DNA of 64,000 bases from Anaerococcus ihuae (GTDB lineage Bacteria > Bacillota > Clostridia > Tissierellales > Peptoniphilaceae). The position numbers and the translations under genes are program-made. Where the stretch lies: assembly GCF_928368155.1 (NCBI RefSeq), contig NZ_CAKMRU010000002.1, positions 310,001 through 374,000 of the forward strand. Direction: 5' to 3'. The notes under the pieces were generated by a model. The model worked only from the letters and a program-made list of their open reading frames with translations, made no database searches and was not told the DNA's origin. Positions 1-64,000 of this stretch are shown here, one piece after another. Positions within the stretch are counted from its first letter, which is position 1; each line of letters begins with the position of its first letter.

Positions 1-54
1 AATTAAATTTAATTTTCCTTTTTTAAGACGCCCAATTTTTTTCTCAATTCCCAT
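1..54 (-). CDS. 5' end of a gene cut by the window edge (possible P1/S58 family peptidase)
   Basis: A good ribosome binding site (GGAG at 65-62) sits eight bases before an ATG at 54-52 on the minus strand, and the frame stays open to the window edge. It encodes 18 residues, MGIEKKIGRLKKGKLNLI. The start overlaps the last codons of the upstream RpiR gene, so the two are probably translationally coupled. The pattern 'G-K-L-N-x-I' near the N-terminus resembles the opening of P1 (DmpA/S58) aminopeptidases, which usually continue ITDVxGVxVGH, but too little is visible to be sure. The gene is real by RBS and coupling; the family is a guess. Confidence 0.4.
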   Translation of the reverse strand, partial: MGIEKKIGRLKKGKLNLI

Positions 55-862
55 TATTTTTCTCCTTTTTAGATTTTAATATTACTGCAATCATGCTGCT
101 TATTATATTTACAAAGGATAGGGGGCTTACCCAAGAATTGTTAAATATATCGCTGTGAGTTTCACAAATTATTTTATTATTTGTATATTTTGCAGCTGGA
201 CTATTTTTTGAATCTGTAATAAGTAAAAAATTATCAGATTTTTTAGATAAGCCTTCCCCAATTTCTTGACTTCCACAAAAATATTTAGGAAAACTAAAAA
301 ATATTGGATAATCATTTTTATCGATTGACTTAATAATATAATCAGTATGAATAAGGTCATTAAGATTTACCAAAATTGAAGATAAATTTAAAGATCTTAA
401 CCTTTCATTTAAAAATTTTCCCATATTGTAGGACCAATCGTGGCCAAAAATAATTATATACCTACTTGATATAATATTTTTTGAAATAGAAATAATCTCG
501 TCAACTTTTATTGAATTGTACAAATTATTTAAGTAACTAGCTTCCGATTCTAATATATTATTATAAAATTCTTCTTCCAAAACAGAATTATTATAATCTT
601 TGGTTTTATAAGATATCTTTTTAGCATTTTCTTCTATGTATTTAATAAAAGTATTTTTAAAATCAGTAAAGCCATCAAAGCCGATTTTTTTACAAAAATT
701 TAAAAAAGTGACCTCAGTACAACCACATTCCTCACAAATTGTAGCTAAACTAAGAAAGCAAATTCTAATATGGTTGTCAATTATATATTTGGCAAGTGAT
801 TTTTGTTTTTGCGTATAATTGTCATCATCTTTAATTTTATTTAATAAATCCAAAAGTTCCAA
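44..862 (-). CDS. RpiR/MurR family transcriptional regulator
   Basis: A regulator of about 272 residues. The N-terminal ~75 residues look like an HTH_6 domain (sequence around LSLATICEECGCTEVTFLNF is the recognition region), followed by a linker and a SIS-type sugar-phosphate binding fold (RYIIIFGHDWSYNMGKFLNE, later PIFFSFPKYFCGSQEIGEG). The preferred start is a TTG at 862 because GGAGGT lies seven bases upstream (874-869); the ATG at 889 has no comparable site. It is followed by an overlapping downstream gene and is divergent from the NhaC-asparaginase pair, which it may control. RpiR family proteins usually sense phosphorylated sugars, but in this context of an antiporter and an amidohydrolase the effector is unknown. 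Confidence 0.85.
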   Translation of the reverse strand: MELLDLLNKIKDDDNYTQKQKSLAKYIIDNHIRICFLSLATICEECGCTEVTFLNFCKKIGFDGFTDFKNTFIKYIEENAKKISYKTKDYNNSVLEEEFYNNILESEASYLNNLYNSIKVDEIISISKNIISSRYIIIFGHDWSYNMGKFLNERLRSLNLSSILVNLNDLIHTDYIIKSIDKNDYPIFFSFPKYFCGSQEIGEGLSKKSDNFLLITDSKNSPAAKYTNNKIICETHSDIFNNSWVSPLSFVNIISSMIAVILKSKKEKNNGN

Positions 863-1045
863 AATCACACCTCCATAAACTAAGTTCATTATAGCACAAA
901 TAAAATATAGTAAAAACTTTAAAAAATAAAATTATTTCAAATATTTATAAAAAAATAAAATAAATACTAGATTTATTTTTTAAAACGTGCTATATTTTAA
1001 ATATAATGATAAGGTTATCCTTAAATAAAAATTTGGAGGCGAATT

Positions 1046-2494
1046 ATGGAAGATTTAGTTTTAATGAAAAAAAGACCGACTTTTGGATATTCGGTACTTT
1101 TGTTAGTAACTTTGGCGGCTATGCTAATTTTAGGATTAACAATTTTGAAAGCACCGCTTGCTGTAGTGATGTTTTTGGCGTGGTTAGTTGTAAATTTATT
1201 TGCAATTAAATTAGGTTATACATACAAAGAGCTAGAAAAAATAGGAATAAAACAAGTTGGAAAATCCTTACAATCAGTTGTAATAATGCTTGCTGTTGGA
1301 GTTTTGATTTCATCATGGATAGCATCTGGAACTGTGCCAACAATTATTTATTATGGACTTAAAATTATTAATCCAAAATATTATTTAGCAACAACTTTGA
1401 TTATTTGTGCTATAGTATCAATGTTTACAGGAACTTCATGGGGAACAATTGGTACTGTTGGAGTAGCTCTTTTAGGAATTGGAATTAGTATGGGCATTAA
1501 TCCAGGAATGGTTGCTGGAGCATTAATTTCTGGATCATGGTTTGGTGATAAGCTTTCACCTTTGTCAGATACAACAAATTTTCAATCTGGTGTAATGGGA
1601 GTTCCATTAATGACCCACGTTAAACACATGTTGTATACAACAGTTCCTGCTTTCATAATATCTCTAATTTTATTTTTGATTTTAGGTAGCGGACAAACTG
1701 CTGATGCAGATATTCACGCGGTTGAAGTTGTTGGTGAAAGCTTAAAAAAATTTTTTACAATAAGTCCAATAACCCTAATTCCCTTAATTGTAGTTGTAAT
1801 TTTATTGGTAAAACAACGTCCAGCATCTCAATCAATTCTTATTGGTGGAGTTTTAGGAATGATTTTAGCTGTTTTTTATCAAAAATTTGATGCAACTTTA
1901 GTTTTAAATTCTGCCCTTAAAGGTTTTGAATATGATTTTAAAGATGAATTTTTAAATACTCTTTTAAACCGTGGTGGAATGGATAGCATGACAAGAACTA
2001 TACAAGCTCTTATTTTCACAACTGCTTTGGGTGGAATGATTAGAGATATGGATATATTAAATGTAATAATTGAACCGATAGGAAAAAAATTAAAATCAAC
2101 TTTCTCTTTAATTTTTTCAGCTATGTTTGTAGACTACTTATCAATTGCTTTGACAGGTTCTCATATGTTTGGAGCAATTATGGTTCAATCTACTATGCTT
2201 GATTTATTTAAAAAGAATAAATTAAAACCAGAAAATGCTTCACGTATCAGTGAGGATTGTGGAACTTTGGGAGTAACATTGATTCCTTATGGAGTAACAG
2301 CTATGTTTATTGTTGATACCTTGGGCATAGATTTTGCAACTTTTGTACCTTTTGTATTTTTCTGCTACATAAGTCCACTTTTTAACTTAGTTTGTGCTGC
2401 AACTGGAATAGGAATAGCTAGATATACTGACGAAGAATTGGAAGAATTAGAAAGATTGGAAGAATTGGAAAAATTAGAAATGAAAGAAGAATAA
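1046..2494 (+). CDS. nhaC: NhaC family Na+/H+ antiporter
   Basis: A 482-residue multi-pass membrane protein with about 11-12 hydrophobic segments, the usual NhaC length. Characteristic stretches include FTGTSWGTIGTVGVALLGI and GSWFGDKLSPLSDTTNF in the first half and DCGTLGVTLIPYGVTAMF in the second half. The C-terminus is a short acidic tail built of repeated EEL/RLEEL units. GGAGG at 1035-1039 fits the ATG at 1046. The asparaginase gene begins two bases after the stop, so they are co-transcribed. NhaC relatives in anaerobes can be amino-acid or organic-acid exchangers rather than simple antiporters; pairing with an asparaginase makes an aspartate- or asparagine-linked role possible (inference). 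Confidence 0.88.
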   Translation: MEDLVLMKKRPTFGYSVLLLVTLAAMLILGLTILKAPLAVVMFLAWLVVNLFAIKLGYTYKELEKIGIKQVGKSLQSVVIMLAVGVLISSWIASGTVPTIIYYGLKIINPKYYLATTLIICAIVSMFTGTSWGTIGTVGVALLGIGISMGINPGMVAGALISGSWFGDKLSPLSDTTNFQSGVMGVPLMTHVKHMLYTTVPAFIISLILFLILGSGQTADADIHAVEVVGESLKKFFTISPITLIPLIVVVILLVKQRPASQSILIGGVLGMILAVFYQKFDATLVLNSALKGFEYDFKDEFLNTLLNRGGMDSMTRTIQALIFTTALGGMIRDMDILNVIIEPIGKKLKSTFSLIFSAMFVDYLSIALTGSHMFGAIMVQSTMLDLFKKNKLKPENASRISEDCGTLGVTLIPYGVTAMFIVDTLGIDFATFVPFVFFCYISPLFNLVCAATGIGIARYTDEELEELERLEELEKLEMKEE

Positions 2495-2496
2495 TT

Positions 2497-3498
2497 ATGG
2501 AAGATAAAATGGATTTATTATTAAAAATTTATAGGGGAAAACTAGAAGATTTATATACATTTGGATCATTAGTAGTTGTAGATAAAGATGGAAAAATTAT
2601 TTTTTCAAAAGGAAATCCTGATGAAATATGTTTTCCTCGTTCAAGCGCTAAACTTATGCAAGCTATGGTTCCACTTTCACTTGGAGCTGTTGAAAAGTTT
2701 AATCTTAGCCCAAAAGAAGTTGCACAAATCTGTGCATCTCATTCCGGGGAAGATTTTCATATAAAAACAGTCTCAGAAATGCTTGAAAAAATTGGCCTTG
2801 ACGAATCTTATCTAAAATGTGGTCCTCATTATCCATTCAAAAAAGATGTTACAGAAAATATGATAAAAAATAACGAGAATCCAAGAGATATTCACAATAA
2901 TTGCAGTGGAAAACATTCAGGCATGTTAATGTCGGCAATAATTTTAAATGAAAGTTTGGATGATTATTACAAAATTGACCATCCCGTTCAAAAACTAATT
3001 ACTGAGATGATTTCAAATCTTTGTGAGTTTGATATTACTAGAGATTACATTTCTGTAGATGGTTGTGGAGTTCCAGTTCATGCCCTTCCTTTATATAATT
3101 TTGCACATGGAATGGCTAAGTTATCAGATTATGAGAATTTGCCAGAAAATCTTTCAAATTCTGCTAAAGAAATAATTGAAGATATTAGCGAAAATTCAAT
3201 TTATACATCTGGTTCAGATAGGATTGACCACTTGTTAATAGAAAAACATAAGGGAGAGTTAATTGTAAAATCTGGTGCAAATGGATATTTTGGTGGCTTG
3301 TTGCCTGATAAAAAATATGGATTTGCCATAAAAACCTACGATGGAAATTCTGAAACAAGAAATGTCATATTGATTCATTTACTAAAAAAATTAGGAGTAA
3401 TAAAAAAGGATGAATATGAGTACTATGATAAAATAGCTGACAAAACTATTAGAAATCATAGGGGAGAAAAAGTTGGAGAAATTGTTCCTCAATTTTAA
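2497..3498 (+). CDS. Asparaginase II family protein (PF06089-type)
   Basis: A 333-residue protein of the thermolabile Rhizobium-type asparaginase family, not the classical AnsA/AnsB fold. Family signatures are seen at FPRSSAKLMQAM, ASHSGEDFH and NNCSGKHSGML, with conserved Ser/Lys residues expected to form the active site. The predicted reaction is hydrolysis of L-asparagine to aspartate and ammonia in the cytoplasm; no signal peptide is visible. It follows nhaC with a two-base gap and is closed by a strong terminator. Some members act on other amides, so the substrate is likely but not proven. Confidence 0.85.
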   Translation: MEDKMDLLLKIYRGKLEDLYTFGSLVVVDKDGKIIFSKGNPDEICFPRSSAKLMQAMVPLSLGAVEKFNLSPKEVAQICASHSGEDFHIKTVSEMLEKIGLDESYLKCGPHYPFKKDVTENMIKNNENPRDIHNNCSGKHSGMLMSAIILNESLDDYYKIDHPVQKLITEMISNLCEFDITRDYISVDGCGVPVHALPLYNFAHGMAKLSDYENLPENLSNSAKEIIEDISENSIYTSGSDRIDHLLIEKHKGELIVKSGANGYFGGLLPDKKYGFAIKTYDGNSETRNVILIHLLKKLGVIKKDEYEYYDKIADKTIRNHRGEKVGEIVPQF

Positions 3499-3505
3499 AA
3501 ATAAA

Positions 3506-3547
3506 AAACTGATCTTAAATTGAAATAAATCAATTTAAGATCAGTTT
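3506..3547. terminator. Bidirectional intrinsic terminator
   Basis: A perfect 17-bp inverted repeat (3506-3522 with 3531-3547) around the 8-base loop AAATAAAT. It is A-rich on the left and T-rich on the right, so it can end both the asparaginase operon and the convergent oxidoreductase gene. Confidence 0.9.
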
Positions 3548-3552
3548 TATTT

Positions 3553-4734
3553 TTACATCCCAAAAATTTCTTTTCCAAGTTTTGTATTTTTTGGATTTTC
3601 TTTTTCAAATACTATTTTTTTAACATCATTTTGGAATTTTATGTCTTTGTAGAGGATGCCTCCTACAAAGTCTTCGCCTTTTTTGAATAATTTGTAGACT
3701 TTTTCTCCGTCTTCTTTTTTGATTTCTTCTATTCCTTCGCCTGAATTTAAGCCTGCTGAAAATAATTTTATATCTCCAAGAAGTAGGGATGAAAATGGTT
3801 TTGGTGTTTGGTAGGTTTTGTTATCTCCTGTCATATTGCTTCCTGCAATTTGTCCCATTTCCATTGATGCTGTCCAAAGGCCTATTGTAGCTTTTCCTAA
3901 TTGCATACAGTCTCCTGCTGCATATACATTATCATCGCTTGTTTTTAAGTTTTCATCTACAAGGATTCCTCGTTCAATTTCAAGTCCAGATTTTTCTGCA
4001 ATATCTAGATTATTTCTTACGCCTGTTTGAACCAAAATTGTATTTGCTTCGATTTCTTCTCCATCTTCAAGTTTTATTCCACAAACTTTACCGTCTTTTT
4101 CTAAAATTTCTGCAGTATTTTTTCCTGTAGAAGTTTTAATTCCTGCATCATTTAATTCTTTTTCTAACTTTTTGGAAAGTTCATTATCAAGTTGTTTTCC
4201 CAAAATATAGTCAAAAGTTTCAATAACTAGAACTTCACATCCTGTATTTTTTACAGAAAAAGCAGCTTCAAGTCCCAAAAGTCCTCCACCAATTACTACA
4301 ACTTTCTTGTTTTCCTTGATGTGGTTTTTGAAAGAATTTAAATCTTCAACAGTTCTAATTGCAAAAACTCCATCGGCATCAATATTTTTTATTGGTGGCA
4401 CAAATGGATGAGATCCTGTTGCTATTAGAGCCTTACCATATTCAATTTCTTCTCCGCTTTTTAAAATTGCCTTTTTGTTTTCAAGGTCAAGTTTTTCTAC
4501 TTCACATTCAAGTTTTTCTTCTATATTATTTTTTTCATACCAATCTGGTTTTTTTACCAAAATTTCTTCATTAGTAAAATCTTTTGCTATTAGCTCAGAT
4601 AATTTTGTTCTCCAATAAGTATGTTCATAAGATTTTGAAATTATAATTATAGAAGAGTCCTCTTCATTTTTTCTAATTGTTTCAGCAGCCTTTTGACCTG
4701 CTATTCCATTTCCAATAATTAAATAATCGTACAT
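3553..4734 (-). CDS. FAD/NAD(P)-dependent pyridine nucleotide-disulfide oxidoreductase
   Basis: A 393-residue flavoprotein. FAD-binding GxGxxG is at the extreme N-terminus (IIGNGIAGQKAAETIR), an internal NAD(P)-binding motif is at about residues 145-170 (VVVIGGGLLGLEAAFSV), and the second FAD contact is VYAAGDC. No redox CxxxxC pair is visible, so it resembles the NADH:rubredoxin reductase/NirB N-terminal group rather than disulfide reductases. Start is supported by GGAG upstream. It is divergent from a glutathione peroxidase gene across a dyad-containing promoter region, suggesting a role in oxygen or peroxide defence, with a rubredoxin or similar carrier as partner (inference). Confidence 0.85.
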   Translation of the reverse strand: MYDYLIIGNGIAGQKAAETIRKNEEDSSIIIISKSYEHTYWRTKLSELIAKDFTNEEILVKKPDWYEKNNIEEKLECEVEKLDLENKKAILKSGEEIEYGKALIATGSHPFVPPIKNIDADGVFAIRTVEDLNSFKNHIKENKKVVVIGGGLLGLEAAFSVKNTGCEVLVIETFDYILGKQLDNELSKKLEKELNDAGIKTSTGKNTAEILEKDGKVCGIKLEDGEEIEANTILVQTGVRNNLDIAEKSGLEIERGILVDENLKTSDDNVYAAGDCMQLGKATIGLWTASMEMGQIAGSNMTGDNKTYQTPKPFSSLLLGDIKLFSAGLNSGEGIEEIKKEDGEKVYKLFKKGEDFVGGILYKDIKFQNDVKKIVFEKENPKNTKLGKEIFGM

Positions 4735-4779
4735 TTATTTTCTCCTTTGTTAACTTTTATACTAATCTCTATCTATTAA

Positions 4780-4819
4780 TTTACCCAAATTTTCTAAATT
4801 TATCTATAAAGTGGGTAAA
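4780..4819. promoter_or_regulatory. Dyad TTTACCCA ... TGGGTAAA in a divergent promoter region
   Basis: Perfectly complementary 8-base arms at 4780-4787 and 4812-4819 lie between the oxidoreductase and the peroxidase genes. Similar half-sites occur at 55640-55671 and 58430-58459, also in upstream regions. This could be an operator; no regulator can be named. Confidence 0.35.
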
Positions 4820-4862
4820 TAATTAAAGTAAATAAAAATTTTAAAAATCAAAGGAGATTTAT

Positions 4863-5333
4863 ATGATATATGATTTTGTGGTAAAAAATAACAAGGGTGA
4901 AGATGTTAAACTTGAAAAATATAAGGGAAAAGTTTTATTAATTGTAAATACAGCAACAAGATGTGGATTTACTCCTCAATATGAGGGACTTGAAAAACTT
5001 TATGAAGAATATCATGAAAAAGGCTTTGAAATTTTAGATTTTCCATGTAATCAATTTAAAAACCAAGCTCCAGAAAATGACCAAGAAATTGATTCATTTT
5101 GCACACTTAATTTTGGGACAAAATTTGACAGATTTCAAAAAATTGATGTAAATGGAGAAAATGAAGATCCGCTTTATACATTTTTGAAAAAAGAAGAAGG
5201 CGGAATTCTTGGTGGAAAGATAAAATGGAATTTTACAAAATTTTTAGTTGATAGGGATGGAAAAGTTGTAAAAAGATTTGCCCCAACGACAAAACCCGAA
5301 AAAATTAAAGAGGATATAGAAAGTTTATTGTAA
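4863..5333 (+). CDS. gpx: Glutathione peroxidase family thiol peroxidase
   Basis: A 156-residue thioredoxin-fold peroxidase (BsaA-like). The peroxidatic residue is Cys34 in NTATRCGFT rather than selenocysteine; the other catalytic-tetrad residues are visible in CNQF and KWNFTKFLVD. Bacterial members usually use thioredoxin rather than glutathione. AGGAG precedes the ATG. The stop overlaps the start of the next gene (TAATG). Divergent arrangement with a flavin oxidoreductase fits a peroxide-detoxification role in an anaerobe. Use of Cys here is notable because the organism clearly handles selenium elsewhere in the window. Confidence 0.93.
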   Translation: MIYDFVVKNNKGEDVKLEKYKGKVLLIVNTATRCGFTPQYEGLEKLYEEYHEKGFEILDFPCNQFKNQAPENDQEIDSFCTLNFGTKFDRFQKIDVNGENEDPLYTFLKKEEGGILGGKIKWNFTKFLVDRDGKVVKRFAPTTKPEKIKEDIESLL

Positions 5334-5824
5334 TGGATTATTATGTAAAACTTGCTTATGATGCAATTAAATATTATTTAGAAAATAAAACTTATTTAAG
5401 GGATTTTGATGAAAAATTTAAAAAAAATTCGAATGGAATTAGAGTTGAAGTAAAAATTAATGGAGGGCTTAAGGGAATTTCTGGCTCAATTTTTCCAACT
5501 AGAAAAAATTTGGGTCTTGATATTATCCATGAAGCAGTAAACGCAGGATTTTTTGATTTTAAATTTAATCCAATTACAAAAGAAAATTTAAAAGATTTAG
5601 AGATAAAAGTTTTTGAATTTTTTGATGTAGAAAAACTTAGATTTATTGAAGATTTTAAAGATTATGATGGGATAATGCTAACTTTTATGGAAGAAAATTA
5701 TTATGTCTATAGAAAAGATTTTGATTCTGATATAGAAATGTTAGAAAAAGCTTTAGAAATTTCAAATGTTGATAGCTGGGATAATTTTTCTATTGATAAA
5801 TTTAGAATGAAAATACATAAATAA
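5333..5824 (+). CDS. AMMECR1-domain protein
   Basis: A 163-residue protein. The central part, with the G-x-L-x-G-x-x-G-S pattern in GGLKGISGSIFPT followed by LDIIHEAVNAGFFDFKFNP and a segment similar to 'L-x-D-L-E-I-K-V', matches the AMMECR1 fold, which is often found beside MEMO-like and radical SAM proteins. The function of the domain is not settled; a catalytic Cys typical for some members (the GC in LRGCIG) is replaced by Ser/Ile here. It overlaps gpx by one base and precedes a small transporter, so it forms a three-gene unit. Confidence 0.7.
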   Translation: MDYYVKLAYDAIKYYLENKTYLRDFDEKFKKNSNGIRVEVKINGGLKGISGSIFPTRKNLGLDIIHEAVNAGFFDFKFNPITKENLKDLEIKVFEFFDVEKLRFIEDFKDYDGIMLTFMEENYYVYRKDFDSDIEMLEKALEISNVDSWDNFSIDKFRMKIHK

Positions 5825-5834
5825 AGGAGATATT

Positions 5835-6248
5835 ATGTGGATTTTACTTGCGATTTTTTCATCAATTTTTGCAGCTCTTACTTCAATTTTGGCAAAAGTT
5901 GGAATTGAAGGAGTAAATTCAAATCTTGCAACTGCAATTAGGACTTTTGTAGTTTTAATAATGAGCTGGGGCATGGTTTTTATTACTTCTTCATTTTCTG
6001 GAATTTATAATATTAGCAAAAAATCCTGGATTTTTTTAATTTTATCAGGTCTTGCGACTGGACTTAGTTGGCTTTGTTATTATGGAGCCTTAAAATATGG
6101 AAATGCCTCAAAGGTTGTTCCGATTGATAAAATGAGTGTGGTTTTAACTTTAATTCTTGCATTTTTATTTTTGGGCGAAGAATTTTCTACAAAATCTATT
6201 ATTGGATGTATTTTAATTACAGCAGGCACGCTTTTAATGGTTTTATAA
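5835..6248 (+). CDS. Single-domain EamA/DMT superfamily transporter
   Basis: A 137-residue membrane protein with about four to five hydrophobic helices and the typical EamA ending VPIDKMSVVLTLILAFLFLG then IIGCILITAGTLLMVL. Normal EamA exporters carry two such domains in ~300 residues; this is the half-size form that dimerises. GGAG lies seven bases before the ATG. The stop codon falls inside the first copy of a short tandem repeat. Substrate unknown. Confidence 0.85.
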   Translation: MWILLAIFSSIFAALTSILAKVGIEGVNSNLATAIRTFVVLIMSWGMVFITSSFSGIYNISKKSWIFLILSGLATGLSWLCYYGALKYGNASKVVPIDKMSVVLTLILAFLFLGEEFSTKSIIGCILITAGTLLMVL

Positions 6249-6332
6249 ATATACTTTTTATAGTTTTATAAATATGCTTTTTAATGTTTATAAATATACT
6301 TTTTGTGATTTTATAAATATATATTTTTTTAG
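6242..6332. repeat. Four tandem ~22-bp repeats
   Basis: Units start at 6242, 6264, 6287 and 6309. The consensus is TTTATAAATATACTTTTT followed by four to five variable bases. The array begins inside the stop region of the EamA gene and ends before the T-box leader. Confidence 0.85.
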
Positions 6333-6382
6333 ATAAAAATCAATTTGACTTTTTTCTTTAAAAATAGTAAATTAGTCAGTAG

Positions 6383-6580
6383 ATATAAGCGATTAAAAGA
6401 AGAGTAATTTTAAAAAATAATTAACAGAGAGGCCTTTAGGTGAAAGTGGCTATGCATTTTTTATTATGAAGATCATCTTTTAGCTTAATAAATGAAAAAA
6501 TTAGTTTATTACGTAAGATAGGCGTTAACTTCATACTCAATTTTTGGGTGGACCGTCCCTTCTGGGGGCGTTTTTTTATT
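6383..6580 (+). promoter_or_regulatory. T-box riboswitch (tRNA-Ile) upstream of ileS
   Basis: Stem I is closed by AAGC (6387-6390) pairing with GCTT (6483-6486). It carries the AGAG-type motif (6426-6431), GGTGAAAG (6439-6446) and a specifier loop with ATC, an Ile codon, at 6472-6474. The T-box sequence is GGGTGGACC at 6546-6554, followed by a short terminator hairpin CGTCCC/GGGGCG (6554-6570) and seven T. Uncharged tRNA-Ile should favour the antiterminator and raise ileS expression. The tRNA-binding bulge looks one base short compared with the usual GGGTGGTACC. Confidence 0.88.
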
Positions 6581-6623
6581 ATAATTTATTTTAAAAGAAA
6601 ATTTATGAGAAAGAAAGGGAATT

Positions 6624-9600
6624 ATGGCAAGTTTTAAATCATTAGATACAAAAAATACCAAACAAAGAGAACTTGATCTTTCCAAATATTGGGCAGATAT
6701 AGACCTATTGGATAAGACTTTTACAACAAGAGAAGATGCTGAAGAATATATAATCTATGATGGACCTCCAACTGCAAATGGAAAACCAGGAATCCATCAC
6801 GTTATAGCAAGAACCTTGAAGGATATGACTTCAAGATATAAAAATATGAGGGGCTTTAAGGTTTTAAAAAAAGCTGGATGGGATACACATGGACTTCCTG
6901 TTGAAATCGAAGTTGAAAAAGAATTAGGTTTTACAGAAAAAGATCAAATCGAAGCTTACGGCGTTGAAAAATTCAATCAAAAATGTAAGGACTCAGTTTT
7001 TAAATATTCAGACATGTGGAGAGATATGTCAGACAGAATGGCTTTTCTTTATGATATGGATAATCCTTATATAACTTTGGACAATGATTATATTGAAACT
7101 GAATGGTGGCTATTAAACCAAGCTTTTAAAAAAGGATTAATTTATGAAGGCGCAAAAGTTATGCCATATTGCCCAAGATGTGGTACAGGTCTTGCAAGTC
7201 ACGAAGTTGCTCAAGGCTATCAAATGGATAAGGCCATAACTTTAATTTGTAAATTTAAGAAAAAAGATGCCGACAATGAATATTTCCTAGCTTGGACAAC
7301 AACTCCATGGACTCTTCCATCAAACGTAGCTTTAACTGTTCATCCAGAACTTGACTATGTAAAAGTAAATGATAAAACTGATGGCTGCTATTATTATTTG
7401 GCAAAATCTTTGCTTGAAAAAGTTATGGCAGATCATGAGTATGAAGTTGTTGAAGAGATGAAGGGAAAAGATCTTGAGTATGTTGAATACGAACAATTAC
7501 TTCCATATGTAAAGCCAGATGGCAAGGCATTTTTCTTAACTTGTGCTGATTATGTTTCAGCAGAAGACGGTACAGGAATTGTTCACACAGCTCCAGCTTT
7601 TGGTGAAGACGACTACCAACTTGGAAGAAAATATAATTTGCCATTTGTTCAACCAGTTGACCTTGAAGGATGTTTTACAGAAACTCCTTGGAAGGGCAAA
7701 TTTATTTTTGATACAAACGAAGAAATTTTCCTACATTTAAGAGATGAGGGAAAAGTTTATAAAAAACAAACAATCGAACACAATTATCCTCACTGTTGGA
7801 GATGTAAAACTCCACTTGTTTATTATGCAAAACCATCTTGGTATATAGAAATGAGCAAACTTTCTGAAAAAATGGTTGAAAATAATAACGGAGTTAATTG
7901 GTATCCACAAACAATTGGTGATAAAAGATTTGGAAATTGGCTTGAAAATGTAAAAGATTGGGCAATTTCAAGATCAAGATATTGGGGAACTCCACTAAAT
8001 CTTTGGAGATGTGACGATTGTGGTCATGTTGAATCAATCGGTTCAAGAAAAGAATTGGCTGAAAAAGCAAGAGAAAATATAAGTGAAGATATAGAACTTC
8101 ACAGACCATATGTTGACGATGTAACAATAACTTGTCCGGATTGTGGAAAAGTAATGCATAGGGTTCCAGATGTAATTGACGTTTGGTTTGACTCAGGAGC
8201 AATGCCATTTTCACAAGTTCATTATCCATTTGCAAAGGGAGAAGATTTTGAAAATTATTTCCCAGCAGATTTCATTTGCGAAGGAATTGACCAAACAAGA
8301 GGATGGTTCTATTCATTAATGGCAATTTCAACAATTATTACAGGCAAAGCACCATACAAAAATGTTTTGGTAAATGACCTCGTTGTTGATAAAAACGGAC
8401 AAAAAATGTCAAAATCAAAAGGAAATACATTAAATCCTTTCAAATTATTTGATAAATATGGGGCAGATGCAGTAAGATTTTATTCACTTTTTGTATCACC
8501 TTGCTGGGTTCCAACAAAATTTGACGAAAAAGGTCTAATCGAAGTTAAAAATAATTTCTTTAGGACAATCGAAAATGTTTATAACTTCTTTGTTCTTTAT
8601 GCAAATACAGATAATATAAGTCTTGATCAGATTAAAAATTTCAAAAATGTAGAACTTGAAGAAATTGACAAGTGGTTATATTCAAGATTAAATTCACTAT
8701 TAAAAGCCTATTATGAACAAATGGAATCTTTTGATTACAACAAGGTTGTTCATTTGGTAAATGATTTTGTTGTAGAAGATTTATCAAATTGGTATATAAG
8801 AAGAAATAGAAAGAGATTTTGGAGAGAAGATTTAACAGAATCTAAAAAAGCAGTTTATAAAACATGCTTTGATGTTTTGGTAAGTCTTTCAAAAATGACA
8901 GCTCCAATAGCTCCATTTATTTCAGAAGAAATCTACAGAAATTTGACCAATGGACTTTCAGTTCACGTTGAAAAACTTGATGAGGTTAATGAAGATTTAA
9001 TTGACCAAAAATTAGAAGAGAAAATGGATCTTGTAAGAAAAATGGTAACTCTTGGTCGTGCATCAAGGGAAAAAGAATCAATCAAGGTTCGTCAACCTCT
9101 AGAAAAAATAATTGTAGATGGATCATTTAAAGAAAAAATCGGTGATTTGACAGGCTTAATCAAAGAAGAATTAAATATTAAAGAAGTTGAATTTGCAGAT
9201 GATCTTTCAGACTTTATGGATTATTATCTAAAACCAAATTTCAGAAAAGTTGGACAAATTTTCGCTAAAAACGTAGGAGCTTTTGGAAAATTCTTGGCAG
9301 GCGTTGATGCAAAAGAATTTGTAGAAAAGGTTGAAAATTCTCCACAAGAAATAGAAATAAATGGAGAAAAATACACAGTTGAAAAAGATTATCTTGACGT
9401 AAGAATCCAAGCAAAAGAAGGATTTGATGTTGAGATGGACGGAAATGTATTTGTAGTTTTGGATACAGAAATTACAGAAGAACTTAAAAAAGAAGGATAC
9501 GCAAGAGAGTTTGTATCAAAAATCCAAAATCTTAGAAAAGATAATGGCTATGAAGTTACAGACAGAATCGACATTTTCTTTAGTGCAGACGACGAATTGA

Positions 9601-9734
9601 AAAATGCCTTAAAAGATTTTGAAGAAGAAATCAAAAAAGAAACTTTAGCTGATACAATGGAAGTAAAAGACCTTGATACAGAAGAATTCGAATTAAATGA
9701 TAAAAGTGTAAAAATCGAACTTGAAAGAAAATAA
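6624..9734 (+). CDS. ileS: Isoleucyl-tRNA synthetase, IleRS2 (long) type
   Basis: A 1036-residue class I synthetase that charges tRNA-Ile. The signature motif near the N-terminus is GIHH (residues 56-59 in ANGKPGIHHV) instead of the canonical HxGH; KMSKS is present in GQKMSKSKGN. Zinc-type CxxC pairs (CPRCG, CDDCG, CPDCG) and the editing-domain TAPAFGEDDY region are visible. Length and motif place it in the eukaryote-like IleRS2 group, which is known for mupirocin resistance. Controlled by the upstream T-box and ended by a terminator at 9742-9770. AAAGG precedes the ATG. Confidence 0.98.
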   Translation: MASFKSLDTKNTKQRELDLSKYWADIDLLDKTFTTREDAEEYIIYDGPPTANGKPGIHHVIARTLKDMTSRYKNMRGFKVLKKAGWDTHGLPVEIEVEKELGFTEKDQIEAYGVEKFNQKCKDSVFKYSDMWRDMSDRMAFLYDMDNPYITLDNDYIETEWWLLNQAFKKGLIYEGAKVMPYCPRCGTGLASHEVAQGYQMDKAITLICKFKKKDADNEYFLAWTTTPWTLPSNVALTVHPELDYVKVNDKTDGCYYYLAKSLLEKVMADHEYEVVEEMKGKDLEYVEYEQLLPYVKPDGKAFFLTCADYVSAEDGTGIVHTAPAFGEDDYQLGRKYNLPFVQPVDLEGCFTETPWKGKFIFDTNEEIFLHLRDEGKVYKKQTIEHNYPHCWRCKTPLVYYAKPSWYIEMSKLSEKMVENNNGVNWYPQTIGDKRFGNWLENVKDWAISRSRYWGTPLNLWRCDDCGHVESIGSRKELAEKARENISEDIELHRPYVDDVTITCPDCGKVMHRVPDVIDVWFDSGAMPFSQVHYPFAKGEDFENYFPADFICEGIDQTRGWFYSLMAISTIITGKAPYKNVLVNDLVVDKNGQKMSKSKGNTLNPFKLFDKYGADAVRFYSLFVSPCWVPTKFDEKGLIEVKNNFFRTIENVYNFFVLYANTDNISLDQIKNFKNVELEEIDKWLYSRLNSLLKAYYEQMESFDYNKVVHLVNDFVVEDLSNWYIRRNRKRFWREDLTESKKAVYKTCFDVLVSLSKMTAPIAPFISEEIYRNLTNGLSVHVEKLDEVNEDLIDQKLEEKMDLVRKMVTLGRASREKESIKVRQPLEKIIVDGSFKEKIGDLTGLIKEELNIKEVEFADDLSDFMDYYLKPNFRKVGQIFAKNVGAFGKFLAGVDAKEFVEKVENSPQEIEINGEKYTVEKDYLDVRIQAKEGFDVEMDGNVFVVLDTEITEELKKEGYAREFVSKIQNLRKDNGYEVTDRIDIFFSADDELKNALKDFEEEIKKETLADTMEVKDLDTEEFELNDKSVKIELERK

Positions 9735-9741
9735 ATTTAAG

Positions 9742-9770
9742 GGAAGTAAGGAAACTTGCTTCCTTTTTTT
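9742..9770 (+). terminator. Intrinsic terminator after ileS
   Basis: Nine-bp stem (9742-9750 with 9755-9763) with a GAAA tetraloop, followed by seven T. Confidence 0.92.
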
Positions 9771-9787
9771 ATGGATTGGAGAAAAAA

Positions 9788-10246
9788 ATGAAAATTAGAC
9801 TTATGAATATGGTTAAAATTTACGATGAAAAAAATAATAAGGTTCTAGTTTTGGATAAAAAGAAAAAATATGGCTGGGAGGGTCTAACCTTTCCTGGTGG
9901 AAAAGTTGAAAAAAACGAATCTTTTGAAAATTCTGTAATAAGAGAGGCAAAGGAAGAAACAAATTTAGATATAAAAAATCCTGAACTTCTTGGAATAATC
10001 ACTTGGGCCTTTACAAACGATGAGGGTGAATTTCAAAAAGATGTGGGACTTTTATACCAAACAAGTGATTTTTCTGGAAAATTAATTGAAAATAACAGGG
10101 AAGGAAAATTGTTTTGGAAAGATTATGATGAATTTAAAAAAATGGAAAAAATGAGCGATTCTATGCCAGAAATTTTAAAAATTTATGATGGAAAATATAG
10201 AGAAATATATTGGGATGTGGATAAGGGTAGGAAAAAATTTTATTGA
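9788..10246 (+). CDS. Nudix hydrolase, MutT/8-oxo-dGTPase-like
   Basis: A 152-residue protein with a complete Nudix box (G-x5-E-x7-REUxEExGU) in FPGGKVEKNESFENSV followed by IREAKEETNLD. The RBS GGAG at 9778-9781 fixes the start at ATG 9788; an in-frame TTG at 9776 overlaps the RBS. MutT-like members hydrolyse oxidised or non-canonical nucleoside triphosphates; the exact substrate cannot be read from sequence. It follows the ileS terminator and has no obvious partner. Confidence 0.9.
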   Translation: MKIRLMNMVKIYDEKNNKVLVLDKKKKYGWEGLTFPGGKVEKNESFENSVIREAKEETNLDIKNPELLGIITWAFTNDEGEFQKDVGLLYQTSDFSGKLIENNREGKLFWKDYDEFKKMEKMSDSMPEILKIYDGKYREIYWDVDKGRKKFY

Positions 10247-10300
10247 TTTTAAATTTGAAACCAAATCAATTTTTTCCGTATGATATTCTTAGCGTGAGGA
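10245..10300. repeat. Dispersed repeat, partial copy of the 46.4-kb fold-back element
   Basis: The stretch from the Nudix stop to about 10300 matches one arm of the fold-back element at 46506-46565 at roughly 85 per cent, with the identical core ATGATATTCTTAGC. Only one arm is recognisable, so this looks like a degenerate or truncated copy. Confidence 0.7.
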
Positions 10301-10309
10301 TTTGTATAC

Positions 10310-10339
10310 TTTGTCTACAGTCTGAGATGTTTGTCTACA
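10310..10339. promoter_or_regulatory. Direct repeat TTTGTCTACA upstream of potA
   Basis: Two identical 10-mers at 10310-10319 and 10330-10339, spaced exactly two helical turns. The reverse complement of the same word occurs at 57314-57323 next to another dispersed element, so it may be element-derived rather than an operator. Confidence 0.35.
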
Positions 10340-10394
10340 TCTTTTTTTCTATTTTTATGTTATACTTTTAAAAGAAACTAATGGGGGTGGTCTT

Positions 10395-11507
10395 GTGTGT
10401 GAAAATTTAGATAAATATTCTGTGGTTTTAAAAAATGTTTCTAAGTCTTTTGATGATGAAACCATTTTAAAATCTGTTGATTTAGAGCTTGAGAAGGGGA
10501 AATTTTATACGCTTTTGGGACCTTCTGGCTGTGGGAAAACTACAATTTTAAATCTTATTGCTGGATTTTTGGAAGCAAATTCGGGTGAGATTTATATTAA
10601 TGGAGAAAATGTTTTAAATATTCCTGCAAGTAAGAGAAAGGTTAATACAGTTTTTCAAAATTATTCTCTTTTTCCTCATATGAATGTTTTTGATAATGTT
10701 GCATTTGGTCTTGAAATTAAAAAAACTGATAAAAAAATTATAAAAAAGGAAGTTGAAAAGGCTCTTGATATGGTAAATTTGTCTGGTTTTGAAAAACGTG
10801 AAGTTTCTCAAATGTCTGGTGGGCAAAAACAAAGGGTTGCCATAGCTCGTGCTCTTGTAAATAAACCTGATGTGCTTTTACTTGATGAGCCTTTGTCTGC
10901 TCTTGATATGAAACTTAGAAAATCTATGCAAGTTTTGCTTCGTGATTTGCAGTGGGAGTTGGGAATTACTTTTGTTTTTGTAACTCACGATCAAGAAGAG
11001 GCTCTTGCCATGAGCGATTGGATTTTTGTAATGGATAAGGGAGAAATTGTCCAACAAGGAAGCCCAAAAGATATTTATGATGAGCCAATCAATCGCTATG
11101 TTGCTCAGTTTATTGGGGAAAGCAATATTTTGAAGGCGAGAATGGTTGATGATTATAAGGTTGAATTTGCAAATAAAACTTTCGCCTGCTCTGATGCTGG
11201 AATTAATAAAAATGAAAGGGTTGAAGTTGTAATTAGACCTGAAGATATAAATGTTGTGTCAGTTGATGATGCTGATATTGTTGTAAATATCGACAATATT
11301 TTGTACAGGGGAGTTTTTAATGAATTGATTTGTTTTGATTCTTCTGAGTTTAGGTGGAAAATTCACACAACGAGAAATTTTGAAGAAGGCGATGATATTG
11401 GAATAAAAATTGATGCAGAAAACATTCACGTTATGCGTTATAACGAAAGCGAGGATGATTTTGATAAAAGAATTGAAAAATATGCGATTGGAGAAGATGA
11501 TGGCTAA
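10395..11507 (+). CDS. potA: Spermidine/putrescine ABC transporter, ATP-binding protein
   Basis: A 370-residue ABC ATPase with Walker [10 protein letters not shown], signature [15 protein letters not shown], Walker [12 protein letters not shown], the H-loop THDQEE and a C-terminal TOBE-like domain. It energises polyamine import. The start is GTG at 10395 with a G-rich RBS just upstream. First gene of potABCD; its end overlaps the start of potB. Confidence 0.95.
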
Positions 11508-12297
11508 AAAATACCAAAAATTATCTGCGATTTATTATTTGTGGATTTTAATTTTTATAATTGCACCTATTCTTCTTTTAATTTACCAATCATTTTTTGA
11601 TATTTATGGAAATTTCACCTTAGACAATTACATTTCATATTTCTCAAATAAAAATTATATGATTATGACCTTCAATTCTCTTTTGACTGCATTTTTAATA
11701 ACGGCCTTCACACTTTTGTGGGCCTATCCATTTTCGTATTTTTTGTCAAAGGCTAAAAACAAGGATTTTATTTTGCTTTTGGTAATTCTTCCAACTTGGA
11801 TAAATTTGGTTTTAAAGGCCTACGCTTTTATTGGACTTTTTAATAAAAATGGAAGTATTATGGGATTTTTGGGACTTGCAAGTGAGGGGATTTTGTTTAC
11901 AAATCCTGCCTTTATTTTGGTTGCTTCCTACGTCGAACTTCCTTTTATGATAATTCCAATTTTTAGGGCGATTGATTCTATTCCAAATGAATATATAATT
12001 GCAAGCGAAGATTTGGGAGCAAATAAGTTTCAAACTTTTAGAAAAATAATTCTTCCTCTTTCCATGGATGGAGTAATGGCAGCAAGCCAGGCGGTTTTTA
12101 TTCCTTCTCTTTCACTTTTTCTTATAACGAGAATTATTGGAGGAAATAAAATTATAACCTTGGGAACAGCTGTTGAAGAGCATTATTTGGTTACTCAAAA
12201 TTGGGGCATGGGTTCAACCATCGGCCTTGTTTTAATTTTTATGATGTTTGCAGTTATTTCTATTTTAAATAAAAAGGCGGTCAAAAATGGAAAATAA
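11500..12297 (+). CDS. potB: Spermidine/putrescine ABC transporter, permease PotB
   Basis: A 265-residue inner-membrane permease with six predicted helices and the cytoplasmic EAA loop ([19 protein letters not shown]) that docks on PotA. Two adjacent ATGs (11497 and 11500) overlap the end of potA; the second has better spacing from GGAG at 11490-11493. It overlaps potC by 11 bases. Confidence 0.93.
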
Positions 12298-13084
12298 AAA
12301 AAATAGGCTTGGAAATTTGTATTTATTTTTTATATTTATAATAATGTACTTGCCCTTGGGTTTTTTGATTTTTTATTCATTTAATAGCGGGGGAAATATG
12401 AATGTTTTTGAAAGCTTTACATTAAAATATTATAAAAAAGTTTTTGAAGACGAAAGACTTATAAATATTGTAATAAATACCCTAATAATTGGACTTTTGT
12501 CGTCATTAATTGCAACAATAATTGGAACACTTGGTGCAATTTCAATTTATTATATGAGAGATAAAAATTTAAAAAAGAAAGTTTTAGGTCTAAATTCAGT
12601 TTTGATGGTTTTGCCAGATGTAATGATGGGAGCATCATTTTTGATTTTATTTTCTTTTTTATTAAAAATTCCCATGGGTTTTTACTCAGTTTTGCTCTCA
12701 CACATTGCCTTTTCAATTCCTATTGTGGTTTTGATGGTTCTTCCAAGGCTTTACGCCCTAAATTCTGATATGATGAAGGCTGCGGAAGACTTGGGAGCAA
12801 ATGATATTACAATTTTAAATAAAATTATCCTTCCAAATATTGCAAGCGGAATATTTGCAGGATTTTTTATGGCCCTTACTTATTCTTTGGATGATTTTGC
12901 AGTTACATTTTTTGTTACAGGATCAGGATTTTCGACCCTTTCTGTAGAAATTTATTCCAGGGTTAGGACAGGAATTTCTCTAGAAATAAATGCCCTATCT
13001 TCAATGATTTTTATTTTGTCCTTGATTTTGGCAATAGGCTATTATGTTATACAAAGTAGAGAAGAAAAAAGGAGGGCAAGATGA
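12287..13084 (+). CDS. potC: Spermidine/putrescine ABC transporter, permease PotC
   Basis: A 265-residue permease with six predicted helices and an EAA loop (AAEDLGANDITILNKIILP) very similar to that of PotB, as expected for the heterodimeric channel. It overlaps potB at its start and potD by four bases at its end (ATGA), indicating translational coupling. Confidence 0.93.
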   Translation: MENKKNRLGNLYLFFIFIIMYLPLGFLIFYSFNSGGNMNVFESFTLKYYKKVFEDERLINIVINTLIIGLLSSLIATIIGTLGAISIYYMRDKNLKKKVLGLNSVLMVLPDVMMGASFLILFSFLLKIPMGFYSVLLSHIAFSIPIVVLMVLPRLYALNSDMMKAAEDLGANDITILNKIILPNIASGIFAGFFMALTYSLDDFAVTFFVTGSGFSTLSVEIYSRVRTGISLEINALSSMIFILSLILAIGYYVIQSREEKRRAR

Positions 13085-14160
13085 ACAAGGTTTATAAATT
13101 TTTCTTAGGAATTTTGACACTTTGCTTACTTTTATTTTTGGGACAAAAAAAATTAAATGCAAAAGAAAAAGACCAAGATTCAAAAAATATTTATTTTTAC
13201 AATTGGGGCGATTATATTGACCCTGAAATTATAAAAGATTTTGAAAAAGAAACCGGCTATCACGTAATTTATGAAACTTTCGATTCAAATGAGGCAATGA
13301 TGGCAAAAGTTGAGCAGGGAAAAACCTCCTATGATTTGGCTTTTCCTTCAGAATATACGGTTGAAATGATGGGGGATAAAAAACTTTTGAAAAAATTAGA
13401 TCACAAAAAAATAAAGGGACTTGATAATATTGACCAAAGATTTTTAAATTTATCATATGATCCCAATAATGAGTATTCAATTCCATATTTTTGGGGATCT
13501 TTTGGTATAATTTATAACAATAAAAAATACAAAAAAGAAGATTTTTCATCTTGGAAAAATTTGTGGGATAAAAAATTTGAAGGAGAAATTTTATCTTTTG
13601 ATGGGGCAAGAGAAACTTTGGGGATTGGACTTTTGGCAGAAGGAAGATCCTTAAACGAAAAGGACGAAAAAGTTTTAAGACAAACTAAGGATGAATTGGT
13701 TGGTTTTATGAAAAATGTAAAGGCAATTCTTGCCGATGAAATCAGAATGTATATGGTCCAAGAGGAAGCTGATATAGCAATTACATTTTCAGGAGAAGCC
13801 TCAATGGCTGAGTCTATAAATCCAAATCTTTCCTACACGATCCCAAAAGAAGGATCAAACATTTGGTTTGACACCATGGTTATTCCAAAAACCTCAAAAA
13901 ATACCGAGGGAGCCTACGCCCTTATAAATTATCTTTTAAGACCAGAAGTTGCCGCAAAAAACGCTGATTATGTTTGGTATCCAACTCCAAACAAAAAGGC
14001 TATGAAATATATTGACAAGGAAGCAAGAGCTGATAAAACCTTGTATCCGGACGATGAAGATATAGAAAAATTAGAAGTTTTCAAAAATTTGGGAAAAGAA
14101 AGAACAATTTTATATAACGATTTGTTTTTGGATTTAAAAATATCACCTCAAGCAGATTAA
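13081..14160 (+). CDS. potD: Spermidine/putrescine-binding protein
   Basis: A 359-residue solute-binding protein. The N-terminal ~28 residues form a signal sequence (basic start, then LTLCLLLFLG); a good lipobox is not visible, which is unusual for a Gram-positive binding protein unless Cys15 serves. The mature start NIYFYNWGDYIDPEIIKDFEKE and the later YSIPYFWGSFGIIYN are typical PotD features. It captures polyamine outside the cell for PotBC. Closed by a strong terminator. Confidence 0.93.
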   Translation: MNKVYKFFLGILTLCLLLFLGQKKLNAKEKDQDSKNIYFYNWGDYIDPEIIKDFEKETGYHVIYETFDSNEAMMAKVEQGKTSYDLAFPSEYTVEMMGDKKLLKKLDHKKIKGLDNIDQRFLNLSYDPNNEYSIPYFWGSFGIIYNNKKYKKEDFSSWKNLWDKKFEGEILSFDGARETLGIGLLAEGRSLNEKDEKVLRQTKDELVGFMKNVKAILADEIRMYMVQEEADIAITFSGEASMAESINPNLSYTIPKEGSNIWFDTMVIPKTSKNTEGAYALINYLLRPEVAAKNADYVWYPTPNKKAMKYIDKEARADKTLYPDDEDIEKLEVFKNLGKERTILYNDLFLDLKISPQAD

Positions 14161-14166
14161 AATTTT

Positions 14167-14208
14167 CCTTGGAAATTTGCTAGATAGTAAGTTTTCAAGG
14201 ATTTTTTT
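14167..14208 (+). terminator. Intrinsic terminator of potABCD
   Basis: Fourteen-bp stem with a few G-U pairs (14167-14180 with 14187-14200), loop TAGATA, then seven T. Confidence 0.88.
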
Positions 14209-14286
14209 AATTAATTTATTGTATAATAAATTAAAGAAGTAAATTTGAATTAATAAGAAAGGTTTTCACAAAAATAGGAGAAAAAT

Positions 14287-15468
14287 ATGGTAGAAAAAAA
14301 TATTAATGAATTTGTAAGAGAAAATGCCCCTTGCTATATTTATCAAAAGGATGTGATTGATAAATCTTGCCAAATTTTAAAGGAAAAATTTAAAAATGTT
14401 GAATTTTTATATTCAATCAAGGCAAATCCCTTTATGCCAGTAATAAAAACTATAAGAGAAAATAAAATTGGATCAGATGCAGCATCAAGTAATGAAGTTT
14501 TATTGTCGATTGAAGCTGGTATGGAAAAAAATCAAATTTATTATTCTGCTCCAGGAAAAACAATGGAAGATTTAAAAAAAGCTTGGGGTAAGTGTGTTTT
14601 TATTGCAGATTCCTTCCACGAGCTTGATTTATTGGATGATTTGGCAAAAAAGCACGGAGAAATTTTGGAAGTTGGTTTGAGAATTAATCCAAATTATTCA
14701 ATGAAGGACAAAAAAGCCCATCCAAGTAAATTTGGTGTTGATGAAGATAAAATTTTTGATTTTTCTTGGAAATATAAAAATTTAAAACTGGTTGGACTTC
14801 ATGTTCACGTTCAAAGTCAAATTCTTGATACAAATCTTCTTTCAAACTACTACAAAAATACCTATGATTTGGCACTTAAATTTTCAAAATTAGACTTTGT
14901 GGATTTGAAATTTATAAATTTTGGGTCTGGGATTGGAGTTTCTTATGATAAGAAAAATGAAAAAGATGTGGACTTGGATATTTTGTCAAAAACTATGAAA
15001 GATTTGTACGAAAAAAATAAAAATGAGCTTGGAGCTAAATTTTTAATTGAAAGCGGAAGATTTTTAGTGATGAATTCAGGGACCTACTATACTCCAGTAA
15101 TCGACAAGAAATATTCTCAAGGAAAAACCTATCTTGTCGTAAAAAATGCCATGAATGGTTTTGTTAAGGCTTCAATGAAAGAAATGTTGAAAGATGCCTT
15201 GGGAAAAGAGTGTGAAAAAGCCTTTGAGCCACTTTATACAGGAATTAATCAATGTGAATTTGAAATTATTGGAGATTCTTTGGAAAAAGAAAAAGTAGAT
15301 ATTGGTGGTCACTTGTGCACAAGCTTGGATTTATTGGCAAGAGATATTGAACTTAAAAAAGCTGAAATTGGAGATATTTTAAAAATTACCAATGCAGGAG
15401 CCTATTCATACAGTATTTCAATTTTAAATTTCGCAAGCCACAACTTGCCAAAAGAATTTTTGATTTAA
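14287..15468 (+). CDS. Type III PLP-dependent amino acid decarboxylase (Orn/DAP/Arg decarboxylase 2 fold)
   Basis: A 393-residue alanine-racemase-fold enzyme. Lys45 in YSIKANP is the expected PLP Schiff-base lysine; HVHVQSQ, the glycine-rich INFGSGIGV, ESGRF and the C-terminal GGHLCTSLDLLARD (catalytic Cys/Asp region) are visible, ending with NAGAYSYSIS. The family includes diaminopimelate, ornithine/lysine and carboxynorspermidine decarboxylases and acyl-carrier variants. The ending with LCTSLD and GAY-x-S looks closer to the specialised decarboxylases than to LysA. It sits just after potABCD but after a terminator, so a polyamine role is suggestive only. AGGAG precedes the ATG. Confidence 0.8.
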   Translation: MVEKNINEFVRENAPCYIYQKDVIDKSCQILKEKFKNVEFLYSIKANPFMPVIKTIRENKIGSDAASSNEVLLSIEAGMEKNQIYYSAPGKTMEDLKKAWGKCVFIADSFHELDLLDDLAKKHGEILEVGLRINPNYSMKDKKAHPSKFGVDEDKIFDFSWKYKNLKLVGLHVHVQSQILDTNLLSNYYKNTYDLALKFSKLDFVDLKFINFGSGIGVSYDKKNEKDVDLDILSKTMKDLYEKNKNELGAKFLIESGRFLVMNSGTYYTPVIDKKYSQGKTYLVVKNAMNGFVKASMKEMLKDALGKECEKAFEPLYTGINQCEFEIIGDSLEKEKVDIGGHLCTSLDLLARDIELKKAEIGDILKITNAGAYSYSISILNFASHNLPKEFLI

Positions 15469-15475
15469 ATATAAA

Positions 15476-15509
15476 AAAATAAAGGACTTTTTCAAAAGTC
15501 CTTTATTTT
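15476..15509. terminator. Bidirectional terminator between convergent genes
   Basis: Near-perfect inverted repeat around AAAGGACTTTT and AAAAGTCCTTT, A-rich on the left and T-rich on the right. Serves the decarboxylase and the convergent GntR gene, whose last codons lie inside it. Confidence 0.88.
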
Positions 15510-16216
15510 ATTTGATCTTCTATATCTTTAAATTCCATATCCTTGGAAAGATTTTCTATTGTATTTATGGTTGATCTCCAATTTTTTATAAGGGCAGCCC
15601 TTGCTTTTTCAAGATTTTTTTCTTTTAAGGCATCAATTATATCCATATGTTCCTTGTAAGTAGTAAAATTTTCTTCACCGGCTTCAAAAAAATGAATTTC
15701 CATTCTTTCAACTCTTCTTTTTAGCTTGTCGACAATTGGTTTTATTTCTACATTGCCTGAAAGTTCAATAAAAGCATTGTGAAATTCGTTGTCTTTTTTT
15801 ATGGTTTTTAATTGATCATTTTTTCTGTGAAAATATTTAATGTCTTCATTTAAATCTTCGATTTTTTCTATAAATTTATCGTCAATCTTGTCAAAAGATT
15901 CAATAAGGGCAAGCTCTTCCAAACTATAAATTATTGGATAAATATCTTTTGCTTCGCCAGGATTAATTGGAGCAACAATGGTCCAGCGATTTGCCTTGGT
16001 CATAACAAGTCCCTCGCTTTCAAGTTGTAAGAGAGCTTCTCTAACTGGAGTTCTTGAAATTCCCAAATCATTTGAAAGTTCTTGAACCCTAAGCCTTTCG
16101 CAAGGTTTTAGTTCTCCATTTATAATTCTTTTTGCAAGCAAATTGTAAGCCTCATCTTTTACAAAAGTCCTGCTTATTTTTTTTATCTTAACTTTATTTT
16201 TATTATTTTCACTCAT
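15503..16216 (-). CDS. GntR family transcriptional regulator, FadR/FCD subfamily
   Basis: About 237 residues. The N-terminal winged helix is plain (LSNDLGISRTPVREALLQLE, then GLVMTKANRWTIV), followed by an all-helical FCD effector domain with metal-type residues (DNEFHNAFIELSGN, later HMDIIDALKEKN). The start at ATG 16216 has GAGG upstream; a longer in-frame extension to 16246 has none. It is divergent from the DUF3343-double-cubane operon, whose promoter contains a dyad, so it is probably its regulator (inference). Confidence 0.9.
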   Translation of the reverse strand: MSENNKNKVKIKKISRTFVKDEAYNLLAKRIINGELKPCERLRVQELSNDLGISRTPVREALLQLESEGLVMTKANRWTIVAPINPGEAKDIYPIIYSLEELALIESFDKIDDKFIEKIEDLNEDIKYFHRKNDQLKTIKKDNEFHNAFIELSGNVEIKPIVDKLKRRVERMEIHFFEAGEENFTTYKEHMDIIDALKEKNLEKARAALIKNWRSTINTIENLSKDMEFKDIEDQIK

Positions 16217-16286
16217 AAATTCCTCTTTTTTAAATTTTCCATACAAAAATATTATAACAGAAATACATTTTTAGACAAAGGTTTTA

Positions 16287-16315
16287 TTGAAAAGCTTAAA
16301 GTGGTATGTTATACT
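16287..16315 (+). promoter_or_regulatory. Sigma-A promoter with overlapping dyad
   Basis: TTGAAA (16287-16292), 17-base spacer, TATACT (16310-16315). The dyad GTAT-GTT-ATAC (16304-16314) overlaps the -10 box and would suit repression by the divergent GntR protein. Confidence 0.6.
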
Positions 16316-16340
16316 CTACATATAAATAATGGAGGAAAAT

Positions 16341-16562
16341 ATGAAACTTGTTGCAGGATTTGACACGACCAGCGATGCTCTTTTGATGGAAAATTTTTGT
16401 AAAAATAAAAATATAAAGGGAGATATGATTCCCGTTCCCGAAGAATTTGGAGCAGGTTGTGGGTTAGCTTTTAGGTTTGAAAGTGAAAATTTTGAAAAAA
16501 TAAAAAAAATCCTCGATGAGGAAAATGTTTTTTATAAAATTTTAAAAGTTTTAAATATATAA
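16341..16562 (+). CDS. DUF3343 protein (putative Se/S carrier-like)
   Basis: A 73-residue protein of the DUF3343 family, with the family's GAGCGLAFRF segment containing a single conserved Cys. The start at 16341 is set by GGAGG at 16331-16335; the ATG at 16329 overlaps the RBS. It shares the AGCGL motif with a second DUF3343 protein at 24446-24718 in the selenium operon. Family function is not established; genomic association with selenium and iron-sulfur genes suggests sulfur or selenium handling. It forms an operon with the double-cubane reductase. Confidence 0.8.
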   Translation: MKLVAGFDTTSDALLMENFCKNKNIKGDMIPVPEEFGAGCGLAFRFESENFEKIKKILDEENVFYKILKVLNI

Positions 16563-16598
16563 TTAATCCTAGGAAATTTGATTTTTTAAGGAGAAATG

Positions 16599-17744
16599 AT
16601 GAAAATAATAAAAGATTTACCAGAAGTTTTTGAGGAATTTGCTGATCAAAGAAAAAATTCTTTTTTGGAAGTAAAAAAAATAAAAGATAGTGGAAGCCCA
16701 GTTGTGGGTATGTATTGTACATATTTTCCAAGAGAAATTGCCCAAGCGGCAGGAGCAAGAACTGTTTCTCTTTGCTCAACTTCTGATGAAACAATAAGCG
16801 AAGCGGAAAAAGATTTGCCAATAAATCTTTGTCCCTTGATAAAATCTTCTTACGGCTTTGCCATAACTGATAAGTGCCCGTTTTTTCATTTTTCAGATTT
16901 GGTAATAGGCGAGACTACTTGTGATGGAAAGCAAAAAATGTATGAACTTATGGGAGAATTTAAACCAGTTCATGTTATGAACCTTCCTCACAGTCAAGGA
17001 GAAGATGCCCTTAATCTTTGGGAAAAAGAAGTTTTAAGGGTAAAGGAAAAAATTGAAGATACTTTTGAAGTAGAAATTTCTGATGAAAATTTGGAAAAAG
17101 AAATAAAACTTGAAAATGAAATCAGAAAAGCCTTCAAAAAACTTGCAGGAACAATGGCAAATGATCCAACCCCAATGTCAGGTTATGATTATTTTAAAGT
17201 TTTGTACGGATCAACTTTTAAATTTGATAGGGAAAATCTTCCAAATGAGCTTAATAAATTGGCAGAAAAAATCATGGAAGAATATGACGGAAATCGTCCG
17301 AAAAAACCAAGGATTTTAATAACAGGCTGCCCAATCGGTGGTGCAACTGAAAAAGTTATTCAAGCGGTTGAAGATAACGGGGGAATTGTTGTAAGTTATG
17401 AAAATTGTACTGGCGAGAAAAATTACGATAGGCTAGTTGAAGAAGATACAGAAAATCCATTAAAGGCCCTTGCAAAAAGATATATAGATATCGGCTGTTC
17501 TGTGATGAGCCCAAATGAAAACAGGTTTGATCTTCTTGATAGATTAATTGATAAGTACAAGGTTGATGGGGTTTTGGATGTAGAGCTTCAATCTTGCCAT
17601 ACTTATGCAATTGAAACAACTTCTATTAGAAAATTTGTAACAGATGAGAAAAATATTCCTTATATATCTTTGGAAACAGATTTTTCAAAGACGGATATAG
17701 GACAAATAAATACAAGAATTGCAGCTTTTATAGAAATGCTTTAG
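16599..17744 (+). CDS. Double-cubane-cluster anaerobic reductase (YjiM/2-hydroxyacyl-CoA dehydratase family)
   Basis: A 381-residue protein related to HgdB/BcrB-type dehydratase subunits. Cys residues that can ligate an iron-sulfur centre occur in [57 protein letters not shown] and LQSCHTYA. The single-protein arrangement, without a paired second dehydratase subunit, fits the double-cubane proteins that reduce small molecules in vitro; the physiological substrate is unknown. Such proteins need an ATP-driven reductase (YjiL-type), which is not next to this gene. Start 16599 has better spacing from AGGAG than 16596. Confidence 0.85.
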
Positions 17745-17751
17745 GCTAATT

Positions 17752-17831
17752 GTGAACTTGTTGTAAAAGGGCAAATTTTTATTTTTAATTATTTTGGGTA
17801 AAAATTTGTCTTTGACAAGTTCACTTTTTTT
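17752..17831 (+). terminator. Long hairpin terminator
   Basis: GTGAACTTG (17752-17760) pairs with CAAGTTCAC (17816-17824), with an inner AAATTTTTA/TAAAAATTT pairing, followed by seven T. Confidence 0.85.
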
Positions 17832-17916
17832 ATAAAATTTTAGTTTTTTGCTTTAATTTATGAAAATGTTTTATTAAAAAAAGATAGTATATTAAATATA
17901 GAAAGTAGTTGATTAT

Positions 17917-18864
17917 ATGCTAGATAAATACGAAAGAAAAATAGATTATTTAAGAATTTCTCTTACAGATCGATGCAATTATAGGTGTAAATATTGTATG
18001 CCGGATGGTCTTTCTTGTAAAAAAAGCCATGATGATATGTTGACCCTTGAAGAGATAAATGAAATTAGCAAAATTTTTGTAAAAAAAGGAATCGAAAAAA
18101 TTAGACTTACTGGTGGCGAGCCTTTGGTTAGAAAAAATGTAGAAAGTTTGGTAAAAATGCTTGCTGAAATTGATGGGCTTGAAGATTTGGCAATGACTAC
18201 AAACGGATATTTTTTAAAAGAAAAGGCAGAAATTTTGTGGAAAAATGGACTAAAAAGATTAAATATTTCTCTTGATAGCCTAGACTTTCAAAAATATAAA
18301 ATGATGAGCCAAGGCGGAGATTTAAAAAAAGTTCTTGATGCAATAAAATATGCCAAAAATTTTGGATATGTAATAAAAATAAATACAGTTTTAATCAAAG
18401 GATTTAATGATGGAGAAATTTATGATCTTATAAAATTTTCCAAAGAAAATGACTTGCAATTAAGATTTATTGAGCTAATGCCAATAGGAGATACGGCAGA
18501 TTTTTCAAAAGATAAATTTATTTCAAGCGATGAGATTATAAAAAAATTAAATCTTATTCCAATAAAAAATCTGGATAAAAATTCGCCAACAAGTCTTTAC
18601 CAAGTCCCAGATTTTGATTATACACTTGGGCTAATTGAGCCTTTAAGCCACAAATTTTGCAAGGATTGCAACAGACTAAGACTTACATCAGACGGGAAAA
18701 TTAGACCTTGCCTTCATTCAGATTTACAAATTGATTTGAAAAAGGCCATAAGAGAAAATAAAAATATAGAAAAATTAATTGATGAGGTTTTAATGAAAAA
18801 ACCTCAAAGACATCATTTGGAAAAAGAAGTTATAAAAGAATCTATGTATAGGATAGGAGGATAA
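17917..18864 (+). CDS. moaA: GTP 3',8-cyclase MoaA
   Basis: A 315-residue radical SAM enzyme that makes 3',8-cyclo-GTP, the first step of molybdopterin synthesis. The radical-SAM cluster Cys are 20, 24 and 27 (CNYRCKYC); the second cluster is in FCKDCNRLRLTSDGKIRPC near residue 248. The C-terminal GG tail needed for activity is present (YRIGG). First gene of a seven-gene molybdenum operon; moaC starts immediately after its stop. Confidence 0.97.
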   Translation: MLDKYERKIDYLRISLTDRCNYRCKYCMPDGLSCKKSHDDMLTLEEINEISKIFVKKGIEKIRLTGGEPLVRKNVESLVKMLAEIDGLEDLAMTTNGYFLKEKAEILWKNGLKRLNISLDSLDFQKYKMMSQGGDLKKVLDAIKYAKNFGYVIKINTVLIKGFNDGEIYDLIKFSKENDLQLRFIELMPIGDTADFSKDKFISSDEIIKKLNLIPIKNLDKNSPTSLYQVPDFDYTLGLIEPLSHKFCKDCNRLRLTSDGKIRPCLHSDLQIDLKKAIRENKNIEKLIDEVLMKKPQRHHLEKEVIKESMYRIGG

Positions 18865-19335
18865 ATGTTTACGCATTTAGATAAAAACGGCAGGGGGCAA
18901 ATGGTTGATATTTCAAAAAAAGAAATCAGCCAAAGAGAAGCCATAGCCAAGGGTTCAATTGAACTTAAAAAAGAAACGATAGAAGCAATAAAAAATGAAA
19001 AAATAAAAAAGGGAGACGTTCTTGCCATCGCCCAAGTTGCAGCAATCCAGGCTGTAAAAAATACTTCTTCAATAATTCCAATGGCCCATCCACTTTTGTT
19101 AAATGGAATAAATGTAGATTTTAATTTTGAGGGAAATTTATTATTCTGCGAAGTAAAAGTTAAGTGTCAAGGAAAAACTGGAGTTGAAATGGAAGCTTTG
19201 ACGGGAGTTTCTGCTGGACTTTTGACAGTTTATGATATGTGCAAGGCTCTTGATAAGTCTATGACCATAAAAGATATATATTTAGTGAAAAAATCAGGAG
19301 GAAAATCAGGGCTTTATGAAAGAGAAAATTTATAA
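18865..19335 (+). CDS. moaC: Cyclic pyranopterin monophosphate synthase MoaC
   Basis: A 156-residue protein with the family motifs HLDKNGRGQMVDISKK, PMAHPL and KTGVEMEALTG and the late catalytic lysine region LVKKSGGKSG. It converts MoaA's product to cPMP. AGGAGG upstream lies inside moaA. It overlaps the mog start by 20 bases. Confidence 0.96.
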   Translation: MFTHLDKNGRGQMVDISKKEISQREAIAKGSIELKKETIEAIKNEKIKKGDVLAIAQVAAIQAVKNTSSIIPMAHPLLLNGINVDFNFEGNLLFCEVKVKCQGKTGVEMEALTGVSAGLLTVYDMCKALDKSMTIKDIYLVKKSGGKSGLYERENL

Positions 19336-19807
19336 ATACGCCTTTGTGGTAATTTCTGATACCAGATCTACTGGCGAAAATAAAGACGGCTGCATTGATG
19401 CTTGCCAAAAAATAATGCCAGAGAATTATAAGATGGTTTATAAATCTATAATTAATGATGATTTGGAAAATATTGAAAATGAATTAAATAAATTGGTTGG
19501 TGAAAATATCCAATTAATTTTAACATCTGGTGGGACCGGACTTTCAAAAAGGGACAACACACCAGAGGCAAGTTTAAAAGTAATTGAAAAACAAACGCCA
19601 GGCATAAGCGAGGCAATAAGATTAATTTCAAAAGAAAAAACTCATATGTGGGCCCTATCAAGGGCGGTTTCTGGAATAAAAAATAATTCTTTGATTATAA
19701 ATTTGCCAGGATCTCCTAAGGCTGTCACAGAAAGTATCGAAGGGATTTTGCCATTTTTAGGCCATGGCTTAGATATATTAGAAGGAGATAATAGTGGACA
19801 TAAATAA
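19316..19807 (+). CDS. mog: Molybdopterin adenylyltransferase (MogA/MoaB family)
   Basis: A 163-residue MoCF-fold protein with the hallmark LTSGGTGLSKRDNTPEA and the late INLPGSPKAV. It activates molybdopterin by adenylation for metal insertion. It overlaps moaC upstream and the MOSC gene downstream, so translation is coupled. Confidence 0.92.
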   Translation: MKEKIYKYAFVVISDTRSTGENKDGCIDACQKIMPENYKMVYKSIINDDLENIENELNKLVGENIQLILTSGGTGLSKRDNTPEASLKVIEKQTPGISEAIRLISKEKTHMWALSRAVSGIKNNSLIINLPGSPKAVTESIEGILPFLGHGLDILEGDNSGHK

Positions 19808-20252
19808 AGCAAAAGTTTTATCAATAAATATTTCAAAAACAAAAGGTGTGAGAAAGGAACAGATAGGTCAGGGTTTATTTAAAAAAGATTTTGGGCTAGA
19901 AAATGACGCTCACGCAGGAAAGTGGCACAGGCAAGTAAGCCTTTTGGCAGTAGAATCAATTAGAAAAATGGAAAATGAAAATCGTAAATTTGCTTTTGGG
20001 GATTTTGCAGAAAATATTACAACCCAAGGAATAATTTTGCATGAACTTCCAATAGGAGAAAAATTAAAAATTGGCGATTGTGTTTTGGAAGTTAGTCAAA
20101 TTGGAAAAGAATGTCACAAGGGTTGCGCCATAAAACAAAGTGTTGGAAAGTGTATTATGCCTTATGAGGGAATATTTGCAAAAGTAATTGAAGAAGGCGT
20201 AATAAAAACTGGAGACGAAATTAAAATATTAGGAGAAAAAAATGAATTTTAA
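19794..20252 (+). CDS. MOSC domain protein
   Basis: A 152-residue single MOSC domain. The GLENDAHAGKWHRQVSLLAVESI stretch, the GDFAENITTQGI motif and the Cys-containing IGKECHKGC match stand-alone MOSC proteins found beside Moco genes. The domain is thought to carry sulfur (or here perhaps selenium) to molybdenum cofactors. Start is GTG at 19794, overlapping mog; modA overlaps its end. Confidence 0.9.
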   Translation: MDINKAKVLSINISKTKGVRKEQIGQGLFKKDFGLENDAHAGKWHRQVSLLAVESIRKMENENRKFAFGDFAENITTQGIILHELPIGEKLKIGDCVLEVSQIGKECHKGCAIKQSVGKCIMPYEGIFAKVIEEGVIKTGDEIKILGEKNEF

Positions 20253-21093
20253 AAAAATCTCAATGGCAGCTCTAGCAGGAGCACTATTAATAGCAACAGC
20301 AGCTTGTGCTAACAATAATAAAAATGACAACAATTCAAATGAACTTATGTCAAATTCAAATGTAGCAAAATCAAATGAGGCTACAGACACAAAGGATAAA
20401 AAAGAACTTACAGTATTTGCAGCAGCTTCAATGACAGAAGCATTAGAAGAATTAAAAACAGAATTTGAAAAAGAAAATCCAAATCTTAGTTTGACCTTTA
20501 ACTTTGATTCATCAGGAACATTAAAAACTCAAATTGATGAGGGAGCAGACTGTGATGTATTTGTTTCAGCAGCTCAAAAACAAATGGATGAACTTGAAGG
20601 CGAAGATAAAATAGACAAAGAAACAAGATTTGATTTACTTGAAAATGAAGTAACTCTTGCAGTAGCAGAAAGAAATGAAAAAGGTATCAAAGATTTTAAA
20701 GATCTTGAAAAAGATGAAGTAGAAAAAATTGCCCTAGGAAATTCTGATGTTCCAGTTGGACAATATTCAGAAGAAATTCTTAAAAATTTAGGAATTTGGG
20801 ATAAAATCCAAGATAAGGTAACTTTTGGTTCAAATGTAAAAGAAGTTACCTCATGGGTAAGCGAAAAGGTCGCAGATTGTGGAATAGTTTATAAAACTGA
20901 TGCAAAAACTGCAGGACTTGAAACAGTAGCAGTAGCTGACGATTCAATGCTTGAAAATAAAGTGGTTTATCCAGCAGCTCTTCTAAAAAATTCAAAAAAT
21001 CCAGAAGAAGGCAAAAAATATCTAGAATTTTTAAAAGGCGAAAAAGCATCAGAAATTTTAGATAAATATGGATTTAAGCCATTAAGTAAATAG
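20242..21093 (+). CDS. modA: Molybdate-binding lipoprotein ModA
   Basis: A 283-residue solute-binding protein with a lipoprotein signal (LLIATAAC, Cys22) and an Asn/Ser-rich linker. LTVFAAASMTEALEEL and NFDSSGTLKTQI are the oxyanion-binding Ser regions of ModA; VPVGQYSEEI and TSWVSEKVADCGIVY are also typical. Captures molybdate outside the membrane for ModBC. Confidence 0.95.
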   Translation: MNFKKISMAALAGALLIATAACANNNKNDNNSNELMSNSNVAKSNEATDTKDKKELTVFAAASMTEALEELKTEFEKENPNLSLTFNFDSSGTLKTQIDEGADCDVFVSAAQKQMDELEGEDKIDKETRFDLLENEVTLAVAERNEKGIKDFKDLEKDEVEKIALGNSDVPVGQYSEEILKNLGIWDKIQDKVTFGSNVKEVTSWVSEKVADCGIVYKTDAKTAGLETVAVADDSMLENKVVYPAALLKNSKNPEEGKKYLEFLKGEKASEILDKYGFKPLSK

Positions 21094-21095
21094 AT

Positions 21096-21770
21096 ATGGA
21101 CCTTTATCCTTTATATAATTCAATAAGGATTGCAAGTATATCATCAGTAATAATATTTTTTCTTGGTATATTTGCAGCCTACTATATTAAAAAATTACCT
21201 GCAAAAGTAAAGGGGGCAATAGATGTGGTATTAACCCTACCCTTGGTCTTGCCTCCTACTGTTGTAGGATTTTTTCTAATTAAAATTTTAGGACCAAATT
21301 CAGGACTTGGGAAAATTTTTGTAGAATATTTTAAATTCCCTCTTATAATGAATTGGTATTCAGCAATTTTTGCAACAGTTATAGTGACCTTTCCCTTGAT
21401 GTATAGGACAACAAGAGGAGCCTTTGAAGCTTACAACGAAAATTTAACCTACGCTGCTCAAACCTTGGGCAAGTCAAATACTTGGATTTTTTGGAAAGTT
21501 TTGATGCCAAATTGTAAAAAAGGAATAATGGCAGGTTTAGTTTTATCCTTTGCAAGAGCCCTAGGAGAATATGGAGCAACTTCAATGGTAAGCGGCTACA
21601 CCCCAGGAAAAACTGCAACAATTTCAACAAGTGTCTATCAATTTTGGAGAATTGGTCAAGATGAAATCGCCTATAAATGGGTCATGATAAATGTTTTAAT
21701 TTCATTTATAGTTCTTGTTGCCATAAATTTTTTGGAAGATACAATCCCAAAGGAGAAGGCTTATGCTTGA
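21096..21770 (+). CDS. modB: Molybdate ABC transporter permease ModB
   Basis: A 224-residue permease with five to six helices and the EAA-type loop AAQTLGKSNTWIFWKVLMP; ARALGEYGATSMVSG is a ModB hallmark. Starts two bases after modA and overlaps modC by eight bases. Confidence 0.95.
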   Translation: MDLYPLYNSIRIASISSVIIFFLGIFAAYYIKKLPAKVKGAIDVVLTLPLVLPPTVVGFFLIKILGPNSGLGKIFVEYFKFPLIMNWYSAIFATVIVTFPLMYRTTRGAFEAYNENLTYAAQTLGKSNTWIFWKVLMPNCKKGIMAGLVLSFARALGEYGATSMVSGYTPGKTATISTSVYQFWRIGQDEIAYKWVMINVLISFIVLVAINFLEDTIPKEKAYA

Positions 21771-22797
21771 AGTTGATATCAAAAAAAATTTTGAAAATTT
21801 TAAGCTTGATGCAAAATTTACAAACGAAGAAGGAATTTTGGGAATTTTGGGAGCATCAGGTTCTGGCAAAAGTTTGACCCTAAAAGCAATAGCAGGAATA
21901 ATAAAACCAGATTATGGAAAAATAATTTTAAATGGCAGAGTACTTTTTGATAAAGATAAAAAAATAAATGTACCAACAAAAGACAGAAAAGTTGCCTATC
22001 TTTTTCAAGATTACGCACTTTTTCCAAATATGACAGTTTATGAAAATATAAAAACTGGATTTAGGGGAAAAAATAAAAATTTTGAAAAAATAATAAATAA
22101 AAAATTAGAAGAGCTCCACATAGACCATATAAAAAATAAACGTCCAGATATGATTTCGGGTGGAGAAAAACAAAGGACGGCTCTTGCAAGAATTTTGGTA
22201 AATGAACCAGAAATTCTTTTGTTAGACGAGCCATATTCAGCAATAGATGGATATTTAAGATGGTCAATTGAGCTTGAAGTTAGAAAAATTATAGAAGAAT
22301 ACAAAATTCCAACCCTTTTTGTATCCCACGATAGGGATGAAATTTATAGGATGTGCTATGACATTGTAATAATGGCAAATGGAAAATCTGAGCCAAAAAA
22401 AAGAACCAAGGAACTTTTCCAAAATCCAGAAACAATGGCAGCAGCAGAGCTATCAGGTTGCAAAAATTTCTCAGAAATTGAAAAAATTGGAGAAAATACT
22501 TACAAGGCTAAGGCTTGGAATATTGACCTAAATTTAGAAAAAAATCACAAGGAAAAATTTATAGGCATAAGAGGCCATGACATAGAAATTTCCAAAAATA
22601 AAAAGGAAAAAAATTCATACGAAGTAGAAATATTAAAAGAAATAGAACAAACTTTTAATACCTGCCTAATAATAAGAAAAAAAGATGGTCAAGGTCAAAT
22701 GACTGTATTTTTAGAAAAAGAAAAATGGAAAAATTTAAAAAATGAAAAAAAACTTTATTTCACTTTGGATGAAAAAAACATCATGTTTTTAAAATAA
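21763..22797 (+). CDS. modC: Molybdate ABC transporter ATP-binding protein ModC
   Basis: A 344-residue ABC ATPase: Walker A GASGSGKSLT, signature ISGGEKQRTALARIL, Walker B LLLDEPYSAID, switch SHDRDE. The ~130-residue C-terminal region is the place of the molybdate-binding TOBE/MOP domain, though it is weakly conserved. AAGGAG lies before the ATG. Last gene of the molybdenum operon. Confidence 0.94.
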   Translation: MLEVDIKKNFENFKLDAKFTNEEGILGILGASGSGKSLTLKAIAGIIKPDYGKIILNGRVLFDKDKKINVPTKDRKVAYLFQDYALFPNMTVYENIKTGFRGKNKNFEKIINKKLEELHIDHIKNKRPDMISGGEKQRTALARILVNEPEILLLDEPYSAIDGYLRWSIELEVRKIIEEYKIPTLFVSHDRDEIYRMCYDIVIMANGKSEPKKRTKELFQNPETMAAAELSGCKNFSEIEKIGENTYKAKAWNIDLNLEKNHKEKFIGIRGHDIEISKNKKEKNSYEVEILKEIEQTFNTCLIIRKKDGQGQMTVFLEKEKWKNLKNEKKLYFTLDEKNIMFLK

Positions 22798-22842
22798 AAA
22801 CAAAAAAATCAATCGAAAAAATACCAATAAAAAGAAAAATAA

Positions 22843-23237
22843 AGAGATCTCTCGACTCACTACCGTTCGCTCGAGATGGGTTATGTGGCTAGATTTTTAT
22901 ACTTCGAATAAGTTTTAGATAAATTTTAATAAATACAGAATTATATTTAAAAAATTCACCAATTCAACTCACAAAATTCAATCGACTATGGTGGATGTGT
23001 TTTTAATTATATGCTTTGAATAAGTTAAAATTAAATTTTAATAAATACAAACTCGTGTTTTTAGGAAACTTAGACATTAAAAGTAAAAATAAAACTTTAG
23101 CAATTAAAAATGGAAAAAACTTACCCATCTCGAGCAGATAATTATGCCTTGATTTGGCATAATTATCCCTAAAAATTAGTGTGAGAGCACGGAAAAGTTT
23201 TCGAAGAAAACTGGTTTTAGTAGTCGAGAGATCTCTT
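22843..23237. repeat. Non-coding repeat element with inverted ends (copy A)
   Basis: The gene-free interval between modC and the convergent aminotransferase (528 bp) is filled by this element. A 16-bp inverted repeat brackets it (22842-22857 and 23222-23237, core AGAGATCTCTCGACT). A second 12-bp pair, CTCGAGATGGGT at 22870-22881 and its complement at 23123-23134, lies inside. Two ~40-bp direct repeats (22899-22938 and 23011-23050, 33 of 40 identical) sit between. An 11-bp hairpin is at 23138-23166. The right part is shared with the element at 57370-57500. No ORF here has an RBS. Confidence 0.75.
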
Positions 23238-23305
23238 AGATTTTCTAAGCTTGTAATTTACATTAACCTAGATAAAAATCTAAGCAAAGAACTATTTTAC
23301 AACAA

Positions 23306-23337
23306 TCAAAAAGCTAGGACTAAGCCTAGCTTTTTTC
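23306..23337. terminator. Bidirectional terminator
   Basis: AAGCTAGG (23311-23318) pairs with CCTAGCTT (23325-23332) around ACTAAG, flanked by A on the left and T on the right. It ends the minus-strand selenium operon and anything transcribed through from modC. Confidence 0.85.
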
Positions 23338-24459
23338 TTTTGCTATATTTTTTACAGCATCTATTGTTTTTTCTATTTCTTCTTTTGTGTTATAAAATGA
23401 CAGGCTCATTCTTACTATGCCTTGTTTTTTTGTTCCCATTTTTTCGTGAAAAAGTGGGGCGCAATGGCTGCCTGCTCTTACACAAATCTCATAATCATCC
23501 CAAAGTTTCATTGCTATATAATTTGCAGGAATATCTTTTATATTAAATGAAATTATTGGAACATGATTTAAATTTATATTTGAATAAAATTTTATTCCTT
23601 GTATATCTTTTAGGCCATCATACAAAATTTTTGTAAGCTCATTTATATTTTTGTGAGGACTTTTCTCCAAAAATTCTACGGCAGCTTTTAGTCCAGAAAA
23701 GGAATGAACATTTGCAGTCCCTGGTTCAAATAAATCTGGTAAGATATGTGGCTGAGTTTTTGAAAAAGAATCAAAACCTGATCCTCCAGAAAAAACTTGC
23801 CTAAAGTTAAAATCCCCATTTACAATAAATCCACCCGTTCCTTGGGGAGCGTGAAGACCCTTATGGCCTGTAAATAAAAATATCGAATTATCATATTTTT
23901 TTATATCAAAAGGCACATATCCTGCAACTTGGGCTCCGTCAATTATTAATTTTAAATCATTTTTCTTACAAATCTCATAAGTCCTATCAAGGTCTGTCAA
24001 AACTCCTGAAATATTTGATGCACCAGTTATGATAAGAGCCTTGGTGTTTTTTTTGACCAAATTTTCAATTTCTTCAAGATCAAGGCTAAAATCATCTTTT
24101 ATATCAATAAAAGAAATTTCCATCCCGTCTTTTACCAAACTATAAAGGGGTCTTAAAACTGAATTGTGCTCTGATAAACTTGTTATTATATGGTCATTTT
24201 TATCAAATAAGGAATTTATAACAAAATTTAGGGCAAAAGTTATATTTTGGCACAAAACAACATTTAGGGGATTATCCATACCAAAATAAGATCCGACTTT
24301 TTTTCTTGTTTGCATCAATAAATCCAGGGCGTCAAGGCTAACCTTGTAGGCTCCTCTTGATGGGTTGCCAAAAGATTTTGAATTTATAGCATTATAAACT
24401 GCCCTTGCAACTGATTCGTCCTTATCGATTGTAGTTGCGGCATTGTCAAGATAAATCAT
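23326..24459 (-). CDS. Class V aminotransferase, cysteine desulfurase/selenocysteine lyase-like
   Basis: A PLP enzyme of about 377 residues of the SufS/CsdB type. MIYLDNAATT is the family's start; the PLP lysine is in FLFTGHKGLHAPQGTG and the active-site Cys in RAGSHCAPL near the C-terminus. The start at ATG 24459 has AGAGG upstream; the open frame continues further but without support. It is the last gene of selD-yedF-DUF3343-this gene. In selenium-dependent molybdenum hydroxylase genomes this set is thought to release and carry selenium (or sulfur) for the cofactor. Confidence 0.9.
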   Translation of the reverse strand: MIYLDNAATTIDKDESVARAVYNAINSKSFGNPSRGAYKVSLDALDLLMQTRKKVGSYFGMDNPLNVVLCQNITFALNFVINSLFDKNDHIITSLSEHNSVLRPLYSLVKDGMEISFIDIKDDFSLDLEEIENLVKKNTKALIITGASNISGVLTDLDRTYEICKKNDLKLIIDGAQVAGYVPFDIKKYDNSIFLFTGHKGLHAPQGTGGFIVNGDFNFRQVFSGGSGFDSFSKTQPHILPDLFEPGTANVHSFSGLKAAVEFLEKSPHKNINELTKILYDGLKDIQGIKFYSNINLNHVPIISFNIKDIPANYIAMKLWDDYEICVRAGSHCAPLFHEKMGTKKQGIVRMSLSFYNTKEEIEKTIDAVKNIAKEKS

Positions 24460-24718
24460 AGGCTTTAACCTCTGGCTTTCTCTCGTTTTCTTTGTAAATA
24501 AGCATGTATTTTTCATCGAAATCTAACTTATTTTTTGAAAAAATTTCCCTTACCTTCTCATCAAATTTTTTCTCATACCTAAGGCAAAGTCCACAACCGG
24601 CATCAATTTCTGGCAAAAGAGGGACAAGCCTTGCCCTTATATTTTCACTTTCGACTTTACTTAGGGCAAGATAGGCAAAATTTGATGATTTGAAAGTATA
24701 AATCACATATTCCATCAT
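24446..24718 (-). CDS. DUF3343 protein (second copy, selenium operon)
   Basis: A 90-residue protein with the DUF3343 core (YTFKSSNFAYLALSKVESE, then PEIDAGCGLCLRY). The Cys-containing GCGL motif matches the copy at 16341-16562. It overlaps yedF by four bases and the aminotransferase by 14 bases, so it is translationally coupled within the selenium operon. Likely a small carrier or partner of YedF (inference from constant association). Confidence 0.85.
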   Translation of the reverse strand: MMEYVIYTFKSSNFAYLALSKVESENIRARLVPLLPEIDAGCGLCLRYEKKFDEKVREIFSKNKLDFDEKYMLIYKENERKPEVKAYDLS

Positions 24719-25299
24719 GGTCTTATTGTATGGTGGGTTCTCATTAATGAAGAAATTTCATACATATTTGAAATTCTTCCAACCTTTAATTCTTCTTTTA
24801 CTCCATAATGGTCAAGGCAAAGTCCACATGAAATTATATCTACACCGTTATCAGCAAGTTTTTTCAAATCTTCAATGGTATTTTCTCTTTGTGTTGTCAA
24901 AAATACTCCCTTGTTGTAGCAAATTACATATTTTGGAAGCACGTCTGCCTCAGTTATTGAAACTAAGAAACTTTCCAAAAGAGATTTTGAGAAATCTTCA
25001 TCCCCATCACCAATTTTATCAGAATCAAAAACAACAACATATGAAGAAGATAGGCTTTCTCCCTTATCTTTTTTCTCTTTTTCTTCTTCATTTTTCTTAA
25101 ATGTTAATTTGAAAACCTCGTCTTCTTTTTCTTCGATTTCAACATCAAAGCCTGTTTCCTTGGCAAGTTTTTTCAAATTTTCTACAGCAATATCTTCATT
25201 TACAAGTACATAAAAATTTTCTTCACCATTTTTAATTTCTCTTTTTGCCATAATTACAGGCATTGGACATTCGATTCCTCTAGCATCAATTTCTTTCAT
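24715..25299 (-). CDS. yedF: Sulfurtransferase-like selenium metabolism protein YedF
   Basis: A 194-residue two-domain protein. The TusA/SirA-like domain (1-70) carries the CPMP motif with Cys11 in ARGIECPMPV; the C-terminal domain is DsrE-like with CGLCLDHYGV. A charged Glu/Lys linker separates them. The full-length form with both domains is the one seen beside selD. Starts 12 bases after selD. Confidence 0.9.
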   Translation of the reverse strand: MKEIDARGIECPMPVIMAKREIKNGEENFYVLVNEDIAVENLKKLAKETGFDVEIEEKEDEVFKLTFKKNEEEKEKKDKGESLSSSYVVVFDSDKIGDGDEDFSKSLLESFLVSITEADVLPKYVICYNKGVFLTTQRENTIEDLKKLADNGVDIISCGLCLDHYGVKEELKVGRISNMYEISSLMRTHHTIRP

Positions 25300-25311
25300 T
25301 TTTTTACTCCT

Positions 25312-26331
25312 TTATTCTACAAATATTGTTTTATCATATTTTTTACTAATTTGACCTACGATTTTTGCATCAATCTTATTTTTCTTTAATTCTTCCAAGG
25401 CATCTTTTGCATCATCTTTATTAATACTTACTAAAAGTCCTCCGGATGTTTGAGGATCATACAAAACTTCCTCAAGAGCAAAGTCATCGACAAGAAATTC
25501 CACTCTATCTTCCATGTGCATCCTATTTCTTTGACCTCCCTTGGTAAAGACAAATTCACTTGCAGCTTTTTTTGCCCCATCAAGGATTGGTATATTTTTA
25601 GAATCAATTATGGCGGAATATTTATCGCCAAGCATTTCTGATAAGTGACCCATAAAAGAAAAACCAGTAACATCAGTAGCTGAGCTTATCCTATATTTTT
25701 CCAAAATTTCCTTGGCATATTTATTTAAAAATATCATGGAAGAAATAGCCTTATCCATCTCTTTTTGACCAAGAATATCAATCCCATAAGCATTTGTAAC
25801 TAAGGTCACTCCCAAAGGCTTGGTCAAAATCAAAAGATCTTTTTCATTTGGTGTATTATTTTTCCAAACCTTATCAAGATCAACTTTTCCCGTTACAGAA
25901 AGTCCATATTTTATTTTTGGATCATGAATTGAATGGCCACCAACAAGAGATGCGCCAGCTTCTATAACCTTACTAGCACCACCTTGAAGAATTTTTTTCA
26001 AAATATCTATATTTTCATCTTCAGGAAACAAAACAATATTTAGTCCACAAATTGGATCAGCTCCCATAGCATAAATATCTGATAGGGCATTTGTAGCTGC
26101 AATTTGCCCAAAAATATAGGGATCAGAAACCATAGGTGGAAAAAAATCTAGGGTGGTTACGATTCCATTATTTTTATCAACTCTTACCAAAGCAGAATCA
26201 TCCATGGTATCGTATCCAATTAAAACATCATCTCTTTTAAAATTTTTAATAGAAGATAAGGTCTCGCCTAGACTTTCTTGGGGAATTTTTGCGTTGCAAC
26301 CCCCGCAAACTTCTAGTTCTATATTTGACAT
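25312..26331 (-). CDS. selD: Selenide, water dikinase SelD
   Basis: A 339-residue enzyme that makes selenophosphate from selenide and ATP. The N-terminal catalytic motif is CGGCNAK (Cys12, Lys15), with Cys rather than Sec; the aspartate-rich metal/ATP sites are in GYDTMDDSALV and LDFFPPMVSDPY, and GGHSIHDPKIKYGL is the glycine-rich loop. First gene of the minus-strand selenium operon. No selA, selB or selC is in the window, so selenophosphate may serve mainly the labile molybdenum-hydroxylase cofactor (inference). Confidence 0.95.
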   Translation of the reverse strand: MSNIELEVCGGCNAKIPQESLGETLSSIKNFKRDDVLIGYDTMDDSALVRVDKNNGIVTTLDFFPPMVSDPYIFGQIAATNALSDIYAMGADPICGLNIVLFPEDENIDILKKILQGGASKVIEAGASLVGGHSIHDPKIKYGLSVTGKVDLDKVWKNNTPNEKDLLILTKPLGVTLVTNAYGIDILGQKEMDKAISSMIFLNKYAKEILEKYRISSATDVTGFSFMGHLSEMLGDKYSAIIDSKNIPILDGAKKAASEFVFTKGGQRNRMHMEDRVEFLVDDFALEEVLYDPQTSGGLLVSINKDDAKDALEELKKNKIDAKIVGQISKKYDKTIFVE

Positions 26332-26552
26332 ATCTACCTACTTTCTATAATTATTGAATTTTAAGTATTATATCTAAATTATACTATAGGAAAAATTTTA
26401 TAAAAGAAAAATTAAAAATTTTAAAAAAATTAAAAGGATAAAATTTTTTTACAAAAAAATAAAAAGTTTCTTAAAAATTTAATAAAATAAATTCGTAAAA
26501 TATTTTAAAGTGCAAGTTTAAAAACTTTTTTTGAAAACATTTTTAAAAAAGC

Positions 26553-26584
26553 TTGCATTTTGATGTGTGATATGTTACTATAAT
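26553..26584 (+). promoter_or_regulatory. Probable promoter of ygeX-ygeW-ygeY
   Basis: TATAAT at 26579-26584 lies 33 bases before the ygeX start. The best -35 is TTGCAT (26553-26558) with a long 20-base spacer. TGCAAG (26512) and CTTGCA (26552) form a loose dyad with a T/A-rich middle. The -10 is good, the -35 doubtful. Confidence 0.4.
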
Positions 26585-26616
26585 ACCAGAAGCAGTTCTA
26601 GAAAGGAGAAAAAAGA

Positions 26617-27861
26617 TTGAAAGAGAGTTTTAATATAGTTTTAAACGAAAGAAATTTGGAAGATTTAGCTGATTTAAGTTTTATTAATGAGGAAGAATCT
26701 TCAAAAGCTCAAAAATTTCACGCGAGCTTTCCCCAATATTCTGTAACACCTTTAAAAAGATTAAGTAATCTTGCAGATTTATTTGGTGTTGAGGATATTT
26801 TTGTCAAAGATGAATCATTAAGATTTGGTCTCAATGCTTTTAAAGTTTTGGGAGGATCTTATGCTATGGCAAAATACATAGCCCAAAAACTTGATATGGA
26901 CTTGGAAGATTTACCATACGAGAAATTGATTTCACCTGAAATCAAAGAAAAATTAGGCAAGGTAACTTTTATAACAGCAACAGACGGAAATCACGGTAGA
27001 GGAGTTGCTTGGACAAGTCAACAATTAGAACAAGATTGTGTAGTTTTGATGCCAGATGGATCAGCTCTTGAAAGAAGAGATAATATCAGAAAAACTGGAG
27101 CAAAATGTGATATCATGGAAGGCTTAAACTATGATGCTTGTGTAAGACTTGCCAACAAATATGCTGAAGAAAAAGGCTATATAATGGTACAAGATACAGC
27201 TTGGGAAGGATACGAGGAAATTCCAACATGGATAATCCAAGGTTATTCAACACTTGCTATGGAAGCTTATGACCAATTAAAAGAAGCAGGAAAAAAACCA
27301 ACTCACATCTTTTTACAAGCAGGAGTAGGATCTTTTGCAACAGGAGTAACAGGATTTTTCTCAGATGAATACAAGGGAAGTGAAAAACCTTTTATAGGAC
27401 TCATAGAACCAGAAAAAGCAAATTGTAACTATCTAACAGCAAAAATAAATGACGGTAAAATCCACAACGTTGAAGGTGAAATGAACACAATCATGGCAGG
27501 CCTTGCTTGTGGAGAACCAGTAACAGTAGGATATCCAATTTTAAAATCTTATGTTGATGCATTTTTATCAGTTCCAGACAGCTCAGCTGCAAGAGGAATG
27601 AGAATTTTAGGAAATCCAATCGGAGATGACGAAAGAGTTATTTCTGGAGAATCTGGAGCAGCTACACTTGGAGCTATTAGCGAAATCTTACAAAGAGAAG
27701 ATTTAAAAGATATAAAAGAAAAATTACAATTAGATGAAAATTCAGTAATATTATTTATCTCAACAGAAGGTGATACAGACTTCGAACATTACAGAAAAGT
27801 AGTTTGGGATGGATACTATACAAACGATGAAAAATTTGAATATAAAAAAATAATAAGATAA
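26617..27861 (+). CDS. ygeX: Diaminopropionate ammonia-lyase
   Basis: A 414-residue fold-type II PLP enzyme. The PLP lysine is in NAFKVLGGSYAM; TDGNHGRGVAW is the phosphate/substrate loop and AGVGSFATGVTGFF a glycine-rich loop. It converts 2,3-diaminopropionate to pyruvate and two ammonia, regarded as the last carbon-releasing step of the anaerobic purine pathway. TTG start at 26617 preceded by AGGAG. ygeW follows 20 bases later. Confidence 0.94.
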   Translation: MKESFNIVLNERNLEDLADLSFINEEESSKAQKFHASFPQYSVTPLKRLSNLADLFGVEDIFVKDESLRFGLNAFKVLGGSYAMAKYIAQKLDMDLEDLPYEKLISPEIKEKLGKVTFITATDGNHGRGVAWTSQQLEQDCVVLMPDGSALERRDNIRKTGAKCDIMEGLNYDACVRLANKYAEEKGYIMVQDTAWEGYEEIPTWIIQGYSTLAMEAYDQLKEAGKKPTHIFLQAGVGSFATGVTGFFSDEYKGSEKPFIGLIEPEKANCNYLTAKINDGKIHNVEGEMNTIMAGLACGEPVTVGYPILKSYVDAFLSVPDSSAARGMRILGNPIGDDERVISGESGAATLGAISEILQREDLKDIKEKLQLDENSVILFISTEGDTDFEHYRKVVWDGYYTNDEKFEYKKIIR

Positions 27862-27881
27862 AAATAAAAAAGGAGAAATAA

Positions 27882-29093
27882 ATGACACAAGATATCAACA
27901 AATTATTAGAAAAATTAGAAAGCTTAGATTTTGAAAATCTTTACCAAGATGACTTTTTCCACACATGGGATAAATCACAAGACGAACTAGAAGCAATCTT
28001 TACAGTTGCTGATACATTAAGAGCTATGAGAGAAAAAAATATCTCTCCAAAAATCTTTGACTCAGGACTTGCTATTTCATTATTTAGAGATAACTCAACA
28101 AGAACAAGATTTTCATTTGCATCAGCTGCAAACATGTTAGGACTTGAAGTTCAAGACTTAGACGAAGCAAAATCACAACAAGCTCACGGTGAAACAGTAA
28201 AAGAAACAGCTAACATGATTTCATTTATGGCTGATACAGTTGGAATAAGAGATGACATGTATATCGGAAAAGGCTATAAATACATGAAAGATTTCTCAGA
28301 ATATGTACAAGAAGGATACGATCATGGAATTCTTGAACAAAGACCACACCTTGTAAACCTACAATGTGATATCGACCACCCAACACAAGCTATGGCTGAC
28401 TTACTTCACGTAATTCACGAATTTGGTGGAGTAGAAAACTTAAAGGGCAAAAAAGTTGCTATGACTTGGGCTTATTCACCATCATATGGTAAACCACTTT
28501 CAGTTCCTCAAGGAATTTCAGGCTTATTTACAAGATTTGGAATGGATGTAGTTCTAGCTCACCCAGAAGGATATGAAATAATGCCAGAAGTTGAAGAAAT
28601 AGCAGAAGAAAATGCTAAAAAATACGGCGGAAGCTTTACAAAAACAAACTCAATGGAAGAAGCATTCAAAGATGCTGATATAGTTTATCCAAAATCATGG
28701 GCTCCATTTGCTGCTATGGAAGAAAGAACAGACCTATATGCTAAGGGAGATCAAGAAGGAATTGATGAACTTGAACAAAAACTTCTAGAACAAAATAAGA
28801 GCCACATGGATTGGGCTTGTACAGAAGAAATGATGAAACTTACAAAAGACGGAAAAGCTCTATACATGCACTGTCTACCAGCTGATATAACAGGACTTTC
28901 ATGTGAAGATGGAGAAGTTGATGAGTCTGTATTTGATAGATATAGAGATCCACTTTACAAAGAAGCAAGCTACAAACCATATATAATTGCTGCAATGATC
29001 TTCTTACAAAAAGTTAAAGATCCAAAGGCTACAATCGAAAAATTATTAAAAGCTAATAAAGAAAGAGTAATTGACAAAGAAGAAAATAAATAA
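27882..29093 (+). CDS. ygeW: Knotted carbamoyltransferase YgeW
   Basis: A 403-residue member of the aspartate/ornithine transcarbamylase family. The carbamoyl-phosphate site is in FRDNSTRTRFSFA; HPTQAMADLLH and MHCLPADI are the other family motifs. The true substrate was long unknown; it is consistently linked to selenium-dependent molybdenum hydroxylases and purine breakdown, where it would transfer a carbamoyl group to or from a ureido intermediate, conserving energy as carbamoyl phosphate. Good RBS (AGGAG). Confidence 0.93.
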   Translation: MTQDINKLLEKLESLDFENLYQDDFFHTWDKSQDELEAIFTVADTLRAMREKNISPKIFDSGLAISLFRDNSTRTRFSFASAANMLGLEVQDLDEAKSQQAHGETVKETANMISFMADTVGIRDDMYIGKGYKYMKDFSEYVQEGYDHGILEQRPHLVNLQCDIDHPTQAMADLLHVIHEFGGVENLKGKKVAMTWAYSPSYGKPLSVPQGISGLFTRFGMDVVLAHPEGYEIMPEVEEIAEENAKKYGGSFTKTNSMEEAFKDADIVYPKSWAPFAAMEERTDLYAKGDQEGIDELEQKLLEQNKSHMDWACTEEMMKLTKDGKALYMHCLPADITGLSCEDGEVDESVFDRYRDPLYKEASYKPYIIAAMIFLQKVKDPKATIEKLLKANKERVIDKEENK

Positions 29094-29121
29094 GAATTTT
29101 AAATTTTAAAAGGAGATTTAA

Positions 29122-30441
29122 ATGACAGAAATTAATTATGATTTAGTAAAAGAAACTGCACAAAAATATTCAGAAGATATGAACGCTTTCTTGAGAGATT
29201 TAATCCTAAAACATGGTGAATCTTGTGAAGAAGGTCCAAAAGCAAAAAGAATCAAAGAAGAAATGGAAAAAGTAGGCTTTGATAAGGCTTGGATTGATGG
29301 TCAAGGAAACGTACTTGGAGAAATGGGTACAGGTGAAAAACAAATCGCTTTTGATGCTCACATTGATACAGTAGGAATCGGAAATAGAGAAAATTGGGAC
29401 TTCGATCCATATGAAGGATTTGAAGATGAAAATCTTATAGGTGGACGTGGTGGTTCTGACCAATTAGGCGGAATTGTATCAGCAGTTTATGGTGCAAAAA
29501 TCATGAAAGATTTAGGATTTTTAAACGATAAATTTAGAGTTTTAGTTACAGGAACAGTTCAAGAAGAAGACTGTGATGGAAACTGCTGGTTATATATGAT
29601 TGAAGATGAAGGAATAAAACCTGACTTTGTAGTTTCAACAGAACCAACAGATGGTGGAATCTACAGAGGACAAAGAGGAAGAATGGAAATTCGTGTAGAA
29701 GTTGAAGGAGTTTCATGCCACGGTTCAGCTCCAGAAAGAGGAGACAACGCAATTTATAAAATGGCAAAAATCCTTAACGAAATCGAACAACTAAACGAAA
29801 ACCCAGCAGATGATTCAGTAGAAATCAAGGGTCTTGTAAAAATGCTTGACGAAAAATACAACCCAGACTACAAAGAAGCAAACTTCTTAGGACGTGGAAC
29901 AGTTACAACAAGTCAAATCTTCTTTACATCACCATCAAGATGTGCAGTTGCAGATTCATGTGCAATCTCACTTGATAGAAGAATGACAGCTGGAGAAACT
30001 TGGGAATCTTGTATAAAAGAAATTGAAGACCTACCATCAGCTAAAAAATTCGGTGCAAAAGTTACAATGTATGATTACGAAAGACCATCATGGACAGGCC
30101 TTAGCAAGAAACAAGAATGCTACTTCCCAACATGGGTAATTCCAGAAGATCACGAAGTAACAAAAGCATTAGAAAGAGCATACAAGGGTCTTTACGGTGA
30201 TAAGAGAATTGCACCAAATGTAGAAAAAGAAATTGAAAAGAGAAAGAATTTACCATTAACAGATAAATGGACATTCTCAACAAACGGTGTTGCAATAATG
30301 GGAAGACACAATATCCCAGTTATAGGATTTGGACCAGGAGCAGAAGATCAAGCTCACGCACCAAACGAAGTTACATTCAAACAAGATTTAGTAACTTGTG
30401 CAGCAACATACGCAGTTCTTCCACTTGAATATATAAAATAA
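29122..30441 (+). CDS. ygeY: YgeY family selenium-metabolism-linked hydrolase (M20)
   Basis: A 439-residue M20-type metallohydrolase. Metal ligands are visible in DAHIDTVG (near residue 80), [18 protein letters not shown] and the C-terminal APNEV segment; the dimerisation domain lies between. Expected to hydrolyse an amide or carbamoyl bond of a purine-derived intermediate before YgeX. AGGAG precedes the ATG. Ends the ygeX-W-Y unit at a hairpin. Confidence 0.92.
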
Positions 30442-30450
30442 TTTTAAATA

Positions 30451-30481
30451 ATATCAAGAAAGGCTAGTCCTTTCTTGATAT
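30451..30481 (+). terminator. Hairpin after ygeY
   Basis: Perfect 13-bp stem (30451-30463 with 30469-30481), loop CTAGT. The following tail is AAATTTATAAC, a poor U-tract, so it may be a partial terminator or an mRNA-stabilising end. Confidence 0.65.
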
Positions 30482-30542
30482 AAATTTATAACTTTATATA
30501 AATGATTTATAGCTTAAATTATTTTCTAAAATTTAATTTTAA

Positions 30543-30627
30543 TGAGCCATTTGCACATTTGGCGGAAGGCTCAATATTTAAGAAAATATATTTAGATAAA
30601 AAAAGAGAGGGAAGTTCTCCTACCCTC
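30543..30627 (+). promoter_or_regulatory. Candidate structured leader before ygfK
   Basis: TGAGCC (30543-30548) pairs with GGCTCA (30568-30573) over a GC-rich loop, TTTGCACATTTGGCGGAA. A second hairpin GAGGG/CCCTC lies at 30607-30627. GC content is locally higher than in neighbouring spacers. The only open frame (30502-30690) lacks an RBS. Confidence 0.35.
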
Positions 30628-30716
30628 ATCTTTAAAATTTTTTATAAAAAAATTATAAGGCGAGAAAACGCTATTATAATCAATCGTTAAATAAAAAACC
30701 ATAAAAGGAGTAAAAA

Positions 30717-33700
30717 ATGAGTGAATTTATGAGACCTATACCTTTTAAAGACCTAATTGATTGGGCTTTGGAAGAATATAAGAACGAAGGTTCTATTTTT
30801 GGAATTAAAAAAGAAAAATTCTACAAAAATGAATCTGGAAAAATGCTAAAGACAGTTTTTGGCGATGAAATTTCATCAGCAGTTGGTCCTGCAGCAGGTC
30901 CTCAATCTCAACTAGCCCAAAATATTCTTGTTTCATACCTAACAGGAGCAAGATTTATTGAGCTAAAAACAGTTCAAAAACTAGACGGAGAAGATATACA
31001 AAAAGCCGTTGCAAAACCATGTATAAACTCTGAAGATGAGTGCTATAACTGTGAGTGGTCAACAGAACTTACCGTTAAAGAAGCTTATGAAGAATATGTA
31101 AAAGCATATTTTGCAATTATCGCCTTGGCAAAAGAGTTAAATCTTTCTGACAAAAAAGATTTTGCCTACAATATGTCAGTAGGTTATGACCTTGAAGGAA
31201 TAAAATCTGAAAAAGTTGATACATACATTGAAAATTTAAGAAATGCTGGAGATACAGACGTATTTAAAGAATGTAAGTCTTATCTTGAAGAAAACATTGA
31301 TAAATTTTCAAACTTCAATAAAGAAGACATAGAAAATATTAGCACAAATGTTTGTGACTCTATAACTCTTTCAACCCTCCACGGTTGTCCTGCAGAAGAA
31401 ATTGAAAAAATTGCATCTTATTTAATAGACGATAAAAAAATGTCTACATTTATTAAATGTAACCCTACAATGTTAGGCTATGATTATGCAAGAAAAACCC
31501 TTGATGATATGGGCTTTGATTATATTTCTTTTACAGACCATCACTTTAAAAACGACCTTCAATATGAAGATGCGGTTGTTATGATTGAAAGATTATTAGA
31601 TCTTGCAAAGAAAAATGACCTTGCTTTTGGTGTAAAACTTACAAATACTTTCCCAGTTGATGTAAAAAGAAATGAACTTCCAGCTGAGGAAATGTATATG
31701 TCAGGAAGATCTCTTCTTCCACTAACAGTTTCTATGGCAGCTATGCTTTCAGAAAAATTTGATGGAAAACTTCCGATGTCATATTCTGGTGGAGCTGATG
31801 CTAGAAATATTAAAGAAATTTTTGAAGCTTTGGGTCAACCAATCACAGTTGCAACAACAATCCTTAAGCCAGGTGGATATCTAAGATTTAACCAATTGGC
31901 AAAAGAAACTGAGGATTTATTAAGTGATAAAATCCACGATGTTGATGTTGAAAAAACTATAAAACTTAGAGATAAGACCATAAGTGAATGGGTTAATAAT
32001 AAATTATATAGAGAAAAAGTTGGATCAAGAAAAACAGATTCACCTCTTCCACTTACAGACTGTTTTAAGGCTCCTTGTAAGGATGGAGGATGTCCAATTG
32101 AACAACAAATTCCTGAATATTTAAAATTAGTTGCAAATGGAGAATATGATAAGGCAATTGAAGTTATCGCTATGGATAATACTGCTCCAACAATCTTAGG
32201 AGAGCTTTGTGCTCACTATTGCCAAGATCATTGTACAAGAGTTGACTATGAAAAGAGTCTTCAAATAAGAGAAATGAAACTTATAGCAGCTAATAAGGCT
32301 CAAGATAAATATTTAGAAAATATAAAAGAAGTAGATTTAAAATCAGATAAAAAAGTTCTTGTTATAGGAGCAGGTCCTGGTGGAATTGCTGCAGCATCAT
32401 ATTTAAGAAGAAATGGTGTGGATGTTACAGTAAGAGAAAAATTATCAAAACCTTACGGAATTGTAAGCCACGTTATTCCAGAATTTAGAATTTCTGATGA
32501 ACAAATCGAAAAAGATTACCAAATCGCTGTAAAACAAGGCGTAAAATTTGTTTTCGATTCTGAAGTAACAGAATCTTACGAAGAATTGAAAAAAGATTAT
32601 GACTATATAATTGCTGCCACAGGTGCTTGGGAGAAAGGAAGATCTCCAGTAAAAGAAGGAGAGGAAAATATCCTTGATGCTCTTGATTTCTTATGGGATG
32701 TAAGAATGAATGGCAAGGCAAATGTTGGCAAAAAAGTTGCAGTTGTAGGTGCAGGAGATGTAGCTATGGATTGTACAAGAACTGCAGCAAGACTTGATGG
32801 AGTTGAAAGCGTAGCCTTAGTTTATAGAAGAACAGAAGCTTACATGCCAGCAACTCAAGAAGAAGTAAATGATGTAAAAGAAGAAGGCCACAAAATTTAT
32901 GAATTAGTTGCCCCATATGCTTATGATGGAAAAGTTTTAAAATGTGAAAAAATGGAACTTGGAGAATTTGATGAGTCTGGAAGAAGATCAATAAATTCAA
33001 CAGGAGAAAAACTTGACCTTGAATTTGATACAGTAATTGGAGCAACAGGTGCAAGAGTAGATACAAGTGCATTCAAAGAAAATAATATAAATCTAGATGA
33101 TTGGGGCAATGTAAAAACTACAGAAAATTACGAAACAAATATAGACAATGTTTATGTAATTGGAGATTGTAGAGCTGGTGCAAGTACTATTGTAAAAGCA
33201 ATGGGAGAAGCTAAAGCAGTTTGTCTTGACATTCTATCAAAAGAAAATCTAGAAAATGATTTCGAAAAATTTGAAGTAGAGGGAAACAAGGATATTATTT
33301 ACGAAAAAAGAGGAAGACTTCAAGAAAAAATCGACAACGAAAATGAAGGTTATAGATGTCTAAAATGTGATCAAATCTGTGAAATGTGTACAGAAGTTTG
33401 TCCAAACAGAGCAAATGTAGCTATAAAGGCTGATGGATTTGATAATCTTCACCAAATAATCCACTTAGATGGAATGTGTAACGAATGTGGAAACTGTGGA
33501 TTCTACTGTCCACACGCAGGACGTCCTTACAAAGATAAACTTACAGTATTTTGGACAAAAGAAGACTTTGATGATTCAACAAATACAGGCTTCCTAAAAG
33601 ATGGTAATAAATATCTAGTTAGACTTGAAAACGGCAAAGTAATAGAAGTAGAAAACTTAGATGATTTGTCAGAAAATATGGCAAAATTAATAAAAGCAAT

Positions 33701-33752
33701 CGAAGAAAACTATGCTTATTATATTAAGCCAACAGAAATTTTAAACTCATAA
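30717..33752 (+). CDS. ygfK: YgfK, putative selenate reductase/purine-pathway oxidoreductase subunit
   Basis: A 1011-residue multidomain flavoprotein. Residues 1-~450 resemble a dihydroorotate/dihydropyrimidine dehydrogenase-like barrel (STLHGCPAEEIEKIA, TFIKCNPTMLGYDYA). Residues ~455-545 are a GltD-like iron-sulfur domain (APCKDGGCPIEQQIPEYL). FAD binding is near 546 (VIGAGPGGIAAASY) and NADPH binding near 673 (VVGAGDVAMDCTR). The C-terminus has two ferredoxin clusters (CLKCDQICEMCTEVCPN near 881 and CNECGNCGFYCPHAG near 921). The product is linked to urate/purine reduction in anaerobes rather than to selenate. ssnA follows after 9 bases. Confidence 0.92.
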   Translation: MSEFMRPIPFKDLIDWALEEYKNEGSIFGIKKEKFYKNESGKMLKTVFGDEISSAVGPAAGPQSQLAQNILVSYLTGARFIELKTVQKLDGEDIQKAVAKPCINSEDECYNCEWSTELTVKEAYEEYVKAYFAIIALAKELNLSDKKDFAYNMSVGYDLEGIKSEKVDTYIENLRNAGDTDVFKECKSYLEENIDKFSNFNKEDIENISTNVCDSITLSTLHGCPAEEIEKIASYLIDDKKMSTFIKCNPTMLGYDYARKTLDDMGFDYISFTDHHFKNDLQYEDAVVMIERLLDLAKKNDLAFGVKLTNTFPVDVKRNELPAEEMYMSGRSLLPLTVSMAAMLSEKFDGKLPMSYSGGADARNIKEIFEALGQPITVATTILKPGGYLRFNQLAKETEDLLSDKIHDVDVEKTIKLRDKTISEWVNNKLYREKVGSRKTDSPLPLTDCFKAPCKDGGCPIEQQIPEYLKLVANGEYDKAIEVIAMDNTAPTILGELCAHYCQDHCTRVDYEKSLQIREMKLIAANKAQDKYLENIKEVDLKSDKKVLVIGAGPGGIAAASYLRRNGVDVTVREKLSKPYGIVSHVIPEFRISDEQIEKDYQIAVKQGVKFVFDSEVTESYEELKKDYDYIIAATGAWEKGRSPVKEGEENILDALDFLWDVRMNGKANVGKKVAVVGAGDVAMDCTRTAARLDGVESVALVYRRTEAYMPATQEEVNDVKEEGHKIYELVAPYAYDGKVLKCEKMELGEFDESGRRSINSTGEKLDLEFDTVIGATGARVDTSAFKENNINLDDWGNVKTTENYETNIDNVYVIGDCRAGASTIVKAMGEAKAVCLDILSKENLENDFEKFEVEGNKDIIYEKRGRLQEKIDNENEGYRCLKCDQICEMCTEVCPNRANVAIKADGFDNLHQIIHLDGMCNECGNCGFYCPHAGRPYKDKLTVFWTKEDFDDSTNTGFLKDGNKYLVRLENGKVIEVENLDDLSENMAKLIKAIEENYAYYIKPTEILNS

Positions 33753-33761
33753 GGAGATAAG

Positions 33762-35084
33762 ATGATATTATCAAATTGCCTAATAATTACAAACGATGAG
33801 AACAATAGTTTTTACGAAAATGGCGCAGTTTTTATAAAGGACAAATTAATAGAAGATGTTGGAGAAAATCAGGATATTTTAAATAAATATCCTGATGAAG
33901 AAGTAATTGATTTAAAAGGAAAACTTCTTATGCCAGGAATGATATGTGCTCACTCACACATTTATTCAGCTTATGCAAGAGGCGCAGCATTTTCAAAACC
34001 AACAGATAATTTCTTTAATGTTTTAGAAAATCAATGGTGGACTCTTGACAGGGAGCTTACAACAGAAGATGTAAGATTAAATGCATTGACAACTTATATG
34101 GAATCAATAGCAAACGGAGTGACAACAGTAGTTGACCATCATTCAGGACCAAATTCTGTAGAAAATTCACTCTTTACCCTAGCAGATGCAGCAAAAGAAG
34201 TAGGAATTAGAACAAATCTTTGCTACGAGCTTTCAGATCGTGATGGAGAAGAAATTAGAGATAGGGAAATAAAAGAAAACGTAGATTGGATTAAACATTC
34301 TCTTAAAGAAAATGACGATATGCTAAGAGGACTATTTGGACTTCACGCATCCTTTACCCTTTCAGATGAATCATTAGAAAAAGCTCTTGATGCAATGGAT
34401 GGAGTTTATAATGGCTTCCATGTTCACATTGCAGAAGGAATCGAGGACCAATGGGATTGCCAAAGAAAATATGGCAAAAGAATTGTAGAAAGACTAAATG
34501 ATTTTGGCATAATAAACGAAAATACCCTTGCTATCCACTGTGTTCATATAAACGGAAGAGAAATGGATATATTAAAGAAAAATAATACTCCAGTAATTTT
34601 CAATCCAGAATCAAATATGAACAATGCAGTAGGAGTTCCTCCAGTAAATAGATTTTTTGAAAAAGGATTAAAGGTAGGAATAGGAACAGATGCCTATACA
34701 AACGATATGTTTGAATCAATGAAGGTTGCAAATATAATCCAAGCTCACAACACCCAAGATCCTACAAAGGGATTTGGAGAAACTTTGGAAATGCAATTTA
34801 AAAACAACCCTGATATAGTTTCCCACTTCTTAAACAATGAAGTAGGAAGAATAAAAAAAGGAGCCTATGCAGATTTAATTACCATTAATTATGATCCATA
34901 CACTCCAATAAATAAAGACAATTGGGGCGGACACAGCCTATTTGGTCTAACAGGAAGACTTGTAAATGATACAATAATCAACGGAAAATTTGTTATGAAA
35001 GATAAAGTAATAACAACAGTTGACCAAGCAAAAATCCACGCAGATTCAAGACAAAGAGCTGCAAAAATTTGGAAAAATCTTTAA
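33762..35084 (+). CDS. ssnA: Putative aminohydrolase SsnA
   Basis: A 440-residue amidohydrolase-superfamily enzyme. Metal ligands appear in CAHSHIYSA, HVHIAEG, HCVHI and GTDAYTNDM. SsnA sits beside ygfK in nearly all selenium-dependent purine clusters and is predicted to open or deaminate a purine-derived ring. GGAG before the ATG. Forms a two-gene operon with ygfK, ended by a hairpin at 35092-35121. Confidence 0.9.
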   Translation: MILSNCLIITNDENNSFYENGAVFIKDKLIEDVGENQDILNKYPDEEVIDLKGKLLMPGMICAHSHIYSAYARGAAFSKPTDNFFNVLENQWWTLDRELTTEDVRLNALTTYMESIANGVTTVVDHHSGPNSVENSLFTLADAAKEVGIRTNLCYELSDRDGEEIRDREIKENVDWIKHSLKENDDMLRGLFGLHASFTLSDESLEKALDAMDGVYNGFHVHIAEGIEDQWDCQRKYGKRIVERLNDFGIINENTLAIHCVHINGREMDILKKNNTPVIFNPESNMNNAVGVPPVNRFFEKGLKVGIGTDAYTNDMFESMKVANIIQAHNTQDPTKGFGETLEMQFKNNPDIVSHFLNNEVGRIKKGAYADLITINYDPYTPINKDNWGGHSLFGLTGRLVNDTIINGKFVMKDKVITTVDQAKIHADSRQRAAKIWKNL

Positions 35085-35091
35085 AATTTAT

Positions 35092-35121
35092 TAAGCTAGT
35101 TTATTTTTTTAAACTAGCTTA
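35092..35121 (+). terminator. Hairpin after ssnA
   Basis: Twelve-bp perfect stem (35092-35103 with 35110-35121) with an all-T loop. No T-run follows on the plus strand, so termination strength is uncertain. Confidence 0.55.
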
Positions 35122-35275
35122 ATAAAAAATATATTTAAAATAAAAAATTATTTTAAAAATCAAAAAATTTTTATGATATTATTTGTTTAATTTATAACAA
35201 AGTGTATTATAATGATAAGCTTAAAAATTTATCAAATGACACTTAGCAAATGTCAAAAAAACAAAAGGAGATGAA

Positions 35276-36646
35276 ATGAAAAACAAAGAAAAAAATGCAA
35301 ACACTTCCTTGTTTGACATGGATGCAAATCCTAGTTTTAAAAGGAGTTTGCCGATTGCCCTTCAACACTTGTTGGCAATGATTGTAGGAAATACCCTTCC
35401 GGCAATCGTTCTTACAGGACAATTAGCTAATACGGAATTTGCAATATCAGCCCAAGATGCAGTTTATTTAATTCAAGCGGGCATGTTTGTAGCAGCTATA
35501 GCAACATTTTTGCAATTATATCCAGTTTTTAAAGTTGGTGCAAAACTACCAGTAATTATGGGAATAAGTTTTGCTTACATTCCAGTTTTAACATCCATTG
35601 GTATAAAATATGGAATTGGAGCGGTCTATGGTGCTCAATTAGTCGGTGGTGTTGTTGCCTTTATAGTAGGTATGAATATAAAAAGAATTTATAAATATTT
35701 CCCACCAATGGTTTCAGGGACTGTAGTTTTGACTATTGGACTTTCTCTTTATTCTGTTGCCTTAAATTATATGGCAGGAGGAAATGGAAATCCTAACCAA
35801 GGAGATTTAGTTTATTGGGGTGTAGCATTTTTAACTTTAGCAGTAACCCTTTGCTGCAATATGTTTGGAAAAGGAATTATAAAACTTGCAGCAATTTTAA
35901 TAGGAATTGGTGTAGGATATGTAGCATCAATATTTTTTGGAATAGTTCATTTTGATGGAGTAAAAGAAGCAGCTTGGATAACTTTACCAAGAATTATGCC
36001 ATTTAAATTAGAATTTCCAATCGATGCAGTAATTACAATGTCAGTAATGTTTGTTGTAAATTCTATTCAAGCCGTAGGAGATTTATCTTCAACAACAGCT
36101 GGAGGTCTTAATAGAGTTCCAACAGGAGATGAGCTTGAAGGTGGAATAAAAGCAAATGGTCTTGCATCAGTAATTGGTGCTTTGATTGGTGGTATGCCAA
36201 CAGCAACCTATAGCCAAAACGTAGGAATTGTTTCACTAACAAAAGTTGTTGCAAGAAAAGTTTTTGCAATAACAGCAAGCCTTATTCTTGTTGCAGGATT
36301 TATTCCAAAATTTGGTGCTTTGATGCTTTCAGTTCCACAAGCAGTAATTGGCGGAGCAACTATTACAGTTTTTGCACAAATTACAATGAGTGGAATGAAA
36401 TTAATAATGTCAGATGAAATGAGTTCAAGAAATGTAACTATAGTAGGACTAGGAATAGCCCTTGGAATGGGAATTGTTCAATTAGGTGATCAAGCTTTGG
36501 CACAATTTCCAGGATGGTTTAGAATGGTATTTACATCCTCACCTGTAGTTTTAGCAACTTTAGTAGTTTTCTTACTAAATATAATAATGCCAAAGAAAAC
36601 TTTAGAACAAGAAGAAAAAGAAAGAAAAGAAATGGACGAAAAATAA
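35276..36646 (+). CDS. NCS2 family xanthine/uracil-type permease (copy 1)
   Basis: A 456-residue membrane protein with about 12-14 helices. NCS2/NAT hallmarks are QHLLAMIVGN at the N-terminus, AVGDLSSTTAGGLNR (equivalent of the substrate-binding motif helix) and TYSQNVGIVSLTKVV. It is placed between ssnA and the hydroxylase operon, so it probably imports xanthine or urate. AGGAG precedes the ATG; TATAAT at 35208-35213 suggests its own promoter. About 50 per cent similar by eye to the next gene. Confidence 0.93.
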   Translation: MKNKEKNANTSLFDMDANPSFKRSLPIALQHLLAMIVGNTLPAIVLTGQLANTEFAISAQDAVYLIQAGMFVAAIATFLQLYPVFKVGAKLPVIMGISFAYIPVLTSIGIKYGIGAVYGAQLVGGVVAFIVGMNIKRIYKYFPPMVSGTVVLTIGLSLYSVALNYMAGGNGNPNQGDLVYWGVAFLTLAVTLCCNMFGKGIIKLAAILIGIGVGYVASIFFGIVHFDGVKEAAWITLPRIMPFKLEFPIDAVITMSVMFVVNSIQAVGDLSSTTAGGLNRVPTGDELEGGIKANGLASVIGALIGGMPTATYSQNVGIVSLTKVVARKVFAITASLILVAGFIPKFGALMLSVPQAVIGGATITVFAQITMSGMKLIMSDEMSSRNVTIVGLGIALGMGIVQLGDQALAQFPGWFRMVFTSSPVVLATLVVFLLNIIMPKKTLEQEEKERKEMDEK

Positions 36647-36653
36647 TTTAAAA

Positions 36654-36693
36654 TTTAGCCTTGTTTAATAAAATTATTTTAAATAAGGCTAAA
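36654..36693 (+). terminator. Hairpin between the two permease genes
   Basis: TTTAGCCTTGTTTAA (36654-36668) pairs with TTAAATAAGGCTAAA (36679-36693), followed by ATTATTTTTA. Confidence 0.65.
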
Positions 36694-36775
36694 ATTATTT
36701 TTAAATTAGAATAAAAAAATATACTTACACAAAGTAAGCCTTATAATTTTATAAAAAAAGAAAAGGAAAATTTTT

Positions 36776-38182
36776 ATGGAAAAAGAAAAAAAATTTACGG
36801 GCCTTTTTAGTTTTGAAGGAAACGCAACAACAAAAGAGGCGTTGCCACTTGCCTTTCAACACGTTGTAGCCATGATTGCAAGTTGTATTACACCACCAAT
36901 AATGCTTGCAGGAGCAAGTGGTCTTTCACCTGAAGATACAATGATTTTAATTCAAATAGCTTTAATAGGATCAGCACTTACAACTTTATTGATGATTTAT
37001 CCAATTAAAATTATAGGATCAAGACTTCCTGTGATATTTGGGGTTTCATTTGCTTATGTACCTACAATGATTGGTCTTGCCAATCAATTTGGAGCCCGAG
37101 GCCCCGTAGAAGTTGTTGCAATAGTTTTGGGAGCCCAAATTGTTGGAGGAATTTGTTCAATACTTTTTGGACTAGGATTAAAATACATAATGCCACTTTT
37201 CCCACCACTTGTTTCAGGAACAGTAGTTTTAGTAATAGGACTTTCACTTTATCCTGTAGCTATGAATTATATGGGAGGAGCAGGAAGCGTAGAAGTTGCT
37301 GGCTGGGGAGCTTGGCAAAATTGGTTAGTCGGAGGAATAACTTTAATATTAGGACTTGGATTTACACATTTTGGAAAAGGAATGTTTAAACTTGCAAATG
37401 TATTATTTGCTATGATTATTGGATTCATAATATCAATATTTTTTGGAATGGTAGATTTTTCTCCAGTAAAAGAAGCTGGTTGGATTTCAGTTGTAGAACC
37501 ATTTCACTTTGGAATTTCTTTTGAGCCATCAGCAATAATTTCAATTACAATTATTTTTATAGTAACTGCAATAGAAGGAATAGGAGATATGACCTCTACA
37601 ACCGTTGGTGGTATGGATAGGATTCCTACACCAAAAGAATTAAGAGGTGGAATTGTTGGATATGGTGCTGCAAACTTAGTTGGAGCGATTTTTGGATGTC
37701 TTCCAACGGCAACATTTTCACAAAATGCTGGAATTGTTTCAATAAATAAGGTAGTAAATAAAAAAGTATTTACCCTAGCATCTTTGATAATTTTAGTATC
37801 AGGACTTGTTCCAAAATTATCATCAATTCTTACAACAATTCCTTATCCAGTTTTGGGAGGAGCAACACTTTCAATTTTTGCTGCTATAACAATGAACGGA
37901 ATTAGAATGATCACAAGCCAACCTCTAAGTGCAAGAAATACTTCAATAGTTGGAGTTTCTGTAGCTTTAGGTGTAGGATTTACTACAGTTGCAGCAAGCG
38001 CACAAAATGCTGGCGTTATGTTTATGCCAGAAGAATTAGCAGTAGCAATCGGGTCATCACCAGTTGTACTTGCAGCAATTTCTGCAGTATTAATGAATTT
38101 AATTATTCCAGAAAAAGAAGAAGACAAGGCGAAAGAAGATTCACTTGCAAATCTTGAAATTAAAGAATTAGAAGAAGAGTAA
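36776..38182 (+). CDS. NCS2 family xanthine/uracil-type permease (copy 2)
   Basis: A 468-residue paralogue of the preceding permease, with QHVVAMIASC, EGIGDMTSTTVGGMDRIPT and ATFSQNAGIVSINKVV at equivalent places. The C-terminal tail is longer and acidic. Tandem NCS2 genes may separate two purine substrates (for example xanthine and urate) or affinities. AAAGG precedes the ATG. Ended by a large hairpin terminator. Confidence 0.93.
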   Translation: MEKEKKFTGLFSFEGNATTKEALPLAFQHVVAMIASCITPPIMLAGASGLSPEDTMILIQIALIGSALTTLLMIYPIKIIGSRLPVIFGVSFAYVPTMIGLANQFGARGPVEVVAIVLGAQIVGGICSILFGLGLKYIMPLFPPLVSGTVVLVIGLSLYPVAMNYMGGAGSVEVAGWGAWQNWLVGGITLILGLGFTHFGKGMFKLANVLFAMIIGFIISIFFGMVDFSPVKEAGWISVVEPFHFGISFEPSAIISITIIFIVTAIEGIGDMTSTTVGGMDRIPTPKELRGGIVGYGAANLVGAIFGCLPTATFSQNAGIVSINKVVNKKVFTLASLIILVSGLVPKLSSILTTIPYPVLGGATLSIFAAITMNGIRMITSQPLSARNTSIVGVSVALGVGFTTVAASAQNAGVMFMPEELAVAIGSSPVVLAAISAVLMNLIIPEKEEDKAKEDSLANLEIKELEEE

Positions 38183-38189
38183 AAAATAA

Positions 38190-38313
38190 AAGCTTAAAAT
38201 CTTCAAAAAAATAGATTTTTTATTGAATTATTTAAAAAGAATTATTTTAAATAAATTTCAAATAAAATTCACTATTTTTAAAAAAAAATGAAGATTTTAG
38301 GCTTATTTTTTTT
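38190..38313 (+). terminator. Large hairpin with T-run filling most of a 335-bp gap
   Basis: AAGCTTAAAATCTTC (38190-38204) pairs with GAAGATTTTAGGCTT (38290-38304) around an A/T-rich loop, followed by eight T. The rest of the gap, to 38517, holds a promoter and leader for the hydroxylase operon and no ORF. Confidence 0.75.
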
Positions 38314-38403
38314 GGTGAAATGAATAATAAATTATTTTTTCAAAAAAAGAGAAAAAATTGTAGAAAAACAAGTAAAAAATTTTAAAAAAAAGCTCTCAAA
38401 ATC

Positions 38404-38433
38404 TTGAAAACGATTAGTAATTTGTGGTAATAT
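38404..38433 (+). promoter_or_regulatory. Promoter of the molybdenum hydroxylase operon
   Basis: TTGAAA (38404-38409), 18-base spacer, TAATAT (38428-38433). An A/T-rich near-palindrome (TATTATATACAATATA) follows and could bind a regulator. Confidence 0.55.
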
Positions 38434-38517
38434 ATTATATACAATATACAATTAAAAGGGAAATTGTAGAGAGATTTAATATAAGGAAAATGCTTTAAAA
38501 CATTTTAGGAGGTTAAA

Positions 38518-40833
38518 ATGTATGTAGGAAAAAGTGTTAAAAGAGTTGATGCTTACGATAAAGTAACAGGACGTGCAAAATATACAGAAGATTTAATAAT
38601 AAATGGTGCTTATGTTGCAAAAATTTTGCACTCAACAATTGGTCATGGAAAGGTTATCTCAGTTGATACAAAAAAGGCGGAAGAAGTTGAGGGAGTAGTT
38701 AAAATTATTACTTGTTTTGATGTTCCAAAACATTCATTCCCAACAGCAGGTCACCCTTGGTCAACTGATAAAAATCACCAAGACGTTGCTGATAGAAGAT
38801 TATTAAATGAACACGTTAGATATTATGGTGATGATGTAGCTGTAGTTATTGCAGAAAATGAAGTTTCAGCAAGTCAGGCTTTAAAATTAATTGAAGTTGA
38901 ATACGAAGAATATGATGTGGTTTTAGATCCTATTGAATCAATGAATAATGGATTAAGACCAATTCACGATGAATTTCCTGATAATATTTTGGGTCATACC
39001 AAAAATCACAGGGGAAATTATGACGAAGCGATAAAAGAAGAAGGACTTATAAAAGTTGAAGGTTGGTATGAAACTCCAATCGTTCAACATGCCCACATAG
39101 AAAATGGAATTGCTTGTGCTTATGAAGAGCAAGGAAAAATTGTAGTTATTGCTTCAACTCAAATTCCTCACATTGTAAGACGTGTTTGCGGTCAAGCTTT
39201 GGGAATTGGCTGGGGAAAAATTAGAATTGTAAAACCATATATAGGTGGAGGTTTTGGTAACAAGCAAGATGCTTTGTACGAGCCATTAGCAGCTTATCTT
39301 ACAACTCAAGTTGGAGGTCATCCTGTAAAACTTGATACATCCAGAGAAGAAACTTTTGTTTCAACAAGAACCAGACACTCACAAAAACTTCATATAATTT
39401 CTTATGTAAGAGCTGACGGAACTTTTGCTGCTAGAAAATTAGAATTATTTTCTAATAATGGTGCTTATGCATCTCACGGTCACTCAATAGCTGCCAAGGG
39501 AACAAATTGTTTCCATCAATTATATCCTTGTGATAACACACAAGCTGATGGATATACAGTTTATACAAACCTACCAACAGCAGGAGCCATGAGAGGATAT
39601 GGAATTCCACAAACTATGTTTGCTTTTGAATCTCACCTTGATGATGTTGCAAAAACTTTAGATATGGATCCATTAGAATTAAGAATGCAAAATATTATGC
39701 AAAAAGGTTTTATCGATGGATTTTCAAGAAATGAAAACTACTACGATTCTTTCAGAGAAGCAATTTCTGTTGGAAGAAAAGCAATTGATTATGATAAAAA
39801 GATAGAAGAATATAAAAATCAAACTGGAAATATAAGAAGAGGAATTGGTCTTGCTGCATTTTGGTATAACACAGCAGTTTATCCAATTTCACTAGAATCT
39901 TCTTCTTGTAGGATGGTTTTAAACCAAGACGGTTCAGTTCAATTGCAACTTGGAGAAACTGAAATCGGACAAGGTGGAGATACAGCATTTTCACAAATGG
40001 CAGCAGATGCTATAGGCGTAAAAATGGAAGATGTTCATATAGTTTCAACCCAAGATACGGATGTAACTCCATTTGGTTTGGGAGCTTACGCTTCAAGACA
40101 AACATTTGTATCAAGTTTTTCTATCACAAATACAGCTAGAGTATTTAAAGATAAAATATTAAATAGGGCAAGTAAAATTTTGGAATTTACTCCACACAAT
40201 CTAGATCTTGTAGATAGTATGGTAATAAATAAAATAACTAAAAAACCATTATTATCTTTAGGAGAACTTGCAACAGAAGCCTTGTATGATACTCTTGATA
40301 GTGAACATATTTCTGCAGAAGAAACTTTTACAATAAGAAACAACGCTTTTTCATTTGGATGTACCTTTGCAGAAGTTGAAGTTGATATTTCTCTTGGAAA
40401 AGTTAAAATTTTAAGACTTGTAAATGTTCACGATTGTGGAAAACTTATAAATCCAAGACTTGCAGAAGCTCAAGTTCATGGAGGAATGAGTATGGCAGTA
40501 GGCTTTGGTCTTTCAGAAGAATTAAAATATAACGAAAAGGGAAAAATTTTAAATGACAACCTTCTTGATTATAAATTATCTACAACCATGGACCATCCAC
40601 ATTTTGAAGCATATTTTATAGAAAACCCATCACCAGTTTCACCATATAATACAAAATCACTTGGTGAGCCACCAACATGTTCACCAGCTCCAGCATTAAG
40701 AAATGCAATTTTAAATGCAACGGGAGTAGGAGTAAACAAATGTCCTATGACACCACACGTTTTGTTCCCACTTTTCAAAGAAGCTGGACTAATAGAAAAT
40801 GACTATGAAAAAGACATGGAATATGATGCTTAA
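38518..40833 (+). CDS. xdhA: Molybdenum hydroxylase large (Mo-binding) subunit, xanthine dehydrogenase family
   Basis: A 771-residue subunit. It has GKSVKRVDAYDKVTGRAKYTEDL at the start, GGGFGNKQD near residue 243, GAMRGYGIPQ near 356, GETEIGQGGDT, GLGAYASRQTFV and SLGEPPT near the C-terminus with the catalytic Glu region. The enzyme hydroxylates a purine or N-heterocycle with water as oxygen source. Selenium dependence is inferred from the surrounding selD/yqeB/yqeC genes; no in-frame TGA is seen, as expected for a labile Se cofactor. First gene of the xdhA-xdhB-xdhC-hyuA-xdhD operon. AGGAGG before the ATG. Confidence 0.92.
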   Translation: MYVGKSVKRVDAYDKVTGRAKYTEDLIINGAYVAKILHSTIGHGKVISVDTKKAEEVEGVVKIITCFDVPKHSFPTAGHPWSTDKNHQDVADRRLLNEHVRYYGDDVAVVIAENEVSASQALKLIEVEYEEYDVVLDPIESMNNGLRPIHDEFPDNILGHTKNHRGNYDEAIKEEGLIKVEGWYETPIVQHAHIENGIACAYEEQGKIVVIASTQIPHIVRRVCGQALGIGWGKIRIVKPYIGGGFGNKQDALYEPLAAYLTTQVGGHPVKLDTSREETFVSTRTRHSQKLHIISYVRADGTFAARKLELFSNNGAYASHGHSIAAKGTNCFHQLYPCDNTQADGYTVYTNLPTAGAMRGYGIPQTMFAFESHLDDVAKTLDMDPLELRMQNIMQKGFIDGFSRNENYYDSFREAISVGRKAIDYDKKIEEYKNQTGNIRRGIGLAAFWYNTAVYPISLESSSCRMVLNQDGSVQLQLGETEIGQGGDTAFSQMAADAIGVKMEDVHIVSTQDTDVTPFGLGAYASRQTFVSSFSITNTARVFKDKILNRASKILEFTPHNLDLVDSMVINKITKKPLLSLGELATEALYDTLDSEHISAEETFTIRNNAFSFGCTFAEVEVDISLGKVKILRLVNVHDCGKLINPRLAEAQVHGGMSMAVGFGLSEELKYNEKGKILNDNLLDYKLSTTMDHPHFEAYFIENPSPVSPYNTKSLGEPPTCSPAPALRNAILNATGVGVNKCPMTPHVLFPLFKEAGLIENDYEKDMEYDA

Positions 40834-40845
40834 AGGAGAAAAATT

Positions 40846-41730
40846 ATGTATGATGTAAAAAAAATTTATGAAGCCTATACAATTGATGAGGCTATAAAAT
40901 TAAAAAAAGAACATCCTGAAGCAAGATATATAGCTGGTGGTTCTGATGTTTTGGTAAAAATCAGAGAAGGAAAAATGGCAGGACTTGAGCTTATCTCACT
41001 CTATCTTATAGATGAGCTTAGGGGAGTTAGTATGGAAGAAGATGGAACAATTAGAGTAGGATCTTTAACCAGCTTTACCCATATTACAAATGATCCAATA
41101 ATTCAAAAACACTTAAAAACTTTGGGAGAAGCAGTTGATACTGCAGGTGGACCTCAACTTAGAAATATTGCTACAATCGGTGGAAATATTTGTAATGCTG
41201 CTCCATCAGCAGATTCATGTACAACAGTTATGGCATATGATGCTATAATTGAATTAAAAGGCGAAAATGGTTTTAGAGATGTTCCTGTAAAAGATTTTTA
41301 TATAAAATATGCAACAGTTGACATAAGAGATACTGAAATTGTTACAGCAATTAAGTTTAAGAAAGAATCCTATGAAAATCATTACGGACATTATTTTAAA
41401 TATGCAATGAGAAATGCTATGGATATAGCAACTTCAGCTGCATCAGCAAATGTAAAATTTGATGAAGATGGAAATGTAGAAGAAGTAAGGGTTGCATACG
41501 GAGTTGCAGCAGCTATTCCGGTTAGAGCCAATGAAGCTGAAAAATCTTTAGTAGGAAGAAAATTAACAGATAATAATATAAATGTTTTTGCAAAAAAAAC
41601 CCTTGATGAACTATCACCAAGAGATTCTTGGAGAGCTTCAAAAGCCCTAAGAACACAAATACTTTATGAAATAACAACAAGATGTTTAAAAGAAATTAGA
41701 AAAGAACACGAGGAGGGATTAAATGCATAG
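40846..41730 (+). CDS. xdhB: Molybdenum hydroxylase FAD-binding subunit
   Basis: A 294-residue CO-dehydrogenase-type FAD subunit. The two FAD-binding segments are visible as ARYIAGGSDVLVK and the more distal TIGGNICNAAPSADS; the C-terminal domain is the CODH_C type. Starts 12 bases after xdhA with AGGAG and overlaps xdhC by eight bases. Passes electrons from the iron-sulfur subunit to NAD or another carrier. Confidence 0.93.
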   Translation: MYDVKKIYEAYTIDEAIKLKKEHPEARYIAGGSDVLVKIREGKMAGLELISLYLIDELRGVSMEEDGTIRVGSLTSFTHITNDPIIQKHLKTLGEAVDTAGGPQLRNIATIGGNICNAAPSADSCTTVMAYDAIIELKGENGFRDVPVKDFYIKYATVDIRDTEIVTAIKFKKESYENHYGHYFKYAMRNAMDIATSAASANVKFDEDGNVEEVRVAYGVAAAIPVRANEAEKSLVGRKLTDNNINVFAKKTLDELSPRDSWRASKALRTQILYEITTRCLKEIRKEHEEGLNA

Positions 41731-42322
41731 CAGAGAATATGGACCATATGGCCCAAAACCAGAAGAAAAACTACATTATGAACCTCAATACAAAATTGTA
41801 AAATGTAGGATAAATGGAATAAGGGTTACAAAAATGGTTGATGTGAGAGCATCACTTACAGATTTTTTAAGAAATGAATTTGCCCTAACAAGTGTAAAAA
41901 AAGGATGCGAAGTTGGAGAATGTGGAGCTTGTGCAGTTTTAATTGATGGAGAAAGTTTTAACTCATGTATCTATCTTGCAATTTGGGCAGAAGGAAAAGA
42001 TATTTGGACAACTGAAGGACTAACTGCATCTGACGGATCACTTTCAATTATCCAACAAGCCTTTGTAGATGAGGCAGCAGTTCAATGTGGTTTTTGTACA
42101 CCAGGTTTTATAGTTTCAGCAACAGAAATAATTGCAAGAGGAAAATATTATACAATTGATGAGCTTAGAAAAGAATTGGCAAATCATATGTGTAGGTGTA
42201 CAGGCTATGAAAATATCTTGCTTGCAGTTCAAAAAGCAAATAATATTGAAAATGGTTTTGAAGAACTAGAAGAACATGTAGTAAATCAAATCAAAGAAGA
42301 AGATAAAAAAGATTATATGTAA
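41723..42322 (+). CDS. xdhC: Molybdenum hydroxylase [2Fe-2S] subunit
   Basis: A 199-residue protein with both clusters: plant-ferredoxin type CEVGECGACAVLIDG...C and the C-terminal CGFCTPGF...CRCTGY. The N-terminus is extended by ~30 residues (HSREYGPYGPKPEEKL) compared with usual ~160-residue subunits, and the C-terminus by a charged tail. It completes the three-subunit enzyme. Named as in E. coli xdhABC and distinct from the XdhC-type maturation factor at 48668. Confidence 0.94.
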   Translation: MHSREYGPYGPKPEEKLHYEPQYKIVKCRINGIRVTKMVDVRASLTDFLRNEFALTSVKKGCEVGECGACAVLIDGESFNSCIYLAIWAEGKDIWTTEGLTASDGSLSIIQQAFVDEAAVQCGFCTPGFIVSATEIIARGKYYTIDELRKELANHMCRCTGYENILLAVQKANNIENGFEELEEHVVNQIKEEDKKDYM

Positions 42323-42334
42323 TGAGGTAAAGGC

Positions 42335-43708
42335 GTGTCAATATTGATCAAAAACGGAACGGTAGTTCTAGATGAAAAAATAGAAAATCTTGATATTTAT
42401 ATAGAAGATGAAAAAATAAAAAAAATAGGCAAAAATTTAGACCTAAGTGCAGATAAAATAATTTATGCCAAGGATAAAATTGTTACGGCTGGTGGAGTAG
42501 ACGTCCACACCCACATGTCCTTGGATTTGGGAAAATTTGTTGCTTGCGACGATTTTTATACGGGAACAGTAGCAGCAAGCCACGGAGCAACTACCACAAT
42601 TTGCGATCATATTGGAGCTTTGGAAAAAGGAGCAAGCCTTCAAAAATTAATTGACCACTACCATGATATAGCAGATGGAAAAGCCGTAATAGATTATTCT
42701 TTCCACGGTGCCATGTATGAAGTCAATGATGAATTAATAGAAGAAATAGAAGATTTAATGGATGAGGGAATCCCATCCATTAAAATCTATTCTACTTATG
42801 CTGGAAAACTTGAAGATGATGAAATCTTACGAGTTTTAAAAAAGGCAAAAGAAGTTGGAACAATAATTTGTGTTCATTGTGAAAACGATGGGCTCATAAA
42901 AGAATTAAGAAAAGAGGCGATTGAAGCTGGTAATCTTTCCCCAAAATATCACGCCCTAACAAGACCTAATGAAAGCGAGGCAGAAACAATAAATAGACTC
43001 GCCTATCTTTCAAAAGTAGCAGGAGATCCAAAACTTTATATAGTTCACACTTCAACCAAAGAAGGACTTGATGAAATAAAAGCTGCAAGGGCCAGGGGAC
43101 TTAAAAATATTTATTGTGAAACTTGCACCCAATATCTAGTCTATGATGAAAGTAAATATATGGATAATCCAAATGAGGAAGCGGTTAAATATATTTGTGC
43201 ACCTCCCCTTAGAAAAAAATCAGATATTGAAGCTTTATGGGAGGGGATAAAAAATGGAGATGTTGATGTAATAGCAACTGACCATTGCCCATTTATCTAT
43301 GAAAGTGAAAAAAAACCATACGCTGATGATTTTACAAAAGCACCAGGAGGAATTCCTGGAGTTGAAGAAAGAATGGAAGTAGTTTTAAGTGAAGGATTAA
43401 AAAGAAATATCTCCTTAAATGTATTGACAAAGCTTTTGTGTAAAAATCCAGCAAAAATTTTTGGATTTTCAAATAAAAAGGGAAGTTTAGAAGAAAAAAA
43501 AGACGCAGACATAGGAATATTTTCCAAAAATTCCTACACAATAACAGAAGAAAACAGACATTCCAAATGTGATTATACAAGTTATGAAGGATACAAAACT
43601 AAAGTAAAAGTTGATACTGTTATTTCAAAAGGGAAAATTATTTTGGATGAAAATGGATACTATGCCGAAGAAGGTATGGGTAAGTTTATAAAAAGAAAAT
43701 TAAGATAA
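42335..43708 (+). CDS. hyuA: Dihydropyrimidinase/hydantoinase-like amidohydrolase
   Basis: A 457-residue cyclic amidohydrolase. GGVDVHTHMSLDLG carries the first metal-binding histidines, SIKIYSTY the lysine expected to be carbamylated, VHCENDG and TDHCPF the remaining ligands. GTG start at 42335 with GAGG upstream. Lying between two hydroxylase genes, it is expected to open a ring in the purine pathway, in line with the hyuA gene of known purine-degradation clusters. Family membership is certain; the exact ring is inferred. Confidence 0.9.
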   Translation: MSILIKNGTVVLDEKIENLDIYIEDEKIKKIGKNLDLSADKIIYAKDKIVTAGGVDVHTHMSLDLGKFVACDDFYTGTVAASHGATTTICDHIGALEKGASLQKLIDHYHDIADGKAVIDYSFHGAMYEVNDELIEEIEDLMDEGIPSIKIYSTYAGKLEDDEILRVLKKAKEVGTIICVHCENDGLIKELRKEAIEAGNLSPKYHALTRPNESEAETINRLAYLSKVAGDPKLYIVHTSTKEGLDEIKAARARGLKNIYCETCTQYLVYDESKYMDNPNEEAVKYICAPPLRKKSDIEALWEGIKNGDVDVIATDHCPFIYESEKKPYADDFTKAPGGIPGVEERMEVVLSEGLKRNISLNVLTKLLCKNPAKIFGFSNKKGSLEEKKDADIGIFSKNSYTITEENRHSKCDYTSYEGYKTKVKVDTVISKGKIILDENGYYAEEGMGKFIKRKLR

Positions 43709-43718
43709 GGAAATACAA

Positions 43719-46355
43719 ATGACAAATAATGAAACGATTTTAATAGGAAAAGAAATACAAGGACAGGACCCATTTATTGTAAAAGTAAATGGAAAAACTT
43801 ATAAGACATATGAAGATAAATCTTTATTAAGATTTTTAAGAGATGATTTAAAATTATTTTCTGTTAAGGACGGTTGTAGCCAAGGAGCTTGTGGAACTTG
43901 TACAGTTATAGTTGGAAATATTCACAAAAAAGCTTGTATAGTTAGACTTTCAAAACTTAATGGAGAAGAAGTTATAACCAACGAAGGTCTATCTCAAAAA
44001 GAAAAAGATGCCTTTACATATGCCTTCACCAAGGCGGGAGCTGTTCAATGTGGATTTTGTATTCCTGGAATGGTTATGAGTGGAGCAAGTTTAATAAGAA
44101 CAAATCCAGACCCAACAGAAAAAGAAATTAGAGAAGCTATCAAAGGAAATATTTGTAGATGTACAGGCTACAAAAAAATCGTTGATGGAATAATTTTGGC
44201 TGGAAAAATTTTAAGAGGCGAAGAAGAAATAAAGAATGAAGAAAGTGAATCTTTTGTTGGAGCAAGAGCCGACAGAATTGACGCTAAAGAAAAAATTCTT
44301 GGAACAGGAATTTATGCAGATGATATAGAACTTCCAAATATGGCCTATGGTTCTTGTGTAAGAAGTAAATTTCCAAGAGCAAGACTTTTAAGTTTAGATA
44401 CAAGCGAAGCCGAAAAACTTGATGGAGTTGTTGGAGTTCTTACAGCAAAAGATTTACCAGTACAAAAAGTTGGTCACATCCAAAGAGATTGGCCAGTATT
44501 TATTGATGTTGGACAAACAACAGCCTCCCTTGCAGATGCTTTTTGCTTTGTTGTTGCTGAAGATGAAAAAACTTTGGAAAAGGCAAAAAAACTTGTAAAA
44601 GTTGAACTTGAAGAATTAGAACCAGTAAGTTCAATCAAAGAAGCAATGGCAGAAGATGCCCCACAAGTTCACGAAGGAGTTGACAATCTTTGCCAACAAA
44701 GACACGTTACTCGTGGAGATGCAAAAAAAGCTTTAGAAAATTCAAAATATACAGCAACCTTTACCTACAAAACTCCTCTCGGTGAACACGCATATCTTGA
44801 ACCAGAATGTTGTGTGGCAGAACCATACAAGGATGGAGTAAGAGTTTATTCTTCTGACCAATCAGTTTATGATACAAGAAGAGAATTATCAATTATGTTT
44901 GATTGGGAAGATACTCCAGAAAGAATTGTTGTAGAAAATCCATTTGTCGGCGGAGGTTTTGGTGGAAAAGAAGACATGAGTGTTCAACCACCAGCAGCTC
45001 TAGCGGCTTATCTTTTCAAAAGACCTGTAAAACACAAATTTACAAGAGACGAATCATTAAGATGGCATCCAAAACGCCACCCAATGGAAGGAAGTTTTAC
45101 AATTGGTTGTGATGAAAATGGAATTTTCCAAGGAATGGAATGTGAAATTTATTTTGATACAGGAGCCTATGCTTCACTTTGTGGACCAGTTTTGGAAAGA
45201 GCTTGTACTCACTCAGTAGGCCCTTATAATTATCAAAATACAGATATAAAAGGCTACGGATATTATACAAATAATCCTCCAGCAGGAGCCTTTAGAGGAT
45301 TTGGAGTTTGCCAATCAAACTTTGCAATGGAGTCAAATATAAATATTTTGGCAGAAAAAGTTGGAATTTCTCCATGGGAAATCAGGTATAGAAATGCAAT
45401 CAAACCAGGCGAAGTCCTTCCAAACGGACAAATTGCCGACAGATCAACTGCCCTTGTTGAATGTCTTGAGGCTGTGAAAGATATTTATGAAGAAAATAAA
45501 GACCACGCAGGAATAGCAGTTGCTATGAAAAACGCCGGAGTTGGTGTTGGACTAAAAGATATTGGTAGAGTTAAAATTGTTGTTGACGGCGACATGGTAA
45601 AAGTATTTTCTGGAGCAACTTGTATAGGCCAAGGTGTTGGTACAATTATTTTACAAATGATTGGAAAGGCGACAGGTCTTCCATATCACAAAATAAAAAT
45701 CATGCCACCAAGCACTTTAACAAGTCCAGATTCTGGAACAACATCAGGTTCAAGACACACCCTAATAACAGGTGAAGCTGCCAAAAAATGTGCGGAACAA
45801 CTTGCCAAAGATTTAGAAAACCATAGCCTTGAAGAGCTTGATAAAAAAGAATATTTTTACGAATATGATGACCCAACAGACCCACTTGGATCAGATAAAC
45901 CAAATCCAAAATCACATATTGCCTACGGCTTTGCAGCTCATGTTGTAGTTTTAGATGATGATGGAAAGGTTACAGATGTTTATGCTGCTCACGATTCTGG
46001 AAAAGTTGTAAATCCTACAACAATTGAAGGACAAATCGAAGGTGGAGTTATAATGAGTCTTGGTTATGCTTTGACAGAAGATTTGAAAGTTCAAAATTCT
46101 GTTTTAAAAGCAAAATATGGAACAATGGGCTTGTGGAAAGCTCCAGATGCTCCAAATATTCATACGATTTTAATTGAAAAAGATGAATTATTAGATCTTG
46201 CCTATGGGGCAAAAGGAATTGGAGAAATTGCAACAATTCCAACAGCACCAGCAGTCCAAGGAGCATATTATGCAATGGACCATGATTTAAGATTAGAGCT
46301 TCCATTAAGAGATACAGCTTATAGCAAAAAGAAAAAGAACATTATAAAAAAATAG
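43719..46355 (+). CDS. xdhD: Selenium-dependent xanthine dehydrogenase-like fused hydroxylase
   Basis: An 878-residue fusion of an N-terminal [2Fe-2S] domain (CSQGACGTC near residue 51, CGFCIPGM near 111, CRCTGY) and a molybdenum-binding domain starting about residue 180 (GARADRIDAKEKILGTGIYA), with GGGFGGKED near 410, GAFRGFG near 523 and GAKGIGE near the end. No FAD domain is present, so electrons must leave through a partner such as xdhB or YgfK. This architecture is typical of XdhD-type enzymes encoded with hyuA and ygfK. Only the fold-back element separates it from yqeC. Confidence 0.92.
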   Translation: MTNNETILIGKEIQGQDPFIVKVNGKTYKTYEDKSLLRFLRDDLKLFSVKDGCSQGACGTCTVIVGNIHKKACIVRLSKLNGEEVITNEGLSQKEKDAFTYAFTKAGAVQCGFCIPGMVMSGASLIRTNPDPTEKEIREAIKGNICRCTGYKKIVDGIILAGKILRGEEEIKNEESESFVGARADRIDAKEKILGTGIYADDIELPNMAYGSCVRSKFPRARLLSLDTSEAEKLDGVVGVLTAKDLPVQKVGHIQRDWPVFIDVGQTTASLADAFCFVVAEDEKTLEKAKKLVKVELEELEPVSSIKEAMAEDAPQVHEGVDNLCQQRHVTRGDAKKALENSKYTATFTYKTPLGEHAYLEPECCVAEPYKDGVRVYSSDQSVYDTRRELSIMFDWEDTPERIVVENPFVGGGFGGKEDMSVQPPAALAAYLFKRPVKHKFTRDESLRWHPKRHPMEGSFTIGCDENGIFQGMECEIYFDTGAYASLCGPVLERACTHSVGPYNYQNTDIKGYGYYTNNPPAGAFRGFGVCQSNFAMESNINILAEKVGISPWEIRYRNAIKPGEVLPNGQIADRSTALVECLEAVKDIYEENKDHAGIAVAMKNAGVGVGLKDIGRVKIVVDGDMVKVFSGATCIGQGVGTIILQMIGKATGLPYHKIKIMPPSTLTSPDSGTTSGSRHTLITGEAAKKCAEQLAKDLENHSLEELDKKEYFYEYDDPTDPLGSDKPNPKSHIAYGFAAHVVVLDDDGKVTDVYAAHDSGKVVNPTTIEGQIEGGVIMSLGYALTEDLKVQNSVLKAKYGTMGLWKAPDAPNIHTILIEKDELLDLAYGAKGIGEIATIPTAPAVQGAYYAMDHDLRLELPLRDTAYSKKKKNIIKK

Positions 46356-46362
46356 GAGAATA

Positions 46363-46596
46363 AAGGATTGTGAATTTCACACTTTAATTAAGTAGAAAAT
46401 CGACATGCACGAATATCGGACTACAAAAATTGATGATTTCTAAATTTAAAACTTCTAAAATCGCAAACTCGGGCTACGCCCTCAGACAGTGCGATTTTGG
46501 ACGAAGTTTTAAACTTGAAATCAAAACAATTTTTTTCGCATGATATTCTTAGCATTTCGATTTTCTGCTTTTTTAAAAATGTATTTCACAGTCCTT
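46363..46596. mobile_element. 234-bp fold-back (MITE-like) element
   Basis: The whole xdhD-yqeC spacer is one imperfect palindrome. Its ends are AAGGATTGTGAA (46363) and TTCACAGTCCTT (46585), complementary at 11 of 12 positions. The arms pair through GTAGAAAATCGA/TCGATTTTCTGC, GAATAT/ATATTC, TTTAAAACTT/AAGTTTTAAA and AAAATCGCA/TGCGATTTT. The tip carries GGGC-TAC-GCCC (46471-46481). It encodes no protein. A related single arm is at 10245-10300. Target-site duplication could not be identified confidently. Confidence 0.75.
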
Positions 46597-46609
46597 AATT
46601 TTTATTATT

Positions 46610-47317
46610 ATGGAAAAAAATTTAGAAGAGATTTTAAAAATTAAAAAAAACGATGTGATTTCTATTACAGGATCTGGTGGTAAGACTTCTCTTATGTTTT
46701 ATCTTGCAAATATTTTAAAGAAAAAGGGTTCGGTTTTAATTACTACTTCTACAAAAATAAAAGTTCCAGAAAAAGACCAAGTTGATGAGATTTTTTTGTC
46801 TTTTGATGATTATGTAAAAAAAGATTATAAAAATAAGATTGTAGGAATTGGTCAAAAGCTTGAAGGGATTAATAAATTAAAGTCTATTGGAGAAAATAAT
46901 TTAAAAACTATAGCAAAAGACTTTGATTATATTATAATAGAAGCAGACGGTTGTAGAAATCTTCCCCTAAAATTTTGGAAGCAATATGAGCCAGTTATTT
47001 ATGATTTTACAAAAAAAACAGTTGGAATTTTTTCTATAAAAGTTTATGGCAAAGAAATTTCTTCTGATTTTATTTATAATTTTGATGAATTTAGGGCAAA
47101 TATTAAAAATGATTTTGTTGATGAAGAAGTTTTTGAAAAACTTATAAAATCTGGAATGTTTAAGAATTTTCATGGGGAAAAATTTGTTTTCTTTAACCAA
47201 GCAGATAGCCTTTTTGAGAAAAATCAGGCAAAAGGGGTAATAAGATACTTAAGAGAGAAAATAAATTTGAATTATTTTTACGGATCAATTTTAAAGGAGA
47301 AATATTATGAAAATTAG
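46610..47317 (+). CDS. yqeC: Selenium cofactor biosynthesis protein YqeC
   Basis: A 235-residue P-loop protein: ISITGSGGKTSLMFYLANIL holds the nucleotide-binding loop, followed by ITTSTKIKVP and IIIEADGCRNLPLK. YqeC occurs with YqeB almost only in genomes with selenium-dependent molybdenum hydroxylases; a role in making or inserting the Se cofactor is inferred there. No Shine-Dalgarno sequence is visible before the ATG, only TTTTTATTATT left by the adjacent fold-back element, unlike nearly every other gene here. It overlaps mocA by 11 bases. Confidence 0.88.
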   Translation: MEKNLEEILKIKKNDVISITGSGGKTSLMFYLANILKKKGSVLITTSTKIKVPEKDQVDEIFLSFDDYVKKDYKNKIVGIGQKLEGINKLKSIGENNLKTIAKDFDYIIIEADGCRNLPLKFWKQYEPVIYDFTKKTVGIFSIKVYGKEISSDFIYNFDEFRANIKNDFVDEEVFEKLIKSGMFKNFHGEKFVFFNQADSLFEKNQAKGVIRYLREKINLNYFYGSILKEKYYEN

Positions 47318-47879
47318 TGCAATTATTATGGCGTCAGGTCTTTCTAGGAGAATGGGAGAAAATAAGCTTTTACTTGATTTTAAGGGTGATAAACTTTATG
47401 AATGGACTTTTGATTTGGTAGAAGAAATTGATTTTGATGATGTTATCCTTGTTTCATCTTATGATGAAATTCTTGATGATGCTAAAAAAAGAGGATTTAA
47501 GGCGATTTTCAATGACAACAACGAGGTTGGAAAATCTGCGTCAATTAAGCTTGGAGTTTTAAATTGTGATAAGGATTCTGCTATGATGTTTTTTGTAGCT
47601 GACCAACCTTTATTAAAAGTTGAAACTGTAAATAAATTAATTGAAAAATATAAGGAAAATCAATTGATTACCTATCCAAGAACTGAAAAAAGAAGAGGAG
47701 CTCCTGTAATTTTCTCACCAGAATACAGGGAAGGGCTTTTGTCTTTAGATTTTGACCAAGGTGGAATGATTTTGGTTAAGGATGACAATAAAAATGAAGT
47801 TAAAATCGATGATGTCAAAGAACTTTGGGATATTGATACTTACAAAAACCTAGAGGAATTAGAAGATGCCTCTAAATAA
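47307..47879 (+). CDS. mocA: Molybdenum cofactor cytidylyltransferase (MocA/MobA-like)
   Basis: A 190-residue nucleotidyltransferase. SAIIMASGLSRRMGENKLLLDF is the NTP-binding signature; FVADQPLL is the metal-binding segment. The xanthine dehydrogenase family uses molybdopterin cytosine dinucleotide, so MocA is the expected partner. AGGAG precedes the ATG. It lies within yqeC-mocA-yqeB-XdhC factor, with short overlaps on both sides. Confidence 0.9.
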   Translation: MKISAIIMASGLSRRMGENKLLLDFKGDKLYEWTFDLVEEIDFDDVILVSSYDEILDDAKKRGFKAIFNDNNEVGKSASIKLGVLNCDKDSAMMFFVADQPLLKVETVNKLIEKYKENQLITYPRTEKRRGAPVIFSPEYREGLLSLDFDQGGMILVKDDNKNEVKIDDVKELWDIDTYKNLEELEDASK

Positions 47880-48687
47880 TATAGTTGTTTTTAGGGGTGG
47901 TGGTGACGTTGCGACTGGATCTATCCAAAAATTATTTAGGACTGGATTTAAGGTTTTGGTTTTGGAGATGGAAAAACCTCTTTGTATAAGAAGGTATGTT
48001 TCTGCTGCCCAAGCAATTTTTGATGGTGAGGTTAAAATTGAAGATTTTACAGCTAGAAAAGTAGAAAATCTTGATCAAATTAAAAAAGCCTGGGATGAAA
48101 ATGTAGTTCCAGTTTATGTCGATCCAAAAGCTCATATTTTAAAAGAATTAAAACCTATGGCTGTGGTTGATGGAACTCTTGCCAAAAAAAATATTGGAAC
48201 AAATAAAAATATGGCTGATATTACAGTGGCTCTTGGACCTGGATATGAGGCAGGAGTTGATGTTGATTATGTAATTGAAACAAACAGGGGTCATGACCTT
48301 GGCAGGTTAATTTTTGAAGGTTTTGCAGAAAAAAATACAGGAATTCCTGGAAATATTAAAGGCTTTACGACTGAAAGAATTTTAAGAGCAGTAGATGAGG
48401 GAGAAATCCAAGTTATAGAAGATATAGGATCGGTTGTAAAAAAAGACCAAGTTGTAGCTTTAGTAAATGGAAAAGAAATAAAATCAAAGCTTGATGGAAT
48501 GGTTAGGGGGATGATTGGAGATGGATCTTTTGTCACAAAGGATTTAAAAATCGGAGATGTTGACCCAAGAGTTATTCCAAAAAATGCAAAAACTATTTCT
48601 GATAAGGCAAGACTTATTGGAGGGGGCTGCCTTGAGGCTATTCTTATAGGAAAAAGGAGAATTGAAAATGGATATACAAATTCTTAA
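47866..48687 (+). CDS. yqeB: Selenium-dependent molybdenum cofactor biosynthesis protein YqeB
   Basis: A 273-residue protein with the YqeB pattern: FRGGGDVATGSIQKLFRTG at the N-terminus (Rossmann-like), MEKPLCIRRYVSAAQAIFDG, ALGPGYEAGVDVDYVIETNRG and a terminal DPRV/GGGCLEAIL region. With SelD it is a diagnostic marker of selenium-dependent molybdenum hydroxylases. It overlaps mocA upstream and the XdhC-type gene downstream. Confidence 0.92.
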   Translation: MPLNNIVVFRGGGDVATGSIQKLFRTGFKVLVLEMEKPLCIRRYVSAAQAIFDGEVKIEDFTARKVENLDQIKKAWDENVVPVYVDPKAHILKELKPMAVVDGTLAKKNIGTNKNMADITVALGPGYEAGVDVDYVIETNRGHDLGRLIFEGFAEKNTGIPGNIKGFTTERILRAVDEGEIQVIEDIGSVVKKDQVVALVNGKEIKSKLDGMVRGMIGDGSFVTKDLKIGDVDPRVIPKNAKTISDKARLIGGGCLEAILIGKRRIENGYTNS

Positions 48688-49444
48688 AGATATTGTAGAA
48701 AAACTTGATGGGGGAGAAAATGTTGCCTTGGTAATTCTTACAGAAACCAAAGGTTCTGCTCCGGGCAAGGACAATTCTTCTATGGCGGTTTTTGAAAATG
48801 GAGAAATTTCTGGAACAATCGGCGGCGGTCCTATAGAATTTGACCTTATAAAACAAGCCAAAAAAGCCCTAGAAGAAGATGAAGAAAGATCTTTTGATTA
48901 TACTTTAAATGAAAAACAAGAAGTGAAAATGTCTTGTGGGGGAAGAAACAAGGGTTATATCAAAATTTTTAGGGCAAATCCCAGTTTGATTATTTTTGGG
49001 GCAGGCCATGTTGGACAAAAGCTTGCAAGAGTTGCTGTAAATACAAATTTTGACGTGACCGTAGTTGACCAAAGAGAAGATTTCGAAGATAAAAAAGATT
49101 TGGAAAAGATAAAAGAATTTGTAATATCTAATCCAAAAGATTTTGCTTCAAACCATAAATTTAACAAAAACACCTATATTTTAATTTGCACACCAGATTA
49201 TGATGAGGAAGTTTTGGAAAATGTAATCGATAAAGATTACAAATTCCTTGGTATGATTGGTTCAAAAAGAAAGGTAAAAAGAGTTTTTGATAGCTTAAAA
49301 GAAAAGGGGGTAAAAGAAGACCTAATCGAAAAAGTCCACGCCCCAGTAGGCTATGATATTGATGATGGAAGCGTTGAAGAAATTGCAATTTCAATTTTAT
49401 CCTTGATGATCTCAATTAAAAACAATAAAGTAATAGAAAATTAA
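48668..49444 (+). CDS. XdhC/CoxI family molybdenum hydroxylase maturation factor
   Basis: A 258-residue protein. The N-terminal XdhC_CoxI domain contains ETKGSAPGKDNSSM and GTIGGGPIE, and the C-terminal Rossmann domain IIFGAGHVGQKLARVA, then GMIGSKRKVK. Members bind molybdopterin cytosine dinucleotide and promote sulfuration and insertion into hydroxylases. AGGAG at 48655-48659 points to ATG 48668; the TTG at 48662 is too close. Last gene of the yqeC operon before a terminator. Confidence 0.92.
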   Translation: MDIQILKDIVEKLDGGENVALVILTETKGSAPGKDNSSMAVFENGEISGTIGGGPIEFDLIKQAKKALEEDEERSFDYTLNEKQEVKMSCGGRNKGYIKIFRANPSLIIFGAGHVGQKLARVAVNTNFDVTVVDQREDFEDKKDLEKIKEFVISNPKDFASNHKFNKNTYILICTPDYDEEVLENVIDKDYKFLGMIGSKRKVKRVFDSLKEKGVKEDLIEKVHAPVGYDIDDGSVEEIAISILSLMISIKNNKVIEN

Positions 49445-49450
49445 AAACAT

Positions 49451-49489
49451 TCACAAACCATTATTATTTTATTGGTTTGTGATTTTTTT
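49451..49489 (+). terminator. Intrinsic terminator after the yqeC operon
   Basis: Ten-bp perfect stem TCACAAACCA (49451-49460) with TGGTTTGTGA (49473-49482), followed by seven T. Confidence 0.92.
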
Positions 49490-49511
49490 GAAAAATTTTA
49501 CAGGAGAGTTT

Positions 49512-50498
49512 ATGCTGAAAAAAATAAAAGTTGAAGATGCAGTGGGTCATGTGCTTTTTCATGATTTAACTGGGATAAAAGCTGATGGCTTTAAGGGGGT
49601 TCTTTTTAAAAGGGGCCATGTAATCCAAAAAGAAGATATAGAAAAATTAAAAGATATTGGCAAGGAAAATCTCTTTGTCGGTGAACTTGATAAAGGATAT
49701 GTCCACGAAGAAGATGCAATAAGGGAAGTTTCTGATGATTTGATTGGAGAAAATATTTCCTATACCAATCCATCAGAAGGGAAAATTGGCTTTAAAAGTA
49801 AGACCTATGGACTTTTTCTTATAAACAGAAAGGGACTTTTTGACTTAAATATGGAAGGGGATTATACCTTTGCAACAATTCCTTCATATTCAATTGTAAA
49901 CGAGGGAGATAATTTGGTTGGAGGAAGGATTGTTCCACTTTTTACCGAAGAAGATCAGGTTAAGAATATTAAAAAAATTGCCAAAAAATATGAGCCGATT
50001 TTTCAAGTGAAAAAATTTCAAAAATTAAAAGTTGGTGTAATTATTACTGGAAATGAAGTTTTTACAGGAAGAATAAAGGATATGTTTGAGCCTGTAATTA
50101 GGGAAAAATTATCCCACTTCGACCACGAATTACTGGGAATTGAAAAATGTCCAGATGACAGGGAATATATAGAAAAAGTTTGTAGAAAATATCTTGAAAA
50201 AGACGCCGATCTTGTTGTATTTTCTGGTGGAATGAGTGTAGATCCTGATGATATTACCCCATCAACCATAAAAGATTTATCCGATAAATTTATTATCCAA
50301 GGCATGCCAGTCCAACCTGGAAATATGCTTACAGTGGGTATGAAGGGAAAAACTTATTTGGTAGGAGTTCCAGGAGCAAGTATGCATGCAAAATTTACAA
50401 GTTTTGATATGTTTTTACCAAGAATTTTTGCAAAAATTGACCTTAAAAAAGAAGATTTTATAGAACTTGGAGAGGGAGGACTTTTAAACAGGAAATGA
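49512..50498 (+). CDS. MoeA-like molybdopterin-binding protein
   Basis: A 328-residue protein. The second half is a MoCF domain (VGVIITGNEVFTGRIKD, VVFSGGMSVDPDDITPS, LVGVPGASMHAKF); the first half (VEDAVGHVLFHDLTGI) is an unusual N-terminal region seen in MoeA-like proteins of selenium/purine clusters. Expected to take part in metal insertion or cofactor handling. ATG 49512 has GGAG just before it; longer starts lie in the upstream terminator. Its stop overlaps the next gene (ATGA). Confidence 0.88.
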   Translation: MLKKIKVEDAVGHVLFHDLTGIKADGFKGVLFKRGHVIQKEDIEKLKDIGKENLFVGELDKGYVHEEDAIREVSDDLIGENISYTNPSEGKIGFKSKTYGLFLINRKGLFDLNMEGDYTFATIPSYSIVNEGDNLVGGRIVPLFTEEDQVKNIKKIAKKYEPIFQVKKFQKLKVGVIITGNEVFTGRIKDMFEPVIREKLSHFDHELLGIEKCPDDREYIEKVCRKYLEKDADLVVFSGGMSVDPDDITPSTIKDLSDKFIIQGMPVQPGNMLTVGMKGKTYLVGVPGASMHAKFTSFDMFLPRIFAKIDLKKEDFIELGEGGLLNRK

Positions 50499-51658
50499 TA
50501 AAAATTTCGAAGGAAGATTTAGAAGAAATAATAAAAATTAGACACGATATCCACATGCACCCAGAAGTTTCAGAAAATGAATTTAGGACAACAAAAACAA
50601 TAAGGAACTTTCTGGAAAAAATCGATGGGATAGAAATTATAGATTTTCCAATAAAAACGGGCTTAATTGCAAGGCTTAAAACTGGAAAAAAGGGAGAAGT
50701 TATTGGAATAAGAGCGGATATTGATGCTCTTTTACAAAAAGAAGAAACTGAAATTTCCTACAAATCAAAAAACGACAAGGTCATGCATGCTTGTGGCCAC
50801 GATTATCATACCTCAGTTGTCCTTGCTATCGCCAAACTCTTATCAAAAAATAAGGAAAAATTAAAGGGCGATGTGGTTTTTATTTTCCAAAAATCAGAGG
50901 AAATAACTACTGGAGCCAAGGAATATTTGGACAAGGGTCTTTTTGAAAAGGTAAAAATTGACAAGATTTTGGGTCTTCACAATTGGCCAGAAATTGACTA
51001 TGGCAAGGTGGTTTTAAAAAAAGGTCCTCTTATGAGCACAAAGGTTAATTTTAAAATCGAAATTATTGGAAAAGGCCAACACGGTTCCATGCCACATTTA
51101 AACATTGACCCAATTGTTTGCGCATCAAATATAGTTATGGCTCTTCAAACAATTATATCAAGAAATACAAATCCTTTTGATTCCACAGTTTTATCCGTAA
51201 ATTCTATAAATGGAGGTTCAGAAAATAATTTGGTTGTAGATAGGGCTCATCTATCTGCAACAATCAGATCACTTTCAAAAAAATCTTTAGAAAAATCAAT
51301 AAAAAGGATGGAAGAGATTGTAAAAAATGTGGCTGATGCTTATGAATGTAAGTATGAGATAAAATACACAGAAAAAATTCCCCTAGTCTATAATCCAGAA
51401 GAAATGTACGAAAAAGTAATAAATTCAGCAGAAAAAATTTTGGGAGAAGAAAATATAATAAAAGAAGGACAAACCATGGCAAGCGAGGACTTTGCCTTTT
51501 ATATGGAAAAAGTTCCAGGATTTTTCTATTGGTTTGGAAGCGGAGAAGAAAATCACAAAAAAGAAGCTCTCCACAGTAAAAATTTTTACTGCTCAGATTT
51601 GGCGATAAAGCCAGCAGTAGAAGTAATGGCAAATGCAGTTTTGGATTTGGGAAAATAA
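50495..51658 (+). CDS. M20 family amidohydrolase (hippurate/N-acyl amino acid hydrolase type)
   Basis: A 387-residue metallopeptidase-fold enzyme. Zinc-binding and catalytic segments are RHDIHMHPEVSENEF, MHACGHDYHT, QKSEE, LGLHNWPE and the late MASEDFAFY. Typical substrates are N-acyl amino acids, indole-3-acetyl amino acids or small dipeptides. Its four-base overlap with the MoeA-like gene ties it to this operon, but a direct purine role is not established. Confidence 0.9.
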   Translation: MIKISKEDLEEIIKIRHDIHMHPEVSENEFRTTKTIRNFLEKIDGIEIIDFPIKTGLIARLKTGKKGEVIGIRADIDALLQKEETEISYKSKNDKVMHACGHDYHTSVVLAIAKLLSKNKEKLKGDVVFIFQKSEEITTGAKEYLDKGLFEKVKIDKILGLHNWPEIDYGKVVLKKGPLMSTKVNFKIEIIGKGQHGSMPHLNIDPIVCASNIVMALQTIISRNTNPFDSTVLSVNSINGGSENNLVVDRAHLSATIRSLSKKSLEKSIKRMEEIVKNVADAYECKYEIKYTEKIPLVYNPEEMYEKVINSAEKILGEENIIKEGQTMASEDFAFYMEKVPGFFYWFGSGEENHKKEALHSKNFYCSDLAIKPAVEVMANAVLDLGK

Positions 51659-51753
51659 TAAAAAAATATAGATGAAATATTCAAATATTTATGAAAAGAA
51701 TGTGAGATAAAAAAATAATAATTTTGTTTTACTTGAGGTTTTTTATACTTTGA

Positions 51754-51798
51754 AAGCTAAGAGGCTATGACTTTTAATTGTTTATAGCCTTTTAGCTT
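51754..51798. other. 15-bp hairpin in the gap before the restriction island
   Basis: AAGCTAAGAGGCTAT (51754-51768) pairs with ATAGCCTTTTAGCTT (51784-51798), one G-U pair. No clear T-run on either strand, so it may be a weak terminator or an element remnant at the island border. Confidence 0.5.
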
Positions 51799-51866
51799 AT
51801 TTATAAATATATTTATAGCTAGAATCTGCTTATAGTATATTTTATAAAATATATTTTGAGTATTTC

Positions 51867-52613
51867 TCACTTTTTAAAAACAAACAAATATTCATGAGCA
51901 ATAAGTAAAAAATTGTATTTCACGCTGTTAGTTTTCCAAAAACCGGTTGCTCTACAATTATGTTGTTCTTTTATAATTAACTCTTTTAGTTTAAATCCAG
52001 AATCTTGAAATATATTCATGACATCAAAAGACATAGGTATCATATGTCCCTTTTGACGAGTATCTCCCATAAGAATAGCACAAAACTTATTATTTTTTAA
52101 AACTCGGTAGCTTTCAGAAGCTACTTTTTTCATTTCTTCAAGAAAATCATTTACTTTTAAAAGAGATAAATCTTCCTCAATATCTTCGCTGTATTTTATA
52201 ATATTTGAATAAGGTGGATGTGTACATATTAAATCAATGCTTTCATTGGCAACAAAATTTAAGTTTCTTGCATCGCCTTTATGTAAATATATTTTTCCAT
52301 TAGCACCTTTATATTTGAAATTTGTTTTTTCTTTACACCTTTCAAGAGCAATATCATTTACATCAACGCCTATTATATTTCTATTAAGTAATTTTGCTTC
52401 TACAAGTGTAGTGCCACCACCAGCAAATTGATCTAGTACAAGATCATTTTCTTTAGAATATCTAAGTAAGATATTGCGTGGAATATAAGGCGACCAATTT
52501 CCACGCCATTTTGCATCATGTGTTGCCCAATTTCCACGCTTTGGAAAAGACCAATGTGTAGTCATTTCTAATTCAAAATCTTCAGGCTCCCATTTTATTA
52601 TTTTTTTTGCCAT
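51867..52613 (-). CDS. DNA methyltransferase (N4/N6-type, THPPY motif)
   Basis: A 248-residue amino-methyltransferase. Motif I is VLDQFAGGGTTLVEAKLL near residue 60, before the catalytic ICTHPPYSN near residue 135; THPPY resembles the SPPY of N4-cytosine enzymes. It starts with a conserved tryptophan-rich region (HWSFPKRGNWATHDAKWRGN). Target sequence unknown. It overlaps the DpnII-type gene by one base (TAATG) and is the last gene of the island. It may protect the same or a second site for the neighbouring nucleases. Confidence 0.85.
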   Translation of the reverse strand: MAKKIIKWEPEDFELEMTTHWSFPKRGNWATHDAKWRGNWSPYIPRNILLRYSKENDLVLDQFAGGGTTLVEAKLLNRNIIGVDVNDIALERCKEKTNFKYKGANGKIYLHKGDARNLNFVANESIDLICTHPPYSNIIKYSEDIEEDLSLLKVNDFLEEMKKVASESYRVLKNNKFCAILMGDTRQKGHMIPMSFDVMNIFQDSGFKLKELIIKEQHNCRATGFWKTNSVKYNFLLIAHEYLFVFKK

Positions 52614-53473
52614 TATTTAAAAACCTCATTAATTATGCCTTCCTCTAAATCTTTGATATTGTAAATATGATTCATAATATCAAATGTTTCTTCTAGATTA
52701 TTACGTGCCTTTTTCCACCCTTTTCCATCAGTAAACCAAACAAATGTAAATCCATTAATTTCTTTAGATTCCAAAGCAAGTGTCTTATAACTTCGAGCTG
52801 TTTCATTTAATTTACTTCCGCTACTTCCATAAAAATTAGTTTCGATACCATAAATCATATATGGAGTTTTTATTACAAAATCAAAACGTTTTTCAGCTTT
52901 ACCTTTATTAGAGATAGAGGAGAGATCAATTCCCCATTTATTTGTAATTTGATGAATGTACATTTCTTTAAAATAAGTATCATTTCTTTTAAATCCTGCT
53001 TTTTGAATAAAACTTTCAACTAAATTTTCCATTAAATGACCGCCACGATTTTTACGACCATTAGAATCAAGGCCAGTTTCAACACCAGTTGCATAATCTA
53101 CAAGATTATTGATAATATGATTTTCAATCAAATCGAAAAGACCTGTTTTTTGCATAAATGTCTTATATTGTTCAAAAGGTAAATTAGGATTTTTAAAATT
53201 ATAATTAAAATCTCCATCACTATCAATTGCATATATTTCGTTTGCTCTAACTGCTAATAGTAGTGGTATACATTTTAATGTTTCTGGATATTTTTTTACA
53301 AGATTTTCAAAATCTTCTTCAATATTTTTGGAACCAATAAGTGAATTTAAAATATTGAGTTCAACTTTGATGCTTTCAATATTTCTATAAACTTTTTCAA
53401 AATTAATATAGTATCCATAATCTGCAATACTGTAACGAAAATCATTTAACCATTCATTAAAATCTCTTGACAT
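52613..53473 (-). CDS. Type II restriction endonuclease, DpnII/MboI family (GATC)
   Basis: A 286-residue enzyme, close to the ~288 residues of DpnII. Family blocks are GVETGLDSNGRKNRGGHLMEN and FDFVIKTPYMIYGIETNFYG, then SGSKLNETARSYK, holding the acidic active-site residues. The family cleaves unmethylated GATC. GGAG precedes the start; the gene lies three bases after the PD-(D/E)XK gene and is coupled to the methyltransferase downstream. A cognate Dam-like methyltransferase is encoded at 54032-55102. Confidence 0.93.
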   Translation of the reverse strand: MSRDFNEWLNDFRYSIADYGYYINFEKVYRNIESIKVELNILNSLIGSKNIEEDFENLVKKYPETLKCIPLLLAVRANEIYAIDSDGDFNYNFKNPNLPFEQYKTFMQKTGLFDLIENHIINNLVDYATGVETGLDSNGRKNRGGHLMENLVESFIQKAGFKRNDTYFKEMYIHQITNKWGIDLSSISNKGKAEKRFDFVIKTPYMIYGIETNFYGSSGSKLNETARSYKTLALESKEINGFTFVWFTDGKGWKKARNNLEETFDIMNHIYNIKDLEEGIINEVFK

Positions 53474-53476
53474 TTA

Positions 53477-54016
53477 TTATTTCTCCTTTCTATTATGTGG
53501 CATGGGTAATCCAAACTTAGTAAGTGGTATATATTCAAAATAGTAGTGGCAGTGCACACTTATGATATAATCCAGAACATCTTTATATTTAGGATCTCTG
53601 AACCAATCTGAGAGCAAGTACACATACTCTACGTCAATATTGAGTGGTGCCATTAACTTTTGATATTGCTTTCTTTTGAAATCGCATGTTTGTAATTTTT
53701 CGTCAACAGACCCTGCAACTTGCTGATATTTACATTCAATAATAAATAGTTTATTTTTTACAATTACATAAATACTATTATCGGGTAGGAGTTTTTTGGA
53801 AATATACTTTGTCCAATCAACATCAACTTCTTTTAAATATTTATAAAACTCATGTTTTTTGAATATTCGAGCAACTTTTTCACCATTATAGAAAACACAA
53901 TTATCCTCAGTTACACAATATCCATTTTGATTTTTCAAGAAGGTTTTTAAATCTGTTTCTCCCTCAAAGACAAGTCCTGTTTTGGTGTTTCCACCGCCTT
54001 TTCCATTCTTTATCAT
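53477..54016 (-). CDS. PD-(D/E)XK nuclease-like protein of the restriction island
   Basis: A 179-residue protein with a classical PD-(D/E)XK site: Pro78-Asp79 (LLPDNSIYV), then Glu94-x-Lys96 (IIECKYQ). The N-terminus GGGNTKTGLVFEGETDL resembles a conserved opening in some small type II restriction enzymes. Not a usual component of DpnII systems, so it is either a second restriction enzyme, whose partner could be the THPPY methyltransferase, or an accessory nuclease. GGAG precedes the ATG; the gene follows the Dam-like gene by 15 bases. Confidence 0.75.
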   Translation of the reverse strand: MIKNGKGGGNTKTGLVFEGETDLKTFLKNQNGYCVTEDNCVFYNGEKVARIFKKHEFYKYLKEVDVDWTKYISKKLLPDNSIYVIVKNKLFIIECKYQQVAGSVDEKLQTCDFKRKQYQKLMAPLNIDVEYVYLLSDWFRDPKYKDVLDYIISVHCHYYFEYIPLTKFGLPMPHNRKEK

Positions 54017-54031
54017 AATTTCAAATTCTCC

Positions 54032-55102
54032 TTAAAAATTACTAATAATTAATTCCTTAATTTTTCCTCTTGATTTGCTATTACGGCTAATCATTCTTGT
54101 AGCCTCAACTCGTTTTATTTTATGAGCTGAATAAATATTATCAAAGAAATTATCTTCTTCATTTGTATTTTTTGGATCCGAATTGCTAACTACAATCTTG
54201 GCACCTTTTTTATCCATATCATCAACAAATCGAGCTAGTTCAATCTGCTTTTCATCGTTAAACAAATTTTTGGTATAAGCTGTGAAATTTGCTGTATCGG
54301 TAATAGGTCTGTATGGAGGATCAAAGTAAACGAAGGTATTTATATCAATAAAATCAGATGAGTCCTTGTAATCTCCACATACTATAATAACTTTTTTCAG
54401 CTTCTCAGATACAGCTTTGAGATTTTTTTCATCACAGATCAAAGGATTTTTATATGCTCCCATAGGAACATTGAATAAGCCTTTTTTATTCACTCTAAAC
54501 AAGCCATTAAAGCATGTTTTATTTAAGAAAATCATTAATGCTGCTTTTTCAATTTTGTCATTTTCGTTACCATTAATTTTCAATTCATTAAAACGCTCAC
54601 GCTTTTTTAAGTAGTATATTTTTCGGTTTGGTGTATCTAATGGGATAAATTCATCTTGCATAAAACTCAATATTTTAATTAGATATTCTACATCATCTCT
54701 AATTATTTGATAAGTGTTTATAAGTTCTGAATTAATATCGTTAATATAAACTTCTTTCAAATCGTATTTTTCTAGTATATCAAACAAAACCGCACCCCCA
54801 CCCACAAAAGGTTCAGCGTATTTTGTTATTTTACTGTCTTCAAAAGGATAATATTGTTCAATTTCTTTTAGGAGTTGTCCTTTTCCACCTGCCCATTTTA
54901 AAAAAGGCTTAACTGTTTTTTCTTCAATTTTTTTATATCTTGTGCTTCTTGCATCTATAGGTTTTTTTGCTGAAGAAGGGATAAGCCACATATTACCTAA
55001 CATAGTTGCATTCTTAATTCTGTTTTCGGAGCAAAGAACAGCAACTCTTCTTTGTGAAATTCCCCACTTATTAGCTGCTTCTCTAGCAGAAATATATTCC
55101 AT
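54032..55102 (-). CDS. Dam-like N6-adenine methyltransferase (D12 class) with N-terminal HTH
   Basis: A 356-residue protein. Residues ~3-50 form a helix-turn-helix module (YISAREAANKWGISQRRVAV), followed by a linker. The methyltransferase has motif X FLKWAGGKGQLL, motif I YAEPFVGGGAVLFDI and catalytic DPPY (YFDPPYRPI). Dam/DpnM enzymes methylate GATC, matching the DpnII-type nuclease. The extra DNA-binding domain makes it ~75 residues longer than DpnM and could let it regulate its own operon. AGGAGGT gives a strong start; first gene of the island. Confidence 0.93.
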   Translation of the reverse strand: MEYISAREAANKWGISQRRVAVLCSENRIKNATMLGNMWLIPSSAKKPIDARSTRYKKIEEKTVKPFLKWAGGKGQLLKEIEQYYPFEDSKITKYAEPFVGGGAVLFDILEKYDLKEVYINDINSELINTYQIIRDDVEYLIKILSFMQDEFIPLDTPNRKIYYLKKRERFNELKINGNENDKIEKAALMIFLNKTCFNGLFRVNKKGLFNVPMGAYKNPLICDEKNLKAVSEKLKKVIIVCGDYKDSSDFIDINTFVYFDPPYRPITDTANFTAYTKNLFNDEKQIELARFVDDMDKKGAKIVVSNSDPKNTNEEDNFFDNIYSAHKIKRVEATRMISRNSKSRGKIKELIISNF

Positions 55103-55195
55103 TTTAATACCTCCTTTTAAGATTGTTATATTATATTCTAAATCTCGAATAATAGCAATAATTTTTTAAACTATAAAAATAATTGATAAATCCTC

Positions 55196-55600
55196 TTATT
55201 TTTTTGCCCTTTTATCCAAAAAGTATCTAATTTCCTTGTAAAGTAAAGATAAAATATAAGCTCCAGTTAGCATATATAAATTAAAAGAAATAGATTTAAA
55301 TCCTTTAAAATCATTTACATCCATATCCAAAGAAACCAAGACCATAGATAAAATTAATATTAAAATAATTGTAAAAACCACTGCTATCAAAAATTGGTTT
55401 TTGTATTTTTTTGACTTATACAAATCAAAATGATCAGAAAAAAGTAGGGTTACAAAAATAAAAACCAAATCTCCAATTAAAAGAAGTCCTCCACTCATAT
55501 TTGTAGCCAAAAAACTTCCTCCCATAGCTAAAAACAAAACCAATAAAATTAAAACCCTAAAAAGATTAGGTTTAAAAATCTTAATTAATTTTTTAATCAT
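55196..55600 (-). CDS. Small hypothetical membrane protein
   Basis: A 134-residue protein with about four hydrophobic helices, a basic N-terminus (MIKKLIKIF) and a basic C-terminus (YFLDKRAKK). No motif is recognised. GGAGG upstream supports it as a real gene. It is divergent from the small gene at 55697 across a spacer with the TTTATCCA/TGGGTAAA dyad. Confidence 0.7.
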   Translation of the reverse strand: MIKKLIKIFKPNLFRVLILLVLFLAMGGSFLATNMSGGLLLIGDLVFIFVTLLFSDHFDLYKSKKYKNQFLIAVVFTIILILILSMVLVSLDMDVNDFKGFKSISFNLYMLTGAYILSLLYKEIRYFLDKRAKK

Positions 55601-55639
55601 AAAATCCTCCTATATAGATAATATCATAATAAAAAGAAT

Positions 55640-55671
55640 TTTATCCATTTTTTGAATTTAAATTGGGTAAA
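55640..55671. promoter_or_regulatory. TTTATCCA ... TGGGTAAA dyad in a divergent spacer
   Basis: Arms at 55640-55647 and 55664-55671 with one mismatch; like the dyad at 4780-4819. Confidence 0.3.
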
Positions 55672-55696
55672 AATATTTTATAGATTGGAGGAAAAT

Positions 55697-55918
55697 ATGG
55701 CGATTTTTGATAGGAAAAATGAAAAAGCATTTGAACAAATAGTTGATTATTATGACTTAAAAGATATAAAAAAAGAAGATTTAGAAATAATTTTTAATAA
55801 TTCAAGTATGTTTGCAAGTGGTGGAATTAATGGATTATTTGCACAAAATTGGCTTATGATTAAACAGCTTGATAGGCTTAATAAAAATATAGAAAAATTA
55901 TTGGAAAAAGATTTGTAA
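55697..55918 (+). CDS. Small hypothetical protein (73 aa)
   Basis: Starts MAIFDRKNEKAFEQI and ends NWLMIKQLDRLNKNIEKLL, a likely amphipathic or coiled-coil helix. The GGAGG just upstream fixes ATG 55697; the longer open frame from 55652 has no RBS. No family is recognised. Followed by the phosphorylase gene after 53 bases. Confidence 0.7.
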   Translation: MAIFDRKNEKAFEQIVDYYDLKDIKKEDLEIIFNNSSMFASGGINGLFAQNWLMIKQLDRLNKNIEKLLEKDL

Positions 55919-55971
55919 ATATTTTCTAAAATCTTCCAGATGGGTATTTATTTACTAAGCGGAGGAGAAAT

Positions 55972-57273
55972 ATGAGATTTGTAGATATAATTGAAAAAAA
56001 GAAAAATAAATTAGAATTAAGTGATGAAGAAATAAAATTTTGGATTGATGGGATCACAGACGAATCAATTCCTGATTATCAAACATCAGCCCTTCTTATG
56101 GCTATTGTTTTAAATGGGATGAATGATCATGAAACTGCAAAACTTGCCGAGTGCATGATGAATAGCGGTGATGTGTTGGATTTATCGGATATAAAAGGAA
56201 TAAAAGCTGACAAACATTCCACAGGTGGAGTTGGAGATAAGACTTCTCTTGCCCTTGGCCCAATAATTTCTGCTTGTGGCTTAAAACTTGCAAAAATGAG
56301 CGGACGTGGTTTGGGACACACTGGTGGAACTCTTGATAAATTAGAATCTATTGAAGGCTTTAATGTATTTTTAAAAGAAGAAGAATTTAAAAAACAAGTT
56401 AAAGAAATTGGCTTTGCAATAATGGGACAAACTGGAGAACTTGTTCCAGCTGATAAAAAACTCTACGCCCTAAGAGATGTGACGGCAACTGTCGATTCAA
56501 TTCCTCTTATTGCTTCATCTATAATGAGTAAAAAATTAGCATCTGGCTCTGATACGATTTTACTTGATGTAAAATATGGCGAGGGTGCCTTTATGCACAC
56601 AATCGATGATGCTAAAAAACTTGCAAGAGCCATGATAAATATTGGTAAAAAACTAGGAAAAGATACAAGGGCCATGATTACAGATATGAACCAACCTTTG
56701 GGAAATACAATTGGAAATGCCCTTGAAGTAAAAGAGGCGATTGAAACCGTAAAAGGAAATGGTCCAAAAGATTTTACTGAATTGGTTTTAACTGCTGGAG
56801 AAATTATGCTTATTCAAGGAAAAATTGCAAAAAATAAAAATGAGGCAAGAAAAATGCTTGAAGATGCAATAAATTCTGGCAAGGCCTTTGAAAAGTTAAA
56901 GAAAATGGTTGAGTACCAAGGTGGAAATGTAAGGCAAATTGAAGACCCAAGTCTTCTTCCACAAGCAAAATTCAAAACAGAGATGAAATCAAAAAATGAA
57001 GGCTACATTGACAACATTCATTCAATGAATCTTGGAATTTTATCAATGAAACTTGGGGGAGGACGTGAGAGAAAAGAAGATAAGATAAATTATGCAGTTG
57101 GTCTTGAAATGAAAGTAAAAAAAGGTGATAAGGTAGAAAAAGGCGATATCCTTGCAACAGTTTATCACGACGAAAAACTTACAGATGAATGGATAGAAAG
57201 CTTTTACCAAACTTTTACCTATTCAAAAGAAAAAACAAATCCAATTCCTATTGTAGAAGAAATTTTGGAATAA
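55972..57273 (+). CDS. pdp: Pyrimidine-nucleoside phosphorylase
   Basis: A 433-residue enzyme, the usual length. The family signature is SGRGLGHTGGTLDKLES; KHSTGGVGDKTSL binds phosphate and ALRDVTATVDSIPLI and SKKLASGSDTILLD are further conserved blocks. It splits uridine or thymidine with phosphate into base and (deoxy)ribose-1-phosphate. Strong RBS (CGGAGGAG). It stands alone, ending at a hairpin. Confidence 0.95.
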   Translation: MRFVDIIEKKKNKLELSDEEIKFWIDGITDESIPDYQTSALLMAIVLNGMNDHETAKLAECMMNSGDVLDLSDIKGIKADKHSTGGVGDKTSLALGPIISACGLKLAKMSGRGLGHTGGTLDKLESIEGFNVFLKEEEFKKQVKEIGFAIMGQTGELVPADKKLYALRDVTATVDSIPLIASSIMSKKLASGSDTILLDVKYGEGAFMHTIDDAKKLARAMINIGKKLGKDTRAMITDMNQPLGNTIGNALEVKEAIETVKGNGPKDFTELVLTAGEIMLIQGKIAKNKNEARKMLEDAINSGKAFEKLKKMVEYQGGNVRQIEDPSLLPQAKFKTEMKSKNEGYIDNIHSMNLGILSMKLGGGRERKEDKINYAVGLEMKVKKGDKVEKGDILATVYHDEKLTDEWIESFYQTFTYSKEKTNPIPIVEEILE

Positions 57274-57286
57274 TTTATAAAAGAAA

Positions 57287-57309
57287 AAATCCTAGTTCAG
57301 CTAGGATTT
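57287..57309 (+). terminator. Hairpin after the nucleoside phosphorylase gene
   Basis: AAATCCTAG (57287-57295) pairs with CTAGGATTT (57301-57309), loop TTCAG. The tail is AAATTG, without a T-run. The same stem recurs at 57593-57616. Confidence 0.6.
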
Positions 57310-57369
57310 AAATTGTAGACAAAGTCAGTTAGTAATTTATCGATAATTTAAAAATAAAATTATGCGACA

Positions 57370-57514
57370 ACCCATCTCGACCAGGTAAATATGCTTTGAT
57401 TTGGCATATTTACCCCTAAAACAAAGTTAGATACAAATTTAAGTTTGTAGAGTAAACGAGTTTTAGTATGAAAGGAGTGGAGAGATCTCATGAGATTTCT
57501 TTGCTCCTTTTATA
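57370..57514. repeat. Dispersed non-coding element (copy B)
   Basis: The 343-bp gene-free interval holds this element. Positions 57370-57421 match 23123-23174 at 46 of 52 bases, including an 11-bp hairpin (57385-57413). Further on, TTTTAGTA and GAGAGATCTC recur in the same order as in copy A. A 16-bp hairpin with G-U pairs closes it (GGAGTGGAGAGATCTC with GAGATTTCTTTGCTCC). No coding potential. Confidence 0.7.
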
Positions 57515-57592
57515 CGCTAAATTTTGAGAAAAACCAAAATTGCGGTTTTTTATATGGTAGAAATGGTTTAAATTTTAGTTTTTCAAGAGTAT

Positions 57593-57618
57593 AAATCCTA
57601 GCCTAAACTAGGATTTTT
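57593..57618. terminator. Terminator hairpin
   Basis: AAATCCTAG (57593-57601) pairs with CTAGGATTT (57608-57616), loop CCTAAA, followed by T-rich sequence on the plus strand. It overlaps the end of the minus-strand membrane protein gene. Confidence 0.75.
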
Positions 57619-58405
57619 ATTTTTCTTTAATAAATTTTAAAATATAAATAGAAATAAGGCTTACTAAAATAAATAAAATGCTTGCACCTATAAATATAAA
57701 AATATTTGCATTTGAAAAATTTGATTTTGGACTTTGTCTTATTATAATTCCTAAAATCCCCCATAAAAATCCAATGATTAAACCGGGATTTTTGTTTTCT
57801 TTAAAGACAAACAAAACCATAGCACTTGCAAGAATTAATAAAATCAAACTTATAACAAGGACAAATGTTTTATTATCCAAGCTTTTACTTTGAGAAAAAA
57901 CAATCATAATATTTGGAAAAACTGAAAAAATAATCCATCCTCCATGAATTCCTGTAGGAAGTGTTACAAGAAGTTTATATTTTTTTGAAAAGTCCTTGTT
58001 TTGATCAATTGTTTTTACCAAAGTGATTAATATTAAAGCGTAGGCCATAATTCCAATAAGACCAGGCATGGGATAATTGTTGTTAATCATTACACAATAA
58101 ATTCCATTTGCCATATTCCAAAAAATAAATAGTGGCATCAATTTTTCATAATATATTTCTTCATTTGTCATTGAAAGTTTTTTTATAAATGGCAAAAGCA
58201 AAAAAATACTAGAAAAAATATAGATAAAAATCCAAATATAAAAACTAGATCCAAGAGGGATCAATGGATTTTCGTACATTTTAAAAATTTCTTCTTGCTT
58301 GTGGAGAAAAAATACTCCCTTATAAGCAAAATAAGAAAAAATCAAGGTCATAATAAACATTATAAGTCCAATAAGATAATTTTTATTTTTTAATCTTTTT
58401 TTCAT
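57617..58405 (-). CDS. Multi-pass membrane protein, possibly TspO/MBR-related
   Basis: A 262-residue protein with about eight hydrophobic helices. The part from SSFYIWIFIYIFSSIFLLLPF to PTGIHGGWIIFSV, with WNMANGIYCVM between, resembles the larger Trp-rich TspO-like proteins of Firmicutes, but few tryptophans are conserved. GGAGG sets ATG 58405. Its upstream region holds TTTACCCA...TGGGT. Function unknown; ligand transport or sensing is only a possibility. Confidence 0.65.
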   Translation of the reverse strand: MKKRLKNKNYLIGLIMFIMTLIFSYFAYKGVFFLHKQEEIFKMYENPLIPLGSSFYIWIFIYIFSSIFLLLPFIKKLSMTNEEIYYEKLMPLFIFWNMANGIYCVMINNNYPMPGLIGIMAYALILITLVKTIDQNKDFSKKYKLLVTLPTGIHGGWIIFSVFPNIMIVFSQSKSLDNKTFVLVISLILLILASAMVLFVFKENKNPGLIIGFLWGILGIIIRQSPKSNFSNANIFIFIGASILFILVSLISIYILKFIKEK

Positions 58406-58534
58406 AATTCCTCCTAAAGTCTTAATATATTTACCCATTTTATAAAATAATTGGGTTTTAATTTTTATTTTCCAAAATTTTCAAAAATTTCAGAAAAATT
58501 TATCAAAATATCCCTTTATTTCACTAATTTGATA

Positions 58535-58564
58535 TTGACAAAGAAATGTTGTATGTAGTATAAT
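58535..58564 (+). promoter_or_regulatory. Promoter of the guanine permease-deaminase operon
   Basis: Consensus TTGACA (58535-58540), 18-base spacer, consensus TATAAT (58559-58564). Start of transcription would be about 58571, just ahead of the riboswitch. Confidence 0.85.
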
Positions 58565-58609
58565 ACAGAAAACGTTATCTTAATTGTCGACAAATGATAG
58601 GTTTTGAAT

Positions 58610-58681
58610 AAAAGCGATATATTCTCATAATTTGGTTGAGAGTTTCTACCACTTACCGTAAATAAGTAGCTATGGCTTTTA
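58610..58681 (+). promoter_or_regulatory. Purine riboswitch, guanine type
   Basis: P1 is AAAAGC (58610-58615) with GCTTTT (58675-58680), P2 TCTCA/TGAGA (58623-58641) and P3 ACTTA/TAAGT (58651-58667). The junction strand GTTTCTACC and loop CCGTAAA match the family. The ligand-discriminating base, just before TATG, is C at 58670, which selects guanine (hypoxanthine/xanthine less) over adenine. The expression platform is unclear: only a weak ATAGTTA/TAACTAT hairpin follows. Confidence 0.92.
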
Positions 58682-58749
58682 CAGATTGATAGTTAATCTT
58701 AAATAACTATAACTATTAAATTAGAAAAAAATTATGAAGGAGGATCCTT

Positions 58750-60171
58750 ATGGACTCAAAAACAAATGGTTTTCTAAATAGGTTTTTTCATCTTGATGAA
58801 AATAATACTAATGTAAAAACTGAAATTATCGCTGGAATCACTACTTTTATCACTATTGCATATGTGTTGATAATTAACCCTCAAGTTCTATCAACTCCTT
58901 TTGAAATTATGGGAGATAGTCAAATGGCCCAAAAAATTTCAAATGGTGTATTTATAGGAACTTGTCTTGGTGCCTTTATTGGTACGATTTTAGTTGCTTT
59001 TTATGCAAAACTTCCTTTTGCCCAAGCTCCCGGCATGGGCCTAAGTGCATTTTTTGCTTATACCACTATGCTTGGTATGGGATATTCTTATTCTCAAGCT
59101 CTTGTAATTGTTTTTATCTCAGGAATATTATTTATTGTAATAACAGCCCTTGGAATTAGGGAGGCAATAATTCGTGCAATTCCCGATTCTATAAAACTTG
59201 CTATGACGCCCGGAATTGGTTTATTTATTACCATAATCGGCTTGAAAAATGCAGGACTTGTTGTAGGAAACGAAGCAACTTTGGTTGCTCTTGTGGATTT
59301 TGCAAAATGGAGAGGTCCTGATGCAAATGTAGAACTTGTTATGGGAGCACTTCTTTCACTTATAGGGCTTTCCCTTATAGCAATTTTAACCCACAAAAAA
59401 GTAAAAGGGGCTATTTTAATTTCAATTTTGGCCTCAACACTTTTAGGAATTCCAATGGGATTAACCCATGTTTCAAATTTAAGTTTAAATTTAAGTTCAC
59501 AAGTTAATGACTTTTTTGAAGTTTCATTTTTTAACCTAGATTTTGCAGGACTTTTTGCAGGAGAAAATATTTGGTCATCAATCTTTACAGTGACCATGCT
59601 TGTATTGAGTTTCTCCCTTGTAAATATGTTTGACTCTCTTGGAACCTTGCTTGCAGCAGCCAAACAATCTGGTCTTGTTGATGAAAATGGTGAAGTAATT
59701 AATTTGAAAAAAGCTCTCATGAGTGATGCGATTTCTACAGCTGCTGGAGCCTTAGTTGGAACAAGTACAGTTACAACAGTAGTAGAATCATCAGCAGGAA
59801 TTGCAGAAGGCGGAAGAACAGGACTTACAAGTCTTACAACAGCCCTATTATTTTTATTATCAATAATATTTGTACCGGTAATTTCAATAATACCAGCTCA
59901 AGCCACAGCACCAGCCCTAATTTTTGTAGGAGTATTGATGCTTGCTGGAGTAAAAGACATAGATTTTGAAGACGTATCAAATGCACTTCCAGCATTTTGT
60001 ACAATAGTTTTTATGCCATTTACATACTCAATAGCAAATGGCATTGCCCTAGGTTTAATCACCTATTGTGTGGTAAAATTTTTCACAGGACAAAAAGATC
60101 AAATCAAACCACTTACCCTTATCATTGCCCTAACCTTTGTCTTTAGGTATGCCTTTATAACTTTAGGATAG
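58750..60171 (+). CDS. pbuG: Guanine/hypoxanthine permease, AzgA/PbuG type
   Basis: A 473-residue permease with about 12-14 helices. The opening KTEIIAGITTFITIAYVLII and AQAPGMGLSAFFAYT are typical of the AzgA branch, as are FVNMFDSLGTLLAAA-like (here LVNMFDSLGTLLAA) and GTSTVTTVVESSAGI. Imports guanine or hypoxanthine with protons. Its mRNA carries a guanine riboswitch, and guanine deaminase follows after eight bases. GGAGGATCC gives a strong RBS. Confidence 0.93.
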   Translation: MDSKTNGFLNRFFHLDENNTNVKTEIIAGITTFITIAYVLIINPQVLSTPFEIMGDSQMAQKISNGVFIGTCLGAFIGTILVAFYAKLPFAQAPGMGLSAFFAYTTMLGMGYSYSQALVIVFISGILFIVITALGIREAIIRAIPDSIKLAMTPGIGLFITIIGLKNAGLVVGNEATLVALVDFAKWRGPDANVELVMGALLSLIGLSLIAILTHKKVKGAILISILASTLLGIPMGLTHVSNLSLNLSSQVNDFFEVSFFNLDFAGLFAGENIWSSIFTVTMLVLSFSLVNMFDSLGTLLAAAKQSGLVDENGEVINLKKALMSDAISTAAGALVGTSTVTTVVESSAGIAEGGRTGLTSLTTALLFLLSIIFVPVISIIPAQATAPALIFVGVLMLAGVKDIDFEDVSNALPAFCTIVFMPFTYSIANGIALGLITYCVVKFFTGQKDQIKPLTLIIALTFVFRYAFITLG

Positions 60172-60179
60172 GTGGAAAT

Positions 60180-61454
60180 ATGACAAGAACTTTTGCCCTA
60201 AAGGGAAATATAATTTATAGTAAAAATCAAAACGAAATAAATTTTTGTGAAAATTCTTATTTGATTTGTAAAGACGGACTTTCAATGGGAGTTTTTGAAA
60301 AATTAGATGAAAAATATAAAGACATAGAAGTCATAGATTTTGGAGAAAAAATAATTTGTCCAGGTCTTACAGATCTTCATATCCACGCCCCTCAGTATAA
60401 TTTTAGGGGCATGGGCATGGATTTAGAACTCTTGGACTGGTTAAATACCTACACCTTTCCAAGTGAGGCGAAATTTAAAGAAGAAAATTATGCCAAAAAA
60501 TCCTACCAAAGATTTGTAGATTATTTAAAATATGGACCAAATACAAGACATGTGATTTTTTCAAGTCTTCACGTGAAATCTACAATAATTTTGATGGATT
60601 TGATGGAAAAATCAAAAATGGTTTCTTTTGTCGGAAAAGTAAATATGGACAGAAATGGTGGAGTAGATCTTGAAGAAAAAGATGCAGTGGAATCAGAAAA
60701 AGCCACTCTTGATTGGCTTGAATCCATTAAAGGAAAATACAAAAACACCTATCCAATTTTAACACCAAGATTTATCCCATCATGTACTGACGAATTGCTT
60801 GAAAAATTGAGAAAAATAAAAGATGACTACAATCTTCCTATCCAATCCCACTTATCAGAAAATTTGGGTGAGATAGAATGGGTCAAGGAATTAGTTCCTA
60901 AGGCTAAATTTTATGGAGATGCCTACAATATTTTTGATTTATTTGGCAAAAATAACAAGACGGTGATGGCCCATTGTGTATATTCAAATGAAGACGAACA
61001 AAGTTTGATAAAAGAAAATGGAGTTTACATTGCCCACTGTCCGGATTCAAATACCAATCTTACATCAGGAATTGCTCCTGCAGGAAAATACCTAAGAGAA
61101 GGGCAAAAAATTGGGCTTGGATCAGATGTGGCAGGTGGAACTCACGCATCAATATTTAAGGCCATGGCAGATGCCATAAAAGTTTCAAAATTAAGATACA
61201 GATTATTAGACGAAAAAATAAAACCTTTAAGCCTTGAAGAAGCCTTTTATATGGGAACTTTGGGCGGAGGAGAGTTTTTTGGAAAAGTCGGATCATTTGA
61301 AAAAGGATACGAATTTGATGCAATAATAATTGACGATGAAAAATTATTAGAAGAAGATGAATTTAACTTAAAACAAAGATTAGAAAGAATAGTATATCTT
61401 TCAAAAGATGAAGATATAATTTCAAAATTTGTCAGAGGAGTAAAAATATTTTAA
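60180..61454 (+). CDS. guaD: Guanine deaminase
   Basis: A 424-residue amidohydrolase. Metal ligands: LHIHAPQYNFRGMG, SHLSEN, MAHCVYSN and GSDVAGGTHASI; AHCPDSNTNLTSG is a guanine deaminase hallmark. Converts guanine to xanthine and ammonia, feeding xanthine to the hydroxylase pathway elsewhere in the window. Co-transcribed with the permease under the riboswitch, ended by a strong terminator. Confidence 0.94.
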   Translation: MTRTFALKGNIIYSKNQNEINFCENSYLICKDGLSMGVFEKLDEKYKDIEVIDFGEKIICPGLTDLHIHAPQYNFRGMGMDLELLDWLNTYTFPSEAKFKEENYAKKSYQRFVDYLKYGPNTRHVIFSSLHVKSTIILMDLMEKSKMVSFVGKVNMDRNGGVDLEEKDAVESEKATLDWLESIKGKYKNTYPILTPRFIPSCTDELLEKLRKIKDDYNLPIQSHLSENLGEIEWVKELVPKAKFYGDAYNIFDLFGKNNKTVMAHCVYSNEDEQSLIKENGVYIAHCPDSNTNLTSGIAPAGKYLREGQKIGLGSDVAGGTHASIFKAMADAIKVSKLRYRLLDEKIKPLSLEEAFYMGTLGGGEFFGKVGSFEKGYEFDAIIIDDEKLLEEDEFNLKQRLERIVYLSKDEDIISKFVRGVKIF

Positions 61455-61500
61455 TAGTAAAATAAATTTTTTAATTAAAATATAAAAAGAAAATTTAAAA

Positions 61501-61537
61501 AAAGTGGATGCAAGAAAAATCAAGCATCCACTTTTTT
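61501..61537 (+). terminator. Intrinsic terminator after guaD
   Basis: Eleven-bp stem AAAGTGGATGC (61501-61511) with GCATCCACTTT (61524-61534) then T-rich tail. Confidence 0.9.
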
Positions 61538-61644
61538 ATTTCAAACTTTACAAAATCATTAAAAAACTTACATACGTTTTCAATAAAATTATTTTTCTAT
61601 AAATATTTTTAATTCTTAAAATAAGTATAAGTCAAAACTTATTC

Positions 61645-61673
61645 TTGACAAAAATCAATAAGTAATGTAAACT
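61645..61673 (+). promoter_or_regulatory. Promoter of the tryptophanase-like gene
   Basis: TTGACA (61645-61650), 17-base spacer, TAAACT (61668-61673). Predicted start about 61680 leaves a 220-base leader before the gene. Confidence 0.75.
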
Positions 61674-61700
61674 ATTTCATAGATAATTCTAGAATTTTTC

Positions 61701-61856
61701 GGAGTGCTGACCGCTCATCAATTTATTTTTGATATGTGGGAAATTTTAAATTTTAACCACTAATCTACAATCATTTTTGATAACCGGGGTTCTCAATTTG
61801 GATACTGTCCGCTAGTTAATTATTTTAAATTAATGACCGGGGTTCCTCTGTACAGT
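61701..61856 (+). promoter_or_regulatory. Candidate tandem structured leader RNA before the tryptophanase-like gene
   Basis: Two related units. Unit 1: GGA (61701), CTGACCGCT (61707-61715), hairpin ATCAA/TTGAT, hairpin GTGG/CCAC (61736-61760), hairpin ATCA/TGAT, ACCGGGGTTC (61783-61792). Unit 2: GGA (61800), CTGTCCGCT (61805-61813), hairpin TTAATT/AATTAA, ACCGGGGTTC (61836-61845), closed by ACTGT/ACAGT (61804-61808, 61852-61856). Single-strand blocks are conserved while hairpins vary, as in tandem riboswitches. No known class is recognised. It occupies most of the 446-bp gap. Confidence 0.6.
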
Positions 61857-61900
61857 TTAACTTATAACTATTAACGTAGCTATTATATGGAGGCATTAAA

Positions 61901-63544
61901 ATGAAAAAGTATCAATTGAATGTACCTACACCACATTCTTACACTTATGTAACAAAAAATATTCCAAACGTAACAATTGAACAAAGAGAAAGAGCATTAA
62001 AAGCAACTCACTACAATGAATTTGCATTCCCAGCAGGCATGCTTACAATCGATATGCTTTCAGATTCAGGTACAACTGCGATGACAGATGTGCAATGGTC
62101 TGCAATGTTTTTGGGAGATGAATCTTATGGTAGAAATAAGGGATATTATGTACTTTTAGATACATTTAGAGATGTATTTGAAAGAGGAAATGATCAAAAA
62201 AGAATAATTGACCTAGTAAGAACTGATTGCGAAGACGTAGAAAAAATGATGGATGAAGTTTATTTATGTGAATATGAAGGCGGATTATTTAATGGTGGAT
62301 CTGCTCAAATGGAAAGACCAAACACATTTATCATCCAACAAGGTCGTGCAGCTGAATCAGTATTATTTGAACTTGTAAAAAATATATTAAATAGTAGAGA
62401 ACCAGGAAAAACTTATACAATTCCTTCAAACGGACACTTTGATACAACAGAAGGAAATATCAAACAAATGGGTTCAATTCCAAGAAACCTTTATAATAAA
62501 GAATTATTATGGGAAGTTCCAGAAGGTGGTAAATACGAAAAGAATCCATTCAAAGGAAATATGGATACAGAAAAACTAGAAGAGTTAATTACAAAACTAG
62601 GACCAGAAAATGTACCATTAGTTTATACAACAATAACAAACAATACAGTTTGTGGACAACCAGTATCTATGGCAAACTTAAGAGAATGCTCAAGAATTGC
62701 TCATAAATACGATATTCCTTATATGTTTGATGCAGCTAGATGGGCAGAAAATGCTTATTTCATAAAAGTAAATGAAGAAGGCTACCAAGATAAATCTATA
62801 AATGAAATAGCTCAAGAAATGTTCTCATACTGTGATGGATTTACAGCATCTCTTAAAAAAGATGGACATGCAAATATGGGTGGAGTTTTAGCATTTAGAG
62901 ATAAGGGATTATTCTGGAAGAAATTCTCAGACTTTAATGAAGATGGATCAGTTAAAACTGACGTAGGTATCCTACTAAAAGTAAAACAAATTTCATGCTA
63001 TGGTAATGATTCATACGGTGGAATGAGTGGTAGAGATATTATGGCTCTTGCTGCAGGTCTTTATGAAGCATCAAAATTTGAATACTTAGATGCACGTACA
63101 AAACAATGTGAATACTTGGCTCAAGGATTCTATAAAGCAGGAGTAAAAGGTGTTGTACTTCCAGCAGGTGGACACGGTGTTTATATAAATATGGACGAGT
63201 TCTTTGACAACAAGAGAGCTCCAGAAACTTTTGCAGGCCAAGGTTTCTCAGTAGAACTTATTAGAAGATACGGAATAAGAACAGCTGAACTTGGAAACTA
63301 TTCAATGGAATACGATCTAAAAACACCAGAACAACAAAAAGAAGTAGCTAACGTAGTTAGATTTGCAGTTAATAGAAGTCAACTTAGCAAAGAACATATG
63401 GACTATGTAATAGCAGCAGTTAAAGCATTGTATGAAGACAGAGCAACAATACCTAATATAAAAATTGTAAAAGGTCATAGTCTACCAATGCGTCACTTCC
63501 ACGCATTCCTAGAACCATATGAACCAAGTGAAGAAGAAAAATAA
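61901..63544 (+). CDS. tnaA: Tryptophanase-like beta-eliminating lyase
   Basis: A 547-residue PLP enzyme of the tryptophanase/tyrosine phenol-lyase family. Landmarks: DMLSDSGTTAMTDVQWSAM, QQGRAAESVLFE, MFDAARWAENAYF and the PLP lysine segment FTASLKKDGHANMGG. It is ~75 residues longer than E. coli TnaA, with extra sequence in the N-terminal third (ERGNDQKRIIDLVRTDCEDV). It should split tryptophan to indole, pyruvate and ammonia, or tyrosine to phenol; the choice cannot be settled by eye. GGAGG precedes the ATG. An NSS amino-acid symporter follows. Confidence 0.88.
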   Translation: MKKYQLNVPTPHSYTYVTKNIPNVTIEQRERALKATHYNEFAFPAGMLTIDMLSDSGTTAMTDVQWSAMFLGDESYGRNKGYYVLLDTFRDVFERGNDQKRIIDLVRTDCEDVEKMMDEVYLCEYEGGLFNGGSAQMERPNTFIIQQGRAAESVLFELVKNILNSREPGKTYTIPSNGHFDTTEGNIKQMGSIPRNLYNKELLWEVPEGGKYEKNPFKGNMDTEKLEELITKLGPENVPLVYTTITNNTVCGQPVSMANLRECSRIAHKYDIPYMFDAARWAENAYFIKVNEEGYQDKSINEIAQEMFSYCDGFTASLKKDGHANMGGVLAFRDKGLFWKKFSDFNEDGSVKTDVGILLKVKQISCYGNDSYGGMSGRDIMALAAGLYEASKFEYLDARTKQCEYLAQGFYKAGVKGVVLPAGGHGVYINMDEFFDNKRAPETFAGQGFSVELIRRYGIRTAELGNYSMEYDLKTPEQQKEVANVVRFAVNRSQLSKEHMDYVIAAVKALYEDRATIPNIKIVKGHSLPMRHFHAFLEPYEPSEEEK

Positions 63545-63549
63545 AATTT

Positions 63550-63579
63550 TTAGCAGAATCCCAAATGGGATTCTGCTAA
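63550..63579 (+). terminator. Hairpin between tnaA and the symporter gene
   Basis: Fourteen-bp perfect stem (63550-63563 with 63566-63579) with a two-base loop and no T-run. Probably an mRNA processing or attenuation hairpin. Confidence 0.6.
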
Positions 63580-63603
63580 ATTCATAATATTAGGGAGTAT
63601 GTT

Positions 63604-64000
63604 ATGGAAAATAAAATATCAAACAGAGACGGTTTTAAGTCTAAGTGGGGATTTATCCTTGCATGTATAGGATCTGCAGTTGGAATGGGAAATATTTGGA
63701 GATTTCCTATCCTTGTTTCTCAATATGGTGGAATGACATTTTTGATTCCTTATTTTATATTTGTAGTTTTGATAGCTACAACAGGAGTAATAACAGAAAT
63801 GGCTCTAGGTCGTTCAACAGAATCTGGAACAGTAAGAGCTTTTGGTAAGTGTACTGAATTAAAATATGGAAATAAAAAAATAGGTGAAGGTCTTGGAGTA
63901 ATACCAGTAGCAGGCTCACTTGCTCTTGCCATAGGCTATACTTGTGTTATGGCTTGGATATTTAAATATACATTCATGGCTTTTTCAGGAGAACTTAGTG
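63604..64000 (+). CDS. Neurotransmitter:sodium symporter (NSS/SNF) family transporter, 3' end outside window
   Basis: 132 residues are visible. SKWGFILACIGSAVGMGNIWRFP is the family hallmark of TM1 with the sodium/substrate site; further helices follow (PYFIFVVLIATTGVITEMALG). Bacterial members beside tryptophanase import tryptophan or tyrosine with sodium (TnaT-like). GGGAG lies before the ATG. The gene is cut by the window end. Confidence 0.92.
   Translation, partial: MENKISNRDGFKSKWGFILACIGSAVGMGNIWRFPILVSQYGGMTFLIPYFIFVVLIATTGVITEMALGRSTESGTVRAFGKCTELKYGNKKIGEGLGVIPVAGSLALAIGYTCVMAWIFKYTFMAFSGELS

Follow-up and report, generated by a model that had tools for sequence, protein, structure and literature searches.

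What kind of element is the leader that precedes the tryptophanase gene of Anaerococcus ihuae, and how might it act on that gene? Within the window, by which we mean the whole 64,000-nucleotide stretch of DNA that was analysed, two units of one RNA motif occupy positions 61701-61849 upstream of tnaA (Table 1). A tandem of units with the same ordered blocks in front of a tryptophanase-like gene had been proposed in a first-pass annotation, and both units are present in the sequence, each with the block order GGA(G), CTGnCCGCT, variable hairpin and ACCGGGGTTC. We interpret the leader as a translational ON riboswitch through which tryptophan would induce its own catabolism, a reading to which we assign a probability of roughly 60%.

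Table 1. Positions in the window of the leader elements and of the genes that follow them.
Feature	Position	Strand	Basis or remark
Promoter-like site TTGACA-17-TAAACT	61645..61673	+	10 of 12 matches, weak relative to shuffles; start expected near 61680
Unit 1, aptamer-like	61701..61796	+	match to covariance model R2, E 9.9e-4
Unit 1, block GGAG	61701-61704		
Unit 1, block CTGACCGCT	61707-61715		
Unit 1, long P3 insertion	61716-61782		contains an extra hairpin
Unit 1, block ACCGGGGTTC	61783-61792		
Unit 2, aptamer-like	61799..61849	+	covariance models R1 (E 1.2e-14) and R2 (E 3.7e-9); pair counts
Unit 2, block GGA	61800-61802		
Unit 2, block CTGTCCGCT	61805-61813		
Unit 2, P2 (CCG/CGG)	61809-61811 with 61838-61840		
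Unit 2, P3 hairpin	61815-61834		
Unit 2, block ACCGGGGTTC	61836-61845		
Anti-Shine-Dalgarno stretch CCUCUGUA	61845..61852	+	overlaps the 3' strand of unit 2 P1; pairs with 61886-61893 in the minimum-energy fold of 61795-61912
tnaA Shine-Dalgarno site UAUGGAGG	61886..61893	+	read in the sequence; leader statistics; fold
tnaA, long-form tryptophanase, 547 aa	61901..63544	+	PDB and NCBIfam matches
Sodium:neurotransmitter-type symporter	63604..64000	+	truncated at the edge of the window; genomic copy 446 aa; Pfam SNF

In unit 2, P1 is formed by GGA..AC and GU..UCC with U61803 bulged, and encloses a UGU/G internal loop, P2 and the P3 hairpin, while unit 1 has an outer GAG/CUC pairing and a long P3 insertion. 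The nearest relatives share such a long P3 insertion, as do some loci from another genus, as against the short P3 of others. A TGTAAACT stretch upstream of the motif recurs in several related loci. The promoter-like site had been called a good one; its score stands, but such sites arise by chance in this AT-rich stretch, where six were found against a shuffled mean of 3.7. No terminator-like site was detected between positions 61400 and 62000. Because the whole leader does not fold more stably than its shuffles (z = 0.31), the evidence for the motif is comparative rather than energetic.

Among 249 genomes of the order, an exact pattern of the two blocks matched 15, distributed over three genera, and a reversed control pattern matched none. 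As the first-pass annotation had proposed, covariance models were then derived from homologous leaders. Model R1, built from alignment A1 (17 of 25 distinct units), detects the motif in 24 of the 130 family genomes; a class sample of 391 genomes gives six, one of these from another family. Model R2, built from the 46 diverse units of alignment A3, gives matches with E up to 0.01 in 25 of the 130 family genomes, always 27-53 nt before a long-form tnaA gene and nowhere else, and in none of the 94 family genomes that lack this gene. R2 also matched in 7 of the 391 genomes of the class sample and in one of the 348 of a phylum sample, namely the window's own genome; at such counts the distribution is patchy, as seen with the stricter filters of the large model searches, at which weak matches are lost.

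Long-form tnaA (73% identity or more) occurs in 36 of the 130 family genomes, and in 10 of these no motif-like stretch was found upstream of it, so that the motif is not essential for tnaA. In another genome (G153) a unit with a long loop, missed by the model, precedes the gene. Gene neighbours in the motif-less genomes were named by eye: in two loci from the window's genus (L007 and L231) tnaA directly follows a pdxS-like gene, perhaps reflecting a different mode of control, and in one further family genome it follows a ridA-like gene.

A scan of one genome per species with the exact pattern, from which records very near the window may be absent, yielded 83 stretches, with 80 readable loci among them. 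A tnaA gene lies downstream in 77 of the 80, by automatic call in 75 and by reading in L083 and L132, the latter including just the first tryptophanase residues. The loci belong, among others, to Peptoniphilus, Anaerococcus, Murdochiella, Levyella, Neofamilia, Oscillibacter, Flavonifractor, Dysosmobacter, Agathobaculum, Butyricicoccus, Anaerotruncus and Anaerotignum, and to the gammaproteobacterium Zophobihabitans entericus. The blocks are therefore conserved in both related and distant genomes and stand nearly always before tnaA; by computation, then, the motif forms a family associated with this gene. Two of the pattern loci (L081 and L131) were judged on reading to be chance matches. In a Pseudoflavonifractor locus (L086) the motif and the ribosome-binding site are kept and a symporter follows, tblastn detects no tryptophanase within the 8-kb locus, and a second copy of the motif with tnaA lies elsewhere in the same genome.

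We also scanned carrier genomes, taking 50 of 60 loci, and recovered the motif in 50 of 50, as expected from this choice. Further sites with E below 1e-7 comprised two new places, in the Pseudoflavonifractor genome and in Oscillibacter sp. 1-3, and two tandem partners, in Oscillibacter sp. 1-3 and in an Oscillibacter MAG (L069), all of them before tnaA; two weaker matches (E 0.007 and 0.03) were rejected as apparent coding DNA. The leader had been described as a tandem aptamer, and in the window there are indeed two units with conserved blocks, but the basic element of the family is a single unit, usually 42-68 nt long: most loci have one, and tandem units occur in 11 of the 78 named loci (in Oscillibacter sp. 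1-3 their starts lie about 196 nt apart).

In the family to which Zophobihabitans belongs the motif is present in one of 44 genomes, and this distribution suggests that the motif was transferred together with tnaA. A phage origin was considered and set aside, as no similar phage record was found; a pattern match on a viral contig, with dense reading frames and no tnaA nearby, was judged to be chance, and plasmids gave just one partial 30-base match (E 0.1). The same distribution bears on the idea that the leader is bound by an RNA-binding protein, responsive to tryptophan or indole, which governs access to the Shine-Dalgarno sequence. Small stem-loops that are conserved upstream of a single gene, at times as tandem copies, are typical of protein targets too, and the model matches lie before no gene but tnaA, which counts against our reading insofar as a general tryptophan sensor might also precede trp genes or other transporter genes; a site before a single gene could equally be a protein target. 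The core is conserved between Bacillota and a gammaproteobacterium that is the sole carrier among the 44 genomes of its family; since the protein would have had to move together with its site, this argues weakly against the idea, and we consider a protein target distinctly unlikely. Our preferred interpretation remains a riboswitch, with the RNA itself as the sensor.

For this, each unit should adopt a conserved fold. The comparison of units supports a P1 helix, an asymmetric UGU/G internal loop, a P2 helix (CCG/CGG), a second loop (CYN/RAC) and a covarying, variable P3 hairpin, with good support for P3 and moderate support for P1. In alignment A3 (P1 at columns 3-7/60-64, P2 at 11-13/56-58, P3 at 17-21/48-52), which holds 46 of 81 units, all picked by a pattern that fixes both blocks and so leaves no room for variation in P2 and in parts of P1, 90.8% of the pairs are standard, compared with at most 46.5% in slid controls. 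The covariation score of A3 is 0.212, compared with at most 0.115 when slid and reached by none of 500 shuffles, and both sides of a pair have changed in 36 cells. Alignment A1, in which P2, P3 and two added pairs were scored, gave 97.1% pairs and a score of 0.339 (slid controls at most 62.4% and 0.154). P1 taken alone draws its support mainly from pairing, in 91.3% of cases against at most 63.0% when slid, and covaries weakly (0.169 against up to 0.159); RNAalifold applied to A3 recovers P2 and two P3 pairs and not P1, and in a unit of Oscillibacter sp. 1-3 P1 has changed to CAC/GUG with its pairing kept. As in riboswitches, the 5' leader of a metabolic gene thus holds a structured domain that is conserved, with covariation over the structure as a whole. 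Within P3, the string GGGAA is present in 24 of the 48 units whose P3 region is at least 28 nt long (for example in L094, L104 and L117), a count made with no control; it is possibly a conserved loop or a tertiary contact.

We then asked how such a fold might be connected to translation. The leader set was drawn from 85 loci (those other than L081, L131 and L086), from which six with no start codon found by the script were dropped and repeats removed, giving 70 leaders. A GGAGG sequence precedes the start codon in 68 of the 70, and CCTC or CTCC lies within 13 nt after GGGGT in 60, a count to be read with the fact that most of these loci were retrieved by a pattern fixing W, Y and C after GGGGT, which favours an anti-Shine-Dalgarno match. 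The 3' strand of P1 runs into this CCUC/CUCC stretch, which is complementary to the Shine-Dalgarno GGAGG. The resulting duplex has a mean energy of -8.8 kcal/mol, compared with -4.8 for shuffled sequences and -8.4 for partners swapped between loci; none of 200 cross-locus swaps was as strong, a comparison that ignores relatedness and in which -8.4 is close to -8.8.

Folding predictions agree with a competing helix. In 54 of 70 lowest-energy folds, four or more bases of the Shine-Dalgarno sequence are paired to the 14 nt that follow GGGG. The mean unpaired probability of the Shine-Dalgarno sequence is 0.086 compared with 0.281 when the linker is shuffled (lower in 64 of 70), and in each of the 70 leaders two or more P1 bases are used by the duplex. 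In the window itself, the helix between CCUCUGUA and UAUGGAGG is present in the minimum-energy fold of positions 61795-61912 and absent when 30 nt of coding sequence are included. Among the 53 leaders that are long enough, 32 have a perfect hairpin with five or more pairs between the anti-Shine-Dalgarno and Shine-Dalgarno stretches, often GGCGC/GCGCC, GACGC/GCGTC or GGTGC/GCACC and in a few cases made of A and T only, again counted with no control.

The expression platform, as computed, would be mutually exclusive with the aptamer, as is expected of a riboswitch. Since the formation of P1 and the sequestration of the Shine-Dalgarno sequence exclude each other, a ligand that stabilised P1 would act as an activator of translation. 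The same folds might also suit a structural element with no sensor, such as an mRNA stabiliser, an RNA thermometer or a simple damper of translation, in that at least four Shine-Dalgarno bases are paired in 63 of the 70. A damper or thermometer, on the other hand, should need neither invariant bases in an internal loop nor a separately conserved competing helix, and we regard such an element as very improbable.

Under the riboswitch model, each unit would be a small aptamer made up of P1, UGU/G, P2, CYN/RAC and P3. With no ligand present, the 3' side of P1 together with CCUC/CUCC would form a helix with GGAGG and so conceal the tnaA ribosome-binding site; the ligand, most likely L-tryptophan, would stabilise P1, removing bases from the anti-Shine-Dalgarno helix and allowing tryptophanase and symporter to be translated. 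Two units in series may sharpen the response, by analogy with known tandem riboswitches. We infer both the binding of a ligand and the ON direction; a catabolic enzyme such as tryptophanase would presumably be needed while its substrate is at hand.

The identity of the ligand has to be approached through the genes that the motif accompanies. The full-length best PDB match of the window's TnaA is 8sl7, named tryptophanase (1033.8 bits), and the protein passes the NCBIfam subfamily model NF009709 (609.7 bits, cut-off 285), which accepts tyrosine phenol-lyases too. Two tryptophanase equivalog models give it 356.4 and 309.2 bits and the phenol-lyase model 283.9, with no equivalog cut-off reached; the tryptophanase of a further genome (G001) is 99% identical to it. 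The motif precedes both long- and short-form tryptophanase-type enzymes. The short forms of L105 and Zophobihabitans score 731 and 708 bits with the tryptophanase subfamily model, and 574-620 with the tryptophanase equivalogs compared with 541 and 506 for phenol-lyase, in each case below all equivalog cut-offs.

As for transport, the symporter after the window's tnaA has 4us3 as its best PDB match and is probably the transporter of the tnaA operon. A symporter on the same strand follows tnaA in 35 of the 40 named loci with enough downstream sequence, and in Zophobihabitans entericus the next gene after tnaA encodes a tryptophan permease (599.4 bits, curated cut-off 515). No motif was found beside any of five tyrosine phenol-lyase genes examined; three genomes (G126, G127 and G128) contain the motif with tryptophanase and, separately, a tyrosine phenol-lyase above its equivalog cut-off that has no motif. 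Because a symporter or tryptophan permease follows tnaA and phenol-lyase genes lack the motif, the gene context points to tryptophan over tyrosine.

A riboswitch of the same architecture might nevertheless respond to another ligand, a compound that tryptophanase makes or uses as a cofactor, such as indole, pyridoxal phosphate (PLP) or 2-aminoacrylate/pyruvate. The association is with the enzyme, so that substrate, product and cofactor are all conceivable; moreover, a gene for RidA, an aminoacrylate/imine deaminase, lies directly upstream in 35 of 69 named loci, and the pdxS-like gene precedes tnaA in the two motif-less loci described above. Against this stand the symporters (35 of 40, the other five being unread) and the tryptophan permease of Zophobihabitans. 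A PLP sensor would be expected before other PLP genes, where there is no model match, and an ON switch would seem to suit induction by substrate better than feedback by product. We therefore regard another ligand as possible but unlikely, and retain tryptophan as the ligand of the proposed ON riboswitch.

Tryptophan could also be sensed by the ribosome, through a TnaC-like leader peptide or another upstream frame, and in E. coli tnaA is controlled in response to tryptophan by attenuation at the tnaC leader peptide. Unit 1 of the window does contain a short frame at 61734 (MWEILNFNH); it belongs to the P3 insertion, and the nearest relatives have not retained it. In 69 of the 70 leaders, scanned up to the start codon from a point 150 nt upstream of the first unit, tryptophan-containing frames of 5-60 codons occur in 33, against a shuffled mean of 43.5, and the TnaC-like string W-x-N occurs in none. 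From the last unit onward such frames are found in 16 of 70 leaders against 12.75 in shuffles, and most of them end in the TGG-AGG of the ribosome-binding site. As tryptophan-containing upstream frames are no commoner than in shuffles, a leader peptide is disfavoured and seems to us extremely improbable.

Indole released by gut bacteria is a signal to the host and to neighbouring bacteria, and the literature on tnaA is, among the matches listed, mainly on E. coli. If our reading is right, tryptophan induction in indole producers including Peptoniphilus, Anaerococcus, Oscillibacter, Flavonifractor, Agathobaculum, Anaerotruncus and Butyricicoccus would work through a small RNA acting on the translation of tnaA. 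We would give even odds to the wider proposal that the motif is the first natural tryptophan (or indole) aptamer class. On that proposal, one unit or a tandem would serve as a small translational ON switch for indole production in many anaerobic Bacillota, including gut species, and at least one gammaproteobacterium would have received the switch together with tnaA. A natural aptamer for tryptophan or indole would be new, and a unit of this small size lends itself to in-line probing, to structure determination and to biosensors.

How, finally, does the motif compare with known RNAs? That it resembles none of the riboswitch consensus sequences considered had been stated at the outset, and Rfam 15 bears this out: there is no match at gathering score at the motif, whether in the window, in the leader or in 17 homologous loci, and positions 61600-61950 gave three chance-level matches with E up to 10, while purine and glycine riboswitches were found elsewhere by the same scan, evidence that it detects known families. 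Glycine riboswitches are often tandem, and the platforms of amino-acid riboswitches work by pairing at the ribosome-binding site or in a terminator. In the part of a 2022 review available to us (PMC9971707), the validated amino-acid riboswitches are those for glycine, lysine and glutamine only, so that tryptophan, if sensed here, would be a fourth riboswitch-sensed amino acid. Like the motif, these three are leader RNAs before amino-acid genes; the motif differs from them in having no Rfam match and in its small core before tryptophanase.

Among published candidates, and going by the available parts of the source (PMC11109978), the trpB motif (SRC-39-1) is the nearest by topic: it too is a candidate leader RNA with a link to tryptophan, found in Firmicutes, but it has a terminator-like second hairpin and stands mostly before an ABC transporter and occasionally before trpB, whereas no terminator was found with our motif, which precedes tnaA, a separation that rests on the published description. 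The opuB motif (SRC-50-1) of the same source has five stems, occurs mostly in Enterobacteriaceae before opuB transporter genes and has an unpublished link to the use of aromatic amino acids; by its description it differs in host bacteria and in fold. Tandem T-boxes control trp operons in Bacillota, according to the portion seen of PMC12452182, but in the window and the homologous loci no Rfam T-box model matches at the motif, which precedes a catabolic gene and with which no terminator was found.

A tnaA leader RNA is absent from the main texts, as far as these were available, of PMC8632094, PMC11109978, PMC6429828, PMC10043782, PMC7266159 and PMC8537960, and no description of one was found in the searchable literature, a scope that leaves out supplements and most subscription papers. 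We place the motif as a new RNA family within the riboswitch or translational-leader kind, the trpB and opuB motifs having been compared by description only. One survey of 2017 reportedly yielded 224 candidate RNAs.

The Rfam scan also recorded two known elements. The sole gathering match in the window is an ordinary purine riboswitch (RF00167, positions 58595-58692, 50.9 bits), which precedes a 473-aa frame with no NCBIfam match and a guanine deaminase-like gene. In the Oscillibacter MAG, a glycine riboswitch lies at positions 6756-6859 on the minus strand of L069, an 8-kb locus that also holds a tandem pair of the motif.
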